Shown in pieces: positions 1 through 64,000 of a DNA stretch of 64,000 bases. How positions within the stretch are numbered: position 1 is the first letter of the stretch; every line of letters begins with the position of its first letter. A program made the translations under genes and the position numbers. The stretch is from Rhodospirillaceae bacterium (GTDB lineage: Bacteria; Pseudomonadota; Alphaproteobacteria; Rhodospirillales; Rhodospirillaceae): contig JAQWRV010000006.1 of the NCBI GenBank assembly GCA_029243545.1, positions 1 through 64,000 on the forward strand, in the 5' to 3' direction. The notes below the pieces were generated by a model. That model had not been told where the DNA came from, ran no database searches, and was given only the letters and a program-made list of their open reading frames with translations.

Positions 1-279
1 AGAACCCGCAGATCTTGGCGCACGTTGCGGAGGCATACGCGTGAGGGGCATTCGTATAAGCCTAATACCTTGGGGCCGGGCATACAGCGTCATGATCCAG
101 GCTTGCAGACTTATTTGGCTGTTTTTCGGACCAGAAGCCCAAGAAACGTGGCCCAAAACCCATGCCTTTTTACCGATCTCCGCCCGGTTCGCGGCTCCCT
201 TCTTCACATCACTAGGTTGGCGTCCGATCATCCACTACGCTGTTCACTAGCAATATTCTTGGGCTCAGTTGGGGTTTTT

Positions 280-2268
280 ATGAACGCATACACGTCCACT
301 TCGAGCGCCGTTCAGTGCGTCTCCGTCTTGATAGCAACCCTTTTTATCGCCAACGCCTCATCTGCCGCAGATCACCCCATGGATGCGTTGTCGAGTGGAG
401 AAATAGAACGCTCCGTTCAAATCTTACGAGATGCCGGCCACCTCAGAGAAAAAGCCGCTGTCCCGATGATGAGTCTCATTGAGATGCCGAAGACGGAGGT
501 TCTGTCTTGGCAACCGGGTGATGCCATTCAACGCCGTGCCTTCGTCAACGTGCGGCAAGAGCAGACAGTCTTCGAGGCAGACGTCGATCTTTCCAATAAC
601 GCTATATTGCGTTGGGAGGAAATTCCTGGCGTACAAACCCAGCAGGTGTTTGCCGACATCATGACCGGGCAGAGCGCTATGGCAGCTTATGAGCCCTGGC
701 AGATGGCTTTGGCAGCGCGTGGCTATGAGGACCTCGACGACGTCTCTTGTTTTCCAGTGACGCCCGGTTATTTCAATCTGGCCGACGAGAAGGACCGACG
801 CGTTGGTCGGGTCTACTGCTATGACAAAACATTTGGTAGCGGAAATACCTTCGCCCATCCGGTGGAAGGATTATATGGCCTTGTCGATCTGGATACGAGT
901 GAGGTGTTGGACGTAATCGACACGGGGATCGTTCCCGTAAGTCAGGATGATCACGTTTACGAAGAAGAAAAAATATCCACCCGGCCAAAACTCCGGCCCG
1001 TCCGTCAAGATGTTCCGCGCGGATCAAATATCGCTCTCGCGGACAATGTGGTGTCCTGGCAAAACTGGTCGTTCCATATGCGCATGGAACGCCGCGACGG
1101 CTTGGTTCTCTCTCTTATAAATTACCGTGACGGTAAGAAGGACCGCTCTATCGCCTATCAAATCCATGCGTCTGAAATGTTCGTGCCCTATATGGATGCC
1201 AGCCCCGGCTGGTACTTCCGCACGTTCTTGGATACGGGAGAGTACGGCTTTGGCGCGACATCAACGCCCCTCGCAGAAGGGGTCGATTGCCCGGCGGACG
1301 CCATCTACCGCGATGTGGTTCTTCCCAACGCGTCGGGAGAGGCTGAAACCTCCGACACCATTCTCTGTCTATTCGAGCGCAATACGGGCCGGCCTTTGTG
1401 GCGTCATGCTGCCGACCAAAATCAGGTTCTGGAAAGCCGCCCAGACGTTGAACTTGTGGTGCGCCACATTCCGACCATCGGTAACTACGATTATGTCATC
1501 GACTATGTGTTTGCCTTGCATGGCAACATCCGGGTTGATGTTGGCGCCACTGGTATTGATGCCGTCAAAGGCGTCGCAGCCCAGCGCGCTGACGATCCTG
1601 CCGCTGCGGCTGACCTCGCAACCGGAGATTTGGTTGCTCCTGGCCTTGTCGCCGTATGGCATGATCACTTTCTGTCCTTTCGTGTCGACCTTGATGTAGA
1701 CGGAACAGCCAACAGTTTAGAAACAGCAGCGATTACGCCGCGCCGGCTGTCACCGGAAGAGGGCCCCCGCCGCAGCCTTTACGGTTATGAGAAAAGTTTT
1801 ACCGAACGTGAAGGAGCGGTGGATCATTCTGAATATGGTCAGGTCTGGCGCGTGGTCAATGAAGGCAAAAAAACCGATCTCGGTCACCATCCCGGTATTC
1901 ATGTGGAAACGGGGCACCAAGCCCTATCGAAATTGTCAGCCGATGATTATTCACAACAGCGCGCGGCCTTTACCGCCAATCCTCTGTGGATCACGCAGTT
2001 CGATGCCATGGAGCGCTATGCCGGCGGTGCTTACCCCACCCAAAGTCAGGGTGGAGACGGCCTACCGGACTACACGAGCGATGCGGCCCCGGTGCGCAAT
2101 GAAGACGTCGTGCTTTGGGTGACCATGGGGTTTCATCATCCGACACGGGTGGAAGATTGGCCGATCATGCCGGCCAAATGGCACCACTTCACCTTACGGC
2201 CGTTCAATTTTTTCGACGGCAATCCTTCCATGGACGTGCCCAGCCAATTCAGACGCGGCTTGTTCTAA
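280..2268 (+). CDS. Copper-containing primary amine oxidase, secreted
   Basis: Oxidises primary amines to aldehydes with release of ammonia and H2O2, using copper and a self-processed topaquinone cofactor. The frame is open from base 25, but the ATG at 280 directly precedes a good signal peptide (residues about 1-28, ending ANASSAA), so that start is chosen; it gives 662 residues, normal for the family. Catalytic parts are all visible: base Asp318 in FLDTGEYGFG, the topaquinone precursor Tyr403 in GNYDY, copper ligands His461 and His463 in WHDH, and His620 in the C-terminal HPTRVEDWP motif. It is therefore probably active and periplasmic. It lies 106 bases upstream of formate dehydrogenase genes; if methylamine were a substrate, the formaldehyde made would feed formate, but that link is inference. 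Substrate unknown. Confidence 0.9.
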   Translation: MNAYTSTSSAVQCVSVLIATLFIANASSAADHPMDALSSGEIERSVQILRDAGHLREKAAVPMMSLIEMPKTEVLSWQPGDAIQRRAFVNVRQEQTVFEADVDLSNNAILRWEEIPGVQTQQVFADIMTGQSAMAAYEPWQMALAARGYEDLDDVSCFPVTPGYFNLADEKDRRVGRVYCYDKTFGSGNTFAHPVEGLYGLVDLDTSEVLDVIDTGIVPVSQDDHVYEEEKISTRPKLRPVRQDVPRGSNIALADNVVSWQNWSFHMRMERRDGLVLSLINYRDGKKDRSIAYQIHASEMFVPYMDASPGWYFRTFLDTGEYGFGATSTPLAEGVDCPADAIYRDVVLPNASGEAETSDTILCLFERNTGRPLWRHAADQNQVLESRPDVELVVRHIPTIGNYDYVIDYVFALHGNIRVDVGATGIDAVKGVAAQRADDPAAAADLATGDLVAPGLVAVWHDHFLSFRVDLDVDGTANSLETAAITPRRLSPEEGPRRSLYGYEKSFTEREGAVDHSEYGQVWRVVNEGKKTDLGHHPGIHVETGHQALSKLSADDYSQQRAAFTANPLWITQFDAMERYAGGAYPTQSQGGDGLPDYTSDAAPVRNEDVVLWVTMGFHHPTRVEDWPIMPAKWHHFTLRPFNFFDGNPSMDVPSQFRRGLF

Positions 2269-2326
2269 GCAGGTATGATTCAGGTCTGCAAACCACTGAA
2301 ATTGCTCTAAGATTGACTAAATCGAA

Positions 2327-2352
2327 GGGTTTTCCGTCATACGGTGAAACCC
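2327..2352 (+). promoter_or_regulatory. Hairpin in the fdsG 5' region
   Basis: A nested inverted repeat: outer arms GGGTTT and AAACCC, inner arms CCGT and ACGG, loop CAT. It ends 22 bases before the fdsG ATG. No T-run follows, so it is not a normal intrinsic terminator. It could be an operator (a dyad for a regulator of formate metabolism) or an mRNA hairpin near the ribosome site. Function is inference. Confidence 0.35.
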
Positions 2353-2374
2353 TAGCAACAATGTGGGATTACGT

Positions 2375-2842
2375 ATGCCTGAGCTAAATCAAAATCCATT
2401 AGTCGTGGACGCCTGTAAGGGCTTTGGCAACCGGCCTGAAAATCTCATTGAGATTCTACATGTTGTTCAGAATTGTGCAGGTCACTTGAGTGACGAAGAT
2501 CTGAGAAGTATTGCCGACGCATTGAATCTCACCCGCGCCGAAGTGCACGGTGTCGTTAGTTTCTACCATGACTTCCGCCGCAAGCGTCCGGGTAAGACGA
2601 TCATCAAAATCTGTATGGCCGAAGCTTGCCAAGCCGTCGGCTGCAAATCCATCAAGGATCATGCTGAAGAAACACTGTCGACCGCGATGGGTGAAACTTC
2701 GGTAAACGGTGATGTTACTTTGGAGCCGATATATTGCCTCGGGAATTGCGCACTGGGGCCTGCTGTCATGGTTGACGGGGCGTTGCACGGCCGGGTCACT
2801 GCTGAGCGGTTTGACGCGCTGGTGTTGGAGGCCAGTTCATGA
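2375..2842 (+). CDS. fdsG: NAD-dependent formate dehydrogenase, gamma subunit (NuoE-like)
   Basis: Carries one [2Fe-2S] cluster in the soluble, NAD+-reducing molybdenum formate dehydrogenase. The 155-residue protein is NuoE-like: a helical N-terminal part, then a thioredoxin-fold domain with the four cluster cysteines at positions 80, 85, 121 and 125 (C-x4-C and C-x3-C). The ATG at 2375 was preferred to an in-frame GTG at 2363. The stop overlaps the start of fdsB (ATGA), so translation is probably coupled. First gene of fdsG-fdsB-fdsA-fdhD. Confidence 0.92.
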   Translation: MPELNQNPLVVDACKGFGNRPENLIEILHVVQNCAGHLSDEDLRSIADALNLTRAEVHGVVSFYHDFRRKRPGKTIIKICMAEACQAVGCKSIKDHAEETLSTAMGETSVNGDVTLEPIYCLGNCALGPAVMVDGALHGRVTAERFDALVLEASS

Positions 2843-4398
2843 GCTTTGCACCTGTCACCGTGTTCGTGCCAAAGGATGCTGCCGCGTTGTCGGTTGGCGC
2901 CGATGATGTCGGGGCTGCGCTGTTGAATGAAGCGCAGAAACACAATTTTGAAATCAACCTCGTGCGCAATGGATCCCGTGGACTGCTGTGGCTTGAGCCG
3001 CTGGTGGAGGTTGATACGCCTAACGGGCGCATGGCTTACGGGCCTGTGACCCCGGAAGACGTGTCAGGCTTATTTGAGGCCGATTTTTTATCCGGTGGTG
3101 CGCATGCGCTGAGTCACGGTAAGACAGACGACATTCCATACCTGGCAAATCAGGAGCGGGTGACTTTTGCCCGCTGTGGTCTCATCGATCCACTCGACTT
3201 GAAAGCCTACGAAGCACACGGCGGGCTCGTAGGTCTCCGTAAAGCGTTATCGCTCGGCCCTGAGGAAATCGTTGTGGCTGTTAAATCCTCGGGGTTACGT
3301 GGTCGTGGCGGCGCTGGTTTCCCGACTGGTATCAAATGGGAAACAGCACGGACCGCTTCTGCCGATCAGAAATACATCTGCTGCAACGCCGACGAAGGGG
3401 ACAGCGGCACCTTCGCCGACCGCATGCTGATGGAAGGTGACCCTTTTGCATTGCTTGAGGGCATGGTGATCGCCGGTCGCGCGGTCGGCGCCGACACGGG
3501 TTATATTTATATCCGATCAGAATATCCCCATGCCATCCAGTCTATGCGCGCCGCCATCGCTATATGGGAAGGCGCAAACCTATTGGGTGATGATATCGCC
3601 GGGTCCGGTCAGGCGTTCCATATGCATATGCGCGTCGGCGCTGGCGCTTATATTTGCGGTGAAGAATCATCCATGCTGGACAGCCTGGAGGGTAAGCGTG
3701 GGCAGGTGCGGGCTAAGCCGCCGATTCCCGCGATCTCTGGTCTGTTCGGCAAACCCACCATTGTGAACAACGTGCTCTCTTTGGCGGCCGTGCCGTTCAT
3801 CTTGTCGCGGGGTGCAGATGCATACAAAACTTATGGCCAAGGAGAGTCACGCGGCACGCAGCCATTCCAGTTAGCCGGTGACATTGCGCGCGGCGGCCTT
3901 GTTGAGAAAGCCTTTGGCGTGACCCTGTCTGAATTGGTGAATGACTTCGGTGGAGGAACTCGGAGCGGACACCTTGTCCGCACGGCACAGGTGGGCGGTC
4001 CGCTCGGTGCCTATATTCCCGAAACTGGTTTTGATGTCTCGATGGACTATGAATCACTGGCTGACGCTGGCGCCATGCTGGGCCATGGTGGCGTTGTGGT
4101 GTTCAATGATACGGTGGACATGGCACAACAAGCTAGATTTGCCATGGAATTCTGTGAAATTGAATCTTGCGGAAAATGTACACCCTGCCGCATTGGGTCG
4201 GTACGCGGTAAGGAAACTCTTGATAAGATCATTGCTGGTGAAGACCTCAAAGGGAATCTGAAGGTGCTTAACGATCTTTGTATCCTTATGACGGATGCGT
4301 CACTCTGCGCCATGGGTGGGCTGACGCCCATGCCAGTTAAAAGTGCACTGAAACACTTTCCGGACGATTTTAACTCTGCACGGCAGCCCGTAGAGTAG
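2839..4398 (+). CDS. fdsB: NAD-dependent formate dehydrogenase, beta subunit (NuoF-like)
   Basis: Holds FMN, the NAD+ site and a [4Fe-4S] cluster, and passes electrons from formate to NAD+. Domains in order: an N-terminal thioredoxin-like part (about 1-100) that FdsB has and NuoF lacks, the FMN/NAD-binding NuoF core with GRGGAGFPTG at 155-164, a SLBB-type region, and a C-terminal [4Fe-4S] site with Cys444, Cys447, Cys450 and Cys490. Length 519 is usual for FdsB. Starts inside the fdsG stop and ends 12 bases before fdsA. Confidence 0.93.
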   Translation: MSFAPVTVFVPKDAAALSVGADDVGAALLNEAQKHNFEINLVRNGSRGLLWLEPLVEVDTPNGRMAYGPVTPEDVSGLFEADFLSGGAHALSHGKTDDIPYLANQERVTFARCGLIDPLDLKAYEAHGGLVGLRKALSLGPEEIVVAVKSSGLRGRGGAGFPTGIKWETARTASADQKYICCNADEGDSGTFADRMLMEGDPFALLEGMVIAGRAVGADTGYIYIRSEYPHAIQSMRAAIAIWEGANLLGDDIAGSGQAFHMHMRVGAGAYICGEESSMLDSLEGKRGQVRAKPPIPAISGLFGKPTIVNNVLSLAAVPFILSRGADAYKTYGQGESRGTQPFQLAGDIARGGLVEKAFGVTLSELVNDFGGGTRSGHLVRTAQVGGPLGAYIPETGFDVSMDYESLADAGAMLGHGGVVVFNDTVDMAQQARFAMEFCEIESCGKCTPCRIGSVRGKETLDKIIAGEDLKGNLKVLNDLCILMTDASLCAMGGLTPMPVKSALKHFPDDFNSARQPVE

Positions 4399-4410
4399 AG
4401 GACGCAGACC

Positions 4411-7266
4411 ATGGCCCTTCTTACAGAAAAGGATTTTGGAACGCCCGGGCCCAAGAGTGGGCGTGTGGTCGCGCTTGAAATCGACGGCGTTAACGTCGAA
4501 GTTCCTGAAGGCACGAGCATTATGCGGGCGGCGGCTGAAGCTGATCTCTCGATCCCCAAGCTATGCGCAACGGACTCTGTGAAAGCGTTCGGTTCTTGCC
4601 GGTTGTGCCTGGTGGAGATCGAAGGCCGTCGCGGTACACCGTCGTCCTGCACCACCCCCGTTTCTCAGGGTATGGTCGTTCGTACGCAAACGCCGCGCTT
4701 GGCCGACCTGCGACGTGGGGTAATGGAACTCTATATCTCAGATCACCCGCTTGACTGCCTCACCTGCTCCGACAATGGGGACTGCGAGCTTCAGGACATG
4801 GCCGGCGTCGTTGGCCTCCGCGACGTCCGCTACGGATACGCAGGTGACTCTCATACGGCATTAGGCAAGGATCAATCCAATCCATACTTCGATTACGACC
4901 CCTCCAAGTGTATCGTTTGTTCTAGATGCGTTCGCGCTTGTGATGAAGTGCAAGGGACACTGGCTCTGACCATTGAAGGCCGCGGGTTTGCCTCTCGGGT
5001 TGCTGCCGGCATAGGAGAAACCTTCTTCGACTCAGAGTGTGTGTCTTGCGGCGCCTGTGTCCAAGCCTGTCCAACCGCAACGCTCCAGGAAAAATCCGTT
5101 GTGGAACTCGGAGTACCCGATCGGACTGTGCTGACCACCTGTGCCTATTGTGGGGTCGGCTGTTCCTTCAAAGCAGAGCTCAAGGGCGACCAAGTCGTTC
5201 GCATGGTCCCAGAGAAAAACGGCAAAGCAAACCATGGACACTCCTGTGTTAAAGGTCGGTTTGCCTGGGGTTATGCCACCCACAAGGAGCGCATTACCGC
5301 GCCAATGATCCGCGACGCCATCACAGACCCATGGCGCGAAGTGACCTGGGACGAGGCCATAGCGTTTGCCGCGACACGCCTGAAGCAGGTGCAGAAGGAC
5401 CATGGCCGCAAATCTATCGGCGCAATCTCTTCAAGCCGCTGCACCATTGAAGAAGTCTGGGCCGTGGTCAAAATGGTACGCACTGCTTTTGGCAACAACA
5501 ACATCGATACCTGCGCGCGGGTGTGCCATTCCCCGACGGGATACGGCCTCAAGCAAACCTACGGTACATCGGCGGGCACACAAGACTTCGACAGCGTCGA
5601 AGAAGCCGACGTTATGTTGGTCATCGGCGCGAATCCGACCGATGCGCACCCCGTCTTTGCCTCGCAAATGAAAAGGCGTTTGCGTCAAGGGTCCCGGGTT
5701 ATTGTCGCTGATCCGCGGGCGATTGATTTGGTGCGCACGCCGCATATTGAAGCCGCGTATCACTTGCCCTTGCAGCCCGGCACCAACGTGGCGCTGATTA
5801 ATGCCTTCGCCCATGTGGCTGTAACGGAAGGCCTGACGGACGAAGAGTTTGTCCGCGCACGCTGCGACCAGCCGTCCTTTGCCGACTGGTTTGAATTCAT
5901 CAAAGGGGATGAGAATTCTCCTGAAATCGTATCCGAGATCACCGGTGTTCCGGCAGACGATATCCGTGCCGCCGCAAGGCTCTACGCTACCGGTGGCAAC
6001 GCTGCCATTTACTATGGTCTCGGGGTGACCGAACACAGCCAGGGGTCGACCATGGTCATGGGTATGGCCAACTTGGCCATGGTCACCGGCAACATCGGCC
6101 GCCGTGGTGTGGGCGTAAATCCGCTGAGGGGCCAGAATAACGTTCAAGGGTCCTGCGATATGGGCTCCTTCCCCCATGAGTTCTCAGATTATCGTCCTGT
6201 ATCCGACGACGACGCGCGCGCGCAATTTGAAGCGGCCTGGGGGCGGACCCAAGACGCCAAACCGGGATACCGGATTCCCAATATGTTTGATGAAGCCTGT
6301 GCGGGTACCTTTAAGGGGCTCTATGTGCAAGGCGAAGACATCGCCCAGTCAGACCCCAACACCCTGCATGTGGAGGCCGCACTCAAGGCCATGGATGTGA
6401 TTGTCGTCCAAGATCTTTTTCTTAATGAAACGGCGCGCTTTGCCCACGTTTTCTTGCCAGGCACCTCCTTTCTAGAGAAAGACGGATGCTTCATTAACGC
6501 AGAGCGGCGGATTAATCGCGTTCGGCCGGTGATGAAGCCGGTAACGGGCAAAAATGAGTGGGAGGTCACGCAGAATCTTTCCAGGGCGCTTGGGTACGAT
6601 CACATGCAGTTTAATTCTGCTGCGGAGATTATGGATGAGATCGCAGCGCTCACACCGACCTTTGCCGGTGTATCCCATGCCAAACTGGATGAAGGTGGCA
6701 GCGTGCAATGGCCTTGCAACGATGCTGCGCCGGAGGGAACTCCGATCATGCACATCGACGAGTTCGTCCGCGGTAAAGGACAGTTCGTGCTGACGGAATA
6801 TATCCCGACAACAGAGAAAGCCAACCGTAAATTCCCGCTCATCCTGACAACGGGGCGTATCCTGTCCCAATACAACGTCGGCGCTCAAACGCGGCGGACG
6901 GAGAACGCATTGTGGTGGGATGAAGACGTTTTGGAGATTCACCCATCCGATGCTGAATTACGCGGCATCCAGAACGGCCATTGGGTTTCCATGCGCAGCC
7001 GCAAGGGCGAGACGACGTTGAAAGCGGTGGTATCAGACCGTATGGCACCGGGTGTTGTTTACACGACGTTCCACCACCCGGAAACCGGTGCGAACGTTGT
7101 CACCACGGAGAACTCGGACTGGGCCACCAATTGCCCCGAATACAAAGTGACCGCTGTGGAAGTGACGCCGGCCAATCACCTGTCCACATGGCAAGAAGAG
7201 TACGCTGAGTCCACGCCCGGTCTGCGCCGGGTCGACTATGCTGCTGACCTGGAAACCGCAGAGTAA
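4411..7266 (+). CDS. fdsA: NAD-dependent formate dehydrogenase, catalytic alpha subunit
   Basis: Catalytic subunit oxidising formate to CO2 at a bis-MGD molybdenum centre in the cytoplasm. The 951 residues show the full FdsA layout: [2Fe-2S] ferredoxin domain (Cys52, 63, 66, 80), a NuoG-type His-Cys3 [4Fe-4S] site (His112, Cys116, 119, 125), two ferredoxin [4Fe-4S] clusters (Cys167/170/173/177 and 210/213/216/220), then the molybdopterin domain with its own [4Fe-4S] cysteines (244, 247, 251). The Mo ligand is Cys372 in RVCHSP, so this is the cysteine, not selenocysteine, form; His373 follows as expected. C-terminal molybdopterin dinucleotide-binding domain present. Followed by its maturation factor fdhD. 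Confidence 0.95.
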   Translation: MALLTEKDFGTPGPKSGRVVALEIDGVNVEVPEGTSIMRAAAEADLSIPKLCATDSVKAFGSCRLCLVEIEGRRGTPSSCTTPVSQGMVVRTQTPRLADLRRGVMELYISDHPLDCLTCSDNGDCELQDMAGVVGLRDVRYGYAGDSHTALGKDQSNPYFDYDPSKCIVCSRCVRACDEVQGTLALTIEGRGFASRVAAGIGETFFDSECVSCGACVQACPTATLQEKSVVELGVPDRTVLTTCAYCGVGCSFKAELKGDQVVRMVPEKNGKANHGHSCVKGRFAWGYATHKERITAPMIRDAITDPWREVTWDEAIAFAATRLKQVQKDHGRKSIGAISSSRCTIEEVWAVVKMVRTAFGNNNIDTCARVCHSPTGYGLKQTYGTSAGTQDFDSVEEADVMLVIGANPTDAHPVFASQMKRRLRQGSRVIVADPRAIDLVRTPHIEAAYHLPLQPGTNVALINAFAHVAVTEGLTDEEFVRARCDQPSFADWFEFIKGDENSPEIVSEITGVPADDIRAAARLYATGGNAAIYYGLGVTEHSQGSTMVMGMANLAMVTGNIGRRGVGVNPLRGQNNVQGSCDMGSFPHEFSDYRPVSDDDARAQFEAAWGRTQDAKPGYRIPNMFDEACAGTFKGLYVQGEDIAQSDPNTLHVEAALKAMDVIVVQDLFLNETARFAHVFLPGTSFLEKDGCFINAERRINRVRPVMKPVTGKNEWEVTQNLSRALGYDHMQFNSAAEIMDEIAALTPTFAGVSHAKLDEGGSVQWPCNDAAPEGTPIMHIDEFVRGKGQFVLTEYIPTTEKANRKFPLILTTGRILSQYNVGAQTRRTENALWWDEDVLEIHPSDAELRGIQNGHWVSMRSRKGETTLKAVVSDRMAPGVVYTTFHHPETGANVVTTENSDWATNCPEYKVTAVEVTPANHLSTWQEEYAESTPGLRRVDYAADLETAE

Positions 7267-7267
7267 C

Positions 7268-8068
7268 GTGGTCACTGTCAATCATTTTGGCACGCCGCCA
7301 CCGACCGATCGTATTATCAGAACCAGTGGCGTTTCATCGGCCCCTGAATGGGATGTACCCGAGGAAACACCGGTCGCCTTTGTTTACAACCAGCGCAATT
7401 ATGCCGTCATGCTGGCCACACCGGCGGACTTTGTCGATTTCGCTGTCGGGTTCTCGCTCACGGAACGGGTGATCGATTCGCCTGGTGACATCTCGTCCAT
7501 CGATATTCATCAGGAGGAGCGGGGCATTGATCTTCGCTTCAAAATTTCGTCTGAGCGGCTCGAGCGTCTTGATGCGCGGCAACGCCGGCGCAATATGGCC
7601 GGCCGGGCCGGGTGTGGTGTTTGTGGGCTTGAGAATGCTGATGTCTTTTTTGAAAGCCTGCCGCGTGTTACGGACGAGAAAGCATTTCTCGCATCTGCAG
7701 CTCTGGCCAAAGCGCACGCGCTTTTCTCAGATCATTTACCACTCGGCGCGCGCACCCGAACCGTTCATGGCGCAGCCTGGGTAGGCGTTGATGGTGAAAT
7801 CATATGCGTGCGGGAAGATGTCGGGCGTCACAATGCCCTCGATAAATTGATCGGCGCCCTAGCGGCTGACGGAACCGACTTCTCAGACGGCTTTGTTATG
7901 ATCTCAAGCCGGTGCTCCTATGAGATCGTCGAGAAATCCGCGCGTGTCGGGATCCGCGCCGTTGCGGCTTTGTCTGGCCCGACAGCCTTTGCCCTGCGAA
8001 AGGCGAAAGAAGCGAACCTGGCTTTGTACTGCCGTTCCGGCGAGGGTTTTGTTGAAGCCATTTCATAA
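7268..8068 (+). CDS. fdhD: Formate dehydrogenase sulfurtransferase FdhD (FdsC)
   Basis: Transfers sulfur from a cysteine desulfurase to the molybdenum cofactor before insertion in FdsA; without it formate dehydrogenase is inactive. The essential CxxC loop is at Cys116-Cys119 (GCGVCG). Two starts are possible: an ATG at 7238 overlapping fdsA by 29 bases, or the GTG at 7268 just after the fdsA stop. I prefer 7268 because homologues begin near this point. Last recognisable gene of the fds operon; no fdsD-like frame follows before the convergent TPR gene. Confidence 0.9.
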   Translation: MVTVNHFGTPPPTDRIIRTSGVSSAPEWDVPEETPVAFVYNQRNYAVMLATPADFVDFAVGFSLTERVIDSPGDISSIDIHQEERGIDLRFKISSERLERLDARQRRRNMAGRAGCGVCGLENADVFFESLPRVTDEKAFLASAALAKAHALFSDHLPLGARTRTVHGAAWVGVDGEIICVREDVGRHNALDKLIGALAADGTDFSDGFVMISSRCSYEIVEKSARVGIRAVAALSGPTAFALRKAKEANLALYCRSGEGFVEAIS

Positions 8069-8168
8069 GAGTCGAATTATACGGCCCGAGTTTTGCGACC
8101 TGCCCAAAACAAAACCACTGCTGAAGGTCTCAGCGGCGGCTCTGGAAAATTCGAAATGAATGCGCGGG

Positions 8169-9482
8169 TTATAAACCGGCAAACGCAATCTTCTGATCGA
8201 GGAAGCGGATCCATTTTTCAGCATCAGACTTAGTGTTTTTATAGTTGGTGGCACGCCGCATAGAGCGGCGGGCGGCGGTAAAGCGGTCTCGCTCCAACTG
8301 GGTGATGCCGATGAGCATCCACACCATGCCTTCTTCGTCTTTGGTCAGGCCTTTTTTATCGAGGCTTTTGCCCAATGCCGCTTCTGCATCAGCCCACTTT
8401 TCGTCTTGCAGATAGGCCTGGCCAAGGCGATATGACAATTTACCTTTATCTGAGAGGTCGGCAGCTTCCTTCAACGGCGGAATTGCTTTACCAAATTCGC
8501 GCGAGTTGAAATAGGCGTTGGCGAGAATTTCCAAGTGGTCCGGTGTGCGCTTGACCGATTTGTCTTTAAATCCGCGGTTAATAATTCCCGCTGCTTTGAT
8601 CGGTGTCTCCTGGAACATGTACATCCGCGCCATGCGTACCAGTTCAGATTCTTCTGTCAGAAAGCCCTGCCTATCGGCCATGACCAGCATAGCAAAAGAA
8701 TCGTCATCCCGGTTCAATTCGCCATACAGCGCGGCCAACTGGATGAAGTATGTTTTCTTGGTCGGGAATAGGTCGACCATAACTTCCAGCAAGTCTGCCC
8801 CTGCCACATAGTCTTCAAGCTCAAAGTAAGCTGCCAGCAGAAGCTGATACCATGGTTCGCGTGGTTCCAGCTCAAGGTCGATGGCTTCGATGACCAGTGG
8901 AATGGCGGTGCGGTATTGCTCGATCTGGAAGTAGGCGTTGGACAGCAAAACCAAGGCGCCCGCGGTTACGGTTTCCGCTTCCCGGCGCCATTCCTCCAGA
9001 ATGTTGATGGCATCCTGGTAACGCTCGACCACCATATAAAGCTGGCCGAGGTTATATTTGGTGGAAATCACCTGGCCGGGCGGAAGGCCGATGCCTTCGT
9101 CGGGATTGCTCAGGCCGATGGCATTTTGGAACGCCGTGATAGCGCCGTTATAATTTTCCTGCTCTGCGAAAAGATACGCGTAGGTCATCCACATGGAAGC
9201 CTTTTCGTATTCGTTAGTTTTCTTGTCTGCCAAGCCTTCACGAAGCTGAATATCTGCGGTGGCGTAATCTTTAAGTTCGATGGCCGCTTGAGCCGCTGTG
9301 AGCCGTTCGAAAGTTGGCTTCTTCATCGCTTGAACTTTGACAGTTCTTGGTTTTTGCGGCTTTTTCTCTTCCTGGGCCTGGGCATAGCCACCAGAGAAAG
9401 TCGGCACAGTCAGGTCGCCACCGGTGGCGCTGAACAGAACTGCAAAGCTGACAGCTCCCCCTAGTAAAGTGCGTAATTTCAT
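8169..9482 (-). CDS. Tetratricopeptide-repeat protein of the TonB operon
   Basis: A 437-residue exported protein: signal peptide at about 1-36 (ending GGYAQA), then a basic stretch and a series of degenerate TPR helix pairs from about residue 55 to the end. TPR proteins are common as the last gene of DUF3450-ExbB-ExbD-TonB operons, where they probably scaffold the periplasmic part of the energy-transducing complex; exact role unknown. Lies 54 bases after tonB on the same strand, so very likely co-transcribed. Convergent with fdhD. Confidence 0.8.
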   Translation of the reverse strand: MKLRTLLGGAVSFAVLFSATGGDLTVPTFSGGYAQAQEEKKPQKPRTVKVQAMKKPTFERLTAAQAAIELKDYATADIQLREGLADKKTNEYEKASMWMTYAYLFAEQENYNGAITAFQNAIGLSNPDEGIGLPPGQVISTKYNLGQLYMVVERYQDAINILEEWRREAETVTAGALVLLSNAYFQIEQYRTAIPLVIEAIDLELEPREPWYQLLLAAYFELEDYVAGADLLEVMVDLFPTKKTYFIQLAALYGELNRDDDSFAMLVMADRQGFLTEESELVRMARMYMFQETPIKAAGIINRGFKDKSVKRTPDHLEILANAYFNSREFGKAIPPLKEAADLSDKGKLSYRLGQAYLQDEKWADAEAALGKSLDKKGLTKDEEGMVWMLIGITQLERDRFTAARRSMRRATNYKNTKSDAEKWIRFLDQKIAFAGL

Positions 9483-9536
9483 CGGGTCTAGCCTCCTATG
9501 GCTGCGGATGGCCCACAGCGTTTCAGTTGCGTGCGC

Positions 9537-10157
9537 TTACTGTTCAAGCTCAAAGGTGATGACCACCTGGTTATTGTACCGCCGGGCCGGCCGACCATCG
9601 ACGATTTTCGGTTTGTATTTCCACCGTCCGAGGGCTCGTTCAGCGGCGCGCTCAAAGTAGCCGGTGGGTTCAGCGGCGACGACGGTAATGTCGGCAACCC
9701 CACCGCTTTCAGTGATGGTGAATTCAAGTTGTACCCATCCATTAATGCCACGCGAGGCCGCGCGCTGCGGATACTGCGGCGGAATACGCACCAGCGGAAT
9801 AGCATCTCCGTCCGTTGGGGCAGCAAGGCCGGAGCGGTCCAAGTTGAGTCCGCGCGACAATGCAGGGGCGTTAATGCCAACCCCACCCGAATCAGGTGCT
9901 GTCGAGGCGTTGAGGTTCATGGGTGGCGGTGGCGGTGGCGCATCGGGCTTGTCTGGCCGGTCCGGCAAGGCACGGTCTTTGGCCTGTACGCTCTCGTCCC
10001 GGTCAACCCGGGTAAAGTCGATGGCAGCGCCTTGCACTTCCTCGGTAATGGCATCCATGCCATGGGTAATGAGGTAGTTCATGAGCCAGAACAGGGAGAT
10101 GGTGACGACGACGGCTAAGGGAATAGAGGCCCCTACGCGCATAGTGTTGGAATTCAT
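9537..10157 (-). CDS. tonB: TonB energy transducer
   Basis: Couples the proton-motive force to outer-membrane receptors. The 206 residues show one N-terminal membrane anchor (about 9-30), a short proline-rich segment (PPPPPP near residue 75) rather than the long linker of E. coli TonB, and a clear C-terminal TonB domain (RIPPQYP..A...I.GWVQLEFTI through RRYNNQVVITFELEQ). The short linker fits TonB2-type systems, in which an extra long ExbB and a TPR protein assist. Sits between exbD and the TPR gene. Confidence 0.9.
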   Translation of the reverse strand: MNSNTMRVGASIPLAVVVTISLFWLMNYLITHGMDAITEEVQGAAIDFTRVDRDESVQAKDRALPDRPDKPDAPPPPPPMNLNASTAPDSGGVGINAPALSRGLNLDRSGLAAPTDGDAIPLVRIPPQYPQRAASRGINGWVQLEFTITESGGVADITVVAAEPTGYFERAAERALGRWKYKPKIVDGRPARRYNNQVVITFELEQ

Positions 10158-10256
10158 CGCTTACTCCCTGCTTTTGGGCCGCCGTATTTCAGTTTGACGC
10201 GGTCCAGAGACCAATCCATAGCTTAAATGTAGCAGTTTTCTTGGCTTTGGTACCAC

Positions 10257-10661
10257 TTAGTCTTTTTCGGTGGCGATCGCGGTCCCCGGGGCACCAGCTT
10301 GACGGACCTGATCCATCACTTGCATCAGAATGCCAGATTTGGATTTTGTATCGGCTTGAATAACAACTGATCCCAATGGGTTCTCGGCCAACAGCTTTTC
10401 CACCCCAGCCCGGACGGACCGGACATCCACTTCTTTGTTGTCCATCCACACTTCGCCACCATCTCCAACGGCGATCAGAATGCTCACCCGGCGCTGGTCT
10501 TCTGCGGTTTCAGCAGGTGGCCGGATGACTTCAAGGCCAGACTGTTTGACGAACGTTGCGGTGACGATGAAGAAGATCAGCATGATGAACACGATGTCGA
10601 GCATCGGAGTCATGTCGACCGCGGCTTCATCTTTCTCTTTTTGTGCTAGACGGGCTCCCAC
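10257..10661 (-). CDS. exbD: ExbD-type biopolymer transporter (second copy)
   Basis: Inner-membrane stator protein of the TonB motor. One membrane helix near residues 22-42; the conserved proton-path aspartate is in the DMTPMLDIVF segment. C-terminal periplasmic domain (AVGDGGEVWMDNKEVDVRSVRAGVE etc.). Shares the N-terminal motif almost exactly with the neighbouring copy but has diverged in the periplasmic domain. Twelve bases downstream of the first exbD; about 100 bases before tonB. Confidence 0.9.
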   Translation of the reverse strand: MGARLAQKEKDEAAVDMTPMLDIVFIMLIFFIVTATFVKQSGLEVIRPPAETAEDQRRVSILIAVGDGGEVWMDNKEVDVRSVRAGVEKLLAENPLGSVVIQADTKSKSGILMQVMDQVRQAGAPGTAIATEKD

Positions 10662-10673
10662 GCTACGCCTCCG

Positions 10674-11075
10674 TTAGTTGAGTTCAGCAATGGACACACC
10701 CGCGGCGCCGGCAAGCCGGGCCTGGTCCATTACACCGACCATGAGATGACTCTCAGATAAGGGATGCGACTGAACAACAACCGAGCTATCCGGGTTTTCT
10801 GCGATTAGGCGTTCCACATTGGCGCGCACGGCCCGCACATCAATATCCCGGCCTTCCATGGAAATGACACCGGCTGCTGAAATAGAAACCAGAATAGTCA
10901 CCGCCTTCGTTGGCGGCGGATCTTCTGAGTCCGGTCGGGTCACATCAAGGCCGCGTTCATTGACGAAGGTCGCAGTGACGATGAAGAAAATCAGCATGAT
11001 AAACACGATGTCGAGCATCGGGGTCATGTCGACTTCGGCTTCATCTTGACCAGCTTTGTGACGTCTTGCTGTCAC
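10674..11075 (-). CDS. exbD: ExbD-type biopolymer transporter (first copy)
   Basis: 133-residue ExbD: cytoplasmic N-terminus, DMTPMLDIVFIMLIFF membrane segment containing the conserved Asp, and a periplasmic domain. Tandem paralogue of the next gene; two ExbD proteins in one operon suggest a mixed ExbD pair in the motor. Eleven bases after the short exbB, so co-translated with it. Confidence 0.9.
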   Translation of the reverse strand: MTARRHKAGQDEAEVDMTPMLDIVFIMLIFFIVTATFVNERGLDVTRPDSEDPPPTKAVTILVSISAAGVISMEGRDIDVRAVRANVERLIAENPDSSVVVQSHPLSESHLMVGVMDQARLAGAAGVSIAELN

Positions 11076-11086
11076 GACGTATCTCC

Positions 11087-11614
11087 TTAGTGATCGAGCT
11101 CGAGGTGCTCAGCCACCTCAAGCACTTCCGTTTGCGCTTTACGGGCAAGGCGGAAACTGAAATAGAGGCCAGATAGTGCAGCCACCATTCCGGACATGGT
11201 TGGGATCGTGGCTTTCGACACGCCACCGGCCATCGCGCGCGGGTTGGATGAGCCGGTAATGGCCATAACATCAAACACTTCGACCATACCCGTCACAGTT
11301 CCCAAAAGCCCGAACATGGGACACAGCGCCACTAGGGTGGCAATGAAACCTAACCCCACGACTGTGTTCTCTCGCACTTCCGAGATCAATTGGTAGCGAA
11401 TCTGATGGGCATGCCAAGACTTTCGGTCAGGCCGGGCATTCCATCGGCCCACCACATTAGCAACGACTTGCTTGTGAAACAGGGCAAAGTAAATGAACCG
11501 TTCCATAATCAGCGCCCACATAAAGAATGTGATTACCATAATGGCGTTGAGAACAGGTCCGCCCTTCTCCAGGAACTGCTGGATCTGGCCGAAAATGTCG
11601 AAATCGCCTCCCAT
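11087..11614 (-). CDS. exbB: ExbB/TolQ-type proton channel protein (short)
   Basis: 175-residue ExbB with three predicted membrane helices (about 20-40, 85-115, 130-155) and the family signature GLLGTVTGMVEVFD followed by the A...T..GL segment. Forms the proton channel with ExbD. The ATG overlaps the stop of the preceding long ExbB by one base (TAATG). Part of the seven-gene TonB operon. Confidence 0.9.
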   Translation of the reverse strand: MGGDFDIFGQIQQFLEKGGPVLNAIMVITFFMWALIMERFIYFALFHKQVVANVVGRWNARPDRKSWHAHQIRYQLISEVRENTVVGLGFIATLVALCPMFGLLGTVTGMVEVFDVMAITGSSNPRAMAGGVSKATIPTMSGMVAALSGLYFSFRLARKAQTEVLEVAEHLELDH

Positions 11615-12981
11615 TATGCGCTCTCTGCGTGGCCTGCGACGATCCCGGCGCTTTGCTCCTCAAGCACTTCAACCACAGCCTTGGAACGGCCAGAAGCGAT
11701 GGAGTGCAACAGGATCAGCGGAATGGCAGCGGTGAGGCCAAGAACGGTGGTGATCAGGGCTTGTGAAATACCACCGGCCATCATCTTGGGATCGCCGGTC
11801 CCGAACAAGGTAATCGCTTGGAAGGTTTCGATCATCCCAGTCACGGTACCCAGCAGACCAAGCATTGGCGAAATGGCTGCCAGGACCTTGATGGTCGATA
11901 GCCCACGTTCCAGGGCTGGCAATTCCTTGATAATAGCGTCGTCCAGTTTGAGTTGGAGATTTTCAACGTCTATGCCCTGGTTCTTCTCATACGTCTGCAT
12001 CACTCGGCCCAGCGGATTATTGGCATTGCCGGTAGACTGCTTCTTCTGCGCACTTACCCGCGCTGCTGTCGTCGACAGGGTCAAAATACGAACGAGAGCC
12101 AGCAAGATGCCCAGTACGAGGAGTGTGATGATGACGTAGCCAACAAGGCCGCCTTGGTCGATCCGCTCTTGCAATGAAGGGGTCTGGATCAGAAGACCAA
12201 GCAAGGCGCCACGGGAGGGGTCGACGGCTGCCGTCACCGTGCCGGATTGGGCGCCAAAGGTGTCTTCACCAGCGCTAACGAATATAGCACTCGGCTGGCG
12301 GGCCAATTCTGTCAGGCGTTGCGTTTCAGGCAGGTAATCAACAAATTTGCCCTCAGACAAAGCCGTAAACGGACCGATACGGACCACTTCGGCAATTCTT
12401 TCATTGCCATCGACGGTTACGACAGGCGCCTGGTAGCGGACGACACCACCCTGCTGAGCGGCTTCTTCAAGCAGCGTGTACCAGAGCGTTTCAAGTTGTT
12501 CGAGTTTCGGTAGTTCCGTGCTTTGCGCCAGTTTGTCGATGGCATCTTCACGGCCGGGCAGCTGAGAGCTGACGATCGACTGACGCAGCTGACCGCGGGT
12601 GTCACCCGCAACCTGCCGGACAACACCGAACAGTTCACCGAAGGCACCGAGGCGTTCTTCTAGAACAGCTTCAAGCTCAGCCAGGCGAATTTCGTTTTCC
12701 TGGAAGTTGGCTTCGAGCTGCTCACTGAGGCGTTCTTCCCGCACCACAGCCGCCTTGGCTTCATCGAGAAGGCGTTGCTGGGCAGCTTTCGCTTGCTGGA
12801 ATTCCCGGACGCGGCGCTGGTTATCAGCATTGTCGGCCGTTCTGCCTTCTTTGACGCGGCCAAGAAGTTCTTGCAGGGATTGAGCTGGAGCAGAAGCTTG
12901 AGCCCAGACGGAAGGAGCCGATACCGCCAGTCCGGCGGCCATCAATATTGCGGCCGTTAATAATTTTGTTGTGCGGCTCAT
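11614..12981 (-). CDS. Long ExbB-like protein with periplasmic coiled coil (TtpC type)
   Basis: A 455-residue, two-part protein. The N-terminus has a signal peptide (ending SVWAQ), then a long coiled-coil, charged periplasmic region (about 35-120) and a small globular part; the C-terminal third is a MotA/TolQ/ExbB domain with GLLGTVTGMIETFQAI. This matches the TtpC-like extra ExbB of vibrio TonB2 systems, proposed to bridge the motor to TonB. Starts inside the DUF3450 stop (ATGA), showing tight coupling with that gene. Confidence 0.85.
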   Translation of the reverse strand: MSRTTKLLTAAILMAAGLAVSAPSVWAQASAPAQSLQELLGRVKEGRTADNADNQRRVREFQQAKAAQQRLLDEAKAAVVREERLSEQLEANFQENEIRLAELEAVLEERLGAFGELFGVVRQVAGDTRGQLRQSIVSSQLPGREDAIDKLAQSTELPKLEQLETLWYTLLEEAAQQGGVVRYQAPVVTVDGNERIAEVVRIGPFTALSEGKFVDYLPETQRLTELARQPSAIFVSAGEDTFGAQSGTVTAAVDPSRGALLGLLIQTPSLQERIDQGGLVGYVIITLLVLGILLALVRILTLSTTAARVSAQKKQSTGNANNPLGRVMQTYEKNQGIDVENLQLKLDDAIIKELPALERGLSTIKVLAAISPMLGLLGTVTGMIETFQAITLFGTGDPKMMAGGISQALITTVLGLTAAIPLILLHSIASGRSKAVVEVLEEQSAGIVAGHAESA

Positions 12982-13787
12982 TGGGCGGCCTCCGGTGCAT
13001 CGATCGGCAAAAGAAGAAGGTCAGGCGCGGCCTGCTCACGGGCGATGGACAGCGCTTTCTTTACAGGCGAAACGAAGTCTGAATCGATGGCTTCCCACTG
13101 ATTACCCGCTTTATTCCAACGCGCAATTTGCTCGTCATCCAGGGTCTTGTAGATGAGCGCGACCCGGCCAACGCGAAGGAAATCGACAGTGATCTGACGG
13201 CCGTCGGCTGTATTAACAACTCCGCGGTATCCTTCGATGGTACGTCCGTATTCGTTCTCGATCTGATAGGCCTCAAGCACCCGGCGGAATTTCTCGGCGG
13301 GGGTGGCATCAGCACGCAACATCAGAGACTTAAGGCTATTAATACGGTTACGGCGCTCTTCAATCAGGAAAGGTACGTCGAGTTCGACGAACTGGCCCAG
13401 ACCATCAACCATTCGCAACATCAGAGGCACAACTTCCCGGTCAATCGTGGTGACGCGATCGATATCGCGCTGCGTAACGATAATTTCCGCTTCCTGCGCT
13501 GCAATAAGTTCGCGTAACTGATCATTGTACTGGCGCAGCGTATCGAGCTGTTGCAAGACCGCCTTGTATTCGGATTCGAGGGCCGATGTGTCATCATCTA
13601 GCGAATTGATCTGTTCCTGCGCCTTGTTACCCTCGGCCTGCGCCAACTTCACTTCTTGTTTGTTAGCGTCTAGCACTTGGGCCGATGCCGAGAATCCTGT
13701 AGCTAGCGTAAAAGCCAGCAAAATAGGGAGTCCGACAGCTATAGACCCTGTACGGGCCGACAAAAATATTCCCATAGCGTTCCGCAT
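12978..13787 (-). CDS. DUF3450 periplasmic coiled-coil protein of the TonB operon
   Basis: First gene of the operon. The ATG at 13787 (MRNAMGIF) has a purine-rich ribosome site (GGGGA, 8 bases upstream) and leads into a signal peptide ending FSASAQ; the frame is open further upstream but lacks these. The 269-residue product has a long coiled coil (about 35-105) then a globular domain, the DUF3450 pattern. Known members accompany TonB2-like ExbB/ExbD sets; their molecular role is not settled. A long leader with an inverted repeat precedes it. Confidence 0.82.
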   Translation of the reverse strand: MRNAMGIFLSARTGSIAVGLPILLAFTLATGFSASAQVLDANKQEVKLAQAEGNKAQEQINSLDDDTSALESEYKAVLQQLDTLRQYNDQLRELIAAQEAEIIVTQRDIDRVTTIDREVVPLMLRMVDGLGQFVELDVPFLIEERRNRINSLKSLMLRADATPAEKFRRVLEAYQIENEYGRTIEGYRGVVNTADGRQITVDFLRVGRVALIYKTLDDEQIARWNKAGNQWEAIDSDFVSPVKKALSIAREQAAPDLLLLPIDAPEAAQ

Positions 13788-13857
13788 GTGTGCGGTCCCC
13801 TTTTCCTTAACAACGATTAAACCCCACCCAATCATTTGGGCCGTTTGATTCGTATGA

Positions 13858-13896
13858 ATACGCCCACCTTACCCTGGCAGGACAACGTGGGCGTAT
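13858..13896 (-). promoter_or_regulatory. Perfect 10-bp inverted repeat in the leader of the TonB operon
   Basis: ATACGCCCAC and GTGGGCGTAT form perfect arms around 19 bases, about 70 bases upstream of the DUF3450 start. CCCACCTTA occurs twice nearby (about 13863 and 13908). Either an operator dyad or an RNA stem-loop. It does not resemble an AT-rich Fur box. The surrounding stretch 13788-14097 (about 310 bases) contains no gene that I can see. Confidence 0.4.
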
Positions 13897-14097
13897 CCAT
13901 GGACCAGGGCCCACCTTAGAATCAACCATTTATTCACTACAATCAGATCAAATGGTCCAAAATAATGCAAGGGAAGGAAATTTTCCCCTCTACGCCGGTT
14001 TAGAATCGTGTTTTGATCGTTTTCTTGCATCGAATTAGCGTAACCAAATGATACGATTCGCTTGCGCTAGTCCTTAGCTGGAAGGTTTTACAGAGGA

Positions 14098-14434
14098 ATG
14101 CCCCCCTCTACTGACCGACCCTTACCAGCGCCGGTGTCCGGCCAGTGAACGTAAATTATGGCTACGGGCGTCTTGTGCCCTTTTTGCCGTTCTGATTTTG
14201 GCTTTTGCGCCGCCGGTTGCGGAGGATTTGAAAGGCCGCCAGATCGAATGCCGTGACAATTCAAACGATTCTGAGGGGCGACTGATGTCGATATGTTTCA
14301 TCGCTGGCCGTAGCCTAAACCAGTTCATGGTGAAAATGGGTTGGGCGCAGGCCGATCGCGCAATCACGAGTATGTGCAACGGCATTGAGAAGTTGGCACA
14401 GGCTGGCCGGCTCGTCCTGTGGTCAAGCGATTAA
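14098..14434 (+). pseudogene. Secreted nuclease-like (SNase C-terminal half) remnant, frame broken in a C6 tract
   Basis: The frame ending at 14434 encodes a signal-peptide-like segment (KLWLRASCALFAVLILAFA) and then a stretch matching the C-terminal half of thermonuclease-like proteins: DSEGRLMSICFIAGRSLNQF followed by MVKMGWAQAD, and a final GRLVLW. No normal start codon lies in this frame before the signal peptide. An ATG at 14098 after GAGGA is one frame off, and removal of a single C from the six-C run at 14101-14106 would join it in frame. The N-terminal half of the SNase fold, with its catalytic Asp/Arg residues, is absent, so it is unlikely to be an active nuclease. Could also be a small secreted protein started at CTG 14111. 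Confidence 0.5.
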
Positions 14435-14476
14435 TTGCCGGACACGGATGAATAACGCTTTCCGGGTCTCAGGCGT

Positions 14477-14914
14477 TCAGTCTTCATCATCTTTTAGATT
14501 TTCGATCATCTGAGCCAGCTGACGGAACAGGGCATCTTGCTCTGATGTCGGAAGCCCCTTCAATGCCTGGCTTGGAACTTCCCGTGCTTTGTCCATCAGG
14601 TCCTGTTTGAACCCTTTCGCGGTGTCAGTGAGATACGCGCGCGCGCGGCGCTTGTCGTCCGGATCGGGAACTCTACGGATCAAGCCGTCCCGTTCCATCC
14701 GGTTCAAGGTGTTGGCCATGGTCGGTTGTTCAACCTGAATGCGTTTGCACAGATCGGCCTGGGTGAGGCCGTCTTGCTCATACAACATCACGAGCGCTGG
14801 GAACTGACCGGGCAGAACCTGAAAGCCTGAGAGATGCTGCTCCAAGGCGCGATCAAAAAGGCGGCTGAGTAGACCCACCTGATACCCCAAAGCATCCTGA
14901 CGCCGTATGGCCAT
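14477..14914 (-). CDS. MarR-family transcriptional regulator
   Basis: 145-residue winged-helix repressor-type protein. The DNA-binding region is about 45-100 (LTQADLCKRIQVEQPTMANT) then LNRMERDGLIRR; wing DPDDKRRARAYLT. Typical MarR length. Ligand and targets unknown. It points away from the following lipoprotein gene's promoter and has no obvious operon partner, so local or self-regulation is the default expectation. Confidence 0.9.
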   Translation of the reverse strand: MAIRRQDALGYQVGLLSRLFDRALEQHLSGFQVLPGQFPALVMLYEQDGLTQADLCKRIQVEQPTMANTLNRMERDGLIRRVPDPDDKRRARAYLTDTAKGFKQDLMDKAREVPSQALKGLPTSEQDALFRQLAQMIENLKDDED

Positions 14915-15014
14915 GCATTTTTCCTATGATCCCACCTATGGCCTTCATTTGGGCCAGTGGCCTATGGTCCGGCCAACCTCAATCGCATGCAATGCTTTTT
15001 TTACCTAAACGGTT

Positions 15015-15380
15015 TTATTTGTCTCTAGGCTGGTGATAGCCCTTCTGAGTCATGCAATTGGCGACCAGGGCATTAAAAAGCGCGCTGGTGTCTGATTTAT
15101 CAGCAATGGCCATGGGGTCGTCTCCTCTAGGGTTAAAGGGCCCCGTGCCACGCTCATTAAGGATGCCATACCCCGGATGGCCGGATTGGCTCAGTTCCAA
15201 GGTAGACTCCTCCGCCTGGCGCCGGCACGCGGCGTAGTCGGCCTGAGTCAGGGCTTCATTCTTGGCCAGTTGCTGCCACCCGCCCGATGGAGATGCGCAG
15301 GCAGTTAACGCGATGCTAGCTATGGCTAACGCGCGACACAAAAGCGCGTAGTTGGGGGGCCGGTCGTTTTTCTTGACCAT
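15015..15380 (-). CDS. Small putative lipoprotein
   Basis: 121 residues from the ATG at 15380 (MVKKNDRPPNY), chosen because it places a signal peptide directly before the lipobox LTAC (Cys about 27). The frame extends 14 codons further upstream, but that would put the lipobox too far in. The mature part is rich in Gln, Ala and Ser with two conserved-looking cysteines (YAACRRQAEE and VANCMTQKGY), a layout seen in many small alphaproteobacterial lipoproteins of unknown role. Divergent from the MaoC gene. Confidence 0.7.
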   Translation of the reverse strand: MVKKNDRPPNYALLCRALAIASIALTACASPSGGWQQLAKNEALTQADYAACRRQAEESTLELSQSGHPGYGILNERGTGPFNPRGDDPMAIADKSDTSALFNALVANCMTQKGYHQPRDK

Positions 15381-15454
15381 GCTGAGCCGACCTGATTGTG
15401 TGCCGCGCAAATTCATACCCATAATTCACCACGCTTACGGAAAGGCATTCTCGC

Positions 15455-15892
15455 ATGGCTCAGGGCGGCTCCACCACCGGTTCTTTCTTTGAAGACTTGA
15501 ATGAAGGGATGTCGGCCGCCTTCACCAAAATGGTCACAGAAGCGGACATCATCAAGTACGCCGATATTTCCGGTGATACCAATCCCGTTCATCTCGATGC
15601 TGACTATGCTGCGGCGACAATGTTCAAAGAACGCATCGCGCACGGCATGCTGACCGCTGGGTTTATCTCGGCTGTATTCGGCACCAAATTGCCAGGCCCA
15701 GGATCTATATATGTAAACCAGTCGCTTAAATTTCGTGCTCCGGTGAAAATCGGCGATACTGTCACCGCCACTGTGACGGTGACCGGAAAAGTGCCTGAGA
15801 AAAAGTTTGTGACCTTTTCGACAGTGTGCACGGTCAATGATAAACCAGTGCTTGAGGGCGAGGCCACGTTGATGGTCCCAGCTAAAGGCTAA
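15455..15892 (+). CDS. phaJ: MaoC-like (R)-specific enoyl-CoA hydratase
   Basis: 145-residue hot-dog-fold hydratase adding water to trans-2-enoyl-CoA to give (R)-3-hydroxyacyl-CoA. The catalytic Asp/His pair is in DISGDTNPVHLD (about residues 34-45), followed by the family's RIAHGML segment. Single-domain size fits PhaJ or MaoC. In polyhydroxyalkanoate producers PhaJ links beta-oxidation to polymer synthesis, but no phaC is in view, so the pathway is uncertain. Twelve bases separate it from ribF. Confidence 0.85.
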   Translation: MAQGGSTTGSFFEDLNEGMSAAFTKMVTEADIIKYADISGDTNPVHLDADYAAATMFKERIAHGMLTAGFISAVFGTKLPGPGSIYVNQSLKFRAPVKIGDTVTATVTVTGKVPEKKFVTFSTVCTVNDKPVLEGEATLMVPAKG

Positions 15893-15903
15893 CCAGACCG
15901 CTT

Positions 15904-16890
15904 ATGCGCCTTATTCGCTACATCGATGATGTTCCCGCAGCCCTCAAAGGATGTGTCGTTGCGCTCGGCAATTTCGACGGCCTGCATCGCGGCCATCAGG
16001 CTGTCATTGGCAAAGCCAAAGCGCTTGCCCACAAGAAAAATGTGCCACTGGCAGTGATGACATTTGAGCCGCATCCGCGGGCCTTTTTTACACCCAACCA
16101 GGACGCCTTCCGGCTTAGTCCATTCCGCATCAAGTGCCGCCAAATGCGAATCATGGGCGTCGACTTCCTCTATGTGCAGAGATTTAACGCTGCCTTTTCC
16201 AGCAATTCAGCCGACGTGTTTGTCGATAAATTTCTCATCGATGGTCTTCAGGTCAGCCACGTCGTCGTCGGCTATGACTATGTCTTTGGCACCAAGCGGG
16301 GCGGCAATGCAGATTTTTTGAAAGCGCGTGGCAAAGAAGCGGGATTCGGAGTTACAGCCGTCGAGGAATTTAGAATTGATGCCAAGGCTCAGGTGTCTTC
16401 GACGGCGATCCGGGAATTCCTGGCGGAAGGAGCCTGCAAGGAAGCCGCGGTACTCCTTGATCGCCATTGGGAAATTGCGGGCCGAGTCGAGCACGGCGAC
16501 CAACGGGGCCGTCATCTCGGATTTCCCACCGCCAACTTGCCGCTCGGCCAACATCACAACCCCCGTGAAGGGGTCTACGGAGTACGGGCAGGTATCGACC
16601 GTGGTGGTGAAACCGTTTGGTACAATGCGGTTGCCAACTTCGGCCGCCGCCCAACGTTCAACAAAACCGATGTCCTGCTTGAGGTTCATTTCTTCGATTT
16701 TGATGAAGACCTCTATCAAAAGCAGTTGCGGGTTGCCTTAGTGGAGTTCATCCGGCCGGAGCAAAAATTCGACGGCATAGAAGCCCTCAAGACCCAACTG
16801 ATGAGGGACTGCGAGAGGGCCCGGGAGATCCTGGCCGACCAAGACTTCCCCGCCAATCCCTACCCGTTCGTGCCGATATCTGGTGACTAA
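15904..16890 (+). CDS. ribF: Bifunctional riboflavin kinase/FAD synthetase
   Basis: Makes FMN from riboflavin and then FAD. The N-terminal FMN adenylyltransferase domain has GNFDGLHRGHQ (about 22-32, the HxGH-type nucleotidyl motif) and SSTAIREFL; the C-terminal riboflavin kinase domain has GRHLGFPTANL (about 199-209). Full family length, 328 residues. Lies 181 bases upstream of ileS; the ribF-ileS-lspA order is widely conserved in proteobacteria. Confidence 0.95.
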   Translation: MRLIRYIDDVPAALKGCVVALGNFDGLHRGHQAVIGKAKALAHKKNVPLAVMTFEPHPRAFFTPNQDAFRLSPFRIKCRQMRIMGVDFLYVQRFNAAFSSNSADVFVDKFLIDGLQVSHVVVGYDYVFGTKRGGNADFLKARGKEAGFGVTAVEEFRIDAKAQVSSTAIREFLAEGACKEAAVLLDRHWEIAGRVEHGDQRGRHLGFPTANLPLGQHHNPREGVYGVRAGIDRGGETVWYNAVANFGRRPTFNKTDVLLEVHFFDFDEDLYQKQLRVALVEFIRPEQKFDGIEALKTQLMRDCERAREILADQDFPANPYPFVPISGD

Positions 16891-17071
16891 TCAGCAGCAG
16901 CACAGCTTGATTCACCCCCGCAGCCCTGCTAAATCCCGCCCTATGACCGCCCACCCTATCATATTGCTGATTACTGAGCGAATTACCGCCCCGGTCCTGT
17001 AAGCCAGGATCGGGTATTCCCGCGCGCCTTTTTCCCGTAAAGAACACATTGCTCGGCCGGATTCTGCGGAT

Positions 17072-19939
17072 ATGACTGATTCAAAAACCACTACAGGCGC
17101 TGACGCTGATACCCCGTCTGAAACCGAATCCGCCGATTACAAGTCGACGGTCTTTTTGCCCAAGACCGACTTTCCCATGAAGGCCGGCCTGCCCAAGCTC
17201 GAACCCGCGCTTTTGGCCCGCTGGTATGGGATGGATCTCTACAAGCGCCTGCGGGAAGATGCCAAGGACCGCGAGAAATTCGTCCTTCACGATGGACCAC
17301 CTTACGCCAACGGCCATCTGCACATTGGCCATGCGCTCAATAAAATCCTCAAGGACGTCATCGTCCGCGCGCAGCAGATGATGGGCTTCGACGCCAACTA
17401 CGTGCCGGGCTGGGACTGCCACGGCCTGCCGATCGAATGGAAGATCGAAGAGGGTTATCGCAAGCAGGGCAAAAACAAAGATGAAGTGCCGGTGCTGGAA
17501 TTCCGCCAGGAGTGCCGGGAGTTTGCAGCCCATTGGGTCGAGATTCAAAAAGAAGAGTTTAAACGTCTCGGTGTCATCGGCGACTGGGACAACCCCTACT
17601 TGACCATGAGTAACGCCGCCGAAGCCGCCATCGTCCGCGAGGTCGGCAAGTTCGTCGAGAACGGTGGGCTTTATAAAGGGTCCAAGCCGGTACTGTGGTC
17701 GGTGGTGGAAAAAACCGCCTTGGCCGATGCTGAAGTAGAATATGCCGATCATACATCGACAACTGTTTGGGTCCGTTTCCCCGTTGTGTCGTCACCTATC
17801 GAAGCGCTTACCGGCCAAGCGGTCGTCATTTGGACGACAACACCGTGGACGTTACCGGGCAACCGCGCCATCGCGTTCGGCGCTGATATTGACTACGCCG
17901 TTGTTGAAATTATAGAGACAGCGGACGAGTCACTCGCGTTTGTTGGAGAACGATTTGCGGTTGCCGAAGCGTTGTTGGCAGAAGTTTTGAACAAGGCTGG
18001 TGTCACAGGCCACACCGTCGTTAGTCATCATAAGGGTCAAGAATTCGCCGGCACCGTCTGCCGCCATTGCCTGCGTGAAGATGGCTTCGATTTTGAAGTA
18101 CCGTTGCATGCGGGGTCTTTCGTCACAACGGAACAAGGCACCGGCTTTGTCCATATCGCGCCTGGTCATGGTGAGGACGATTTTCTTCTTGGCAAAGACG
18201 TTGGTCTTGGAGTGCCGGACACAGTGAATGGCGATGGGCTCTATTACGACACCGTGCCCCGCTTTGCCGGCAAGCATGTGTTCAAGGTCAACCCAGACGT
18301 GGTCGATGCTCTCAAAGAGCGCGGCCGGTTGCTGGCCGAAGGCAAGCTCGAGCACAGCTACCCTCACTCCTGGCGCTCCAAGGCGCCGCTGATCTTCCGC
18401 AATACGCCCCAGTGGTTTATCTCCATGGACACCAATGATCTGCGCGAGAATGCCCTAAAAGCCATCGACGACACCCAATGGGTGCCATCCCGGGGCCGCA
18501 ACCGTATTCATGCCATGGTCGAAAGCCGGCCCGACTGGTGTGTGTCGCGTCAGCGCCAATGGGGTGTGCCGATCACCGTATTCGTCAGTAAAAAAACTGG
18601 CGAGGTGTTGCGCGATCCGGCGGTGACGGAACGTATTGCCCGTGCCGTCGAAGAAGAAAGCTCCGATGCTTGGTTGTCGTCTGATCCCGCGCGCTTTCTC
18701 GGCAATGAATACGATGTCGAAGAGTGGGAGCCGGTGCAGGACATTGTCGAGGTCTGGTTTGATTCCGGCTGCACCCACGCTTTTGTGCTGGAGCAGCGCG
18801 GCGACCTGCAGTCGCCGGCCGATCTGTACCTGGAAGGGTCGGATCAGCACCGGGGCTGGTTCCATACCTCATTGCTGGAGAGTTGCGGCACCCGCGGCCG
18901 CGCGCCTTACAAGGCGGTGCTGACCCATGGCTTCGTCCTCGACGAAAAGGGCCGCAAGGAGTCCAAGTCTCTGGGTAATGTGACCGATCCGCAAAAAATT
19001 ATGGATCAATCCGGTGCCGACATCCTGCGTTTGTGGGTGGTGGCGTCCGACTACACTCAGGATTTGTCGGTCGGACCGAACATTCTTAAGCAGATGTCCG
19101 ATTTGTATCGACGTCTTCGCAATACGTTCCGCTATCTGCTTGGCAACCTTACAGACTTTGATGAGACAGAGCGTCTCGACATTTCTGAAATGCCTGAGCT
19201 TGAACGTTGGGTGCTGCATCGCCTGTGGCAGATGGACAAGCGTATCCGCGAAGCCTGTAAAACCTATGACTTTCATGGGCTGTTTAACGAGCTTCATCAT
19301 TTCTGTGCGATTGAGCTGTCGGCGTTTTATTTCGATATGCGCAAAGACGTTGTCTATTGCGACTCCTTCAACAGTCTGCGCCGCCGCGCTGCGCGCACCG
19401 TGCTCGACACGCTTTACGACTGTTTGGTGAAATGGCTGGCACCGTTCATCTGCTTCACAGCCGAAGAAGTCTGGCTGGCGCGCAATCCGTCTGACGACGG
19501 CTCCATTCATTTGCAGCAGTTTCCTGACGTTCCCGAGGCGTGGCGCGATGATGCTTTGGCTGAAAAATGGTCCCACGTGCGCCGCTTGCGCCGTGCTGTG
19601 ACCGGTGCATTGGAAAAAGAGCGGGCTGCCAAAACCATTGGATCAAGTTTACAGGCCCATCCAGTTGTCACTGCCCCGGCAGATCTCATAGCCGCCTGCG
19701 CTGATCTCGACATGGCTGACGTGTGCATCACGTCCGATGTCACACTCCAAGAGGGCGTGCCGACGGCAGATATGTTTACACTGGAAGACGTGCCTGAAGT
19801 CGGTGTGGTGGTGAATACTGCAGACGGTGAAAAATGCGCCCGCTGTTGGAAAGTGTTGCCTGACGTCGGCGCACAAACCCATCCAGGCGTTTGCGGGCGC
19901 TGTTCTGACGCTGTTGATGCAATGGCCGACGTGGCATGA
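17072..19939 (+). CDS. ileS: Isoleucyl-tRNA synthetase
   Basis: Charges tRNA-Ile, with an editing domain for valine. 955 residues. HIGH motif at 84-87; editing-domain TTPWTLPGNRAIA near 250-262; anticodon-binding region in the C-terminal third; C-terminal zinc finger with CARC and CGRC pairs in the last 35 residues. The catalytic-loop motif usually written KMSKS reads KESKS here (629-633), a notable change of a strongly conserved Met to Glu. Stop overlaps the lspA start. No T-box-like leader is apparent in the 181 bases upstream. Confidence 0.95.
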   Translation: MTDSKTTTGADADTPSETESADYKSTVFLPKTDFPMKAGLPKLEPALLARWYGMDLYKRLREDAKDREKFVLHDGPPYANGHLHIGHALNKILKDVIVRAQQMMGFDANYVPGWDCHGLPIEWKIEEGYRKQGKNKDEVPVLEFRQECREFAAHWVEIQKEEFKRLGVIGDWDNPYLTMSNAAEAAIVREVGKFVENGGLYKGSKPVLWSVVEKTALADAEVEYADHTSTTVWVRFPVVSSPIEALTGQAVVIWTTTPWTLPGNRAIAFGADIDYAVVEIIETADESLAFVGERFAVAEALLAEVLNKAGVTGHTVVSHHKGQEFAGTVCRHCLREDGFDFEVPLHAGSFVTTEQGTGFVHIAPGHGEDDFLLGKDVGLGVPDTVNGDGLYYDTVPRFAGKHVFKVNPDVVDALKERGRLLAEGKLEHSYPHSWRSKAPLIFRNTPQWFISMDTNDLRENALKAIDDTQWVPSRGRNRIHAMVESRPDWCVSRQRQWGVPITVFVSKKTGEVLRDPAVTERIARAVEEESSDAWLSSDPARFLGNEYDVEEWEPVQDIVEVWFDSGCTHAFVLEQRGDLQSPADLYLEGSDQHRGWFHTSLLESCGTRGRAPYKAVLTHGFVLDEKGRKESKSLGNVTDPQKIMDQSGADILRLWVVASDYTQDLSVGPNILKQMSDLYRRLRNTFRYLLGNLTDFDETERLDISEMPELERWVLHRLWQMDKRIREACKTYDFHGLFNELHHFCAIELSAFYFDMRKDVVYCDSFNSLRRRAARTVLDTLYDCLVKWLAPFICFTAEEVWLARNPSDDGSIHLQQFPDVPEAWRDDALAEKWSHVRRLRRAVTGALEKERAAKTIGSSLQAHPVVTAPADLIAACADLDMADVCITSDVTLQEGVPTADMFTLEDVPEVGVVVNTADGEKCARCWKVLPDVGAQTHPGVCGRCSDAVDAMADVA

Positions 19940-20460
19940 AGTTGAGTATCCGCTTTGGCTTGATTGTCGCCGTCATCGCCTTTGTCATAGATCAGGTGAC
20001 CAAGCACTACATTGTTGACCGCCTGTTCCGGCCGGAGGGTGTGACCCAGACCCCATACTTCACCCGTGAGTTGATCGAAATTTTGCCATTTTTTCAGCTC
20101 AGACTAATTTGGAACGCAGGCATCAGTTTTAGCCTGTTCAACTCGGGGGAGGCGACGACGATTGCGATTCTGGTGGTGGTCCAGTTGGCTATTGTTGGGG
20201 TGTTGCTGTGGTGGCTACGCCAGGCCGAGACCCGCATGATTGGCATTGGAATCGGCTTCATCGTTGGCGGTGCACTTGGTAATATCGTTGACCGCATCAA
20301 CTATGGCGCAGTAGTCGATTTTCTCGATTTTCACGTGGCCGGCTATCATTTTCCGACATTTAACGTGGCAGATTCCTGTATCACCGTCGGCGTCGCATTT
20401 TGGATGCTTGACGCCTTCCTCACGCGCCACCACCATAGCCCTACAAAAACACCGGAATGA
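19936..20460 (+). CDS. lspA: Prolipoprotein signal peptidase (signal peptidase II)
   Basis: Inner-membrane aspartyl protease that cleaves lipoprotein signal peptides after lipidation. 174 residues with four membrane helices. Catalytic aspartates lie in GNIVDRINYGAVVDFLDF (first) and FNVADSCITVG (second). Overlaps the ileS stop by four bases (ATGA). The next gene is itself a lipoprotein, a likely substrate. Confidence 0.95.
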   Translation: MKLSIRFGLIVAVIAFVIDQVTKHYIVDRLFRPEGVTQTPYFTRELIEILPFFQLRLIWNAGISFSLFNSGEATTIAILVVVQLAIVGVLLWWLRQAETRMIGIGIGFIVGGALGNIVDRINYGAVVDFLDFHVAGYHFPTFNVADSCITVGVAFWMLDAFLTRHHHSPTKTPE

Positions 20461-20467
20461 GGCCTGC

Positions 20468-21022
20468 ATGACTGCCACTGTTCGAACGCTCGTATTAGCT
20501 GCCTGTACCCTCGCTGTTCTAGGCGGCTGCTCCGACACACGGCGCGCGCTCGGTATTGATAAATCATTGCCTGATGAATTCGCCGTCGTACGCCGGGCGC
20601 CCCTGGTCATGCCACCGGACTACAATCTCCGTCCGCCCGCGCCAGGGTCGGAGCGGCCACAGGAAGGCACCACGGCGGAACAGGCCCGTAACACGCTCAT
20701 TGGCCGCAATCGTCTCGACGGCTACCGTGTGCGCGGCTTCAGTGCAGGTGAGATTGAGCTTCTCGATAGTGCCGGTGCCGACTTCATTCTGCCGGGTATC
20801 CGCGTTACGCTGGACCGGGAAACCTCTGCATTCGCGACGGAGAGCGACAGCTTTACCGACCGTTTGGTGTTCTGGAGCTCAAACCGTCAACTCGGCACAC
20901 CTATTGACCCTGTTGCTGAACAAAAGCGGCTCAACCAGAATCAAGCCCTCGGCAAGGACCCAACCGACGGTCCGATCCCGGTAATCTCCAAAGGCGGGTC
21001 GTCCGTGCTGGGAATCTTTTAA
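20468..21022 (+). CDS. DUF3035 lipoprotein, BamF-like
   Basis: 184 residues from the ATG at 20468, which puts a signal peptide right before the lipobox LGGC (Cys about 21). After it comes the conserved segment LGIDKSLPDEFAVVRRAPLV and MPPDYNLRPP, the part by which alphaproteobacterial BamF resembles BamC. The family is placed in the outer-membrane BAM assembly complex; assignment here rests on this motif and on position after lspA. Seven bases after lspA, so co-transcribed. Its end overlaps the end of the minus-strand VOC gene by four bases. Confidence 0.8.
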   Translation: MTATVRTLVLAACTLAVLGGCSDTRRALGIDKSLPDEFAVVRRAPLVMPPDYNLRPPAPGSERPQEGTTAEQARNTLIGRNRLDGYRVRGFSAGEIELLDSAGADFILPGIRVTLDRETSAFATESDSFTDRLVFWSSNRQLGTPIDPVAEQKRLNQNQALGKDPTDGPIPVISKGGSSVLGIF

Positions 21023-22011
21023 GCTCTAAAGATTAACTGCAGCGCACCCGAGCCCGGGTTGCGTACGGTGATTGAGTCCACCAGGCCAAGTCCGGGCACG
21101 TTATGTTGTCCCCGCGGCGCATAAGTCTCGGCCTCCAAGTCGGCGCAGGCCTGCACGCAGTAATCTAAATCATTCACTTCAAACATTTGTGCAATATAGC
21201 CGATGTTGGGTGCGTGTGCTGTGGGAACTAAGTCATCACATTCGTAGTTGATCGGGCTGGACAGGGCTATCTTGCCGAACATGTGGTTGCCTTGCATGAA
21301 CTTAACCGCCGTCTTGGCAGTTTTTGGTAAACCCAGGAAGTTGTTCTGTTGAGGGCTGCCGAGAATCTCATCAATGAGGATACCGCTTTTCAAAACGGTC
21401 TCGTAAAAAGCCACCGCTTTATCCAGGTCGCGCGCCACATGAGATGTAGTGACCACCGGCGTGTATCCTGCCGGTGTGCGGCCATGTTCCTGCACATAGG
21501 CCCGCATCTGCCCGACACGGGTCTTTGGGTCATCACCGGTTAATTCCACCAGATTAATAGCAACCCCATCGGGGCCATTAAAAATCACTTCCGTCGGTGC
21601 GCCTTGCGCGCCAGACATTTTGTAATGGGTAGGGTCCGACCAAAATTTAAAGCCTTTGCTTTTGAACTTCTCCGTGTCGGCATGAATATCGTCTGTGTAG
21701 AAATTCAAATTAAACAAGCCATAGGCTCGTGATGTGTCATCAGGGCGGATCGTTGTTTTGTCATTTGCGTCGAAGTCGAGCAGTAAGACCCGTCCGACCG
21801 GGCAACCGGGCAATTCGCAGAACACGGCGTCAGCGGAGGCACCGTGAGGCAATTGCCATAGCTCTTCGAAGTCGGGGCCAGACCACTTAGTTTTTTCATG
21901 CACCGTCAGGCCAATGAGATCGCGATAGAAGTGCTGCGACTTATTCATGTTGGCGACACTGATGACAGCGACACTCAGCGGACTGCCGTCCAGCGCTACG
22001 ATTTCTCCCAT
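21019..22011 (-). CDS. VOC (glyoxalase/dioxygenase superfamily) protein, two domains
   Basis: 330 residues with two vicinal-oxygen-chelate domains: about 12-165 (SVAVISVANMNKSQHFYRDL start) and about 188-328 (TSHVARDLDKAVAFYETVLK start). The pattern ahFY.dvLG is clear in both. Whether a metal is bound and what reaction is run cannot be told; such proteins include dioxygenases, isomerases and non-catalytic members. Together with the next hydrolase gene it sits on the opposite strand, between the BamF-like gene and the M16 peptidases. Confidence 0.8.
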   Translation of the reverse strand: MGEIVALDGSPLSVAVISVANMNKSQHFYRDLIGLTVHEKTKWSGPDFEELWQLPHGASADAVFCELPGCPVGRVLLLDFDANDKTTIRPDDTSRAYGLFNLNFYTDDIHADTEKFKSKGFKFWSDPTHYKMSGAQGAPTEVIFNGPDGVAINLVELTGDDPKTRVGQMRAYVQEHGRTPAGYTPVVTTSHVARDLDKAVAFYETVLKSGILIDEILGSPQQNNFLGLPKTAKTAVKFMQGNHMFGKIALSSPINYECDDLVPTAHAPNIGYIAQMFEVNDLDYCVQACADLEAETYAPRGQHNVPGLGLVDSITVRNPGSGALQLIFRA

Positions 22012-22033
22012 GGATCTCGCTCCTTCTTCATGG

Positions 22034-23749
22034 CTATCCCATTTGACTTCTTATAAACGCACCGATTCCGCCAAGCGCACGCCGTCCGTCCGACAATGAA
22101 TCAGCCCATATGTGCCAGACATGAAACATCCCAGGCCATTGTTCTAACATGACTGGCACTTCATCGGCACGTGCACGCACGGCGAGCTTGCGGCTGTCGT
22201 CCAACAATACTTCACGCATGCCGACTTGTATCATCAATGGCGGCAGTCCACGCAAGTCACCATAGATGGGCGAAACCATGGGATCCTTGGCGTCCAATCC
22301 GTTGAGGTATGTTTTCGCCATACTCAACAAATCATCGCGTTTGGTGGTTGGGTCATCCTTGGCCTTGGTGTCCATGGTTTCGCCGTCACAGGCCAAGTTG
22401 ACCCAGGGTGACAGAGCGACCAAAGCCGCCGGTTGATCCAACCCGTCTTCCTTGAGACGCAGTGCCGCGGAAACGACGAGACCGCCGCCGGCGGAATCCC
22501 CCATCATGACGATGTGCCCAGGCTTAATGCCGCTCTCCAATAGCCCCGTGTAGGCGGCAACGCAGTCGTCCAATCCGGCGGGGTAGGGATCTTCCGGGGC
22601 AAGCCGGTAATCCACCAGCAAGGTCCGGGCTCCAGAAAAGGAACTCACGTCTGCTGCAAGGCGCTGATGTGATGTTGGGCTGCCGGCGACAAAACCGCCA
22701 CCGTGGAACATCAGCACTACTTTATCCGGATTTGCATCGCTGGCGCTGACCCAGCGCGCGGGAACGCCATTGAGCACAATGTCATCGGTCGCCACACCGT
22801 CGGGGAGTGGTGCGTCGGCGAACCAGCCATCGATGAGCGCACGCATGTCGTCCGGCGTGCCCAACGGCTTATCAGCTATGTAGGCGCCGAGACGCTGTAA
22901 AACAGCGTTCACTTCCTCTTCAGTACTTAAATTCTGGGGTGAGTCTGTTTCGCCGCCGTCGGCTTCGACGCTTGATTGTAAATCAAGAGGGGCGCCAGCC
23001 GCCGACATGGAGTTGGCAATACGGGCGTATACGAACGCGAACAACGTCGCCGGTAAGGCATAGTACAAAGGTGCAAAAACCAAACCGACAAGAACTGCCA
23101 GCACCATGCCAATGCTTTCGCCAACAAAAATTGGTAGCAAAAAAGTAGCCAGCCAAGGTAATAAGCACAGCACATAGATAGCGGCCATGCGCGTGCCCAA
23201 TCCCCGTGATTTTGCCCATGCTTCACTGATTATGGCCGGCCGTCCCGTCGCGGCCATGGCCAGCACCAAAGATAGGCGGCAGAATACGGTAAGGACGAAG
23301 ACGCCCCACATACCCAATGCGGCTGCCGAAACCTTTTCAGTGGCCTGGCCGAGGACGCCTGAGAGCACCATAAGGATGGCGCTGATGGGGAATGCGCCGA
23401 GAACAATCACGCCGAGAACGATTAAACCAATGATCAGTTGCCACACCAGCATTTGACCTTCGAGCCCGCGCAGGGTGAACAGCGGGCGTGTGGTGAGATC
23501 CTCGTCGCCGAGGATGATGGCGCGATACCAGGTTACGGTGAACGGCAGAAAAACGATCGCACTGATGATACTCAGGATGGCAAGAGTTGGATTGCTGGGA
23601 TCCATGAGGTCAGTGCCGGAGAGCCAGGCGACCATATAGAGGAGCGCTATAATGGCCATGGGAATTGCCACATATAGGGCCATTCGGCGGCGATGCGCCC
23701 AGCAATACTCAAGGATTTCCCCGGTGGTTTTGAACACGGGTAACTGCAT
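22034..23749 (-). CDS. Membrane-anchored HSL-type alpha/beta hydrolase (fusion)
   Basis: 571 residues in two parts. Residues about 1-250 hold five to six hydrophobic membrane helices of unknown family. Residues about 275-571 form a hormone-sensitive-lipase-type esterase: oxyanion motif HGGGF, nucleophile in GDSAGGG, acid and base regions near the end (GMREVLLDD and WPGMFHVWHIW). The catalytic set looks complete, so carboxylester hydrolysis at the membrane is likely; substrate unknown. Joining an HSL esterase to a polytopic membrane domain is unusual. Probably co-transcribed with the VOC gene, 22 bases downstream. Confidence 0.8.
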   Translation of the reverse strand: MQLPVFKTTGEILEYCWAHRRRMALYVAIPMAIIALLYMVAWLSGTDLMDPSNPTLAILSIISAIVFLPFTVTWYRAIILGDEDLTTRPLFTLRGLEGQMLVWQLIIGLIVLGVIVLGAFPISAILMVLSGVLGQATEKVSAAALGMWGVFVLTVFCRLSLVLAMAATGRPAIISEAWAKSRGLGTRMAAIYVLCLLPWLATFLLPIFVGESIGMVLAVLVGLVFAPLYYALPATLFAFVYARIANSMSAAGAPLDLQSSVEADGGETDSPQNLSTEEEVNAVLQRLGAYIADKPLGTPDDMRALIDGWFADAPLPDGVATDDIVLNGVPARWVSASDANPDKVVLMFHGGGFVAGSPTSHQRLAADVSSFSGARTLLVDYRLAPEDPYPAGLDDCVAAYTGLLESGIKPGHIVMMGDSAGGGLVVSAALRLKEDGLDQPAALVALSPWVNLACDGETMDTKAKDDPTTKRDDLLSMAKTYLNGLDAKDPMVSPIYGDLRGLPPLMIQVGMREVLLDDSRKLAVRARADEVPVMLEQWPGMFHVWHIWADSLSDGRRALGGIGAFIRSQMG

Positions 23750-23905
23750 GCGCGGGTCTCACTTTGCTCTTCTTGCCTTCTCGGGGCGGACACTACCCCG
23801 CTGTTGCACCAATGTGAACGGTTCCCAAGGGCCCCTGGTGTTGACCGGTGTGTCCCAGCAGTCCAAATAGAGCCATCAACTCTTTCCCGGCGAAGGATCA
23901 TGTCC

Positions 23906-25252
23906 ATGCGGTTTTGCTTTTTATTCGCCCTCTGCGTCACTTTGCTCGGAGCGGCCTCTCAGCGGGATGTAAGCGCTGACATATTTGGTGCCGAGACCTT
24001 CACGCTCGGCAACGGCATGCAGGTTGTGGTGATCCCCAATCACCGGGTGCCCATCGTCAGCCATATGGTGTGGTACACGGTCGGCTCTGCTGACGAGACG
24101 TTGGGAAAGTCTGGCATCGCTCATTTTCTCGAGCATCTCATGTTCAAGGGTACGCCGACTTATCCTGCCGGCGAGATCACCGATTTGGTCGCCCGAAACG
24201 GCGGCCAGCAAAACGCTTTTACGTCATATGATTACACGGCTTATTACCAAAACATCGCGGTCGACCGGCTGCCCAAAATGATGGAGCTGGAAGCCGACCG
24301 CATGCGCAACCTGATTCTCAGCGAAGAGGATGTCAGAGTTGAGCGGGATGTAGTGCTGGAAGAACGCCGCATGCGCGTCGATAGCCGCCCCGCATCAATT
24401 ATGGCGGAGCGTTTGGATGCGGCTTTGTGGGTTACCAATCACTACGGCATCCCGGTCATCGGCTGGCAGGAAGAAATTGAAGCCCTTAACCGCGAAGACG
24501 CGTTCAATTTTTATCAGCGATGGTATGCGCCAAAAAATGCCATTCTTGTCGTTGCCGGTGACATCACCCTGGATGCAATCCGCCCTCTGGCCGAAGCCAC
24601 CTACGGAAAGATCAAGCCCGTTGATGCGGTGACGTTGCGCGAACGGTCTACCTTCTTGCCGCAAGCGGCTGATGTCCGGGTGACCATGGAAGATGCCCGT
24701 GTGCGTCAGCCCCGCTGGCAGCGGTCTTATATCGCGCCCAGCGTCAATGTGGGCGACCAGGCTGATGTTTATGCCTTGCAGGTGCTAAGTGAAATTCTCG
24801 GCGGCGGGTCGACCAGCCACTTGTATCAAGCGCTCGTGGTTAATCAGGCTGTAGCCTCCAGTGCGGGTACTTTCTATTCTGAAGATGCGGTCAGTTATGG
24901 CCGCTTCTTTTTATCAGTTTCTCCTAATCCCGGTGTATCCATCGATACGGTCGAAGCGGCACTCGAAGCCGAGTTAGAAAAGTTTCTCGCGGACGGTGTT
25001 TCTGATGAAGACGTTGCGCGCGCAATAAGACGGCTCGAGGCACAGTTGGTTTATGCCAAAGATTCACCAACCAATGCGGCCCGGGCGGTCGGTGCATTAC
25101 TTGCGGTCGGTCTGACGTTAGACGACATCGAATCATGGCCTGACCGCATGGCTGAGGTAACGGCTGAGCAAGTCAACACCGCCGCAGCACGCATATTTAC
25201 TGAAGCGCCAAGCGGCACCGGTGTGCTGCTCCCTAAAGGAGGCGCGTCATGA
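23906..25252 (+). CDS. M16 zinc peptidase (active subunit)
   Basis: Pitrilysin-family peptidase, exported (signal peptide about 1-24). Start at 23906 is preferred over the in-frame ATG at 23900 because GAAGGA lies eight bases upstream. The inverted zinc motif HFLEH is at residues 73-77, with the third ligand Glu expected in the ERDVVLEERR helix about 76 residues on. Usual length for one half of the two-gene M16 type. The partner gene starts inside its stop codon (ATGA). Downstream of ileS-lspA-bamF in this genome but separated from them by two opposite-strand genes. Confidence 0.92.
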   Translation: MRFCFLFALCVTLLGAASQRDVSADIFGAETFTLGNGMQVVVIPNHRVPIVSHMVWYTVGSADETLGKSGIAHFLEHLMFKGTPTYPAGEITDLVARNGGQQNAFTSYDYTAYYQNIAVDRLPKMMELEADRMRNLILSEEDVRVERDVVLEERRMRVDSRPASIMAERLDAALWVTNHYGIPVIGWQEEIEALNREDAFNFYQRWYAPKNAILVVAGDITLDAIRPLAEATYGKIKPVDAVTLRERSTFLPQAADVRVTMEDARVRQPRWQRSYIAPSVNVGDQADVYALQVLSEILGGGSTSHLYQALVVNQAVASSAGTFYSEDAVSYGRFFLSVSPNPGVSIDTVEAALEAELEKFLADGVSDEDVARAIRRLEAQLVYAKDSPTNAARAVGALLAVGLTLDDIESWPDRMAEVTAEQVNTAAARIFTEAPSGTGVLLPKGGAS

Positions 25253-26592
25253 CGGTTTTGCGGACGGCACTTTTTGCAGCGGTAGCCTTTGCCACGTGCG
25301 TATCTATCTCTGCCCAGGCTATCGACGTGGTCGAAGTTAAAACCGATGACGGGCTAACGGCCTATTTATCCGAAGACCACACTAATCCGATTATTGCCGT
25401 AAGTTTTCAGTTCCGCGGCGGTGCAACCATGGACTCAGACGACAAACTCGGTTTGTCTTACATGGTGTCCGGCCTGCTTGATGAAGGGGCCGGTGATCTC
25501 GACTCCTTTGCTTTTCAGTCTCAGTTGGAAGACATGGCCATCCAGCTTAGCTTCGACGCCGGTATGGAATCCTTCTCGGGTTCGCTTACCACGGTTACGG
25601 CAAACGCCGAAGACGCGTTCCGCTTACTGGCTTCGGCCTTGTCGGAGCCACGGTTTGATGATGAGCCGGTGGAACGCATCCGCCGGCAGATTCAGGTCAG
25701 CCTGGCCCGTGAAGCGGAATCACCCCAACGCATTGCCAGCAAGACTTTGTTTGAAACGTTGTTTCCCGATCATCCCTACGGGCGGCCCACACGCGGCACA
25801 CCAGAGAGCATACAAGAGATAACCCAAGCAGATCTCAAGGCCTTCGCAGGCGAACGCTTTGCCAAAGACCGTTTACTGATCGGCGTCACCGGCGACATCA
25901 CGCCAGATCAATTGGAAAAGCGTCTTGGACAGGTTTTTGGCGACTTGCCAGAGTCTGTCGACGCAGATTGGCACGTGGCTGAAACCTCACCACGCTACGC
26001 TGGTACGGTTGTAGTTGATAAAGCTGTGCCGCAGAGCACCGTGTATATGGCGCACAGCGGGCTAAAACGCACGGATCCTGATTGGTATACGGCCATCATC
26101 GCCGATTACATTCTCGGTGGCGGGTCCTTTGCGTCGCGTTTGATGGAAGAAGTGCGCGAGAAGCGTGGCCTGGCTTATGGCGTCAGCACCAACCTCGTGC
26201 CCTATGATGCATCACCGCTGGTGTTGGCCTCGGTCGGCACACGGAATGAGTCTGTGGCCGAGAGCATCACCGTCATTCGTGATGAATGGGCAAAGTTTCA
26301 AGCCAGTGGTCCAACAGCCGACGAACTGGAAGGGGCGAAGATGTATCTGACCGGCGCCTGGCCGTTGCGCTTTACTTCTTCGGGCCGCATTGCGGGCATT
26401 TTGGTGTCGGTCCAGCGAGATAATCTGGGCCTCGACTATCTCGACCGCCGGAATGATTTTATTGAGGCGATAACCCTAGAAGATGTACGCCGCGTAGCAG
26501 CTGGCCTCTACCGGCCGGAAGATTTGACGGTGGTGGTGGTTGGCCAGCCTGTTGGCCTAGAGGCTTCTGGTATAGAAGCAGGCGGAAACTAA
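25249..26592 (+). CDS. M16 peptidase-like partner lacking the zinc motif
   Basis: 447-residue exported M16 fold (signal peptide ending ISAQA). The position of HxxEH reads SYMVSGLLDEG, so it cannot bind zinc; instead it keeps the R/Y motif (EEVREKRGLAYGVS) that completes the active site of the partner in heterodimeric M16 enzymes. Translation coupled to the active subunit. Together they probably degrade peptides or misfolded proteins in the periplasm. Confidence 0.9.
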   Translation: MTVLRTALFAAVAFATCVSISAQAIDVVEVKTDDGLTAYLSEDHTNPIIAVSFQFRGGATMDSDDKLGLSYMVSGLLDEGAGDLDSFAFQSQLEDMAIQLSFDAGMESFSGSLTTVTANAEDAFRLLASALSEPRFDDEPVERIRRQIQVSLAREAESPQRIASKTLFETLFPDHPYGRPTRGTPESIQEITQADLKAFAGERFAKDRLLIGVTGDITPDQLEKRLGQVFGDLPESVDADWHVAETSPRYAGTVVVDKAVPQSTVYMAHSGLKRTDPDWYTAIIADYILGGGSFASRLMEEVREKRGLAYGVSTNLVPYDASPLVLASVGTRNESVAESITVIRDEWAKFQASGPTADELEGAKMYLTGAWPLRFTSSGRIAGILVSVQRDNLGLDYLDRRNDFIEAITLEDVRRVAAGLYRPEDLTVVVVGQPVGLEASGIEAGGN

Positions 26593-26678
26593 AGGCTGTT
26601 CTGAGGGCAGTGGTTCCAGCGCGCCTTGTCTGGTAAGGTTGCTGCTGTAATGAAACTTAAATTAAAACAATCGAGCGG

Positions 26679-28280
26679 ATGACGTCCCTTGATCCCACCC
26701 AGACTGATGCATGGGCTGCCTTAGTCCGTCATCGTGATGCGTTGGCCGGCACTCAAATTCGATCATTATTTGAAAGCGATCCCGATCGCTTCACGCGGTT
26801 TTCACACACCCAAGGTGGCTTAACGGTCGATCTGTCGAAGCAGCGGGTCACGGTGGAAACTGTTTCCCTGCTGCTCGATCTGGCAGCGGCCATGAATGTG
26901 GAAGACCGTCGCGCGCAGATGTTTGCCGGTGAAACCATCAACATCACAGAAAACCGCGCCGCTTTACATGTTGCGCTGCGCGATTCATCGGGCCGGTCGT
27001 ATATGGCCGATGGTGTCGATGTCGCGCCAGGCATTGCCGCGACGCGGGACCGCATTGCTGAATTCGCTCAGTCAGTAATCGATGGCAGTTGCACCGGACA
27101 CACCGGGCAGTCATTCGACCGCGTCGTCAATATCGGTATTGGTGGATCTGACCTCGGACCACGCTGCGTGGTAACGGCTTTGGGAACGCATTGCGGCATT
27201 CATGCAGACTTTGTCGCGACCGTCGACGGTAATGCTCTGAATGACGTTCTGTCTGTTGCCGATCCGGCTCGTACTCTATTTATCGTTTGCTCCAAAAGTT
27301 TTTCTACCCAGGAAACCAAGACCAATGCAGACGCAGCGAAACGTTGGCTCACCGGCGTATTGGGTGCTGACGCCGTTGCTGCACACTTCGTTGCAGTATC
27401 GGCAAATCCTGATGAGGCAGCCGCTTTCGGTATTCCCCAAGACAACGTGTTCCCCATGTGGGATTGGGTGGGTGGCAGATACTCACTGTGGTCGGCCATA
27501 GGGTTGGCCGTTGCTGTCGGCTGTGGGCAAGATGCTTTTGATCGGCTACTCACCGGAGCCCATGCCATGGACCAGCATTTTGAATCAGCACCGCTGGATC
27601 AAAATCTTCCGGTTCTGGCTGGGCTCATCAATGTCTGGAATCGCAATTTCTGGGACTGTCCTGTGCTCGTCGTGCAGCCTTACGACCATCGTTTGCGTCT
27701 GCTGCCAATGCATCTGCAGCAACTGGTAATGGAGAGCAACGGCAAAGGGGTAACAGGTAGTAGCGACGCAGTGTCGCACGCTGTTGCCCCAGTGGTATTT
27801 GGCGGCTCCGGGTCTGAGAGTCAGCACTCATTTATGCAACTCATCCACCAATCACCAATGGTTGTTCCAGTTGAATTCATAGTCTCTTTAAACGGGCAAA
27901 ATGACCCAAACCGCGATAAAATATTTGCCAATACCTTGGCCCAGTCCGAGGCGCTCATGAACGGCCTCCCAGCGGAAGAAATCTCCCAGGAATCCGGGGA
28001 AAACCTCGCCGCTCACAAATCCTGTCCCGGCAACCGTCCGAGCTCTACCATCCTCTTGGACTCCCTATCACCTGAAACCCTAGGGGCCCTGCTCGTGTTT
28101 TATGAGCATCGCACGTTTGTGGAAGGGACTTTATGGGGACTCAACTCATTCGATCAATGGGGGGTGGAACTGGGCAAGCACTTAGCCTCGGGATTGCTCT
28201 CTGACATCGCAGCCGGCCATGCCCGCGCTGGGCAGGACTCCTCAACCGCAGGGCTCTTGGCCGCTTATCTCGCCCAATGA
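26679..28280 (+). CDS. pgi: Glucose-6-phosphate isomerase
   Basis: Interconverts glucose 6-phosphate and fructose 6-phosphate. 533 residues. Family signatures: [10 protein letters not shown] near 158-167, the SKSFSTQET phosphate loop, LVMESNGKG and the [17 protein letters not shown] block holding catalytic residues. The stop overlaps the first possible mutL start (ATGA), so the two are probably one transcription unit. Confidence 0.95.
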
Positions 28281-30139
28281 AAGACGCCATCAACATGACC
28301 GTACGCATCTTGCCGCCGAAGAAAGACGCCGTCCACATGACCGTACGCATCTTGCCGCCGAACCTGATCAACCAGATCGCCGCCGGCGAGGTGGTTGAAC
28401 GGCCGGCTTCGGTTGTCAAAGAGCTGGTTGAAAACGCTCTTGACGCTGGCGCGACACATATTGATATCACCATGAATGAAGGCGGCCGCTCGCTTATTGT
28501 TGTGTCTGATGACGGCGCGGGCATGGATGATCGCTCGCTGGCGCTGGCCGTCGAACGCTACGCCACCTCTAAACTTCCCGATGATGATCTCATCGATATC
28601 GGCTTCTTCGGTTTTCGTGGTGAAGCGCTACCCTCTATTGGTGCTGTAGCGCGATTGAAAATCACCAGCCGCACACGGGAAGGCTCTAGTGCCTGGTATG
28701 TCATGGTTGCGGGGGGGCGGCGTGACGGTCCTGTGCCGGCACCCCACCCGCGCGGCACCCGTGTTGAAGTGCGCGATCTGTTTTATGCGACACCGGCCCG
28801 GCTGAAGTTTCTCAAAGCCGCACGCACCGAACTTAATCATGCGGTAGATATGCTCAATCGTCTGGCCATGGCGCATCCTTATGTGGCGTTTACCCTGAAT
28901 GCCGACGGCCGCACCCGTCTCTCACTGGACGCCGAAATCGGCGACTTGTTCGATGCCCGCTTGGCCCGTCTTGGTGCAGTCGTGGGGAAGGATTTCATCC
29001 CCAACGCCGTGCCCGTAGATGCCGGACGCGATGGTTTCCGGCTGACCGGATACGCTGGTGTGCCCACCTATAACCGCAGAAATGCTCTGGCCCAATATAT
29101 GTTTGTCAATGGCCGCCCGGTGCGTGATCGCTTGCTCCACGGCGCGGTCCGCGGGGCCTATCAGGATTTCCTCGCCTCTAACCGTCATCCCTATCTGGCG
29201 TTATTTCTCGAGTGCCCGCCGCAAGAAGTTGACGTCAACGTGCACCCGGCCAAAGCGGAAGTGCGGTTTCGCGATGCCGGTAAGGTGCGCGGTCTCATCG
29301 TCGGCGCACTTAAGCACGCGCTTTCGGAAGCCGGTCATCAAGCCTCAACCACCGTCAGTGACGCGGCGTTAGGTGCTATGCGTCCCGAAGGCGCAAGGTT
29401 GCCGCAGCGGGCATCTAATTCTTTGTTTAGCGCAGCGCAGGCGGGCCAAGCGCCTCTTCATAGTACCGGCCCTGGAACAGGTCTTGCTGAATCACAGATG
29501 AACTATGACGGTGCGCCGACGGCCGCCGTCATTGAGGGTGATGATGAGGCGAGTGCGGACTTTCCCCTCGGGGTTGCCCGCGCCCAGGTACACGAGACCT
29601 ATATCGTTGCGCAAAGTGAAGACGGCTTGGTTATCGTTGATCAACACGCCGCCCATGAACGTCTCGTTTATGAGCGTATGAAGGCTATGCTCGCCGACAA
29701 AGGTATTAATCGGCAGCTGCTGCTGTTGCCTGAGGTTGTTGAACTGGATGAAGCGGCGGCACAGCGCTTGGTCGACCGGGCAGAGGAGCTGGCAGAGTTG
29801 GGGCTGGTGTTGGAAGCATTCGGCGACGGCGCCGTGGTAGTGCGCGAAGTGCCGGCGCTGCTGGGGGAAACCGATGTCCAGGGTTTGGTCAAAGATCTCG
29901 CTGACGAGGTCTCCGATTTCGGTGAGGCCTTGGCTCTGAAAGACAAACTGGCTGACGTGTGTGGTACTATGGCTTGCCACAGCTCAATCCGCGCCGGACG
30001 GCGCCTTGGCGGTCCCGAAATGAACGCGCTTCTGCGCGAAATGGAGCACACTCCCCATGCCGGTCAGTGCAACCATGGACGTCCGACCTATGTGACCATT
30101 AAAATGACCGATATCGAGCAGTTATTCGGCCGGCGGTAA
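28277..30139 (+). CDS. mutL: DNA mismatch repair protein MutL
   Basis: Links mismatch recognition by MutS to strand incision. The GHKL ATPase is shown by [18 protein letters not shown] and [11 protein letters not shown]. The C-terminal domain keeps the DQHAxxERxxYE endonuclease motif ([12 protein letters not shown]) and [18 protein letters not shown], so it is the nicking type expected where MutH is absent. The true start is uncertain: ATGs at 28277, 28295 and 28337 are in frame, and the family's usual first residues ([19 protein letters not shown]) match the last, inside the second repeat unit. 620 residues from the first start, 600 from the last. Confidence 0.95.
28280..28363 (+). repeat. 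42-bp tandem duplication at the mutL start
   Basis: Two head-to-tail 42-base units, 28280-28321 and 28322-28363, differing at three positions. They encode [14 protein letters not shown] and [14 protein letters not shown]. The copy number keeps the reading frame, so the first unit becomes an N-terminal extension unless translation begins at the second ATG (28337). Confidence 0.9.
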
Positions 30140-30162
30140 AATGAAGACCCGGCTGGGTTTAG

Positions 30163-30811
30163 GTGCAGCGGCTAATGCTGGCGGAGATGTTCCGTTACGT
30201 GACCACGTTTGCGCTCGAGCCAGTGCGCAAGCACGGACACTTGAAGAAACTGATTGACCTGGAGTTCCGCTATAAGCGGGGCGACCCCGCCTGGGCGGAT
30301 CACACCTTCAATTGCCGTACCTTCATTGTTACCGCAGCTGAAAATGCCCCAAGTTCGGCACGGCCGTTGTTCTTGGTTCTGGGCTGCCTATAGAAATTCC
30401 TTTGTGCTCGCTGGCGGACCGGTTCGAACGGGTATGCCTGGTCGACATGTTCCACATGCCGCGAGTGCGTGCCGAAGCGGAAAATTACTTTAACGTCAAA
30501 CTTCTCTCCGGTGACATCACTGGCATCTTTGCCATGATGAAAGACGGTAAGCATCCCGGCGGCTCTATGTCCGTACCGACGGCCCGTATTCCACATCACA
30601 GCGACGTTGATCTTGTTGCCTCGGCCAACTGCCTTAAGTCATTGGCGCCATCATTGCGGACACCGAATGTTTTGCCCTTTCTCGCAACCGTTCCGTCATC
30701 CGTAAACTGCTTTTGCCCGGATTGACTTTCCCTGAAACCGCCACCCACATCGACAATCTGGAGTGGCAATGGGTCATCGCACCCGCAGAAGATCACGAGA
30801 CGCAAGGCTAA
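30163..30811 (+). pseudogene. Decayed conserved gene with Rossmann-like (LVLG) motif
   Basis: Three successive frames together read as one protein. Frame one: MFRYVTTFALEPVRKHGHLK to ARPLFLVLG. A frameshift near 30375-30386 leads to GLPIEIPLCSLADRFERVCL then VDMFHMPRVRAEAENYF, NVKLLSGDITG and DVDLVASANCLKSLAPS. A second shift near 30650 leads to TECFALSRNRSVIRKLLLPG and a TAA at 30809. The LVLGxGLPIEIPL...VCLVDMFH pattern looks like a nucleotide- or SAM-binding Rossmann fold. An in-frame acidic stretch continues after the stop to 30940. I recognise no named family. Confidence 0.7.
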
Positions 30812-30954
30812 GAGCACAACGTCAAAGTGGGCGACGATGATGAAAGCGAAGAGGTGTTGGAGGATGAAGAGGTGGGCGCAGATGACAGTGATGCTGGCAG
30901 CACACCCGAAGACCTCGGCAGTGGTTTAGAAGACGACTGACCTGGCAGCCTCGC

Positions 30955-31977
30955 TTAATGCAGCTGCGCCCGATACGCCCGCTTGCCTTCTTGGATCACA
31001 TCGTAAATCTGCTGAGAGCGGCCGCCCATTTCTTCGATGAGTCTTTTATGGGTTGGGGCGGTGGCTTCGCGCCACGCTGACCGTTGAGCGTCCGTTAACC
31101 GGTGCACCGTGGTGCCTGCGCGTGCGCTGTCTTCGACCACGTCTTTCGACAACGCGCGAAAGGTGGACCGGATCTCTGCGTTGGAAGCAAAAGAGTCCGC
31201 AACGATTCGTCTCAGGTTATCTGGCAAGCCGTCCAGCCAGCGCCGGTTGGCCACTAGCCAGCCGCCGAGATAGAAATGGTTGGAGAGAGTATAATGACGG
31301 GCATATTCGGTGATGCCGGTCCCCCCATAGACCAGTGGCACTGCCGCTCCGCCGTCTAGCAGGCCGGTCTGTAAAGAGGGAATCAGGTTCGAGCTTTCGA
31401 GAAAGATGATGTCCGCCTCCAGCACTTCCCAAATTACCCGGGTGGCTGTGTCCGACGAGGTGCGCATGCGGTAGCCCTTCACGTCCTCGGGCGCCAGGAT
31501 CGGCTTCTTGCCGTATAAATTCTGCGCGCCCATTTCAATCCAGCGCAGCACGGTGAGGTCTTTCTCCGCCACCAACGCCTGAAACTCATCCAGCAGATAG
31601 CGGTCTAAAACGAAGTCGTATTCCTCAATGCTATCGAACAGAAACGGCGCCATGGTCACTTCGATTTCGGGGATCATGCTGGAGACTGCCAGAAATGAAC
31701 TGGACGCCAGTTCAATCCGCCCACGGCGGACGGCGGCCAGTGCCTGCTCCTCGCTGCCTGCTTCACCGTAAATCATCAGGTTAGGCTCAAGTGCTCCGCC
31801 ACCGGATTCGGTCAACGCGGCGGCATAGTCTTTGAACAGCACATCGCTGGGTGAACCGGAATTAATGAACGAGCCAACACGAACCGCAACGGGCTGGCTC
31901 TGGCTCGCGGCTTCACCGTTGCTAAGGCACAGTCCAAAAAAAACGCCGAGCGCGGAACAGAGGGGACGACCTATCAT
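30955..31977 (-). CDS. TRAP transporter substrate-binding protein (DctP type)
   Basis: 340-residue periplasmic binding protein with a signal peptide (cleavage near NGEAASQS). Shows the TRAP SBP pattern: GS..SGSPSDVLFKDYAAAL at the start, KGYRMRTSSDTATRVIWEVL (with the conserved Arg that binds substrate carboxylates) and the VVPLVYGGTGITEYARHYT region. No DctQ or DctM membrane gene is near, so it either works with a distant transporter or serves as a sensor. Divergent from the SnoaL-like gene, starts 15 bases apart. Confidence 0.85.
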   Translation of the reverse strand: MIGRPLCSALGVFFGLCLSNGEAASQSQPVAVRVGSFINSGSPSDVLFKDYAAALTESGGGALEPNLMIYGEAGSEEQALAAVRRGRIELASSSFLAVSSMIPEIEVTMAPFLFDSIEEYDFVLDRYLLDEFQALVAEKDLTVLRWIEMGAQNLYGKKPILAPEDVKGYRMRTSSDTATRVIWEVLEADIIFLESSNLIPSLQTGLLDGGAAVPLVYGGTGITEYARHYTLSNHFYLGGWLVANRRWLDGLPDNLRRIVADSFASNAEIRSTFRALSKDVVEDSARAGTTVHRLTDAQRSAWREATAPTHKRLIEEMGGRSQQIYDVIQEGKRAYRAQLH

Positions 31978-31992
31978 GCTGATGAGTATACC

Positions 31993-32442
31993 ATGGCGGC
32001 TATGGCAGACCCATCAAACAGCACGGCAAAACATTCGGAGAAGCAAGCGGTCGAAGCGGTTATCCGCGCCAACTACAACGCCTTCACCACTCGGATCACT
32101 GACGACAACGCAGAATACGCCGCCAATGGGGTCACCATCTGGGATGTATTCGAGCCTGAGCTCATCATCGGCATCGAGGCCCGCAAAGCCTTCCAGCGCC
32201 GGGATATCGATCAGTCGGTCGCCCGTGGCGCGCTGACCTTCGATGTCACCATCCAGCTCATCACCCTGCATGGCAATATAGCCATTTCCCGCCATCATGT
32301 GGACTTCAACTACGAGCCGCCCAACCCGGTGTCCGGTCACGTGCGGGTCACCCAGGTACTGCAAAAATTCGGCGGCCAATGGAAGATCATCCACACCCAG
32401 GAAGGCATGGTGCCAACCGGGGTGCCGGAGATTGAGCAGTGA
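31993..32442 (+). CDS. SnoaL/NTF2-like protein (DUF4440 type)
   Basis: 149 residues, the size of a single NTF2-like cone fold. Opens with AVEAVIRANYNAFTTRITDD and ends with VTQVLQKFGGQWKIIHTQEG, the start and end strands typical of DUF4440/SnoaL proteins. No signal peptide. Members range from ketosteroid isomerase-like enzymes to ligand binders; the function here cannot be assigned. An alternative start is the ATG at 32002. Confidence 0.75.
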   Translation: MAAMADPSNSTAKHSEKQAVEAVIRANYNAFTTRITDDNAEYAANGVTIWDVFEPELIIGIEARKAFQRRDIDQSVARGALTFDVTIQLITLHGNIAISRHHVDFNYEPPNPVSGHVRVTQVLQKFGGQWKIIHTQEGMVPTGVPEIEQ

Positions 32443-32523
32443 CCGACGTTTCGGGATTTATATAAGTCCAAGCAGATTGCCATAAATTCTTGGCATAATT
32501 CTAGTGAAGGACTAGAGGCAGCA

Positions 32524-32676
32524 ATGTACGGATTGAACAGTTCTGAAATTATCACACTAGTGAGTACTTTGATTGCGATTATCGCATTCCTTAGGCCAGA
32601 GGTTACGTTACTAGTTAGTCGAGCCTTAGTGAGCTCCTGTATCACGCACCATGTAACATCGAAGAAGTGTACATAA
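32524..32676 (+). CDS. Possible 50-residue membrane protein
   Basis: ATG at 32524 preceded by GAGG at five bases. The product begins MYGLNSSEIITLVSTLIAII, giving one hydrophobic helix (about 9-24) and a short polar tail ending in TAA at 32674. The stretch is more AT-rich than its neighbours. No family recognised; could be chance. Ends four bases before tag. Confidence 0.3.
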   Translation: MYGLNSSEIITLVSTLIAIIAFLRPEVTLLVSRALVSSCITHHVTSKKCT

Positions 32677-32680
32677 TGGT

Positions 32681-33340
32681 ATGACTGATCACATGTCCCG
32701 CTTGAAAGGCGGCCTTAAAATTGGCGCAGATGAAAAGCCCAAATGTTATTGGTGTACCAGCCACGCTGACTACGAAGCATATCACGATGAGGAATGGGGT
32801 TTTCCCGTCGTCGACGACATCGGCTTGTTCGAGAAAATGGTGCTGGAAGGGTTTCAGTCGGGCTTGTCTTGGCTGACCATCCTGCGCAAGCGCGACAATT
32901 TCCGCAAAGCGTTCAAAGGGTTTGATTTTAATAAGGTCGCCCGCTTTGGTGAAAAAGACGTGGAGCGCCTGCTGCAAGATATCGGCATCGTTCGCCACCG
33001 TGGCAAAATTGAAGCCGCCATCAACAATGCTCAGCGGGCGAAGGGGCTGGTCAAGGAAGCCGGTTCATTGGCGGCCTATGTGTGGCGTTATGAGTCCGAC
33101 GTCAAAGCCCGCCCGAAAAAACTCACCAAAGCGACGCTGATGAAACTCACCCAGGCGCCGGAAAGCGCGGCCATGAGTAAAGACCTCAAAAAGCGCGGCT
33201 GGAAGTTTGTCGGCCCGACCACCATGTACGCCTTCATGCAGTCCATTGGCATGGTCAACGACCACATCGAAGGCTGCGCATCGCGTGAAGCGGTGGAGAA
33301 AGCGCGGACGAAGTTTAAGAGGCCGGAGAGGCTCTGGTAA
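32681..33340 (+). CDS. tag: DNA-3-methyladenine glycosylase I
   Basis: Removes 3-methyladenine from alkylated DNA. 219 residues with the family's CYWCTSHADYEAYHDEEWG opening (zinc ligand Cys and His), the catalytic-pocket segment FQSGLSWLTILRKR, and the C-terminal zinc ligands in VNDHIEGC. The four-ligand zinc site is therefore complete. The next small gene starts ten bases after the stop. Confidence 0.95.
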   Translation: MTDHMSRLKGGLKIGADEKPKCYWCTSHADYEAYHDEEWGFPVVDDIGLFEKMVLEGFQSGLSWLTILRKRDNFRKAFKGFDFNKVARFGEKDVERLLQDIGIVRHRGKIEAAINNAQRAKGLVKEAGSLAAYVWRYESDVKARPKKLTKATLMKLTQAPESAAMSKDLKKRGWKFVGPTTMYAFMQSIGMVNDHIEGCASREAVEKARTKFKRPERLW

Positions 33341-33349
33341 GAACTTGTC

Positions 33350-33748
33350 ATGGCTCAAAAAAACCTAGCCCCAAGATCTATCAACGATCAGGGTGAGTCC
33401 CGTTGTGTTGATATTTTTAAACGCCCCGATGCCACCTACGAATTTGAGGCCTACCGGCGCGACCCGGAAGACGACCGGGGCTGGTTTCCCGACGGCGGTT
33501 TTGGTGACCAGGTGTTTGCCACCGAAGACCAAGCTCTCGTGAGCGCGAGAACTAAAGTTTCTTGGTTAAATGAGGCTTTGAGGAATGGTTTTCGCCCGCA
33601 ACACGGGAGCACTGCGCAACCCATCATCCCTCCCGCTGAGCTTCACTGCGCCGGCGTGGAATACGGATATACTGGTCTTGAAAACTCGATGTTGTCTGGG
33701 TCAAGAGGGAAGTCGGTGCCGAAACGGTCCGTCTGCTCAACCGGATGA
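33350..33748 (+). CDS. Small conserved hypothetical, C-terminus probably run-on
   Basis: The first about 80 residues look like a compact conserved protein (SRCVDIFKRPDATYEFEAYR, then DPEDDRGWFP and a final TKVSWLNEALR). After base about 33640 the frame runs antisense through the 3' end of the tannase gene, giving a low-complexity tail that is not protein-like. I infer that the native stop was lost in a rearrangement that brought the tannase gene next to it. No function recognised. Confidence 0.5.
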   Translation: MAQKNLAPRSINDQGESRCVDIFKRPDATYEFEAYRRDPEDDRGWFPDGGFGDQVFATEDQALVSARTKVSWLNEALRNGFRPQHGSTAQPIIPPAELHCAGVEYGYTGLENSMLSGSRGKSVPKRSVCSTG

Positions 33749-35163
33749 TGACTCATCATCATGTCGGGGGCTTTGCCGCCCTCGACCCACTCTTCCATAT
33801 GGGAGAGGTAATCAATGGCATAGGCACCTTCACCGCCGCTGCAATGACTCATGCCTGGGATCATAAACAGGCGGAAGAACTCTTGAGTGGATTCTAGTCC
33901 CCCCATGGTGCGGGCCGCAAGCTCGTAATAATCAACCGTATTGAGGGGGACGACCGAATAGTCGGCCCAACCGTGGTAGGCGAGCATCTTGCCGCCGGCA
34001 TTGCGGAATTTGCGCAGGTCCGGATTGGAGCCCGAATAGATCCCTTCCATCATACCCAGGCGCTTGTGGTCCTGGTCAAAATCGAAGTCTTCTGGCTGCC
34101 ATGACGGGCCAGGGTCGGGCAGAAAGCCCATGTAGCGGAACATGTCGCCGATCATGAAGTAATAACGCCCGGGACGGCCTTCCTCGGTAATGTATGGACC
34201 GATCCAATTCATCTCAGATCCGGGTTGCGCGCCGCCTGTGTAGGTCGGTTCACCGGCAGAGGTATGTGGACCGCTGTAAATTTTACGAACAACCTCCACC
34301 TGGTCCTTTGTCAGGCAGTCATCGCCGCCCAGCAGACCGCACTGCAGTTCGCCGGGGTCGAAATCACAGGTGCGCGGATCATCGATCAGGCCGTCTTCCG
34401 CGCCGTCATCGCCATCGCATTTAGCAACCGCCGCATCGTGAAGCATGGGAATTTTGGAGGCCGGGAGAATCTGCGCGCCGTTTTCGTCCAAGTTGGCCGT
34501 CGTCGTCCAGATCAGTTGAAGTCCGGCCCCGGTTTCATCAATCACCGGTGCGCCAGCGACAATCCCGTCAAAATCCCACGGGAAGCGTTGTGCTTCCACT
34601 AGGCCCTGCCGGCCGCCGGTCGAACACCCCATGTAGTAAGACAGCTGTGGCGCATTGCCGTAAAATTCTTCGGTGATGGCCTTGCCCGCGACCGTACTCA
34701 CATGGGTAGCTCGGTATCCAAAGTCAATTTCCGTATAGGAATTGTTGTAAGCCCACTTTGCGTCGCCACCGGTGCTCTGGTGGCCCATGTCGCTTACCAC
34801 ACAGGCGTATCCGTTCTTGACGTGGTTATTGCAGTAGTTGCCATTAACCGCGCCACAATATCCACCGCATCCCCGTTTGATAAATTTACCGTTCCAATTT
34901 TCGGCGGGAAGGTGCACTTCGATTCTCACGGTCGGGGTGACATATCCTTCGATACGGCAATAGGCGGTTATGTCATCGGTGCCGGCGACATAGGTGGAGG
35001 CCGTGACTTGGGTCGGTGCGTCTGTCAAACCAGAAAAATCTGCTTGCGACAACGCCTGGCAACGTGCGGCAGAATCGCTCTGGGCATAACCCGTCGTCAC
35101 AATGCCGAAACAGCATCCGGCGGCAAAAATAGCAATAAGTTGAAAGCGGCTAACCTTGGTCAT
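33643..35163 (-). CDS. Tannase/feruloyl esterase family protein, secreted
   Basis: 506 residues with a signal peptide (ending TTGYAQS). Tannase-family features: Cys-rich N-terminus with NGKFIKRGCGGYCG, nucleophile Ser in GCSTGGRQGLVEAQRFPWDF, a calcium-loop-like Asp-rich part (KCDGDDGAEDGLIDDPRTCD) and the late MSHCSGGEGAYAIDYL with the catalytic His next to the Cys that bridges to the nucleophile elbow. Likely hydrolyses esters of aromatic acids such as ferulate or gallate in the periplasm or outside. It fits the aromatic/ester theme of its neighbours. Confidence 0.88.
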   Translation of the reverse strand: MTKVSRFQLIAIFAAGCCFGIVTTGYAQSDSAARCQALSQADFSGLTDAPTQVTASTYVAGTDDITAYCRIEGYVTPTVRIEVHLPAENWNGKFIKRGCGGYCGAVNGNYCNNHVKNGYACVVSDMGHQSTGGDAKWAYNNSYTEIDFGYRATHVSTVAGKAITEEFYGNAPQLSYYMGCSTGGRQGLVEAQRFPWDFDGIVAGAPVIDETGAGLQLIWTTTANLDENGAQILPASKIPMLHDAAVAKCDGDDGAEDGLIDDPRTCDFDPGELQCGLLGGDDCLTKDQVEVVRKIYSGPHTSAGEPTYTGGAQPGSEMNWIGPYITEEGRPGRYYFMIGDMFRYMGFLPDPGPSWQPEDFDFDQDHKRLGMMEGIYSGSNPDLRKFRNAGGKMLAYHGWADYSVVPLNTVDYYELAARTMGGLESTQEFFRLFMIPGMSHCSGGEGAYAIDYLSHMEEWVEGGKAPDMMMSHHPVEQTDRFGTDFPLDPDNIEFSRPVYPYSTPAQ

Positions 35164-35336
35164 GACACACCTTTTCTATTACTCAATTTTGATAAGAATC
35201 GTTAACAAATGGCGAGACTAAACAACCTAATAAGTTGTCCAGGACAGCAGGCGCTGGCACAACACGTTGAACCTCTGGTGTCGTCAAAAACGGAGCCCTA
35301 TAGGACAGGACCGGCTGACCAATATCCAGCCTATCA

Positions 35337-35450
35337 CTAAAATCTGGCCAGACGCTGCAGGAATCCCGGGTGGGTGCATTTCATCTGAGTCCCACCGGGT
35401 CCGCTCCACATGAGACTCGCCGGTTTCCCGCACAAAACGAAAACGGGTTT
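35337..35450 (-). pseudogene. 3'-end remnant of a DUF1838 gene
   Basis: On the minus strand this stretch matches the last bases of the DUF1838 gene at 37773: one frame reads VRETGESHVERTRWDSDE against VQETGETQMERTHPGF, and a shifted frame then reads THPGFLQRLARF and a stop, against THPGFLERLAKFG. So it is the frameshifted tail of a second, lost copy. The rest of 35164-35524 shows no gene. Confidence 0.6.
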
Positions 35451-35524
35451 CTGTTGGAACGTCGTTATGTGACACTTCCAGCCATCGGGTATTCGGTAAG
35501 TGCGACAACCATTTGGGGGGAGCG

Positions 35525-37057
35525 ATGCAAAAGCTTTTCGACAAGGCGGAACTAAGCCGCCGGCAAATCCTCATCGGCGCGTCTTCAGCAACCGTTGGGA
35601 TGGCGGTGTTCTCAGGCGGCGGAAAGACGGTTCACGCGGCTGATTCTTGGGATTTCATAATCGTTGGTGGCGGCACGGCAGGATTACCTGCGGCGATCTT
35701 CGCGGCACGGCGCGGTGCGCGCGTTTTGGTCATCGAGGCGTCCCACCAGCTTGGCGGAACCTTGTTTCTCTCCACCGGGCAAATGAGTGCGGCGGGAACG
35801 CAGCTGCAAAGCCGCAAGGGCATCAGTGACTCCGCCCAATTGCATTTTGACGACGTTATGCGTATCAGCCGCAACACGGCTGACCCGACGCTCGTACGTT
35901 TGGCCGTCACGCATGCGGCAGACACCTTCGATTGGCTCATGGATAACGGCTTAACGCCGCCGGACGAGCATCCACTTTTGGGGCTCGCTCATGACCCCTA
36001 CAGCGTCGAGCGCTATGCCTGGGGACCAGAAGGCGGCATTTCAATCCTTGAAGCCATTGAACCCCTGGTGCTGGCGGAAGAAGCAGCCGGGCGCCTGACC
36101 ATTTGGCGGGGCATGCGGGCGCGGGAGCTGCTGATGCGCGATGGCGCTGTCATCGGTGTGCGCGCCGAGGACGATAGCGGAAAAGTAACCGATACCTTCT
36201 GTCAGTCCGCGCTGCTGGCCAGCGGCGGCTATGCCTCTAACCCGGAAATGTTTTACGCGCTCAATGGCATCAAACAATATGGCAGCGCGTCCTATCCCTA
36301 TTGCCAAGGCGACGGCTATACTATGGCACTTGCCGCTGGTGCCTATACCCGTGGAAAAGAAAATTACAGATGTGGCTCGCCGCGCATCATGGCCAGCACC
36401 GATGAACCGGCGCTCCCCGACACGCGCTTCATCGTTTGGCCGCACCTGCGGCCACCGTGGGAAATTCAGGTGAATGTGAACGGCGAACGATATGTTGCTG
36501 AGGACAGCGCGAGTTTTGACGAACGCGAACTGGCGCTGGCGCGGCAACCCGACCTGCGCACATGGCTGATCTTCGATCAGTCGATCTTGGATGCGTCCCC
36601 CACAGGAATCGACGGATGGGACAAGCAGGACTTTGCCGAGGCGTTCGAGTCTCATCCCATGTTTTTTAAAGCGCAAACCTTGGATGAGCTGGCCGAAAAA
36701 AGCGGTGTTGATGCTGTCGGGCTTGTAAGCACGGTTGAACGCTATAATCGCTCTCAAGCCAGCGGCAAAGACACCGACCATGGACGCGCCTATATGCCGT
36801 TACCCATTCAAAAGGCGCCGTTCTACGCCATCCGGCAACAGGGCTTTTCGATCACATCGACGGTTGGAATCGCTGCGGACGATCAATTGCGCGTCATCCG
36901 GCAAGACGGCAGCGCCATTGACGGCCTTTACGCCGCCGGTGAAATACTCGGGTCGGGTCAGCTTATGGGTAAGTCCGCCGTCGGCGGCATGATGATCACA
37001 CCGGCTTTGACCTTTGGTCGGCTTTTGGGTGGGTCTCTTTTACCGCTTAAAGTGTAG
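35525..37057 (+). CDS. Tat-exported FAD-dependent oxidoreductase (fumarate reductase/ketosteroid dehydrogenase type)
   Basis: 510 residues from the ATG at 35525, which has a G-rich ribosome site just upstream. A twin-arginine signal is at the front (LSRRQILIGASSATVGMAVF). Then a Rossmann FAD site, DFIIVGGGTAGLPAAIFAAR, and at the end the FAD-domain closing motif DGLYAAGEILGSGQL with GKSAVGGMM. The family reduces or dehydrogenates C=C bonds in substrates such as fumarate, urocanate or 3-ketosteroids. Export with bound flavin is typical of Tat substrates. Substrate unknown. Confidence 0.85.
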   Translation: MQKLFDKAELSRRQILIGASSATVGMAVFSGGGKTVHAADSWDFIIVGGGTAGLPAAIFAARRGARVLVIEASHQLGGTLFLSTGQMSAAGTQLQSRKGISDSAQLHFDDVMRISRNTADPTLVRLAVTHAADTFDWLMDNGLTPPDEHPLLGLAHDPYSVERYAWGPEGGISILEAIEPLVLAEEAAGRLTIWRGMRARELLMRDGAVIGVRAEDDSGKVTDTFCQSALLASGGYASNPEMFYALNGIKQYGSASYPYCQGDGYTMALAAGAYTRGKENYRCGSPRIMASTDEPALPDTRFIVWPHLRPPWEIQVNVNGERYVAEDSASFDERELALARQPDLRTWLIFDQSILDASPTGIDGWDKQDFAEAFESHPMFFKAQTLDELAEKSGVDAVGLVSTVERYNRSQASGKDTDHGRAYMPLPIQKAPFYAIRQQGFSITSTVGIAADDQLRVIRQDGSAIDGLYAAGEILGSGQLMGKSAVGGMMITPALTFGRLLGGSLLPLKV

Positions 37058-37081
37058 AGCTGGCGAATCCTGCGGCGCATA

Positions 37082-37756
37082 TCACGCTGTTTGTAGATCA
37101 AGGAACTCCATAGAGCGCTCCCACGTGAGATTGCGGGCGGCGGCATCGTGTGAGTCCTGTTCAGGGTTGAAGAAGGCATGGCCCGCTCCGGGATAGATAT
37201 GCATCTCAACACTGGGATGATGCGCAGCGATGTTTTGCACCTCGGCTAGAGGCACCACAGGGTCGCCATCGCCGTAGTGCAGAATGGTCGGGCATCGTGG
37301 CGCGAGGTCGATCAATGCCGGAATATGGCTGCCGTAAAAGTTCACCTGGGCGGCGAACTCAAACGCGGTTGAAGCGGCGGCCCGCCAGGCCCAACTGCCG
37401 CCGCTGCAAAACCCTGAGATAATTGCCGGACCTGAAGGGTTTGCGGCGGTCTGGGTGGCGGCACGAATGTCGGAGAAAATCTGCTCTTCCGTCAGGGCAG
37501 CATAACGCTTCACGCCCTCGGCAGCTTGCGTGTAGGGAAAAACCAGGCCCGGCTCGAGCCGGTCGAACAAGGCCGGTGCGACGGCGCGATACCCCGCCGC
37601 TGCCCAGCGTGCACACACATCGCCCATGTGAGCCGTCGCGCCATACACTGCATGCAACGTCACCACGCCGCCCTTGCAAACGCCGTCCGGTTCGGCCAGC
37701 CACGCCGACAGGTGATGTCCATCGGTGGCGCTAAGATCAATCAACTGAGCAGGCAT
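37082..37756 (-). CDS. Dienelactone hydrolase family protein
   Basis: 224 residues from the ATG at 37756 (MPAQLIDLSATDG); the frame extends further upstream into the DUF1838 end, which is implausible as coding. Cysteine nucleophile in SGFCSGGSWAW, Asp in YGDGDPVVPL and His in GAGHAFFN complete the family triad. Dienelactone hydrolases open the lactone made during ortho-cleavage of chlorocatechols, but many family members act on other esters. Convergent with the FAD oxidoreductase, 24 bases apart. Confidence 0.88.
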   Translation of the reverse strand: MPAQLIDLSATDGHHLSAWLAEPDGVCKGGVVTLHAVYGATAHMGDVCARWAAAGYRAVAPALFDRLEPGLVFPYTQAAEGVKRYAALTEEQIFSDIRAATQTAANPSGPAIISGFCSGGSWAWRAAASTAFEFAAQVNFYGSHIPALIDLAPRCPTILHYGDGDPVVPLAEVQNIAAHHPSVEMHIYPGAGHAFFNPEQDSHDAAARNLTWERSMEFLDLQTA

Positions 37757-37772
37757 AATATCTACCGTTAAG

Positions 37773-38657
37773 TCATCCAAATTTGGCCAGGCGCTCCAGG
37801 AATCCCGGGTGCGTGCGCTCCATCTGAGTCTCACCGGTTTCCTGCACGGCGTTGCCGAAAGACAGAAACTTAAGGCCTTCGTAGAGAGCTAGTAGTACAG
37901 GCGGATAGCCGCCGATGTTTGGGCCGTCTAATCCGTTGCGGAACACGACGATGCTCTTGCGCGCTTCCGCGTACAGATTTCCATCCTCACTCAAGGACGA
38001 TGCGACCCCGCTGTAGTTAATCAGTTCGGTTAAGGCCGGCTTTTCCGATGTACTTTCAGCCGCCGGACTGCGTGTGACAAACCGTTCCTCTGATAGAACG
38101 TCGGCGGAAAAGCTGTGGCGGGGCTGCACGAAGCCGCTGAAGTCCACCTTGCCGATACGGGGGTCATCGGGAGGGATAGTGAGATTGCCTATCTGGTCCA
38201 CCGCATAAAGCAGGCTCAACGGTTGCACATGGGGTATGGGCACCGCGGCGCCGGTGAGGGGGTTGGTATACACGTCGATGACCGCGCCCGTAGCCAGGTC
38301 GGTGGCGTAGGGCGCTTCAAAGATACGAAACAGGTGCCTGCCGTCTGGCTGAGGCGTGTAGGCGATACCTTCTAGCATGGCGAAGCCATGGATGGGCGTG
38401 ATCTCGAAATCGGACAAGGCGTATTTGACTCCGCGCGACAGCCAATAGGCCGGGCGTCCGTCCAGGCTGGCGCGGAGGCGGGCATAATTCACGCCTGCGT
38501 TGGCGCCGGAAGCACGATCTGGCTGAGCCACGGCGCTGCTACTCATTCCTGGTCCTGCCAGCAAAGCCAAGGCTGACGCCAGTCCGCTCATGCCGGTCAG
38601 CATTTCGCGCCGTCCTGGCCAGATGATTTTATCCCCTGTCTTAGGTTCTTCAATCAT
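37773..38657 (-). CDS. DUF1838 family exported protein
   Basis: 294 residues from the ATG at 38657, chosen for its AGGAGAG ribosome site six bases upstream. A twin-arginine-like leader (GRREMLTGMSGLASALALLA) ends near SSAVAQ. The body has the DUF1838 pattern also seen in the two genes at the end of this window: NYARLRASLDG, IDVYTNPLTGAAVPIPHVQP and the late ERTHPGFLERLAKFG. Function of the family is unknown. Sixteen bases before the dienelactone hydrolase, probably one transcript. Confidence 0.8.
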   Translation of the reverse strand: MIEEPKTGDKIIWPGRREMLTGMSGLASALALLAGPGMSSSAVAQPDRASGANAGVNYARLRASLDGRPAYWLSRGVKYALSDFEITPIHGFAMLEGIAYTPQPDGRHLFRIFEAPYATDLATGAVIDVYTNPLTGAAVPIPHVQPLSLLYAVDQIGNLTIPPDDPRIGKVDFSGFVQPRHSFSADVLSEERFVTRSPAAESTSEKPALTELINYSGVASSLSEDGNLYAEARKSIVVFRNGLDGPNIGGYPPVLLALYEGLKFLSFGNAVQETGETQMERTHPGFLERLAKFG

Positions 38658-38796
38658 GGCTACTCTCCTATTTGGTCGTTGCAATGAACCCCCCAAGTCT
38701 ACAATGATTTTGCTCCAGGAGTGTGTATCCAGATAGCATGGGAACAGACCTCTGCACCGATAGGGAAAAATCAATGAACAGAAGGGGAATAATACA

Positions 38797-39315
38797 ATGA
38801 GCCGTATTGTTATGATGGCGGCCTCTCTAGGCCTTGCCGTGGGGGTCTATTTTGCAGGAACGATGGCAGCACGGGCGGAAGCCGACAGCCTGATGGAAGA
38901 TTTTGGTGATATTCTAATCATGTATCACATGTATTCAGCCTCGGACGGCAAGACCTATATCGAGGAAATGCCTGTGCCGGCGGCGCGCACGCCCTTCGAC
39001 CTGATGACCTATTTTAACCGCGAGGTGCAGAAGGTGACCATCGGCTACTGGCCCGATGGTGAGGAGAACACCTGGCATTACGCTGGACATAAAAACCTGC
39101 TGATCTATCTGCAAGGCACACAGATTCTGACCACCGGCGACGGTAAGGAATACCATCTTAAGCCGGGCATGGTCGCTCTGGCGGAGGACTGGACCGGGCT
39201 CGGCCACACCAACGTTTGTGTCGCCAAGACGGGGAAGAAAGTCTGCATGCTGATCCAAGTTACCGTCGACGACCTGGACCGGGAACTGCCGCTGCGGCCG
39301 CCACCGGGGAAATAG
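38797..39315 (+). CDS. Secreted cupin-like protein of unknown function
   Basis: 172 residues with a signal peptide (ending TMAARAEA). The centre, WHYAGHKNLLIYLQGTQILT to YHLKPGMVALAEDWTGLGH, has the two-motif look of a cupin barrel with His residues that could bind a metal. Preceded by AGAAGGGG about ten bases upstream. No enzymatic role can be named. Followed by a strong intrinsic terminator. Confidence 0.7.
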   Translation: MSRIVMMAASLGLAVGVYFAGTMAARAEADSLMEDFGDILIMYHMYSASDGKTYIEEMPVPAARTPFDLMTYFNREVQKVTIGYWPDGEENTWHYAGHKNLLIYLQGTQILTTGDGKEYHLKPGMVALAEDWTGLGHTNVCVAKTGKKVCMLIQVTVDDLDRELPLRPPPGK

Positions 39316-39371
39316 AACGGCTATTCTCCTCCTCGGCGCCTCACCGCATAATCAATTCAGAACTTCAAACC

Positions 39372-39407
39372 AAAACCCCGCCCTGGCAAGCCAGCGGGGG
39401 GGTTTTT
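39372..39407 (+). terminator. Intrinsic terminator
   Basis: GC-rich hairpin with arms built from CCCCG plus CTGGC and GCCAG plus CGGGG, followed by GGTTTTT. An A-run before the left arm means it could also stop transcription from the other side (rsmD). Sits 57 bases after the cupin-like gene. Confidence 0.85.
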
Positions 39408-39484
39408 AGTGTCGAAACGTTCAGGTCCTTGATGGGTTTGTGCCCAAGAAAACAGGGGTGAAATGTTTTAGAAGTTTGAAAAGG

Positions 39485-40102
39485 TTACAGTTTTCCCCGA
39501 ATGAGATACGTCAGCGCGCCCCGGCCATAGGCCCGGCTATCTTCAACGCCCCAGCCGTCCGGCGCCGTGATTATTTCGTCCCTGGCCGTCTCCACAACCA
39601 TCAGACCGGGCTCCGTGAGCCAGCCCTTCGCAGCTAAAGCTTCAAGCGTCCGCTCCACCAAACCAGAGCCGTAGGGCGGGTCGAGTAGGGCGAGACCGTA
39701 TGGCTGCGCGGCAGCGGGCAGGGCCGTTGCATCCATTGTTAGAATGGAGACTTTGTCGTCGACGCCGAGCGTTTCGATGTTGTCCGCTAGCGCCCGCCGT
39801 GACGAGGGGCTGTGTTCCACAAACGTTACATGTGCAGCGCCGCGGCTCAGCGCTTCCAAACCGAGCGCTCCGGTGCCAGCGAATAGATCCACCACCCGCG
39901 CGCCGTGCAATCTGAAACCATAATTTTGAAAGCTGTGTTCCAACCGGTTGAACAAGGCCTGCCGCGCCCAGTCCGAGGTCGGGCGCACGGTATCGCCTTC
40001 TGGTACACTTAACGCTCTGCCTCTGAACGTCCCGGCGGTGATGCGAATGTGGCCGGGCGCATTTCTCTTGGCCGGCCCTTTTGCTTTCCCTTTGTGATTC
40101 AT
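39485..40102 (-). CDS. rsmD: 16S rRNA (guanine(966)-N(2))-methyltransferase
   Basis: Methylates G966 of 16S rRNA. 205 residues; SAM-binding motif VVDLFAGTGALGLEALSRGA and the catalytic DPPYGSGL (D-P-P-Y). Starts two bases after the rluB stop, the usual rluB-rsmD pairing in alphaproteobacteria. Confidence 0.93.
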   Translation of the reverse strand: MNHKGKAKGPAKRNAPGHIRITAGTFRGRALSVPEGDTVRPTSDWARQALFNRLEHSFQNYGFRLHGARVVDLFAGTGALGLEALSRGAAHVTFVEHSPSSRRALADNIETLGVDDKVSILTMDATALPAAAQPYGLALLDPPYGSGLVERTLEALAAKGWLTEPGLMVVETARDEIITAPDGWGVEDSRAYGRGALTYLIRGKL

Positions 40103-40104
40103 CT

Positions 40105-40857
40105 TTAAGAGCCTGGAAATGCGGCGCCCAATTGCTCCTTGAGCACCTTTTTGGGTACTTCCTTTGTCACGCCGATCTTCAGATTGCCGATCTGGAACGG
40201 CCCGTAGGCGGTGCGGATGAGGCGGCTTACTTTAAGGCCGACGTGTTCCATCACCTTACGAACCTCCCGGTTCTTGCCTTCTTTCAACGTCACCGTCAGC
40301 CAGGTGTTCACACCCGGTTTGTTGTCCAATTTCACATTGATCGCGCCGTATTTCACGCCTTCTACTGTTGCGCCCCTGGCCAGCGGTTCGAACATTTTTT
40401 CTTTGACGTCGCCGTAGACTCTGGCGCGGTATCTTCTCGTCCAGCCGCGCGAAGGATGCTCCAGTTCGCGCGCTAGTCCGCCGTCGTTGGTGAACAGCAA
40501 AAGGCCTTCGGAATTCAAATCAAGACGGCCAACGGAGATCACTCGGGGTAGCATTTTAGGCAGCACATCAAACACGGTCGGACGTCCGCGCTCGTCTTTG
40601 TGCGTCGTGATCAAGCCTGTCGGCTTATTGAACAGCCACAGCCGCGCTGTCTCTAATGAGGGAAGCCGTTCACCGTCAACGCGTACGTCGTCGGAGGCCG
40701 TGACTTTAACACCCGGTGTGTCCAGGGTTTCGCCGTTGACCGTGACCCGGCCCTGCTCAATGTATTTTTCCGCTTCCCGGCGCGAGCATATCCCGGCGCG
40801 GGCGATGACCTTGGCGATACGATCTCCTGCTGCAGCATCGGTTTTCTGACCCGTCAT
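40105..40857 (-). CDS. rluB: Pseudouridine synthase RluB/RsuA family
   Basis: 250 residues from the ATG at 40857, whose ATGA overlaps the stop of the upstream amidotransferase gene; an ATG at 40866 is also in frame. N-terminal S4 RNA-binding domain (RIAKVIARAGICSRREAEKY), then the RsuA-type catalytic domain with the nucleophile Asp in GRLDLNSEGLLLFTNDG. Probably modifies 23S rRNA U2605; RsuA specificity cannot be excluded. Confidence 0.9.
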   Translation of the reverse strand: MTGQKTDAAAGDRIAKVIARAGICSRREAEKYIEQGRVTVNGETLDTPGVKVTASDDVRVDGERLPSLETARLWLFNKPTGLITTHKDERGRPTVFDVLPKMLPRVISVGRLDLNSEGLLLFTNDGGLARELEHPSRGWTRRYRARVYGDVKEKMFEPLARGATVEGVKYGAINVKLDNKPGVNTWLTVTLKEGKNREVRKVMEHVGLKVSRLIRTAYGPFQIGNLKIGVTKEVPKKVLKEQLGAAFPGS

Positions 40858-41579
40858 TGAGCGCATGCAGAAATAAAACTCTGGTTGATTAAGCGGTCAC
40901 CTTCGGAAATCTGAAACTCAGGATGCCACTGTACACCGATGCACCAAGCCCGGGTCGGGTTTTCAATGCCTTCAATTACCCCGTCAGGAGCTACCGCGTT
41001 GACGATGATGGGGTCGGGCACTGCTTTGACTGCTTGGTGATGGGCGCTGTTCACAGCCAGCGTCGTCGTGCCGACGATGCTATGCAGCTGCGTGCCTTCC
41101 GTCACCGTTACTTCGTGTCCGGCTTCGTCTCGGGGGTTTGGCTGCTCGTGGGCAAGGGCGTCGGTCACTTCATCGGGAATGTGTTGAATCAAAGTGCCGC
41201 CCAGGGCAACCGCCAACAGTTGCTGGCCGCCGCAGATGCCAAACACCGGTTTGTTCATGTCCAGCAGTGCCTGGGTGATACTCATTTCGAAGTCGGTACG
41301 TTCGGCTTTGAGCACAACGGTGTCATGCACGATCTCATCGCCGAACAGGCGTGGATCCACATCAAACGCGCCGCCGGACACCACCAAGCCGTCGATCATG
41401 TAAGCATAACGCCCGATCAGCTCGATCGCGCTCGGCAGAATGACCGGAATGCCGCCGGCTTCAACCACCGCTGTGCAGTAGTTTTCACGCAGGGCATACC
41501 ACGGGAACTTCGAGTAACCGCCCGCGTCTTCCCGGTCGGCGCTGATTCCGATAATGGGTTTTTTATCTGAAGAACACAT
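40854..41579 (-). CDS. Class I glutamine amidotransferase, gamma-Glu-GABA hydrolase (PuuD) like
   Basis: 241 residues from the ATG at 41579; the frame is open further upstream but would overlap the neighbouring gene. Catalytic Cys in VFGICGGQQLLAVALGG and His in IGVQWHPEFQ give the peptidase C26 triad. Family members free GABA from gamma-glutamyl-GABA in putrescine breakdown. No other put/puu genes are near. Its stop overlaps the rluB start, so it is coupled to rRNA-modification genes, an unusual placing. Confidence 0.85.
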   Translation of the reverse strand: MCSSDKKPIIGISADREDAGGYSKFPWYALRENYCTAVVEAGGIPVILPSAIELIGRYAYMIDGLVVSGGAFDVDPRLFGDEIVHDTVVLKAERTDFEMSITQALLDMNKPVFGICGGQQLLAVALGGTLIQHIPDEVTDALAHEQPNPRDEAGHEVTVTEGTQLHSIVGTTTLAVNSAHHQAVKAVPDPIIVNAVAPDGVIEGIENPTRAWCIGVQWHPEFQISEGDRLINQSFISACAQ

Positions 41580-41623
41580 GGCCGGGGAATACGCTTTCCC
41601 CAACCCCAGCGTCAAGCCTGGCG

Positions 41624-42652
41624 TTAGGCCGATGTGCGAAGCGGCATACCAGAGTCGGCGTTGGCGGCGTTTTGACAAGCTCGCCATGCTGCGGCTGAGG
41701 TCTGTTCGCTTTGGCTATTGAAGGTTTCAGCTAGAACGCTGCCCCAGTCGCCAACGGAGAATTCCGACGGCGCCATAGCAAAGGGGTCGTCGACCATCTG
41801 CATTGGTTGCGCATTCATCATCTCTGCAAGTATTTGCAACAAGTACATAGGGATACCCATTTGCGTTGCATCGCTGCTGCGTGCTGCCTGGTTAACATCG
41901 AACGGCGAGGTTGGACCCGCACCAAGAGACGAGGCTTGGTGTTCAACCAACGGCAAGTCTGGCTGGACACTTTGTTTTGGTTCGAAAAGTGAGGCGATGT
42001 CGGCGGTTTCATCTAGTCGCTCGGCAAACTTATCTTTCAGCCAGGAGACCACACCGGCAGCGGAGCGGGAGACGCCATCGGCGGAAAAGAACACGTTCTT
42101 GTTGGCATGGGCTGCGGCGGGTAGCAGGTCGACCGCCGGCTTGGTCGGCTCTTGTTCGGCGGCGGTTATCAATGCCGTCGCGCCCCAGGCGCCGAGAAAA
42201 TGAGCTAAATAGAGTTCAGCTGGAGAGGCTTCGCGGCCAAGGGAGGTTTCTAATGTCTTTGAATTTTCTTCAGCAAAAAGGGCGGCAAATTTTGATGAGA
42301 TATCCGCATCGTGGCGCATGGCCAGCATCTGAATTTCGGCATCTTCGTTGAGCACGGTCAGACGGCCGGTGGCGCTTTCTTTAACCTGGGCGGCGAGGTT
42401 GCCAAATCCCAGTTCATCGCCTTGGCGGCGCATCATGTCAAGCCAGGTTCCGCGGGTGAACTGAAACAAGCCCGAGGCGCTTGAGGTCTTGGCCTGAGCG
42501 TTGGAATTGAAGCCGCTTTCCTGCGCAGCCTTGGCCATCAAGTAGTGGAAACTGACGCCGCTTTCTGCGCTCGCCGTTTGTATGCCCTTGAGGGTGATTC
42601 GTTCGACCGGATGGCCGCCGATATGCACCACGCCTGCGCTGTGGTCGATCAT
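41624..42652 (-). CDS. Lytic transglycosylase-like (SLT domain) protein
   Basis: 342 residues. The N-terminal 130 residues carry a Slt-type fold: MAKAAQESGFNSNAQAKTSS with the catalytic Glu in QESGF, and ASGLFQFTRGTWLDM. No signal peptide, so export by a non-Sec route or a flagellar/secretion context is possible. The C-terminal half is low in recognisable domains and rich in Ala, Ser and Gln. Precedes the amidotransferase gene by 44 bases on the same strand. Confidence 0.8.
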   Translation of the reverse strand: MIDHSAGVVHIGGHPVERITLKGIQTASAESGVSFHYLMAKAAQESGFNSNAQAKTSSASGLFQFTRGTWLDMMRRQGDELGFGNLAAQVKESATGRLTVLNEDAEIQMLAMRHDADISSKFAALFAEENSKTLETSLGREASPAELYLAHFLGAWGATALITAAEQEPTKPAVDLLPAAAHANKNVFFSADGVSRSAAGVVSWLKDKFAERLDETADIASLFEPKQSVQPDLPLVEHQASSLGAGPTSPFDVNQAARSSDATQMGIPMYLLQILAEMMNAQPMQMVDDPFAMAPSEFSVGDWGSVLAETFNSQSEQTSAAAWRACQNAANADSGMPLRTSA

Positions 42653-42789
42653 GGCTTATCGTCCCTTACAAATTATCCCACCGTCAGCCTACTCCTCGAG
42701 GGTTACCAGAACCTTACCAGCGCTGACTGACTGTTTCTGGGGTGTTCTGAAGCCTTGACGGCCCGGTCCTTGCCGCCGATGGTCCTGGC

Positions 42790-43242
42790 ATGACCCAACA
42801 GGACTATATGGCCCTGGCCCTTGATCAGGCTGAAGCCGCTGCCCAACGCGGCGAGGTACCAGTCGGTGCGGTGCTGGTCGACCCGGCTACAGACCAAGTG
42901 ATCGCCGCAGCCGGCAACCGGGTTGAGCAGGATCACGACCCAACCGCCCATGCCGAGATGCTGGTTATCCGCGTCGCAGCTTCTGAACGCGGCACGGCCA
43001 GGCTGGAGGGTATTGACCTCTACGTTACCCTCGAGCCGTGCCCTATGTGCGCTACCGCGATATCCTTCGCCCGGCTCCGACGTGTCGAATTTGGCGCCTA
43101 CGACCCCAAGGGCGGCGGTGTTGAGCATGGGCCGAAAATCTTCTCCCATGACACCTGCCATCACCGGCCTGAAGTGGTGGGCGGGGTGCGGGAACAGGAC
43201 GCTGCGGCGCTCTTAAAGACGTTCTTTGCAGACAAGAGGTAG
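42790..43242 (+). CDS. tadA: tRNA-specific adenosine deaminase
   Basis: Deaminates A34 to inosine in tRNA-Arg(ACG). 150 residues; zinc ligands His54, Cys84 and Cys87 and the proton shuttle Glu56 (HAE and PCPMC motifs). Usually neighbours rluB-rsmD in alphaproteobacteria; here two other genes stand between. Confidence 0.93.
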   Translation: MTQQDYMALALDQAEAAAQRGEVPVGAVLVDPATDQVIAAAGNRVEQDHDPTAHAEMLVIRVAASERGTARLEGIDLYVTLEPCPMCATAISFARLRRVEFGAYDPKGGGVEHGPKIFSHDTCHHRPEVVGGVREQDAAALLKTFFADKR

Positions 43243-43287
43243 CCTGGCTTTGCCGGCAAGCGATAGCCCAGCTTTGCTGCCAGGCGT
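43243..43287 (+). other. Imperfect hairpin after tadA
   Basis: GCCTGGC and GCCAGGC form the outer arms, with a second GCAAGC/GCTTTGC pairing inside. No T-run follows, so it is at best a weak or Rho-assisted terminator, or an mRNA-stabilising end. Confidence 0.35.
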
Positions 43288-43771
43288 TAACCCAGACATA
43301 ATACCTTCATTACCCGCTACCGCACATGTGCCGTTATTTTTTCATTATTCTTTGGATTGAGAAGCGGAGCCGTTTCCACTCAGGAAGAGGATCTAATGCC
43401 GCGCGCCTACGCCGGGCGCTACATTCAGCTCGACCCAATTATGGCGCCGTTCCAAACCAACTGCGGCATCCGTTAAGAGGTGGTTACGGTGCACCTCATT
43501 ATCGGTAAAAATTCAACGCCCCGCTACGCCTGTTTCGTTGCGCTCATGCTGCACGAAGAGATTATGTTTTGGTTGTGTAATAGTGGCTTGACCACAGCAG
43601 ATTTCACCGACGAAAGAAAAGCAGGCCTGGCTGCAGAGATTATTAACTTTGTCGAAGGTCTAAGACCGATGAACGCTATTACGATACCGTGGAACTTGCC
43701 GGCGGCTATGACGAGATCGACAAAAACTCTCAAAATCTGTCAAATCTCTGCAAATAAACCACTGCGTTAAA
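43288..43771 (+). other. Gene-poor stretch with possible decayed frames
   Basis: No convincing intact gene. Short frames on the plus strand read MPRAYAGRYIQLDPIMAPFQ then a stop (about 43396-43476), and after it an AT-richer frame with ADFTDERKAGLAAEI and, in another register, YYDTVELAGGYDEIDKN. These look protein-like but broken, so this may be an old pseudogene. I cannot name the family. Confidence 0.3.
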
Positions 43772-44863
43772 TTACAAGCCGGCTAACCCGTGTATTCCAC
43801 GACTCCACACCTCCATGGACCGGGCGTACACAGCCTCTCGCCACGTCTCTGAATCCGGGCAGAATGCTTCCTTGAGATCATCCTTAACTTTGCGGGCAAA
43901 ATTCGTATTGAGGTCGCCGTGCAAATGCAGCCAATTGTCTGCTCGTAGTGCCTGATAAACTATCTCAAGCGGATGGGTGCCGAATTCCAATGTATTGCCA
44001 TAGAAGGGCACCGGTGCGAGCTCACGGGTTATTCCTGTGAGATTGTAGCCGTCATGGGCTTGTCGTCCGCCGGGCGCTGCCATGATAGTGACGCCATCCG
44101 CGCCCCACAGGTCGCCCGCGCGTTCGATGCCGGGATCACCCTCATTGCCAACGATATAGCATTCGCCATGCCCGGAAGGCCCAAGGCCAGTATGAAAGTC
44201 GATCAGAGCGACATGCTGGGCAGCCGCTGTGTGTGTTTTTAGAACAGAGAGGATGGTCGTGCGTGACCATGTCGGCGCGGTACCACCGTAAAATAATCCG
44301 TCCGTCCGGCTGAATTGTCCGCCCATGGTGACACGATTGAGTTTCTTCTGTCCGTGTTTGTCGGCGTAGGCTTGAAGCGTTTGCTCGGCACTTGCCAAAG
44401 ATTCGTCCGTCCAGTCTTCTGGGCACAGCGCTGGGTGTAGTTCTTCGTATTCCGGTTTTTCGGGTACCGGCTCAGAGAAATCTAGGAAGTTGCGGTTAAG
44501 GTCGACGTTGCCTTCCGTGACGCGGCGCCGCCAGGCAAACCCATGCGGGTTGACGGCATGCAATAAGACAACTGCCATATCGTCGGGCCTATCGCGCCAG
44601 CGGTTTTCTTCAAGCCAACCTACTTGTGCAGCGGACCCTACAAACCCTTCCCCGCCATGGGTCGCCGACATTGTCGCGAACACCTTGGGTGCGTCCAGGT
44701 GCCCGAAAGTTGCAACATCCAATGCGAGTGCTTCACCGCTCGGACCTTTAAGCGGGTGTGTATGCGAGCCTATCGCCGCGCCGGCGTTCTCTGCTGCGGT
44801 GAGGAACTTCTCGCGGGCCGCACCGTACGTTATAGAAAAGTAGTCGTGTGGTGCGTTGGCCAT
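43772..44863 (-). CDS. DUF2817/M14-like metallopeptidase
   Basis: 363 residues of the M14 carboxypeptidase-like DUF2817 group. Zinc-site candidates are His and Glu in SATHGGEGFVGSAAQV and His in LIDFHTGLGPSGHGE; NPHGFAWRRRVTEGNVDLNR matches the Asn-Arg substrate-binding stretch. No signal peptide, so cytoplasmic. Probably an amide- or peptide-cleaving enzyme of unknown substrate. Lies five bases after the purD stop on the same strand. Confidence 0.85.
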   Translation of the reverse strand: MANAPHDYFSITYGAAREKFLTAAENAGAAIGSHTHPLKGPSGEALALDVATFGHLDAPKVFATMSATHGGEGFVGSAAQVGWLEENRWRDRPDDMAVVLLHAVNPHGFAWRRRVTEGNVDLNRNFLDFSEPVPEKPEYEELHPALCPEDWTDESLASAEQTLQAYADKHGQKKLNRVTMGGQFSRTDGLFYGGTAPTWSRTTILSVLKTHTAAAQHVALIDFHTGLGPSGHGECYIVGNEGDPGIERAGDLWGADGVTIMAAPGGRQAHDGYNLTGITRELAPVPFYGNTLEFGTHPLEIVYQALRADNWLHLHGDLNTNFARKVKDDLKEAFCPDSETWREAVYARSMEVWSRGIHGLAGL

Positions 44864-44868
44864 TTGAT

Positions 44869-46152
44869 CTATTCACTCTTTTCGCGGGCGATGGCGCGCC
44901 AGCCGATGTCACGCCGGCAGAAACCGCCCGGCCAATCGACCTCTTTAACGGCAGTATATGCCTTGCTCTGCGCTTCCGTGACCGTCGCACCCATCGCGGT
45001 CACGCCAAGAACCCGTCCACCAGACGCCAAAACCTTGTCTCCATCGGCTTTTGTCCCTGCATGAAAAATCACCACTTCGTCTAGTGCACTGGCGGCACCG
45101 AGACCTTTGATTTCTGATCCTTTCTCATAGCTGCCCGGATACCCATTAGCAGCCATGACGACGACTAAAGCCGCATCGTCATGCCAGCGCAGATCGAAGT
45201 TTGCTAGCTGCCCATCCGCGGCAGCGATCAAGGCTGGGAGGAGATCAGACTTGAGACGCATCATCAGTACCTGACATTCCGGATCACCGAACCGAACATT
45301 GTACTCAAGAATCTTGGCGCCAGAATCGGTAATCATCAGGCCTGCATACAACACACCGGCATACGGCGCGCCTGCATCGGCCATGGCTTTGACCGACGGC
45401 GCGATAATTGTTTTCATCACTTCAGCTTCGAGGGCTTCTGTCATCACCGGCGCCGGTGAGTACGCGCCCATGCCGCCCGTATTGGGACCTGTATCGCCAT
45501 CACCAACCGCTTTGTGATCCTGCGCCGAGACCAGCGGCAGAGCCGTCGTGCCATCAACTAAGGCAAAGAAACTGGCTTCTTCACCGTCTAGAAATTCTTC
45601 AACGACAATCTCGTTGCCGGCGTCGCCAAACGCTTTGTCAGCCATCATGGTGTCGACTGCAGCGTGGGCCTCCTCAACGGTATTGCAGAGGATCACACCC
45701 TTACCGGCCGCCAAGCCGTCAGTTTTGACGACAATCGGCGCGCCTTGTTTGGATATGTAATCTTTTGCCACTTGAGAGTCGGTGAATCGCCCATACGCTG
45801 CTGTGGGTACTCCGCTGCGCGCCAGCATGTCTTTCATATAGGCCTTGGAGCCTTCAAGCCGCGCTGCGGCCGCGCTCGGACCGAAAACTTTAATTCCCGC
45901 GTTCTTCAATCGGTCAGCTAGGCCTGCAACTAAAGCCGCTTCCGGCCCGACGATGACAAAATCAATGGCCTGGTCTTTAGCAAAGTTTATAAGACCATCA
46001 AGGTCATCGGCTGAAATCGGCACACACTTGGCGGTTTTGGCGATCCCCGCATTCCCCGGGGCGCAATAGAGATGATCGCACAAAGGTGACCCTGCAATAG
46101 CCCAGCACAATGCGTGTTCCCGTCCGCCCCCACCGACAACCAAAACCTTCAT
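44869..46152 (-). CDS. purD: Phosphoribosylamine-glycine ligase (GAR synthetase)
   Basis: Second step of de novo purine synthesis. 427 residues from the ATG at 46152 ([19 protein letters not shown]); the longer frame upstream has no family support. ATP-grasp features are clear: [41 protein letters not shown], and [15 protein letters not shown] with metal-binding residues. In many alphaproteobacteria purD is next to xseA; here about 4 kb of accessory genes intervene. Confidence 0.95.
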
Positions 46153-46276
46153 AGTAAGCACTCCACTTTTCGGCACTGAGCTGTTGCATGAATCCGGTGG
46201 GCTTTGTAACACAGGATACCAATGGTGCGACCTCTGACTTAGAGTTCTTGCCCCCGTGTGGAGAAACTGAATTTAA

Positions 46277-47935
46277 ATGTTGCATCCTTTCCCCAACTTC
46301 TCTGACCTGCAGCGGGTAGCTGACGAGCGGTACGACACCTTGAGGTCTTGTCAAAAGCTCAAAAAGTCTGGCGCAGTTATTGAACCTGGTATGGATTTAA
46401 GAATCGCGGATGCCCTGTTTAGCCGAGAAATGGGTTATGTAGACCTTGTCCTTGCAGCCGTTACATTGCTGCACGCCAACCCAAGGGTCGTCTCTATACT
46501 CGACCTTGCCTGGCAAAAAGATGAACAGGCCCTTGATGCGCTTCTGGCAGACGGAACCTTGGTCGCCTTTTTGAACACGCCTTTGATACAGGCTCTTCTA
46601 TATTCATCCCCAATTCCTGATCTTGCGATGGAGCGATTGCTTACACATGTTAGGCGCCGACTACTTGACTGTGCGATCGATCAAACGTGGCGTTCTGACA
46701 CTTTTACAATGAGTGCGGTAGCCGCCCTCTCGGCGCATTCTTTTCTCACTGAATACGTGTTTGAAGAAACGCAGAAGGAATCGGACCTCATCACTAATCT
46801 ACAGAATCGGCTCGGGTCACACTCAGCTGCTGATATTGACCCATTCGATTTGGTTTTGTTGGGTTGTTACCGCGCCTTAGGAGACCTCGAATCGGCCCAG
46901 AAAATTGAAGACGCGTTAATAGTCAATTCGAATTCAACCTTAAAGGCGCTTTGGCGCATACAGGTGTCCGAACCAGAACATGAGCGTCACTTACAAGGGG
47001 GTATTCAACGCATCTCTGAAATTAATGACGCAACGTCTCGCGCCGTCCGTTCCCTCTATGAGGAGAACCCATACCCACGCTGGGTCTGTTACCCGCGCAA
47101 TCATCCCAAGCCACCACAAACGGTGCTGAGCGAGTGGTATGGCGGCGTCGATCTTGAGGCATTCGGAGCGCCTGACTCTGTAGACATTCTCGTGGCGGGA
47201 TGTGGTACAGGCCAAGCCGCAATTCTAGAAGCGGCCATGTGGCGTGATTCAAGGGTTTATGCGGTTGATCTTTCGTTGGCGAGTTTGTCGTATGGGCAGC
47301 GCTGCGCAGAAGAAATAGGTCTTTCATCTATTGAGTTTGTACAGGGCGACATTCTTGAACTTTCATCAATGGATAGGAAGTTTGACTACATCAGTTGCGT
47401 TGGTGTGCTGCATCATATGGCGGACCCCCTTGCAGGTTGGACAGTGCTGTCGAATGCATGCCGTCCAGGTGGCGTCATGCTTATAGGCCTGTACGGCGAG
47501 ATTATGCGAAAATCCATTGCAGCAGGGTCTTCGTTTTTAAAGGGCTTTACGGCAGGTAATACACCGGAAGCTATTCGCAAAGCTCGCCAGGCCTTGATCG
47601 ACCATGCACATGAGAGTGGGGAGTGGGACGAAACCTACAATTCCATTTTTAATACATTCGATTTTTACGACCTCTCTATGTGCCGCGATCTCCTGTTTCA
47701 TGTGCAAGAAGTAGATTTTTCAATCCCAATGATCGAGTCTGCGCTTAAACAACTAGGTCTGAAATTCTGTGGTTTTTTCGGCGTTGGAGATGACGCGATT
47801 CAAAAGTATCGAATATTTGCACCTCACGATCTGATGTGTACCGACTTAGCATCCTGGGAGGAATTTGAAATACAAAACCCGGGAATATTTAAGGGTATGT
47901 ACAATTTTATCGTTCAAAAACCTGTCGCAAGCTAA
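46277..47935 (+). CDS. SAM-dependent methyltransferase with N-terminal helical domain
   Basis: 552 residues. Residues about 1-250 are a helical region of unknown family (VLAAVTLLHANPRVVSILDL onward). A linker holds YEENPYPRW (about 260-268), a motif seen before class I methyltransferase domains in multidomain TPR-type enzymes. The methyltransferase domain follows: SAM loop VDILVAGCGTGQ (about 302-313), acidic strand VYAVDLSLASL, and YISCVGVLHHMADPLAGW. Substrate unknown. The next stretch holds the remnant of a tandem paralogue. AT-richer than the neighbouring purD. Confidence 0.85.
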   Translation: MLHPFPNFSDLQRVADERYDTLRSCQKLKKSGAVIEPGMDLRIADALFSREMGYVDLVLAAVTLLHANPRVVSILDLAWQKDEQALDALLADGTLVAFLNTPLIQALLYSSPIPDLAMERLLTHVRRRLLDCAIDQTWRSDTFTMSAVAALSAHSFLTEYVFEETQKESDLITNLQNRLGSHSAADIDPFDLVLLGCYRALGDLESAQKIEDALIVNSNSTLKALWRIQVSEPEHERHLQGGIQRISEINDATSRAVRSLYEENPYPRWVCYPRNHPKPPQTVLSEWYGGVDLEAFGAPDSVDILVAGCGTGQAAILEAAMWRDSRVYAVDLSLASLSYGQRCAEEIGLSSIEFVQGDILELSSMDRKFDYISCVGVLHHMADPLAGWTVLSNACRPGGVMLIGLYGEIMRKSIAAGSSFLKGFTAGNTPEAIRKARQALIDHAHESGEWDETYNSIFNTFDFYDLSMCRDLLFHVQEVDFSIPMIESALKQLGLKFCGFFGVGDDAIQKYRIFAPHDLMCTDLASWEEFEIQNPGIFKGMYNFIVQKPVAS

Positions 47936-47957
47936 GAATGTAGTTTGAGAAACGGTC

Positions 47958-48378
47958 ATGGATTTAGTAAGTAAGGTCGATGAACTGAATCGGTTTTGTC
48001 GGTCTGGCGTGGCTTCTGATTCGGGTGTTCCGAAAGACGCAGAGGAGATCATATCTGACGCGTTATTGAATCGGCTCTTCGATAGCTCCAAGCTCTGCAC
48101 AGCCGCTCTGAAGCTATTGGTGTCTGACAAAAAGACAAAGCGCATTATTGATTGTGCATGGCCCAACAACAGGGACGCGTTAGATCCCTTTGTCGCGGAT
48201 GAGCCTCTGATTTATTTGTTAAACTTACCGTTGGTGCAAGCGAGGCTTCAGACGACTCCTATACCCGATTTTTGCGTCGAGCGCCTATTGACGTTGGCGC
48301 GGCAGGTTTGAGGTTCAAAATCCTCGAATCTTTGCAGGTATGTATGACTTTATGGTTCAGAAATCTCTTGATCTGTAG
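47958..48378 (+). pseudogene. Collapsed paralogue of the upstream methyltransferase
   Basis: The first 117 codons (47958-48311) encode a protein closely resembling residues about 55-130 of the upstream methyltransferase: LPLVQARLQTTPIPDFCVER against TPLIQALLYSSPIPDLAMER. Directly after, in another frame (48310-48378), EVQNPRIFAGMYDFMVQKSL matches the extreme C-terminus of the same protein (EIQNPGIFKGMYNFIVQKPV). The whole methyltransferase domain is missing. This is an internally deleted, frameshifted tandem copy. Confidence 0.85.
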
Positions 48379-48434
48379 CCCCTACCGTTGATCCACTCGC
48401 TGACGAAAATATCTATCTGCGGCATAAGGTTAGA

Positions 48435-49964
48435 ATGATGATATTTGCGCGACATATTACGGCGAGCCTTGCGCTGGCAATTCTAATTACGGTAACTCCG
48501 TTAGGAATGGCGCAAACGGCGTCTGCCCAAGACACTATTCGTCTTGCCGTCACGGCGTTGCCGCCCAGTTTATTCAATCCTTATCGCAACACAGGCCTTC
48601 CCTACGTCTATACCTGGGGCGCTGTTTTCGATGGCCTTACTTCTATTGATGCAGGGGGGAATGTTCAGCCGGCCTTGGCAACATCCTGGGAGAATATTGA
48701 TCCTCTAACCTGGATTTTTCATCTGCGGGACGACGTAACGTTTTCAAACGGCAGGCCATTCACGGCTGACGCTGTCATCGGTGCTGTGGAATTTCTAGCA
48801 AGCGACGATGCCATTCGTGAGGTGGTTGCGCGGATGATGTTTTTTCTCGAGTCCGCGAAAGCACTCGACGATCATACAGTTGAAATTGAAACCTCCGTGC
48901 CTACGCCACTCTTGCCCCGGTTCCTGCCGCAATTTCACATTGTCGATCCTGACTATTTTCGAGAAGTGGGTCTCGAAGAATTCTCCCGGGCTCCGATAGC
49001 AACCGGCCCTTTTATAGTTGAGGTTATCCGCCCCGAACGGGTGACCTTTAGAGCCTTTAAAGACGGCTGGCGTCCTCCTGTCGAAGAACGACTGGAAATT
49101 CTGGCCATTCCCGACAACGCAACGCGAACATTGTCGGTCTCGTCAGGTCGTCTCGATGTCGCCCTCAATATGGGGCCTGAAGAAACCCAAACCATTGAAG
49201 CGCAAGGCGGTGGCCGTGTGTCCTGGCGCGACTCTGCCGTCTGGGCTTACAACTTCGTTGAAGGCCGGCAGCCGGCGCTTTCCGATGTGCGGGTGCGCGA
49301 AGCCGTCAACATTGCCGTCGACCGGGAGGCGATTATCGCTGGACTACTTGACGGAGCGACCGTTGCCGCAACGCAGCCAGCGCCGTCCACGGTGTATGGC
49401 TTTAATCCCGACTTGCCACCCATTCCTTATGATCCTGAGCGGGCAAAACTGTTGCTTGCCGAAGCGGGATACGCAGATGGTTTTGAGATGATGGTCGAAG
49501 CGACGGCAGGCTCAAGTGCTAATGACAGCGCGGTCAATTTGACCGTTTCGCAATATCTTCGCGCCATCAATGTTGATATGGAAGTTCAGACGGTGACGAC
49601 CAACCAAATCATACGCAATGTGGTAGAGGGAACGTGGAAGGGACATGCCTTTGCCCTGCATTACAACTTTGAACCGACTTCAGATGTATTGCGCGCCCTT
49701 GATACCCACTCATGCCTGTGGTCAAAACCTTGGTATTGCAATCAGGACGTTATGCCGCTCGTCGAAGCGGCTCAGACCGAATTCGATCCGGACCGCAATT
49801 TGTCTCTTAGACGTGATATTATGGCGTTCTACCGGAGTGACTGGGCGGCCCTCTTTATGTATCAAGCACCGCGTTTTGCCGCTCTAGCCCCTGGTGTATC
49901 CGGTCTGAACGTAGTCAATAACGTGATATCGTTTGACCGGATCAGCCTTGGGGTAGACCGTTAG
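48435..49964 (+). CDS. ABC transporter substrate-binding protein, family 5 (peptide/nickel type)
   Basis: 509-residue periplasmic protein with a signal peptide (ending QTASAQ). SBP_bac_5 features: LATSWENIDPLTWIFHLRDD with VTFSNGRPFTADAV, ATGPFIVEVIRPERVTFRAF, and VREAVNIAVDREAIIAGLLD. Imports oligopeptides, opines, nickel chelates or similar. No permease or ATPase genes are adjacent, so it must use partners elsewhere. Starts at ATG 48435 or 48438. Confidence 0.9.
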   Translation: MMIFARHITASLALAILITVTPLGMAQTASAQDTIRLAVTALPPSLFNPYRNTGLPYVYTWGAVFDGLTSIDAGGNVQPALATSWENIDPLTWIFHLRDDVTFSNGRPFTADAVIGAVEFLASDDAIREVVARMMFFLESAKALDDHTVEIETSVPTPLLPRFLPQFHIVDPDYFREVGLEEFSRAPIATGPFIVEVIRPERVTFRAFKDGWRPPVEERLEILAIPDNATRTLSVSSGRLDVALNMGPEETQTIEAQGGGRVSWRDSAVWAYNFVEGRQPALSDVRVREAVNIAVDREAIIAGLLDGATVAATQPAPSTVYGFNPDLPPIPYDPERAKLLLAEAGYADGFEMMVEATAGSSANDSAVNLTVSQYLRAINVDMEVQTVTTNQIIRNVVEGTWKGHAFALHYNFEPTSDVLRALDTHSCLWSKPWYCNQDVMPLVEAAQTEFDPDRNLSLRRDIMAFYRSDWAALFMYQAPRFAALAPGVSGLNVVNNVISFDRISLGVDR

Positions 49965-50004
49965 ACGAGGACACGGCAGTTGGCGGTGATGGAAGGGTTT
50001 CTAT

Positions 50005-50286
50005 ATGACCATTGTGATTCGGATTGTTGCACTCGTTGCGCGTGCCTGGTTCCAACGTCACGAGTTAGATGGCAATGCCATTGCAGATCTAGTGCCGTCG
50101 CCGCATGGTGAGGCCATCGAAACATTGCATTGGCCGCTTGTGGGGAAAACGCAGCTCAACGATGACCACTCTTCGCGACAAGTTGCTTTAGGGAAGTGCA
50201 CTGAAGGGGCGCCGGTTGAGATAAAGTTCACACCGGGTGGGGCCGGAGGGGTGGGTCGAGCTGATGTGCTTTCAGAGCATGGCTAA
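50005..50286 (+). CDS. Possible 93-residue hypothetical protein overlapping xseA
   Basis: ATG at 50005 with GGAAGGG seven bases upstream; the frame ends eight bases inside the xseA start region, which would allow translational coupling. The sequence (MTIVIRIVALVARAWFQRHE onward) has no recognisable domain. It may be chance or the remains of a gene; nothing else explains 49965-50278. Confidence 0.3.
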   Translation: MTIVIRIVALVARAWFQRHELDGNAIADLVPSPHGEAIETLHWPLVGKTQLNDDHSSRQVALGKCTEGAPVEIKFTPGGAGGVGRADVLSEHG

Positions 50287-51742
50287 GCCTCCGTCCAATA
50301 TGACTTCCAATCAAAATGTACCTGAATTCTCAGTTTCCGAAGTGTCTGCAGCGCTCAAACGCACCGTTGAAGAGGCGTTCGGCTATGTGCGTATAAGGGG
50401 CGAAATATCCCAGCCTAAAGTCGCGGCGTCTGGACATTGTTACTTGCGTCTCAAAGATGACAACGCCGTCATTGACGGAATCATCTGGCGTGGCAGCATG
50501 AGTAGGCTCGCGCACAAACCGGAAGAGGGTATGGAAATCTTAGCCTCCGGCCGGTTAACTACTTATCCCGGCCGCTCAACTTATCAAATCATAATCGATT
50601 CTTTTGAGCTGGCCGGTGAAGGCGCATTACTCAAACTACTTGAAGACCGGCGTAAGCAGCTCACGGCCGAAGGTTTGTTCGCTGAAGAGCGAAAGAAACC
50701 ACTGCCACGCTTGCCGGAGATCATTGGCGTCGTGACGTCGCCTACGGGCGCCGTCATTCGAGATATCCTTCACCGGTTGAGTGACCGCTTTCCCCGTCGG
50801 GTGCTGTTGTGGCCCGTACGGGTGCAAGGCGAAGGGGCCAAGGACGAAATAGCCAACGCCATAGATGGGTTTAATGCTCTTAAGCCTGGCGGACCTATCC
50901 CCCGGCCGGATCTTATTATTGTCGCGCGCGGCGGCGGCTCGCTGGAAGATCTTTGGGCGTTCAACGAAGAGAACGTGGTCCGGGCCGCCGCGGCATCAGT
51001 GATCCCCTTGATTTCTGCTGTTGGGCATGAGACGGACACAACCCTCATTGATTTTGCCTCAGATCGGCGTGCGCCAACGCCAACAGCTGCTGCCGAAATG
51101 GCCGTCCCTGTACGCCTTGAGCTTATTGCCCAAGTAGATGAAAACGGTGTGCGTCTTGGGCAGTCGGTCAATCGGCTTTTGTCTGAGTCCCATTTGCACG
51201 TTAAAGGGCTTAGCCGTGGCTTGCCCAATTTAGCTCAATTGGTTGAACAGAAACAGCAAGACATAGACGGTTTGTCGGATCGCTTGGAGTCTGGCCCGAA
51301 GCGGTTATTAGCGGCAAAAGGCCAAGAGCTAGCAGTAGCGGCGACCGGTTTGAAGCCGGCGCGTATCAAGCTGGATGTCGAACGCTATAAGAAATCGCTT
51401 GCTGACTGGTCGAAGCGATTAGATATAGCTCTTGGCCGATCGACTGAACGGGCCGGTGAAAAGCTCGAGGGGCTGGTGGCCCGGCTGGAGTCCATATCGC
51501 CTAAGCGTGTGTTGGAACGCGGCTATGCGCTGGTGACCGACGTCCAAGGCGCGCCCGTGACTGTGGCTGCTGGTGCATCGCCCGGCTCAAACTGGCAGGT
51601 CGATTTCCAGGATGGACCTGTCGGTGTGACGGTGGGCTCGGGGGCAGGTTTTTCAACTAAAACCAAGACCAAAAAACCTCAATCGCGATCCGGCTCCCAG
51701 CCTAACTCTCAGACCGGAAATCGCCAGGGGAGCCTTTTATAA
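50279..51742 (+). CDS. xseA: Exodeoxyribonuclease VII large subunit
   Basis: Degrades single-stranded DNA with XseB. 487 residues from the ATG at 50279 (MAKPPSN); an ATG at 50300 is also possible. N-terminal OB-fold (FSVSEVSAALKRTVEEAFGY, VRIRGEISQPK), then the nuclease domain with GVVTSPTGAVIRDILHRL, IVARGGGSLEDLWAFNEE and SAVGHETDTTLIDFASDRRA. C-terminal Ser/Gln/Lys-rich tail. No xseB in view. The M23 gene starts right at its stop. Confidence 0.95.
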   Translation: MAKPPSNMTSNQNVPEFSVSEVSAALKRTVEEAFGYVRIRGEISQPKVAASGHCYLRLKDDNAVIDGIIWRGSMSRLAHKPEEGMEILASGRLTTYPGRSTYQIIIDSFELAGEGALLKLLEDRRKQLTAEGLFAEERKKPLPRLPEIIGVVTSPTGAVIRDILHRLSDRFPRRVLLWPVRVQGEGAKDEIANAIDGFNALKPGGPIPRPDLIIVARGGGSLEDLWAFNEENVVRAAAASVIPLISAVGHETDTTLIDFASDRRAPTPTAAAEMAVPVRLELIAQVDENGVRLGQSVNRLLSESHLHVKGLSRGLPNLAQLVEQKQQDIDGLSDRLESGPKRLLAAKGQELAVAATGLKPARIKLDVERYKKSLADWSKRLDIALGRSTERAGEKLEGLVARLESISPKRVLERGYALVTDVQGAPVTVAAGASPGSNWQVDFQDGPVGVTVGSGAGFSTKTKTKKPQSRSGSQPNSQTGNRQGSLL

Positions 51743-52588
51743 GTGCGCCGTGTTGCTCTATGCTTTTGTGCTGTTCTTTTTACCTCGGGGGTTTTGGCTG
51801 AAAACTTGCCCTTGTCCGGCCGTATGGAACAAGGCGGTATTGTTATGGGGACGATGCCGCAAGGCGCGACGGTATCTTTGGACGGCCGCACTTTAGCGCT
51901 ATCAAAATCTGGGCGTTTCGTCTTTGGGCTTGATCGCGATGCCAAGCCAACGGCAACGCTGACGGTACGCTATCCTGACGACACGGTGTCGGTCGAGGTG
52001 CTTTCTATTGCGAAGCGGGATTGGAAAATCGAACGGGTCGATGGCCTACCGCAAAATACAGTCATTCCTGACCCAGAAACGGTCAAGCGTATTCGCAGCG
52101 AAGGCGGCATGATTGTCGCCGCCCGCAATCGCACCGAACCATTGCCGTTTTATGAAACCGGTTTTCTGCTGCCGGCAGATGGCCGTATCTCAGGCGTCTT
52201 TGGGAGTCGGCGTATCCTTAATGGCCAGCCGCGCTCGCCGCACTCTGGTTTGGATATCGCGGGACCTACCGGAACACCGATCCGCGCGACGGCGGACGGC
52301 GTGGTTAGCCTGGCCCACGACGGCATGGTGCTGACTGGGAAAACAATCATGATTGACCATGGCTTCGGTTTGGATTCTGTTTATATCCACATGAGCGAAA
52401 TTCATGTGGAAGAAGGCCAGACGGTACGTCAGGGCGACGTCATAGGCGCTATCGGCATGACTGGCCGAACCAATGGTCCCCATCTTCACTTTGGTATTTC
52501 CTGGTACGGGGTCAAGCTTGACCCTCAAACAGTGCTGGCGGTGGCGCCCGCATCAAGCGGTGGATTGGGTGAGGGTGCCCTTCAATAG
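51743..52588 (+). CDS. M23 family metallopeptidase (LytM domain), exported
   Basis: Starts with GTG immediately after the xseA stop. 281 residues: signal peptide (ending SGVLAEN), a beta-rich N-terminal domain, then the peptidase with zinc ligands in HSGLD and HLHF (RTNGPHLHFGISWYG). It probably cuts peptidoglycan cross-links, and such M23 proteins are common near xseA/lpxK in alphaproteobacteria. Its 3' end overlaps the 3' end of lpxK by 36 bases on the other strand. Confidence 0.92.
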   Translation: MRRVALCFCAVLFTSGVLAENLPLSGRMEQGGIVMGTMPQGATVSLDGRTLALSKSGRFVFGLDRDAKPTATLTVRYPDDTVSVEVLSIAKRDWKIERVDGLPQNTVIPDPETVKRIRSEGGMIVAARNRTEPLPFYETGFLLPADGRISGVFGSRRILNGQPRSPHSGLDIAGPTGTPIRATADGVVSLAHDGMVLTGKTIMIDHGFGLDSVYIHMSEIHVEEGQTVRQGDVIGAIGMTGRTNGPHLHFGISWYGVKLDPQTVLAVAPASSGGLGEGALQ

Positions 52589-53536
52589 CGCATCCAGCGC
52601 TGCCGTATCCTTCCACGCTACACCAATGCGCAGCACGTTGACCTGCTGGCGCTGATCGGGCGTCAGCCGCATGGCATCCTTTTCGGTTGTCACCGGCAAA
52701 GCCTCAAGCGCAAACGCTTCATCAAGAATACTTTGAATATCGGCAGGCTGGTAAAGGTGGTGATCGTCAAACGTGTGCGTCGCCAATAGGTGTGCACCGA
52801 CATCAGAGAGCGACTGGAAGAATTTTTCCGGCCGGCCCAGCCCTGCAAAAGCAACCACCTTGCGTTGGTGAAGAAAGGCCGCGTCCGGGCTGGGCGCTAA
52901 AGTGGCGTGCAATATGGGGATGTCGGCGGGCAACCGTTGAGCAATGTCAGTTCTGTCATTTCCCATAATGATAATCGCGTCTGCGCGCGCCAATCCCGAC
53001 CTGATAGATTCCCGCAACGGCCCTGCTGGCACAATGCGGTGATTGCCGAACCCTGTCTCGCCATCAATCACCACCAATGATAAGTCTTTCGCAAGACTGT
53101 TGTGCTGATGCGCATCATCGAGAACGATCGCTTTCGCGCCAGCTTCTGTGGCCTGATATGCGCCGTCGATCCGTTTGGCTGCGACCCAGGTCATGCCGTC
53201 ACGGGCGTGTAGTAAAGCTTCATCGCCAACATCTAGAGCACGATGCGTTAAGGTATCCACTTTGACCGGACCTTTCAGGCGGCCACCGTACCCGCGTAGA
53301 ACCACTGCGGGGCGGCAAAACCCTAAATCCGTCAGGCGAGGCCTAAGGTCGCGCACGACCGGCGTCTTACCCGCCCCTCCCACAGTGAGGTTGCCAACTG
53401 AGATCACCGGTACGGGTGCCTGCACATAGGTGCCGTTGGAAGTCCGCCATGATGAAATAGCACCGTAGAGACGTCCAATAGGATCGAGTGCGCGGCCAAG
53501 GACGCTATCGTTGGTCCAGAACTTAGGCGGACGCAT
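52553..53536 (-). CDS. lpxK: Tetraacyldisaccharide 4'-kinase
   Basis: Phosphorylates the lipid A precursor at the 4' position on the inner membrane. 327 residues from the ATG at 53536 (MRPPKFWTNDSVLGRAL); a longer frame upstream lies inside the acyltransferase gene. Walker A in VGNLTVGGAGKTPVV, and LDDAHQHNSL then LVVIDGETGFGN as family blocks. Overlaps the DUF374 gene end. The Kdo transferase waaA, which usually sits between these two, is missing here. Confidence 0.94.
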   Translation of the reverse strand: MRPPKFWTNDSVLGRALDPIGRLYGAISSWRTSNGTYVQAPVPVISVGNLTVGGAGKTPVVRDLRPRLTDLGFCRPAVVLRGYGGRLKGPVKVDTLTHRALDVGDEALLHARDGMTWVAAKRIDGAYQATEAGAKAIVLDDAHQHNSLAKDLSLVVIDGETGFGNHRIVPAGPLRESIRSGLARADAIIIMGNDRTDIAQRLPADIPILHATLAPSPDAAFLHQRKVVAFAGLGRPEKFFQSLSDVGAHLLATHTFDDHHLYQPADIQSILDEAFALEALPVTTEKDAMRLTPDQRQQVNVLRIGVAWKDTAALDALLKGTLTQSTA

Positions 53537-54257
53537 GGTCTTTTCGCTCCGTCGTCTCAGCTTCTGCTGGCGCAATGACGCCTTGACCGACAAGCGCGTC
53601 CGCACGGTTACTCACATCTATTAGCGAGGTCTCTAGTTTCTTCCTGATCCGTTCTAAGTCTTCTGCGGTGCTTTCTCGTGGCACTTTGATGGGATCTCCC
53701 CACACGCATGCGCCCCGTGAAAACGGCAGCGGTAAAACCAATCGGTCCCAGGTGTTAAGCACGCGCCTGCGGCTTGTCGCAGCCGCGGCGGGAACGATGA
53801 CCGCACCCGATAGTTTGGCTAGGGACAGCGCACCGTCGCTGAATCGCATACGCGGGCCACGTGGGCCGTCGGGAGTAATGCCGACTGACGTCCCTTCTTT
53901 AATAAACCGGATCAGCTGGCGTAGCGCATCGGTGCCGCCTTTGGAACTCGACCCTGTGACGGTGGAAATGCCATGCCACTTGATGGTCTTGGCGATCAGC
54001 CGCCCGTCGGCATGGGAAGAAATAAGCATGTGGAACGGTGCTTTGGAGCGCCAGCAATAGGGCATGAGGAGCAAGCGGTTATGCCAAAACGCGACGATGA
54101 CGGGCTCAGCGCCGGACCATGCTTTAGCCGTCGCCGCATCATTTTCTCGTGTCCAGGAGCTTGTGACCCGCACCAGCCACACATAAAAACCAGACAATGC
54201 GCCCAGGATACTTTGCACGACTCGATTACGGAAAATGGCTTTGTGGACGCTTTTCAT
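53523..54257 (-). CDS. DUF374 lysophospholipid acyltransferase-like protein
   Basis: 244 residues with one N-terminal membrane helix and the DUF374 pattern: FWHNRLLLMPY, LISSHADGRLIAKTI, GSSSKGGTDALRQLI, VGITPDGPRGPRM and FSDGALSLAKLSGAVIVPAA. The family resembles LPLAT acyltransferases and travels with lipid A/Kdo genes in alphaproteobacteria; its acyl acceptor is not known. Fourteen-base overlap with lpxK implies co-translation. Confidence 0.88.
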   Translation of the reverse strand: MKSVHKAIFRNRVVQSILGALSGFYVWLVRVTSSWTRENDAATAKAWSGAEPVIVAFWHNRLLLMPYCWRSKAPFHMLISSHADGRLIAKTIKWHGISTVTGSSSKGGTDALRQLIRFIKEGTSVGITPDGPRGPRMRFSDGALSLAKLSGAVIVPAAAATSRRRVLNTWDRLVLPLPFSRGACVWGDPIKVPRESTAEDLERIRKKLETSLIDVSNRADALVGQGVIAPAEAETTERKDHASA

Positions 54258-54279
54258 CGTTTGGCGCTGTTCTCCGTGT

Positions 54280-55620
54280 CTAATTCCCCGCCACGCTCAT
54301 ACCGTCGATCCGCACGGTCGGACTGTCGATACCGTAGCGCAGATCCAGGTCGTCGGCCGGCGTCAGAGAAGGGAACATGTCTTTGAGATTGCCGGCAATG
54401 GTGATTTCGTTAACCGGGTAGGTCAATTCACCGTTCTCGATCCAAAAGCCGGCGACTCCGCGGCTGTAATCACCGGTTACACCATTGACCCCCTGGCCAA
54501 AGGCATCAGTAACGAAAACACCCTGCTCGATTTCCTTGATGAGGCCTTCCGGCGTTTGCGTGCCAGGCATTAAATTCACATTGGTCACGGATGGTGCGGG
54601 GGGAGACGAAGGGCCACGGCTGGCATGGCCGGTCGACTGCAGGCCGAGCTTGCGGGCCGAGCGTAAGTCCAGCACCCAGGTGGTGAGGACGCCTGCGTCG
54701 ATAAGTTTGTGGTCGGAGTTGGCCAAGCCTTCGGCATCACACGGTTTAGAGCGAAGGCCGCGGGCGCGATGCGGCTCCTCTACGATGGTAATACCGGATC
54801 CGAACACAGCGGTGTCTATGCGGTCTTTCAAAAACGTCGTTCCGCGGGCAACCGCATTGCCGTTGATCGCACCGAGAAAATGATTGAGCAATCCGCGTGC
54901 CGTGCGTTGTTCGAATATAATTGGATACTTACCGCTTTTGATTTTGCGTGCGCCCAGTTTGCGGACGGTCCGCTCACCGGCGGTGCGCCCGACATCAACC
55001 GCATCGCGTAAATCGCTAGCATAAACGGCTGAGGTATAATCATAGTCCGTTTCCATCCCGGTCTCGACATCACCGGCTAGAACGGATGCTGAAAAGGAGC
55101 CGCCCGTACTTTCATAGGTCCGTTGAAACCCATTGCTTGCGGCAATTGCCACTCGGCTGCGGCCCCAGCTGGCGGTCGCACCTTCCGAATTGGTGATGCC
55201 ATCGACGGCCCGGGCAGCCTCTTCGCAAGTTTTTGCGGCTTCGACGAGAGCGTTGGTGCCCAAGTCATCGGGGTCGCACATATCGAGGTTGGGCATGCCG
55301 GTAACGAGTTGGTCCGGGTCTGCCAGGCCAACGTGTTCGTCATCGGGCACGGTTTTGGCCATCGCCACGGCCCGGTCCACCAGTTCTTCTAACGCCTGCT
55401 GTGACCGGTCGGAGGATGAAACGATGGCTTGTTTCTGGCCAACCAGAACTCGCAGGCCAATATCGCCGCCTTCTGACCGCTCCAATTGCTCCAGTTCGCC
55501 CAGGCGGTAGGTCACTGCGGTGGACTCGCCGTCTGCCAGGATGGCGTCGGCATTATCGGCTCCTGCTTTTTTAGCGGCGGCAATCAAATCAGTCAGCAGG
55601 GTAAGGGAGGCTTCGGACAC
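54280..55620 (-). CDS. pmbA: PmbA/TldD family metallopeptidase-related protein
   Basis: About 446 residues from the GTG at 55620, which has GGAG six bases upstream; an ATG at 55653 lies inside the ubiD 3' end. Signatures include YRLGELEQLERSEGGDIGLR, the mid region GAINGNAVARGTTFLKDR, and the late GVNGVTGDYSRGVAGFWIEN. PmbA (TldE) lacks the zinc site and works with TldD as a peptidase for microcins and CcdA in E. coli; TldD is not in this window. Twenty-two bases before the DUF374 gene. Confidence 0.9.
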   Translation of the reverse strand: MSEASLTLLTDLIAAAKKAGADNADAILADGESTAVTYRLGELEQLERSEGGDIGLRVLVGQKQAIVSSSDRSQQALEELVDRAVAMAKTVPDDEHVGLADPDQLVTGMPNLDMCDPDDLGTNALVEAAKTCEEAARAVDGITNSEGATASWGRSRVAIAASNGFQRTYESTGGSFSASVLAGDVETGMETDYDYTSAVYASDLRDAVDVGRTAGERTVRKLGARKIKSGKYPIIFEQRTARGLLNHFLGAINGNAVARGTTFLKDRIDTAVFGSGITIVEEPHRARGLRSKPCDAEGLANSDHKLIDAGVLTTWVLDLRSARKLGLQSTGHASRGPSSPPAPSVTNVNLMPGTQTPEGLIKEIEQGVFVTDAFGQGVNGVTGDYSRGVAGFWIENGELTYPVNEITIAGNLKDMFPSLTPADDLDLRYGIDSPTVRIDGMSVAGN

Positions 55621-55634
55621 ACAGTTCTCCAACG

Positions 55635-57161
55635 TTATGCTTTGTCTTTCCATTCCGGCCAGATCGGCTTACCACTGCCGGGTAGGCCGTAGGCAGACCA
55701 TTTTTCGCTGACCATGTCCACGATCTCGTCTGCCATCCGGATTTTTTTGCCCCAAGGGCGATGGGTCTCAGGCGGAATTTTTGTGGTCGCATCCAAGCCG
55801 ATTTTACTGCCGAGGCCTGACTCGGGAGAGGCAAAGTCGAGATAGTCAATGGGCGTGTTTTCAATCACGGTGATGTCCCGCGCTGGGTCCATGCGCGTCG
55901 AGACCGCCCACATCACGTCTTTCCAATCACGTGCATTAATGTCGTCGTCAACGACGATAACAAACTTGGTGTAGACGAACTGACGGAGAAAACTCCACAC
56001 CCCCATCATCACGCGCTTGGCATGGCCAGGGTAATCTTTCTTCATGCTGACCACGGCCATGCGATAACTGCAGCCTTCCGGCGGCAGCCAGAAGTCGGTG
56101 ATTTCGGGAAACTGCTGAATGAGCATAGGAATGAAAACCTCGTTCAAAGCTTCGCCGAGAATGCTCGGCTCGTCCGGTGGCCGGCCGGTATAGGTGGCCA
56201 GGTAAATCGGTTCACGCCGCGTGGTGATGGCAGAGATTTTAAAAACCGGAAACTGTTCAACGGCGTTGTAGTAGCCGGTATGATCGCCATAAGGACCTTC
56301 ATCTCCAAAGTCATCCAACATGACATGGCCTTCGAGCACGATTTCCGCCTCTGCAGGCACTTGCAAAGGGATGGTCTTGCAGTTCACTAGATCGACCCTA
56401 CTGCCCCGAAGCAGGCCCGCGAACTGATACTCAGATAGCGTATCTGGGACGGGTGTGACTGCAGCCAGAAGAGTGCCGGGGTCAGCGCCGATTACTACGG
56501 CCGCTGGCAATGGCTCCCTCTTGTTTTCTTTCCAGCGGTCATATTGTGCAGCACCACCACGGTGTTTGAGCCAGCGCATCAATGTGGTGTCTTTGCCGGT
56601 TACCTGCATGCGATAGATGCCAAGATTGGCAGCGTCCCGCTTGTCATCGCCCGGTCCCTGGGTCACGACCAGTGGCCACGTAATCAGTGGTGCCGGCTCT
56701 CCCGGCCAGCAGGTTTGTATGGGAAAGGCGGTTAGGTCGATGTCATCGCCAGTGAGGACGACCTCTTGGCACGGCGCTTTGGATACTGTGCGCGGTTTCA
56801 TCGTCATCACGGTTTTTAACAGTGGCAGCATGTTTATTGCATCGCGCCAGCCGTCCGGCGGTTCGGGTTGTTTGAGGAGCGCCAGTGTCTCGCCGACACC
56901 GCGCAATTGTTCAGGTGTTCGGTCCATGCCCCATGCAACGCGTTCAACGGTACCGAACACATTGGCGAGTACGGGCATCCCGTAAGGCGTGCCATCTTCC
57001 CGTACGGCATTCTCAAAGAGAATGGCTGGACCGCCTTCGGACAAAATGCGCGTGTGGATCTCCGTCATTTCCAAATGTGGAGAAACGGGTTCCGAAACAC
57101 GAACCAATTGTCCATCCCGATCCAAGCGGGTCATAAATTCGCGGAGAGAGGAAAAGGGCAT
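55635..57161 (-). CDS. ubiD: UbiD family decarboxylase (3-octaprenyl-4-hydroxybenzoate)
   Basis: prFMN-dependent decarboxylase of ubiquinone synthesis. 508 residues, typical. prFMN/metal-site blocks: [32 protein letters not shown] and [12 protein letters not shown] with the catalytic Glu-Arg-Glu environment. ubiA lies 0.9 kb upstream across a pseudogene, supporting the ubiquinone assignment. UbiX, which makes prFMN, is not in view. Confidence 0.93.
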
Positions 57162-57574
57162 TGAAACGCCGTAGGTGATCCGGGGACAATCTCTGGGGTA
57201 ACGCGAAGAGCTAGAGTCCCGGCTTTACGGGTTGGCCTGCCAGGCGTCAAGGTTGCCAGCCACAAGGCAGCGCAAAATTCAGAAGACTAATTAAAGGTTG
57301 AAGGTATGAGACCTTAATGATCGTGATTATCTGTTGCTGCCAAATTTAGACGCGAAACAAAGATTCCTGCACTATTCAGCACCTTAAATGTCCCGCATAA
57401 ATCCGTGTCAGAGACCCCTAAAGTCCAGAAAACGATATTATATCAATGACATAGAGTTATATTTGGTTCGTATTTTTGTCTGAGTAGGGATCATCCATGT
57501 GTATTAATGAAATGATCGATAGTAGGGAAAACGGTCAGAATCGTGTCCTAAACTAGTTTTGCAACATAGGTCGG
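57162..57574. other. AT-rich intergenic stretch
   Basis: No gene or RNA that I can support. It is clearly more AT-rich than the flanks. A 19-codon frame beginning MCINEMIDSRENGQ (ATG at about 57497) could be the leftover N-terminus of the pseudogene that follows, or chance. Confidence 0.4.
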
Positions 57575-57578
57575 GTTC

Positions 57579-58072
57579 GAGAAGCTCATTGACCTGGGTA
57601 TTGCCCTGTCGGCTGAGCACGACCACGGCCGGTTGACCAAAACGATCTTGCTGGAGGCCCTAGAGTTCACCAATGCCTATGGCGGAACGTTATATCTGCG
57701 TGGAGATGGCGACACGCTGTCGTTTCAGATCGTCCGTCCGCACAGCCTGAATTTGCCGTTGGTCACCATGAGAAAATGGATGGCACCGGTTACCCCAAAG
57801 GTCTCAAGGGGCCCGATATGTCATTACCGCCTCGGATTATGGGTGTCGCTGACATCTTCGAGGCACTGACGGCCGGCGACCGGCCTTACAAGCAAGCCAA
57901 GACTCTCAGTCAAGCGGTGAAGATTCTTTGGTTCATGAAGAAAGACAATCACGTCGATCCAGAACTGTTTGATCTATCCCTAACCTGGGGCGCCTAGCGT
58001 GATTAGGCCGAGCAGTTCCTGCGCCCCTATCAAATCGATGATGTCGATATTCCCCAATACATCACGGCTTAG
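57579..58072 (+). pseudogene. Internally deleted GAF/HD-GYP phosphodiesterase
   Basis: Begins with a GAF-domain start (EKLIDLGIALSAEHDHGRLT through YGGTLYLRGDGDTLSFQIVR). At about 57765 the frame shifts and jumps to HHEKMDGTGYPKGLKG, the HD-GYP signature, continuing RIMGVADIFEALTAGDRPYK. The rest of the GAF domain and the first half of HD-GYP with its HD metal residues are gone. Two in-frame stops (from 57995) interrupt the C-terminus, which goes on as AEQFLRPYQIDDVDIPQYIT. Ancestrally a cyclic-di-GMP phosphodiesterase; not functional now. Confidence 0.85.
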
Positions 58073-58094
58073 CAGGCCGCTGAGTAAGTAACTC

Positions 58095-59033
58095 TCAAAA
58101 CCGCACGCCGATCAACGCCAGCACGACAATAAAACCAATCTCCCGGTTGGACTTGAACCGCGTCAGGCAATTGGCCGCGTCGTTGGTGTCCAGCGTGGCT
58201 GCTTGCCAGGTAAACTGACACGCCGCAGCTAACAGGCAGGCGCTGGTGATCCAGGAAAATTGAACCAAGCCGGCGGCTAGGGCCAGCAGCACTATCGTGA
58301 TTGTATACATGGCAATGACAAAGGGTAGGGTTTGATGGCTCAGTGCTAGGGCGGAGGACTTCACACCGATCAGCGCGTCATCTTCCTTGTCTTGGTGGGC
58401 GTAGATGGTGTCATAGCCGAGCGTCCAGAAAAACCCAGCGGCGTAGAGAACGGCGGCCGGCCAGGCGAATGAACCTGTTACTGCTGTCCAGCCCATCAGG
58501 GCACCCCAGTTAAACGTCAAGCCGAGCCAGGCCTGCGGCCAAAAGGTGATGCGTTTCATGAAGGGGTAGGTGACCACCAGCACCAGAGAGGCAATGCCGA
58601 GGCCGATGGTCAGTGGGTTGAACTGTAAAAGGACCACCAGCCCGACTAATAGCTGAAGTCCTAAAAAGGTGCATGCCTGCTCTACTGAGACGGCACCCGA
58701 CGGAATGGGTCGCAAAGCCGTGCGCGCTACTTTGGCGTCGAAATCCCGGTCGACGATGTCGTTGTAGGTGCAGCCAGCCCCGCGCATGACAATCGCGCCG
58801 ATGATGAATAAGCCCATGAGGTCAAAACGGAACGTATCAATACCGCCTGGTGTTGTCAGAACAATTGACCAAAGACAGGGCCATAATAGAAGCCATGTGC
58901 CGATCGGACGATCCATCCGCGCTAACTTCAAATAGCTTTGCGCCCAGACCGGCATATACCGCTCGATCCAACTTCCAACGGGAATATCGGATTTTTCTGT
59001 GGGTTCATCCGGCGCGTGTTGGGTGTCGATCAT
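58095..59033 (-). CDS. ubiA: 4-hydroxybenzoate polyprenyltransferase
   Basis: Attaches the polyprenyl tail to 4-hydroxybenzoate in the inner membrane. 312 residues from the ATG at 59033 (MIDTQHAPDE). Two Asp-rich motifs: NDIVDRDFD and YDTIYAHQDKEDD. About eight membrane helices. Divergent from rsmE, a common arrangement. Confidence 0.94.
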   Translation of the reverse strand: MIDTQHAPDEPTEKSDIPVGSWIERYMPVWAQSYLKLARMDRPIGTWLLLWPCLWSIVLTTPGGIDTFRFDLMGLFIIGAIVMRGAGCTYNDIVDRDFDAKVARTALRPIPSGAVSVEQACTFLGLQLLVGLVVLLQFNPLTIGLGIASLVLVVTYPFMKRITFWPQAWLGLTFNWGALMGWTAVTGSFAWPAAVLYAAGFFWTLGYDTIYAHQDKEDDALIGVKSSALALSHQTLPFVIAMYTITIVLLALAAGLVQFSWITSACLLAAACQFTWQAATLDTNDAANCLTRFKSNREIGFIVVLALIGVRF

Positions 59034-59105
59034 GGCGGCAGTAAGGTAGAAGGAACCCTTAGTCTGAACAATATCCGATCTTATCACTCACTTTGCGTTG
59101 TCCTA

Positions 59106-59864
59106 ATGCCTGTTTCGAATTCACCTCTGCGCCTTTATGTCCCCGACGACCTTGGCGTCGGGCTAACTATTCCCTTGCCTACCGATCAATCCCGCTACGT
59201 GGTTCAGGTCATGCGCCGGACTGTCGGAGACCCTATCCTATTATTCAATGGCCGGGATGGCGAGTGGCAGGGTGAGGTGGAGCGAGCGGACAAGAAAGCT
59301 ACGACGGTTGCGCTGAGCAAGTCGCTGCGACCGCAAACGCATGAGCCAAATCTCTGGCTCCTGTTTGCGCCGGTCAAACGGACAGCCACAGATCTTATCG
59401 TGCAAAAAGCGACAGAATTGGGCGTCACCGTATTAGTGCCGGTCATAACAACCCATACCAACAAAGACCGGGTAAAGGCGGAAAGGCTTACTTCCATCGC
59501 CGTCGAAGCGGCAGAACAATCGCGCCGCCTCACCATTCCTGAGATACGCGCACCTATTCATCTCACAGGTGCGTTCACGAATTGGCCAGACAGCCACTCT
59601 TTGTACGTCTTGGATGAAACTGGTACAGGTGCGCCAATCGCTCAGGTTCTGGCGGATTTTAAGGCCCAACAGACGGGCAGTGGCGCGTTTGTGATGGGGC
59701 CGGAGGGTGGGTTCACAGAGACAGAGCTTGACCTCTTGCGCGCGCTGCCGTTTTCTACATTTGTCTCCTTGGGACCGCGCATTCTTCGTGCGGAAACGGC
59801 GGCCCTTGCAGCCTTAACGTGCTGGCAAGCGTTGTGTGGGGACTGGTGCAGCTCAATAGAGTGA
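59106..59864 (+). CDS. rsmE: 16S rRNA (uracil(1498)-N(3))-methyltransferase
   Basis: SPOUT-fold methyltransferase, 252 residues from the ATG at 59106; the frame is open further upstream but overlaps ubiA. PUA-like N-terminus (RYVVQVMRRTVGDPILLFNG), then LLFAPVKRTATDLIVQKATE, the GPEGGFTETELDLL SAM-knot motif and LGPRILRAETAALAAL. Forty-five bases before gshA. Confidence 0.93.
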   Translation: MPVSNSPLRLYVPDDLGVGLTIPLPTDQSRYVVQVMRRTVGDPILLFNGRDGEWQGEVERADKKATTVALSKSLRPQTHEPNLWLLFAPVKRTATDLIVQKATELGVTVLVPVITTHTNKDRVKAERLTSIAVEAAEQSRRLTIPEIRAPIHLTGAFTNWPDSHSLYVLDETGTGAPIAQVLADFKAQQTGSGAFVMGPEGGFTETELDLLRALPFSTFVSLGPRILRAETAALAALTCWQALCGDWCSSIE

Positions 59865-59908
59865 GCGCGCCGGAAATACCTAACTGAGGCCGGAACCGTT
59901 AATTCAAC

Positions 59909-61273
59909 ATGACATCGTTTCCTACTAAAGAATTCACGCCTGTCACAGGGACAGATCAGCTTGTCGCCTACATTGAAGAAGGCTGTAAGCCTGCCGAAGA
60001 CTGGCGCATTGGCACAGAGCACGAAAAGTTTCTGTACTGTGACGAAGAACTCAAGGCGCTGAGCTATGACGGCGAATGCGGAATTCGCGCTTTGTTGGAA
60101 GGGCTGCAGCGTTTCGGTTGGCAGCCGGTGCTTGAAGGTGAAAATATCATTGCCCTGACAGCGCCGGGTAAAGGGTCTGTGACTCTTGAGCCTGGCGGGC
60201 AATTGGAACTTTCCGGCGCACCTTTAGCCACTGTTCACCAAACTTGTAGCGAAGTTACCGTGCATCGTAACCAGGTCAAAGAAGTTGCTGAGGAGCTGGG
60301 TATGGGCTTGCTCGGTCTCGGCATGACGCCTAACTGGGGGCGCGAAGATATCCATTGGATGCCCAAGGGCCGTTATAAAATTATGCGCGACTATATGCCG
60401 AAGGTCGGCGGCCAAGGCATCGATATGATGACCCGTACGTGCACGGTTCAGGTCAATCTTGATTTCTCGTCGGAAGCCGACATGGTCAAAAAAATGCGCG
60501 TCGGTATTGCGCTACAACCTATCGCCACTGCGCTCTGGGCTAATTCACCTTTCACCGAAGGTAAGCCCAACGGCTTTCTCAGTAAGAGGGCTGATATTTG
60601 GCAGGATACAGACAACGAACGCACCGGCATGATGCCGTTTGCCTTCGAAGACGGTATGGGCTTTGAGCGCTATGTGGATTACGTGCTCGATACTCCGATG
60701 TATTTTGTGTATCGCGACGGCTATGTGGATGCCTCCGGTCAGTCTTTTCGCGATTTTATGAATGGTAAGCTGCCGGCGCTACCCGGTCAGATGCCCACGT
60801 TGGCTGACTGGGAAGATCATATATCGACGGTGTTTCCCGAAGTGCGTCTAAAGCGTTTCCTTGAAATGCGCGGCACGGACTCCGGACCCTGGGCGCGTCT
60901 CTGCGCGCTTCCCGCCTTTTGGATTGGTTTGCTCTATGACGACCAAGCGCTTGACGCCAGTTGGGATTTGGTGAAGGGGTGGACGACGGAACAACGCGAA
61001 ACTCTTTTCCGCGCCGTGCCTAAGCAGGCCCTTAAGGCAGAGATTGCTGGCCGTAGCGCCCAAGAAATTGCCCTGGACGTGCTTGATATTGCCCGCGCCG
61101 GCTTGTCCCGACGGGCCGTGCTGGATTCTGCAGGGAATGATGAAACGGGGTTTCTTATGCCACTACAGGAAATTGCGGTATCTGGCGTAACCCAGGCAGA
61201 AGAGATGCTCGACGCCTATCGCAATCAATGGGATGGTGATATCACCAAGATCTTCGAAGACTACAGCTACTAA
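59909..61273 (+). CDS. gshA: Glutamate-cysteine ligase (plant/alphaproteobacterial type)
   Basis: First step of glutathione synthesis. 454 residues. Family blocks: WRIGTEHEKFLY near the start, LEPGGQLELSGAPLATVHQT, GMTPNWGREDIHWMPKGRYK and TCTVQVNLDFSSEADMVKKM. Typical GCS2-type length. Followed after 11 bases by a chorismate mutase gene. Confidence 0.94.
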   Translation: MTSFPTKEFTPVTGTDQLVAYIEEGCKPAEDWRIGTEHEKFLYCDEELKALSYDGECGIRALLEGLQRFGWQPVLEGENIIALTAPGKGSVTLEPGGQLELSGAPLATVHQTCSEVTVHRNQVKEVAEELGMGLLGLGMTPNWGREDIHWMPKGRYKIMRDYMPKVGGQGIDMMTRTCTVQVNLDFSSEADMVKKMRVGIALQPIATALWANSPFTEGKPNGFLSKRADIWQDTDNERTGMMPFAFEDGMGFERYVDYVLDTPMYFVYRDGYVDASGQSFRDFMNGKLPALPGQMPTLADWEDHISTVFPEVRLKRFLEMRGTDSGPWARLCALPAFWIGLLYDDQALDASWDLVKGWTTEQRETLFRAVPKQALKAEIAGRSAQEIALDVLDIARAGLSRRAVLDSAGNDETGFLMPLQEIAVSGVTQAEEMLDAYRNQWDGDITKIFEDYSY

Positions 61274-61284
61274 AGCGGTCGCCC

Positions 61285-61614
61285 ATGATGATGCAAGACA
61301 ACGACAATCAACCGAAGTTGGAAGAGTGCGATACGCTTGATCAAGTGCGTGAGCATATCGACCGCCTCGACAACCAGATAGTACCGCTGCTGCTTGAGCG
61401 CAATCACTACGTCATGCAGGCGGCGAAGCTCAAAGGCGACGTCAATGCGGCCCGTGTTCCGGCCCGCATCGAAGATGTGGTCGAGAAGGTTCGTGCGGTA
61501 GCGGAGCAACGGGGCAGCAACCCCGAGATCGTCGAAGCCATTTATCGGGCAATGATCGAGATCAATATCCAAGTGGAGCAAGATCACATCGCCAACCGGG
61601 ATCAAGAGACCTAG
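61285..61614 (+). CDS. Chorismate mutase (AroQ-like)
   Basis: 109 residues with three near-adjacent ATG codons at the start. All-helical AroQ fold: VREHIDRLDNQIVPLLLERN, then VMQAAKLKGDVNAARVPARI and VEAIYRAMIEINIQVEQDHI. Converts chorismate to prephenate, or is related to isochorismate-pyruvate lyases; the Arg and Lys spacing fits either. Probably in one transcript with gshA. Confidence 0.88.
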   Translation: MMMQDNDNQPKLEECDTLDQVREHIDRLDNQIVPLLLERNHYVMQAAKLKGDVNAARVPARIEDVVEKVRAVAEQRGSNPEIVEAIYRAMIEINIQVEQDHIANRDQET

Positions 61615-61619
61615 GCCGC

Positions 61620-62207
61620 ATGTGTGCCTCCGGTGCGTTTTTCGCCGAAGGACCTGGATACCGGCTGCGCGCGTTCACTCTGGATGATGTTCCCGCACTC
61701 GCTGCGTTTTCTGAAGATGAAAACTATTGGCGCTTCCTATCGCACGGACCACGCAGCCCTGAGCAAGTGCATTCGTTTATCGAGACAGCGATGAAAACGT
61801 CTCAGATTCCCGATGGCAAAGAACGCTGGTGGGCCGTTGTTGATCCCCATGCGGATGTTCTCATTGGAACCGCCAATCTTAAACAGATTGGCGATGCTGA
61901 AGACTGTTTCGGCTCTGTGGGCTGCTCTCTCGCACCGACTTCACAGGGCAGGGGACTTGGGCCGATACTTGGTTGGGACGTGATCGCTCTCGCGTTCGAT
62001 CGTTTTGGCTTTGGCAAAGTGGAATGTACCTGTGCTGAACACAATGAACGATCCGTTCACATCATGCGCCACACTGTCGGACTGACCTATGAAGGTATTC
62101 GAGTGACTGTAGGTGACGGACCGCGCAATCCTTGGCCGGTCCATGTGTTTTCACTAACTGAAAACGAATTTCGTACGAAGCAGAACCCGACAGACCGCGA
62201 AGGTTAA
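61620..62207 (+). CDS. GNAT family N-acetyltransferase (RimJ-like)
   Basis: 195 residues. Begins AEGPGYRLRAFTLDDVPALA and has the acetyl-CoA loop region SLAPTSQGRGLGPILGWDVI, the RimJ/RimL-type layout for N-terminal protein or small-molecule acetylation. Substrate unknown. Five bases after the chorismate mutase gene; its end overlaps the convergent DUF1838 gene by four bases. Confidence 0.85.
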   Translation: MCASGAFFAEGPGYRLRAFTLDDVPALAAFSEDENYWRFLSHGPRSPEQVHSFIETAMKTSQIPDGKERWWAVVDPHADVLIGTANLKQIGDAEDCFGSVGCSLAPTSQGRGLGPILGWDVIALAFDRFGFGKVECTCAEHNERSVHIMRHTVGLTYEGIRVTVGDGPRNPWPVHVFSLTENEFRTKQNPTDREG

Positions 62208-63103
62208 ATTCCAGGCTTCGTAAAGAAGTCTGGATAATCCTCGCCAATGCGGCGTTTCAGCCAGTTAGGAATATCTTCAATACTGTTGGTTTTTTCCGCC
62301 AGGTAACGCATGAACAGGTGCCCTGGTACATCACCCATTTCCAGCCAGCCTGACCACGTCACATCTGCGGCAATGAAGGCAAAACTCTTAGCGCTCATCA
62401 ATTCCGGATTCTGAACATCATTGGTATTAGCTGAAAAGGTAATCAGTTCTGTCAGCTTTAGGTCACCCGCGCGTGGGTTGCCCGATGGCAACGGTTCCGA
62501 AGACCCAGGCCGGTACATCAGAATGTCGTTATTGAAAAAGATGCGCCCTTCGCCAAATAGCGGCGGTCCAACTGGGTTCACAAAAGCGGCCGGCGGCTCC
62601 CATTCTATGTCAGGGTTAAACCCACCGGTCGGATTAATGCGCACCAGGGGCCCGGGCACGGGTGGTTGATGACGCACGGGAACAAGCTTCCCCGTGAATG
62701 GATTGTCATAGAGATCATCGATGACTGCACCCGTTACGGCATTTTGAGTGTAGTTGCATTCCACATATTGCAGATCGATGGTGCGGTCGTCCCGGATTGT
62801 CATGCGGTGTTGGCTGACACCTTCGCGGCGGAACATCAGTTGCGCCCCTTGTCCGTCAGGTACGCCATAGACGTGCGCGACATAATGGAACATGCCGATC
62901 CCGCCATCGAGCCGGCCACGTATTTTAGCGTAAGCTGCTAGCCAGTCGTATGGATTGCTGAAGTCATAAGGGCCGGTGATGGGGCCGTCCTTGCGATCTT
63001 GGCCAAACGCAGGGCCAACTGCGCTAAGCCCTACGCTTGCGGTGGCAGCGGTTATAAACCGGCGGCGGGAGTGTCTTCGCAAGGTCTCTGGTAAGTGGGG
63101 CAT
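62204..63103 (-). CDS. DUF1838 family Tat-exported protein
   Basis: 299 residues. A clear twin-arginine leader (RRHSRRRFITAATASVGLSA) ends near GPAFGQ. DUF1838 body: YAKIRGRLDGGIGMFHYVAH, DLQYVECNYTQNAVTGAVID, LYDNPFTGKLVPVRHQPPVP and DVTWSGWLEMGDVPGHLFMR. Function unknown. Divergent from another DUF1838 gene with a shared 185-base promoter region. Confidence 0.85.
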   Translation of the reverse strand: MPHLPETLRRHSRRRFITAATASVGLSAVGPAFGQDRKDGPITGPYDFSNPYDWLAAYAKIRGRLDGGIGMFHYVAHVYGVPDGQGAQLMFRREGVSQHRMTIRDDRTIDLQYVECNYTQNAVTGAVIDDLYDNPFTGKLVPVRHQPPVPGPLVRINPTGGFNPDIEWEPPAAFVNPVGPPLFGEGRIFFNNDILMYRPGSSEPLPSGNPRAGDLKLTELITFSANTNDVQNPELMSAKSFAFIAADVTWSGWLEMGDVPGHLFMRYLAEKTNSIEDIPNWLKRRIGEDYPDFFTKPGI

Positions 63104-63288
63104 AACAGGCGTCGGTCCTTATATGGTGCGGGTCGTTGGGGAATCTGACTTAATTAGCGGGTTTCTGTCCACCCTTTGAGCAATGAAAGGTTTGTACACT
63201 GGAGTATAGGATAGGCGCGCGGGTAGGGTCCCTGCCTAACAACACTCAACCTTATTTGTTGCATCCAACCTCATACAGGGAGAAATCC

Positions 63289-64000
63289 ATGACCTTTAAA
63301 GGAACGGGAGTCCCGCTCGTTAATCGCCGGCAGGCACTTCATTTTGCATCAGGTATAGGTCTCGCCACTGCTGCGTCCTCCATCATCACAACGCCGGCGG
63401 ACGCTGTTGGCGGATTGGGCAACGATGCCCGTATCAACGGACCCTACGTCGACCTGCGTACCAAGGAGGGCAATATGGAAGCCATGGGACGCATTTACGG
63501 TAATACCGATGCGGGTGTGCCTAAGTTCGGCTGGTATGACGGCTATGTTATGGGTGTGGCCCCCGGGGGGCCGGTCAAGAATATCTGCGGCTTTAAAGGT
63601 ATGAGTTCCTCTAAACTCATTCCCAATGAAGGCAAGCCGGGCTGGCGCAAAGTGCTCCGTGAGGTTGGGTTCTATTACGACCTCAAGACCGGTGAGATCA
63701 TGGAAGAGATGGAAAACCCCTATACGGGAGAAAACATCCGCGTCGTCCACGTGGCCAACGATCCGTTTAACCAGTCTATCGAACCCTACTATCCACCACC
63801 GCCCAGCTACGGTGGACTGAACGAGCAGAAAGAGACGCCGTCAAAGGTGCCCATCATTATTCCCTGGAATGTTTCCGGCGACGGGCGGTTGCTAATGGAA
63901 CGGCACATTCACTTGTTTTATCCAGCGGCTTTAGAGCCCGATAAATGGGTGCGCGAAAGTTCCGGCCCAATGAACCGGGTATCAGAAATGTTTTTCTTCA
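63289..64000 (+). CDS. DUF1838 family Tat-exported protein, cut by window edge
   Basis: Open from the ATG at 63289 (AGGGAG six bases upstream) to the last base, 237 codons visible. Twin-arginine leader VNRRQALHFASGIGLATAAS. Body has VDLRTKEGNMEAMGRIYGNT, VGFYYDLKTGEIMEEMENPY, TGENIRVVHVAND, similar in layout to the two other DUF1838 proteins of this window. The 3' end lies beyond the window. Function unknown. Confidence 0.85.
   Translation, partial: MTFKGTGVPLVNRRQALHFASGIGLATAASSIITTPADAVGGLGNDARINGPYVDLRTKEGNMEAMGRIYGNTDAGVPKFGWYDGYVMGVAPGGPVKNICGFKGMSSSKLIPNEGKPGWRKVLREVGFYYDLKTGEIMEEMENPYTGENIRVVHVANDPFNQSIEPYYPPPPSYGGLNEQKETPSKVPIIIPWNVSGDGRLLMERHIHLFYPAALEPDKWVRESSGPMNRVSEMFFF

Follow-up and report, generated by a model that had tools for sequence, protein, structure and literature searches.

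Directly behind an intact methyltransferase gene (gene A) of a Rhodospirillaceae bacterium lies what is most probably a pseudogene (B), formed when a PKMT-like gene, most likely the ancestral resident of the interval between purD and xseA, lost about 1.2 kb from its interior, with A being an old, intact paralogue. By window we mean the whole stretch of DNA that was analysed, 64,000 nucleotides long; purD and xseA are what we take to be the names of the two genes that anchor the locus. The features discussed below are:

44869-46155, reverse strand: purD-like gene, the upstream anchor, with relatives of 77-81% identity beside the locus in seven of seven sister-genus genomes
46277-47935, forward strand: gene A, intact, encoding a 552-aa protein (Pfam, AlphaFold2, fold comparison)
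47958-48305, forward strand: N-terminal remnant of B, 116 codons aligned to A 12-127 (Smith-Waterman score 171), within an open frame of 117 codons at 47958-48311
48307-48378, forward strand: C-terminal remnant of B, the final 23 codons and the stop, one frame off the N-terminal piece (score 79)
48435-49964, forward strand: extracellular solute-binding protein, family 5, the downstream neighbour (Pfam SBP_bac_5, E 3.4e-66; synteny)
50237-51742, forward strand: xseA-like gene, the downstream anchor, whose sister-genus relatives (70-86% identity) also adjoin the locus

Gene A and the two ends of B

In the AlphaFold2 model of A (mean pLDDT 90.6), helices run from residue 8 to about 240 and are followed by the catalytic domain, a class I SAM methyltransferase of PKMT-like fold (259-552) with the NPYPRW motif at 264-269. 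The Pfam scan matched Methyltransf_25/11 at about 304-403 (Methyltransf_25, E 4.2e-16) and found no Pfam domain upstream of this region. Promoter and terminator predictions at 46100-48600 numbered 0 and 2, with shuffles giving 2.9 and 2.7, and carry no information. The G+C content at 46001-48000 of the window, over A and B, is 49.1%, the remaining 2-kb stretches of the window having 52.5-59.1% and the three sister-genus copies of the methyltransferase gene 47.5-52.5%.

The first-pass annotation had read the sequence behind A as a shrunken paralogue whose N-terminal part is joined, one frame off, to the last 22 or so codons of the same protein. This was borne out, with both ends scoring far beyond shuffled sequences, and the coordinates and the length of 117 codons proved correct. 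Upon alignment of 47958-48378 to 46277-47935, the 117-aa product of B matched A 23-127 with a Smith-Waterman score of 171 (500 shuffles: mean 31.7, SD 4.8, maximum 54). The bases past the N-terminal frame of B encode, one frame off, FEVQNPRIFAGMYDFMVQKSLDL, which is the match to A 530-548; against these residues the C-terminal piece FEVQNPRIFAGMYDFMVQK scored 79, with a maximum of 39 in 500 shuffles. At the DNA level, 44 of 60 bases of the tail are identical to the 3′ end of A (a count derived from the alignment score of 40). The stop codon of the tail is at 48376-48378, and the TGA of the N-terminal frame (48309-48311) stands right at the join. A search of the bacterium's own genome with A (24 matches) likewise recovered B as a partial copy (38%, E 6.5e-15). 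The methyltransferase domain is indeed deleted, as the annotation had claimed: A 128-529 has no counterpart in B, amounting to about 402 codons that comprise the entire catalytic part, NPYPRW, the SAM-binding domain and much of the helical domain.

The retained part of B bears the pattern of a coding past. Comparison of B with its relative in the sister-genus genome G023 revealed 50, 32 and 72 changes at the first, second and third codon positions in 106 codons, an excess at third positions to which both genes contribute (A versus G023: 51, 33 and 67); the synonymous distances of B to A and to G023 are saturated. B deviates in 8 of the 39 columns on which A and the three sister-genus genes agree, and A in 9 of the 40 on which B and the three agree. 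This coding pattern, together with no more changes at conserved columns than in A, suggests that the deletion is recent relative to the split, though conservation of the retained part at the level of A would also fit a peptide that has been kept.

The purD-xseA locus in the sister genus

The window's genome (G000) is the only representative of its genus among 73 genomes of the family, and the sister genus is represented by seven (G001, G023, G084, G085, G086, G087 and G088). The gene order at the locus is purD (reverse), methyltransferase, [solute-binding protein], small gene and xseA. A single intact methyltransferase gene, 42-45% identical to A, was found at this same locus in three of the seven (G001, G023 and G084), whereas here an intact gene is accompanied by a remnant; like A, the sister-genus gene has the N-terminal segment and no TPR by Pfam. 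The solute-binding protein gene is present here and in G001 and is absent from this spot in the other six genomes (G023, G084, G085, G086, G087 and G088), so that variation at the locus is not confined to the methyltransferase. The small gene that precedes xseA (50005-50286 of the window) encodes 93 aa versus 160 aa in G023; its last 50 or so residues are missing and it looks truncated.

The remaining four genomes of the sister genus have no intact copy, and in one of them the manner of loss can be read directly. The flanks of G087 are 97-98% identical to those of G023, and G087 differs by a deletion of 1343 bp bounded by a pair of 11-bp repeats, TGCAGGCCCTG, the second member of the pair sitting immediately past the stop codon. 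About 107 N-terminal codons survive (G087:C35:803-1123, L042), with 10 changes relative to G023, and the reading frame continues into sequence from behind the methyltransferase gene. In G085 (L076, from purD to the small gene), both flanks are kept, and a putative final 14 or so codons of the gene, with one base missing, stand in line with the 3′ flank. The score of this tail against the tail of G084 was reached by 9 of 1000 shuffles, with a protein match of E 0.5 or worse, and its scores against the tails of G001 and G023 were lower (20 and 13); in a tree of purD and xseA, G085 is the sister of the intact G084. The 5′ flank is still there in the sister genomes G086 and G088, in which no piece of the gene is recognisable. 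Searches with the three spacers gave a top protein match of E 0.027, which is at chance level.

On our reading there were four separate losses among the eight genomes, B included. Counted on the tree, with the genome of B and G087 scored as having the gene, the losses come to two changes; the deepest forks of the sister genus are not resolved. That the same gene was lost separately in related bacteria makes B look like ordinary gene decay.

Origin and status of B

The first-pass annotation had described A and B as a tandem pair of which the second copy had shrunk. A paralogous remnant does adjoin A, but it is not a recent copy of it. A and B are 34.5% identical in their common part, and over the same part B is 36.2, 37.9 and 43.1% and A 44.8, 35.3 and 41.4% identical to the single-copy genes of G084, G001 and G023, respectively; the resemblance between A and B is thus no greater than that of each to the sister-genus genes. 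In a maximum-likelihood tree with eight outgroup sequences (from loci chosen by hand), in which B covers 25% of the columns, B joins the sister-genus genes (99/96) and A stands outside. Forcing A and B into one clade cost 7.8 log units (p-AU 0.034), or 7.0 under a mixture model (p-AU 0.040). As a control, each of the three sister-genus genes was masked to the columns of B, and all three were placed properly, with support of at least 100/99. Of the columns in which B has a residue other than that of the sister-genus majority, 21 show the majority residue in A, 8 show that of B and 15 show neither; for the columns in which A departs, the corresponding numbers for B are 18 with the majority, 8 with A and 15 with neither. 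These symmetrical counts argue that A and B did not separate recently, and the orthology of B rather than A to the sister-genus gene rests on the trees. A recent tandem duplicate of A that has since collapsed is consequently an unlikely origin for B, even though the two genes adjoin with only 22 bases between them, are similar at both ends, and are rejected as a clade only at p-AU 0.03-0.04, since their identity is no higher than that of either to the sister genus and since, in the columns where the sister-genus trio agrees and A differs, B follows the trio in 9, A in 2 and neither in 5. The divergence of A and B took place around that of the two genera or earlier, and B is the likelier of the two to be orthologous to the sister-genus gene and hence probably what is left of the resident gene, a step that is only moderately supported.

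B bears the marks by which a pseudogene is recognised: it is homologous to an intact gene, its frame is broken, essential parts are lost, and an intact relative occupies the same locus elsewhere (G001, G023 and G084). It is most likely without function. What speaks for a different status is that its frame of 117 codons opens with an ATG 22 bases behind A and, to judge from the sequence, could still be translated; the annotation had proposed that it might be expressed as a free domain. If kept and expressed, such a free N-terminal segment might bind and tune A or a partner of A, as a decoy or a dominant negative, and it would accord with a retained part conserved no worse than that of A and with the N-terminal piece kept in G087 too. 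We nevertheless consider this very unlikely. The join of B falls inside helix 116-135 of A's model, in a helical region extending to about 240, and that of G087 inside helix 102-110; both cut helices rather than domain borders, so neither remnant is a natural domain. Moreover, the G087 frame runs on into sequence behind the gene, G085 retains the opposite end, and no free-standing copy besides B and the G087 piece was found in 317 genomes of the order, nor any in viral contigs. Modelled alone, B reached a pLDDT of 57.7, a low value that may come only from its thin alignment of 6 rows. Slightly less probable still is a B that continues to be made and acts on A, for example in competition for the partner or substrate of A; an internal deletion in the resident gene would then have created a regulator while the old paralogue assumed the role of the enzyme. 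Least probable of all is that the collapse is an artefact of assembly: the genome is a draft of 38 contigs, but the site lies well inside a contig of 322,865 bases, paralogues at 34.5% protein identity should hardly be confusable by an assembler, and similar losses are present in other assemblies.

Under the preferred reading of B as a decayed resident gene, two genes of this type would already have been present in the ancestor, unless a single one was duplicated around the divergence of the genera. In the sister genus one kind would have persisted at first, to be lost several times afterwards; the present genus would have kept A, which probably does the enzymatic work in it, and an internal deletion would have removed most of the other gene and left B. 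This deletion may have arisen by slippage or recombination, as in G087 with its bracketing 11-bp direct repeat. Genes are known to decay through deletions between short direct repeats. The G087 deletion is bracketed by such a repeat, and the deletions at B and in G085 fall inside that gene as well; the repeat is readable at G087 against the undeleted G023, and reading one at B would take the sequence of its parent. Our literature search on short direct repeats together with pseudogenes found nothing, and among the matches listed on divergent resolution none, by title, was on bacteria. By itself, B is a decayed gene. As a whole, the locus illustrates cleanly and on a small scale how a dispensable methyltransferase gene has disappeared more than once among related bacteria, with the deletion mechanism visible once, and it is likely a trap of hidden paralogy, the intact copy here probably not being the orthologue of the intact copy of the sister genus.

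The N-terminal segment, the wider family and lysine methyltransferases

The annotation had also held that the N-terminal domain matches no family familiar to it. Indeed, no Pfam or NCBIfam model matches this segment, which nevertheless does not qualify as a domain in its own right. The initial 100 or so residues are clear in two genera only, in 5 of 317 genomes of the order (G000, twice, G001, G023, G084 and G087), with one further weak match in a 783-aa frame of G212 (E 9.9e-6), and searching for the segment alone, as the annotation had suggested, returned no stand-alone copy besides B and the G087 piece among these genomes. In viral contigs, 29 pattern matches yielded no confirmed copy. An independent domain was rejected on these grounds. 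Residues 116-240 or so of A, on the other hand, hold columns conserved across 45 members of a wider family, among them E119, R126, E168, Y198, L201 and E236, which are invariant in all 45 aligned sequences of this helical part.

This wider family is large: at least 514 relatives of A were confirmed among at least 594 matching stretches, and the 80 that were kept are, by title, mostly from Proteobacteria. We checked 42 of these 80 loci and used 41 in the 45-row alignment, leaving out L085, which is the same gene as L010. Two models that are not of methyltransferases, PF10437 and PF13344, each hit one of the 45 members only, leaving the helical part without a covering Pfam model; the other models that matched are of methyltransferases. 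The three full-length relatives scanned (L011, L012 and L002) have TPRs upstream, and Pfam detected none in A or its three sister-genus relatives. L002, which makes a third relative besides A and B, lies on their contig, about 8 kb past the window (G000:C23:71966-73282, reverse strand). Another relative, L014 (G018:C1:372645-373994), has one TAA inside the matched frame and is possibly a broken copy. A methyltransferase-like place with a TAG on the window's contig (L004, C23:188426) was dropped as a different kind of methyltransferase, presumably one acting on small molecules. Literature searches found no paper on the NPYPRW motif and nothing on TPRs together with PKMT-like enzymes.

As modelled, the catalytic part of A resembles the lysine methyltransferases Rv2067c and Rickettsia PKMT1/2. 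Rv2067c (PDB 8hkr) ranked first in the sequence search with A (E 1.1e-21), and VIA-align superimposed it on A 259-552 with Z 21.4 over 264 residues; PKMT2 and PKMT1 (5do0 and 5doo among the entries) gave Z 19.5 and 18.4, the aligned spans, that of Rv2067c included, being 263-265 residues. The PKMT1 entry 5dnk gave only Z 16.8. Among the 50 matches listed, those outside Rv2067c and the PKMTs reached at most Z 17.1 and none had more than 220 aligned residues; most fold matches fall on A 250-552. By analogy with Rv2067c and PKMT1/2, A most likely methylates a protein. As to its substrate, PF03797 autotransporter barrels occur in all eight genomes, gene present or absent, and PF03895 YadA anchors in none of the eight; since autotransporters do not track the gene, no particular substrate can be proposed from these families.

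Pfam, the model and the fold matches agree on a class I SAM-binding fold in A, which it shares with Rv2067c, Rickettsia PKMT and KmtA. The catalytic domain of Rv2067c carries inserted dimerisation subdomains (163-230 and 257-291, according to PMC10739865). Rv2067c 16-304 spans 289 positions and contains all 264 residues aligned with A; the large subdomain has 68 residues by these borders, and no fewer than 43 of them must therefore be aligned in A. By this count, rather than by a residue-by-residue alignment, we regard the inserted subdomains as present in the model of A. Unlike Rv2067c and PKMT1/2, A has an N-terminal helical domain, and its identity to these proteins is only 14-24%. PKMT1, PKMT2 and Rv2067c continue behind the catalytic domain with one or more C-terminal domains (borders from PMC11784438 and PMC10739865), whereas A ends, at residue 552, about where PKMT1 330, PKMT2 302 and Rv2067c 304 align, and by these borders has no such domains. 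We therefore call A PKMT-like rather than file it as a member; it leads to a large family that has no dedicated Pfam model and in which the catalytic part of the single member modelled resembles protein-lysine methyltransferases.
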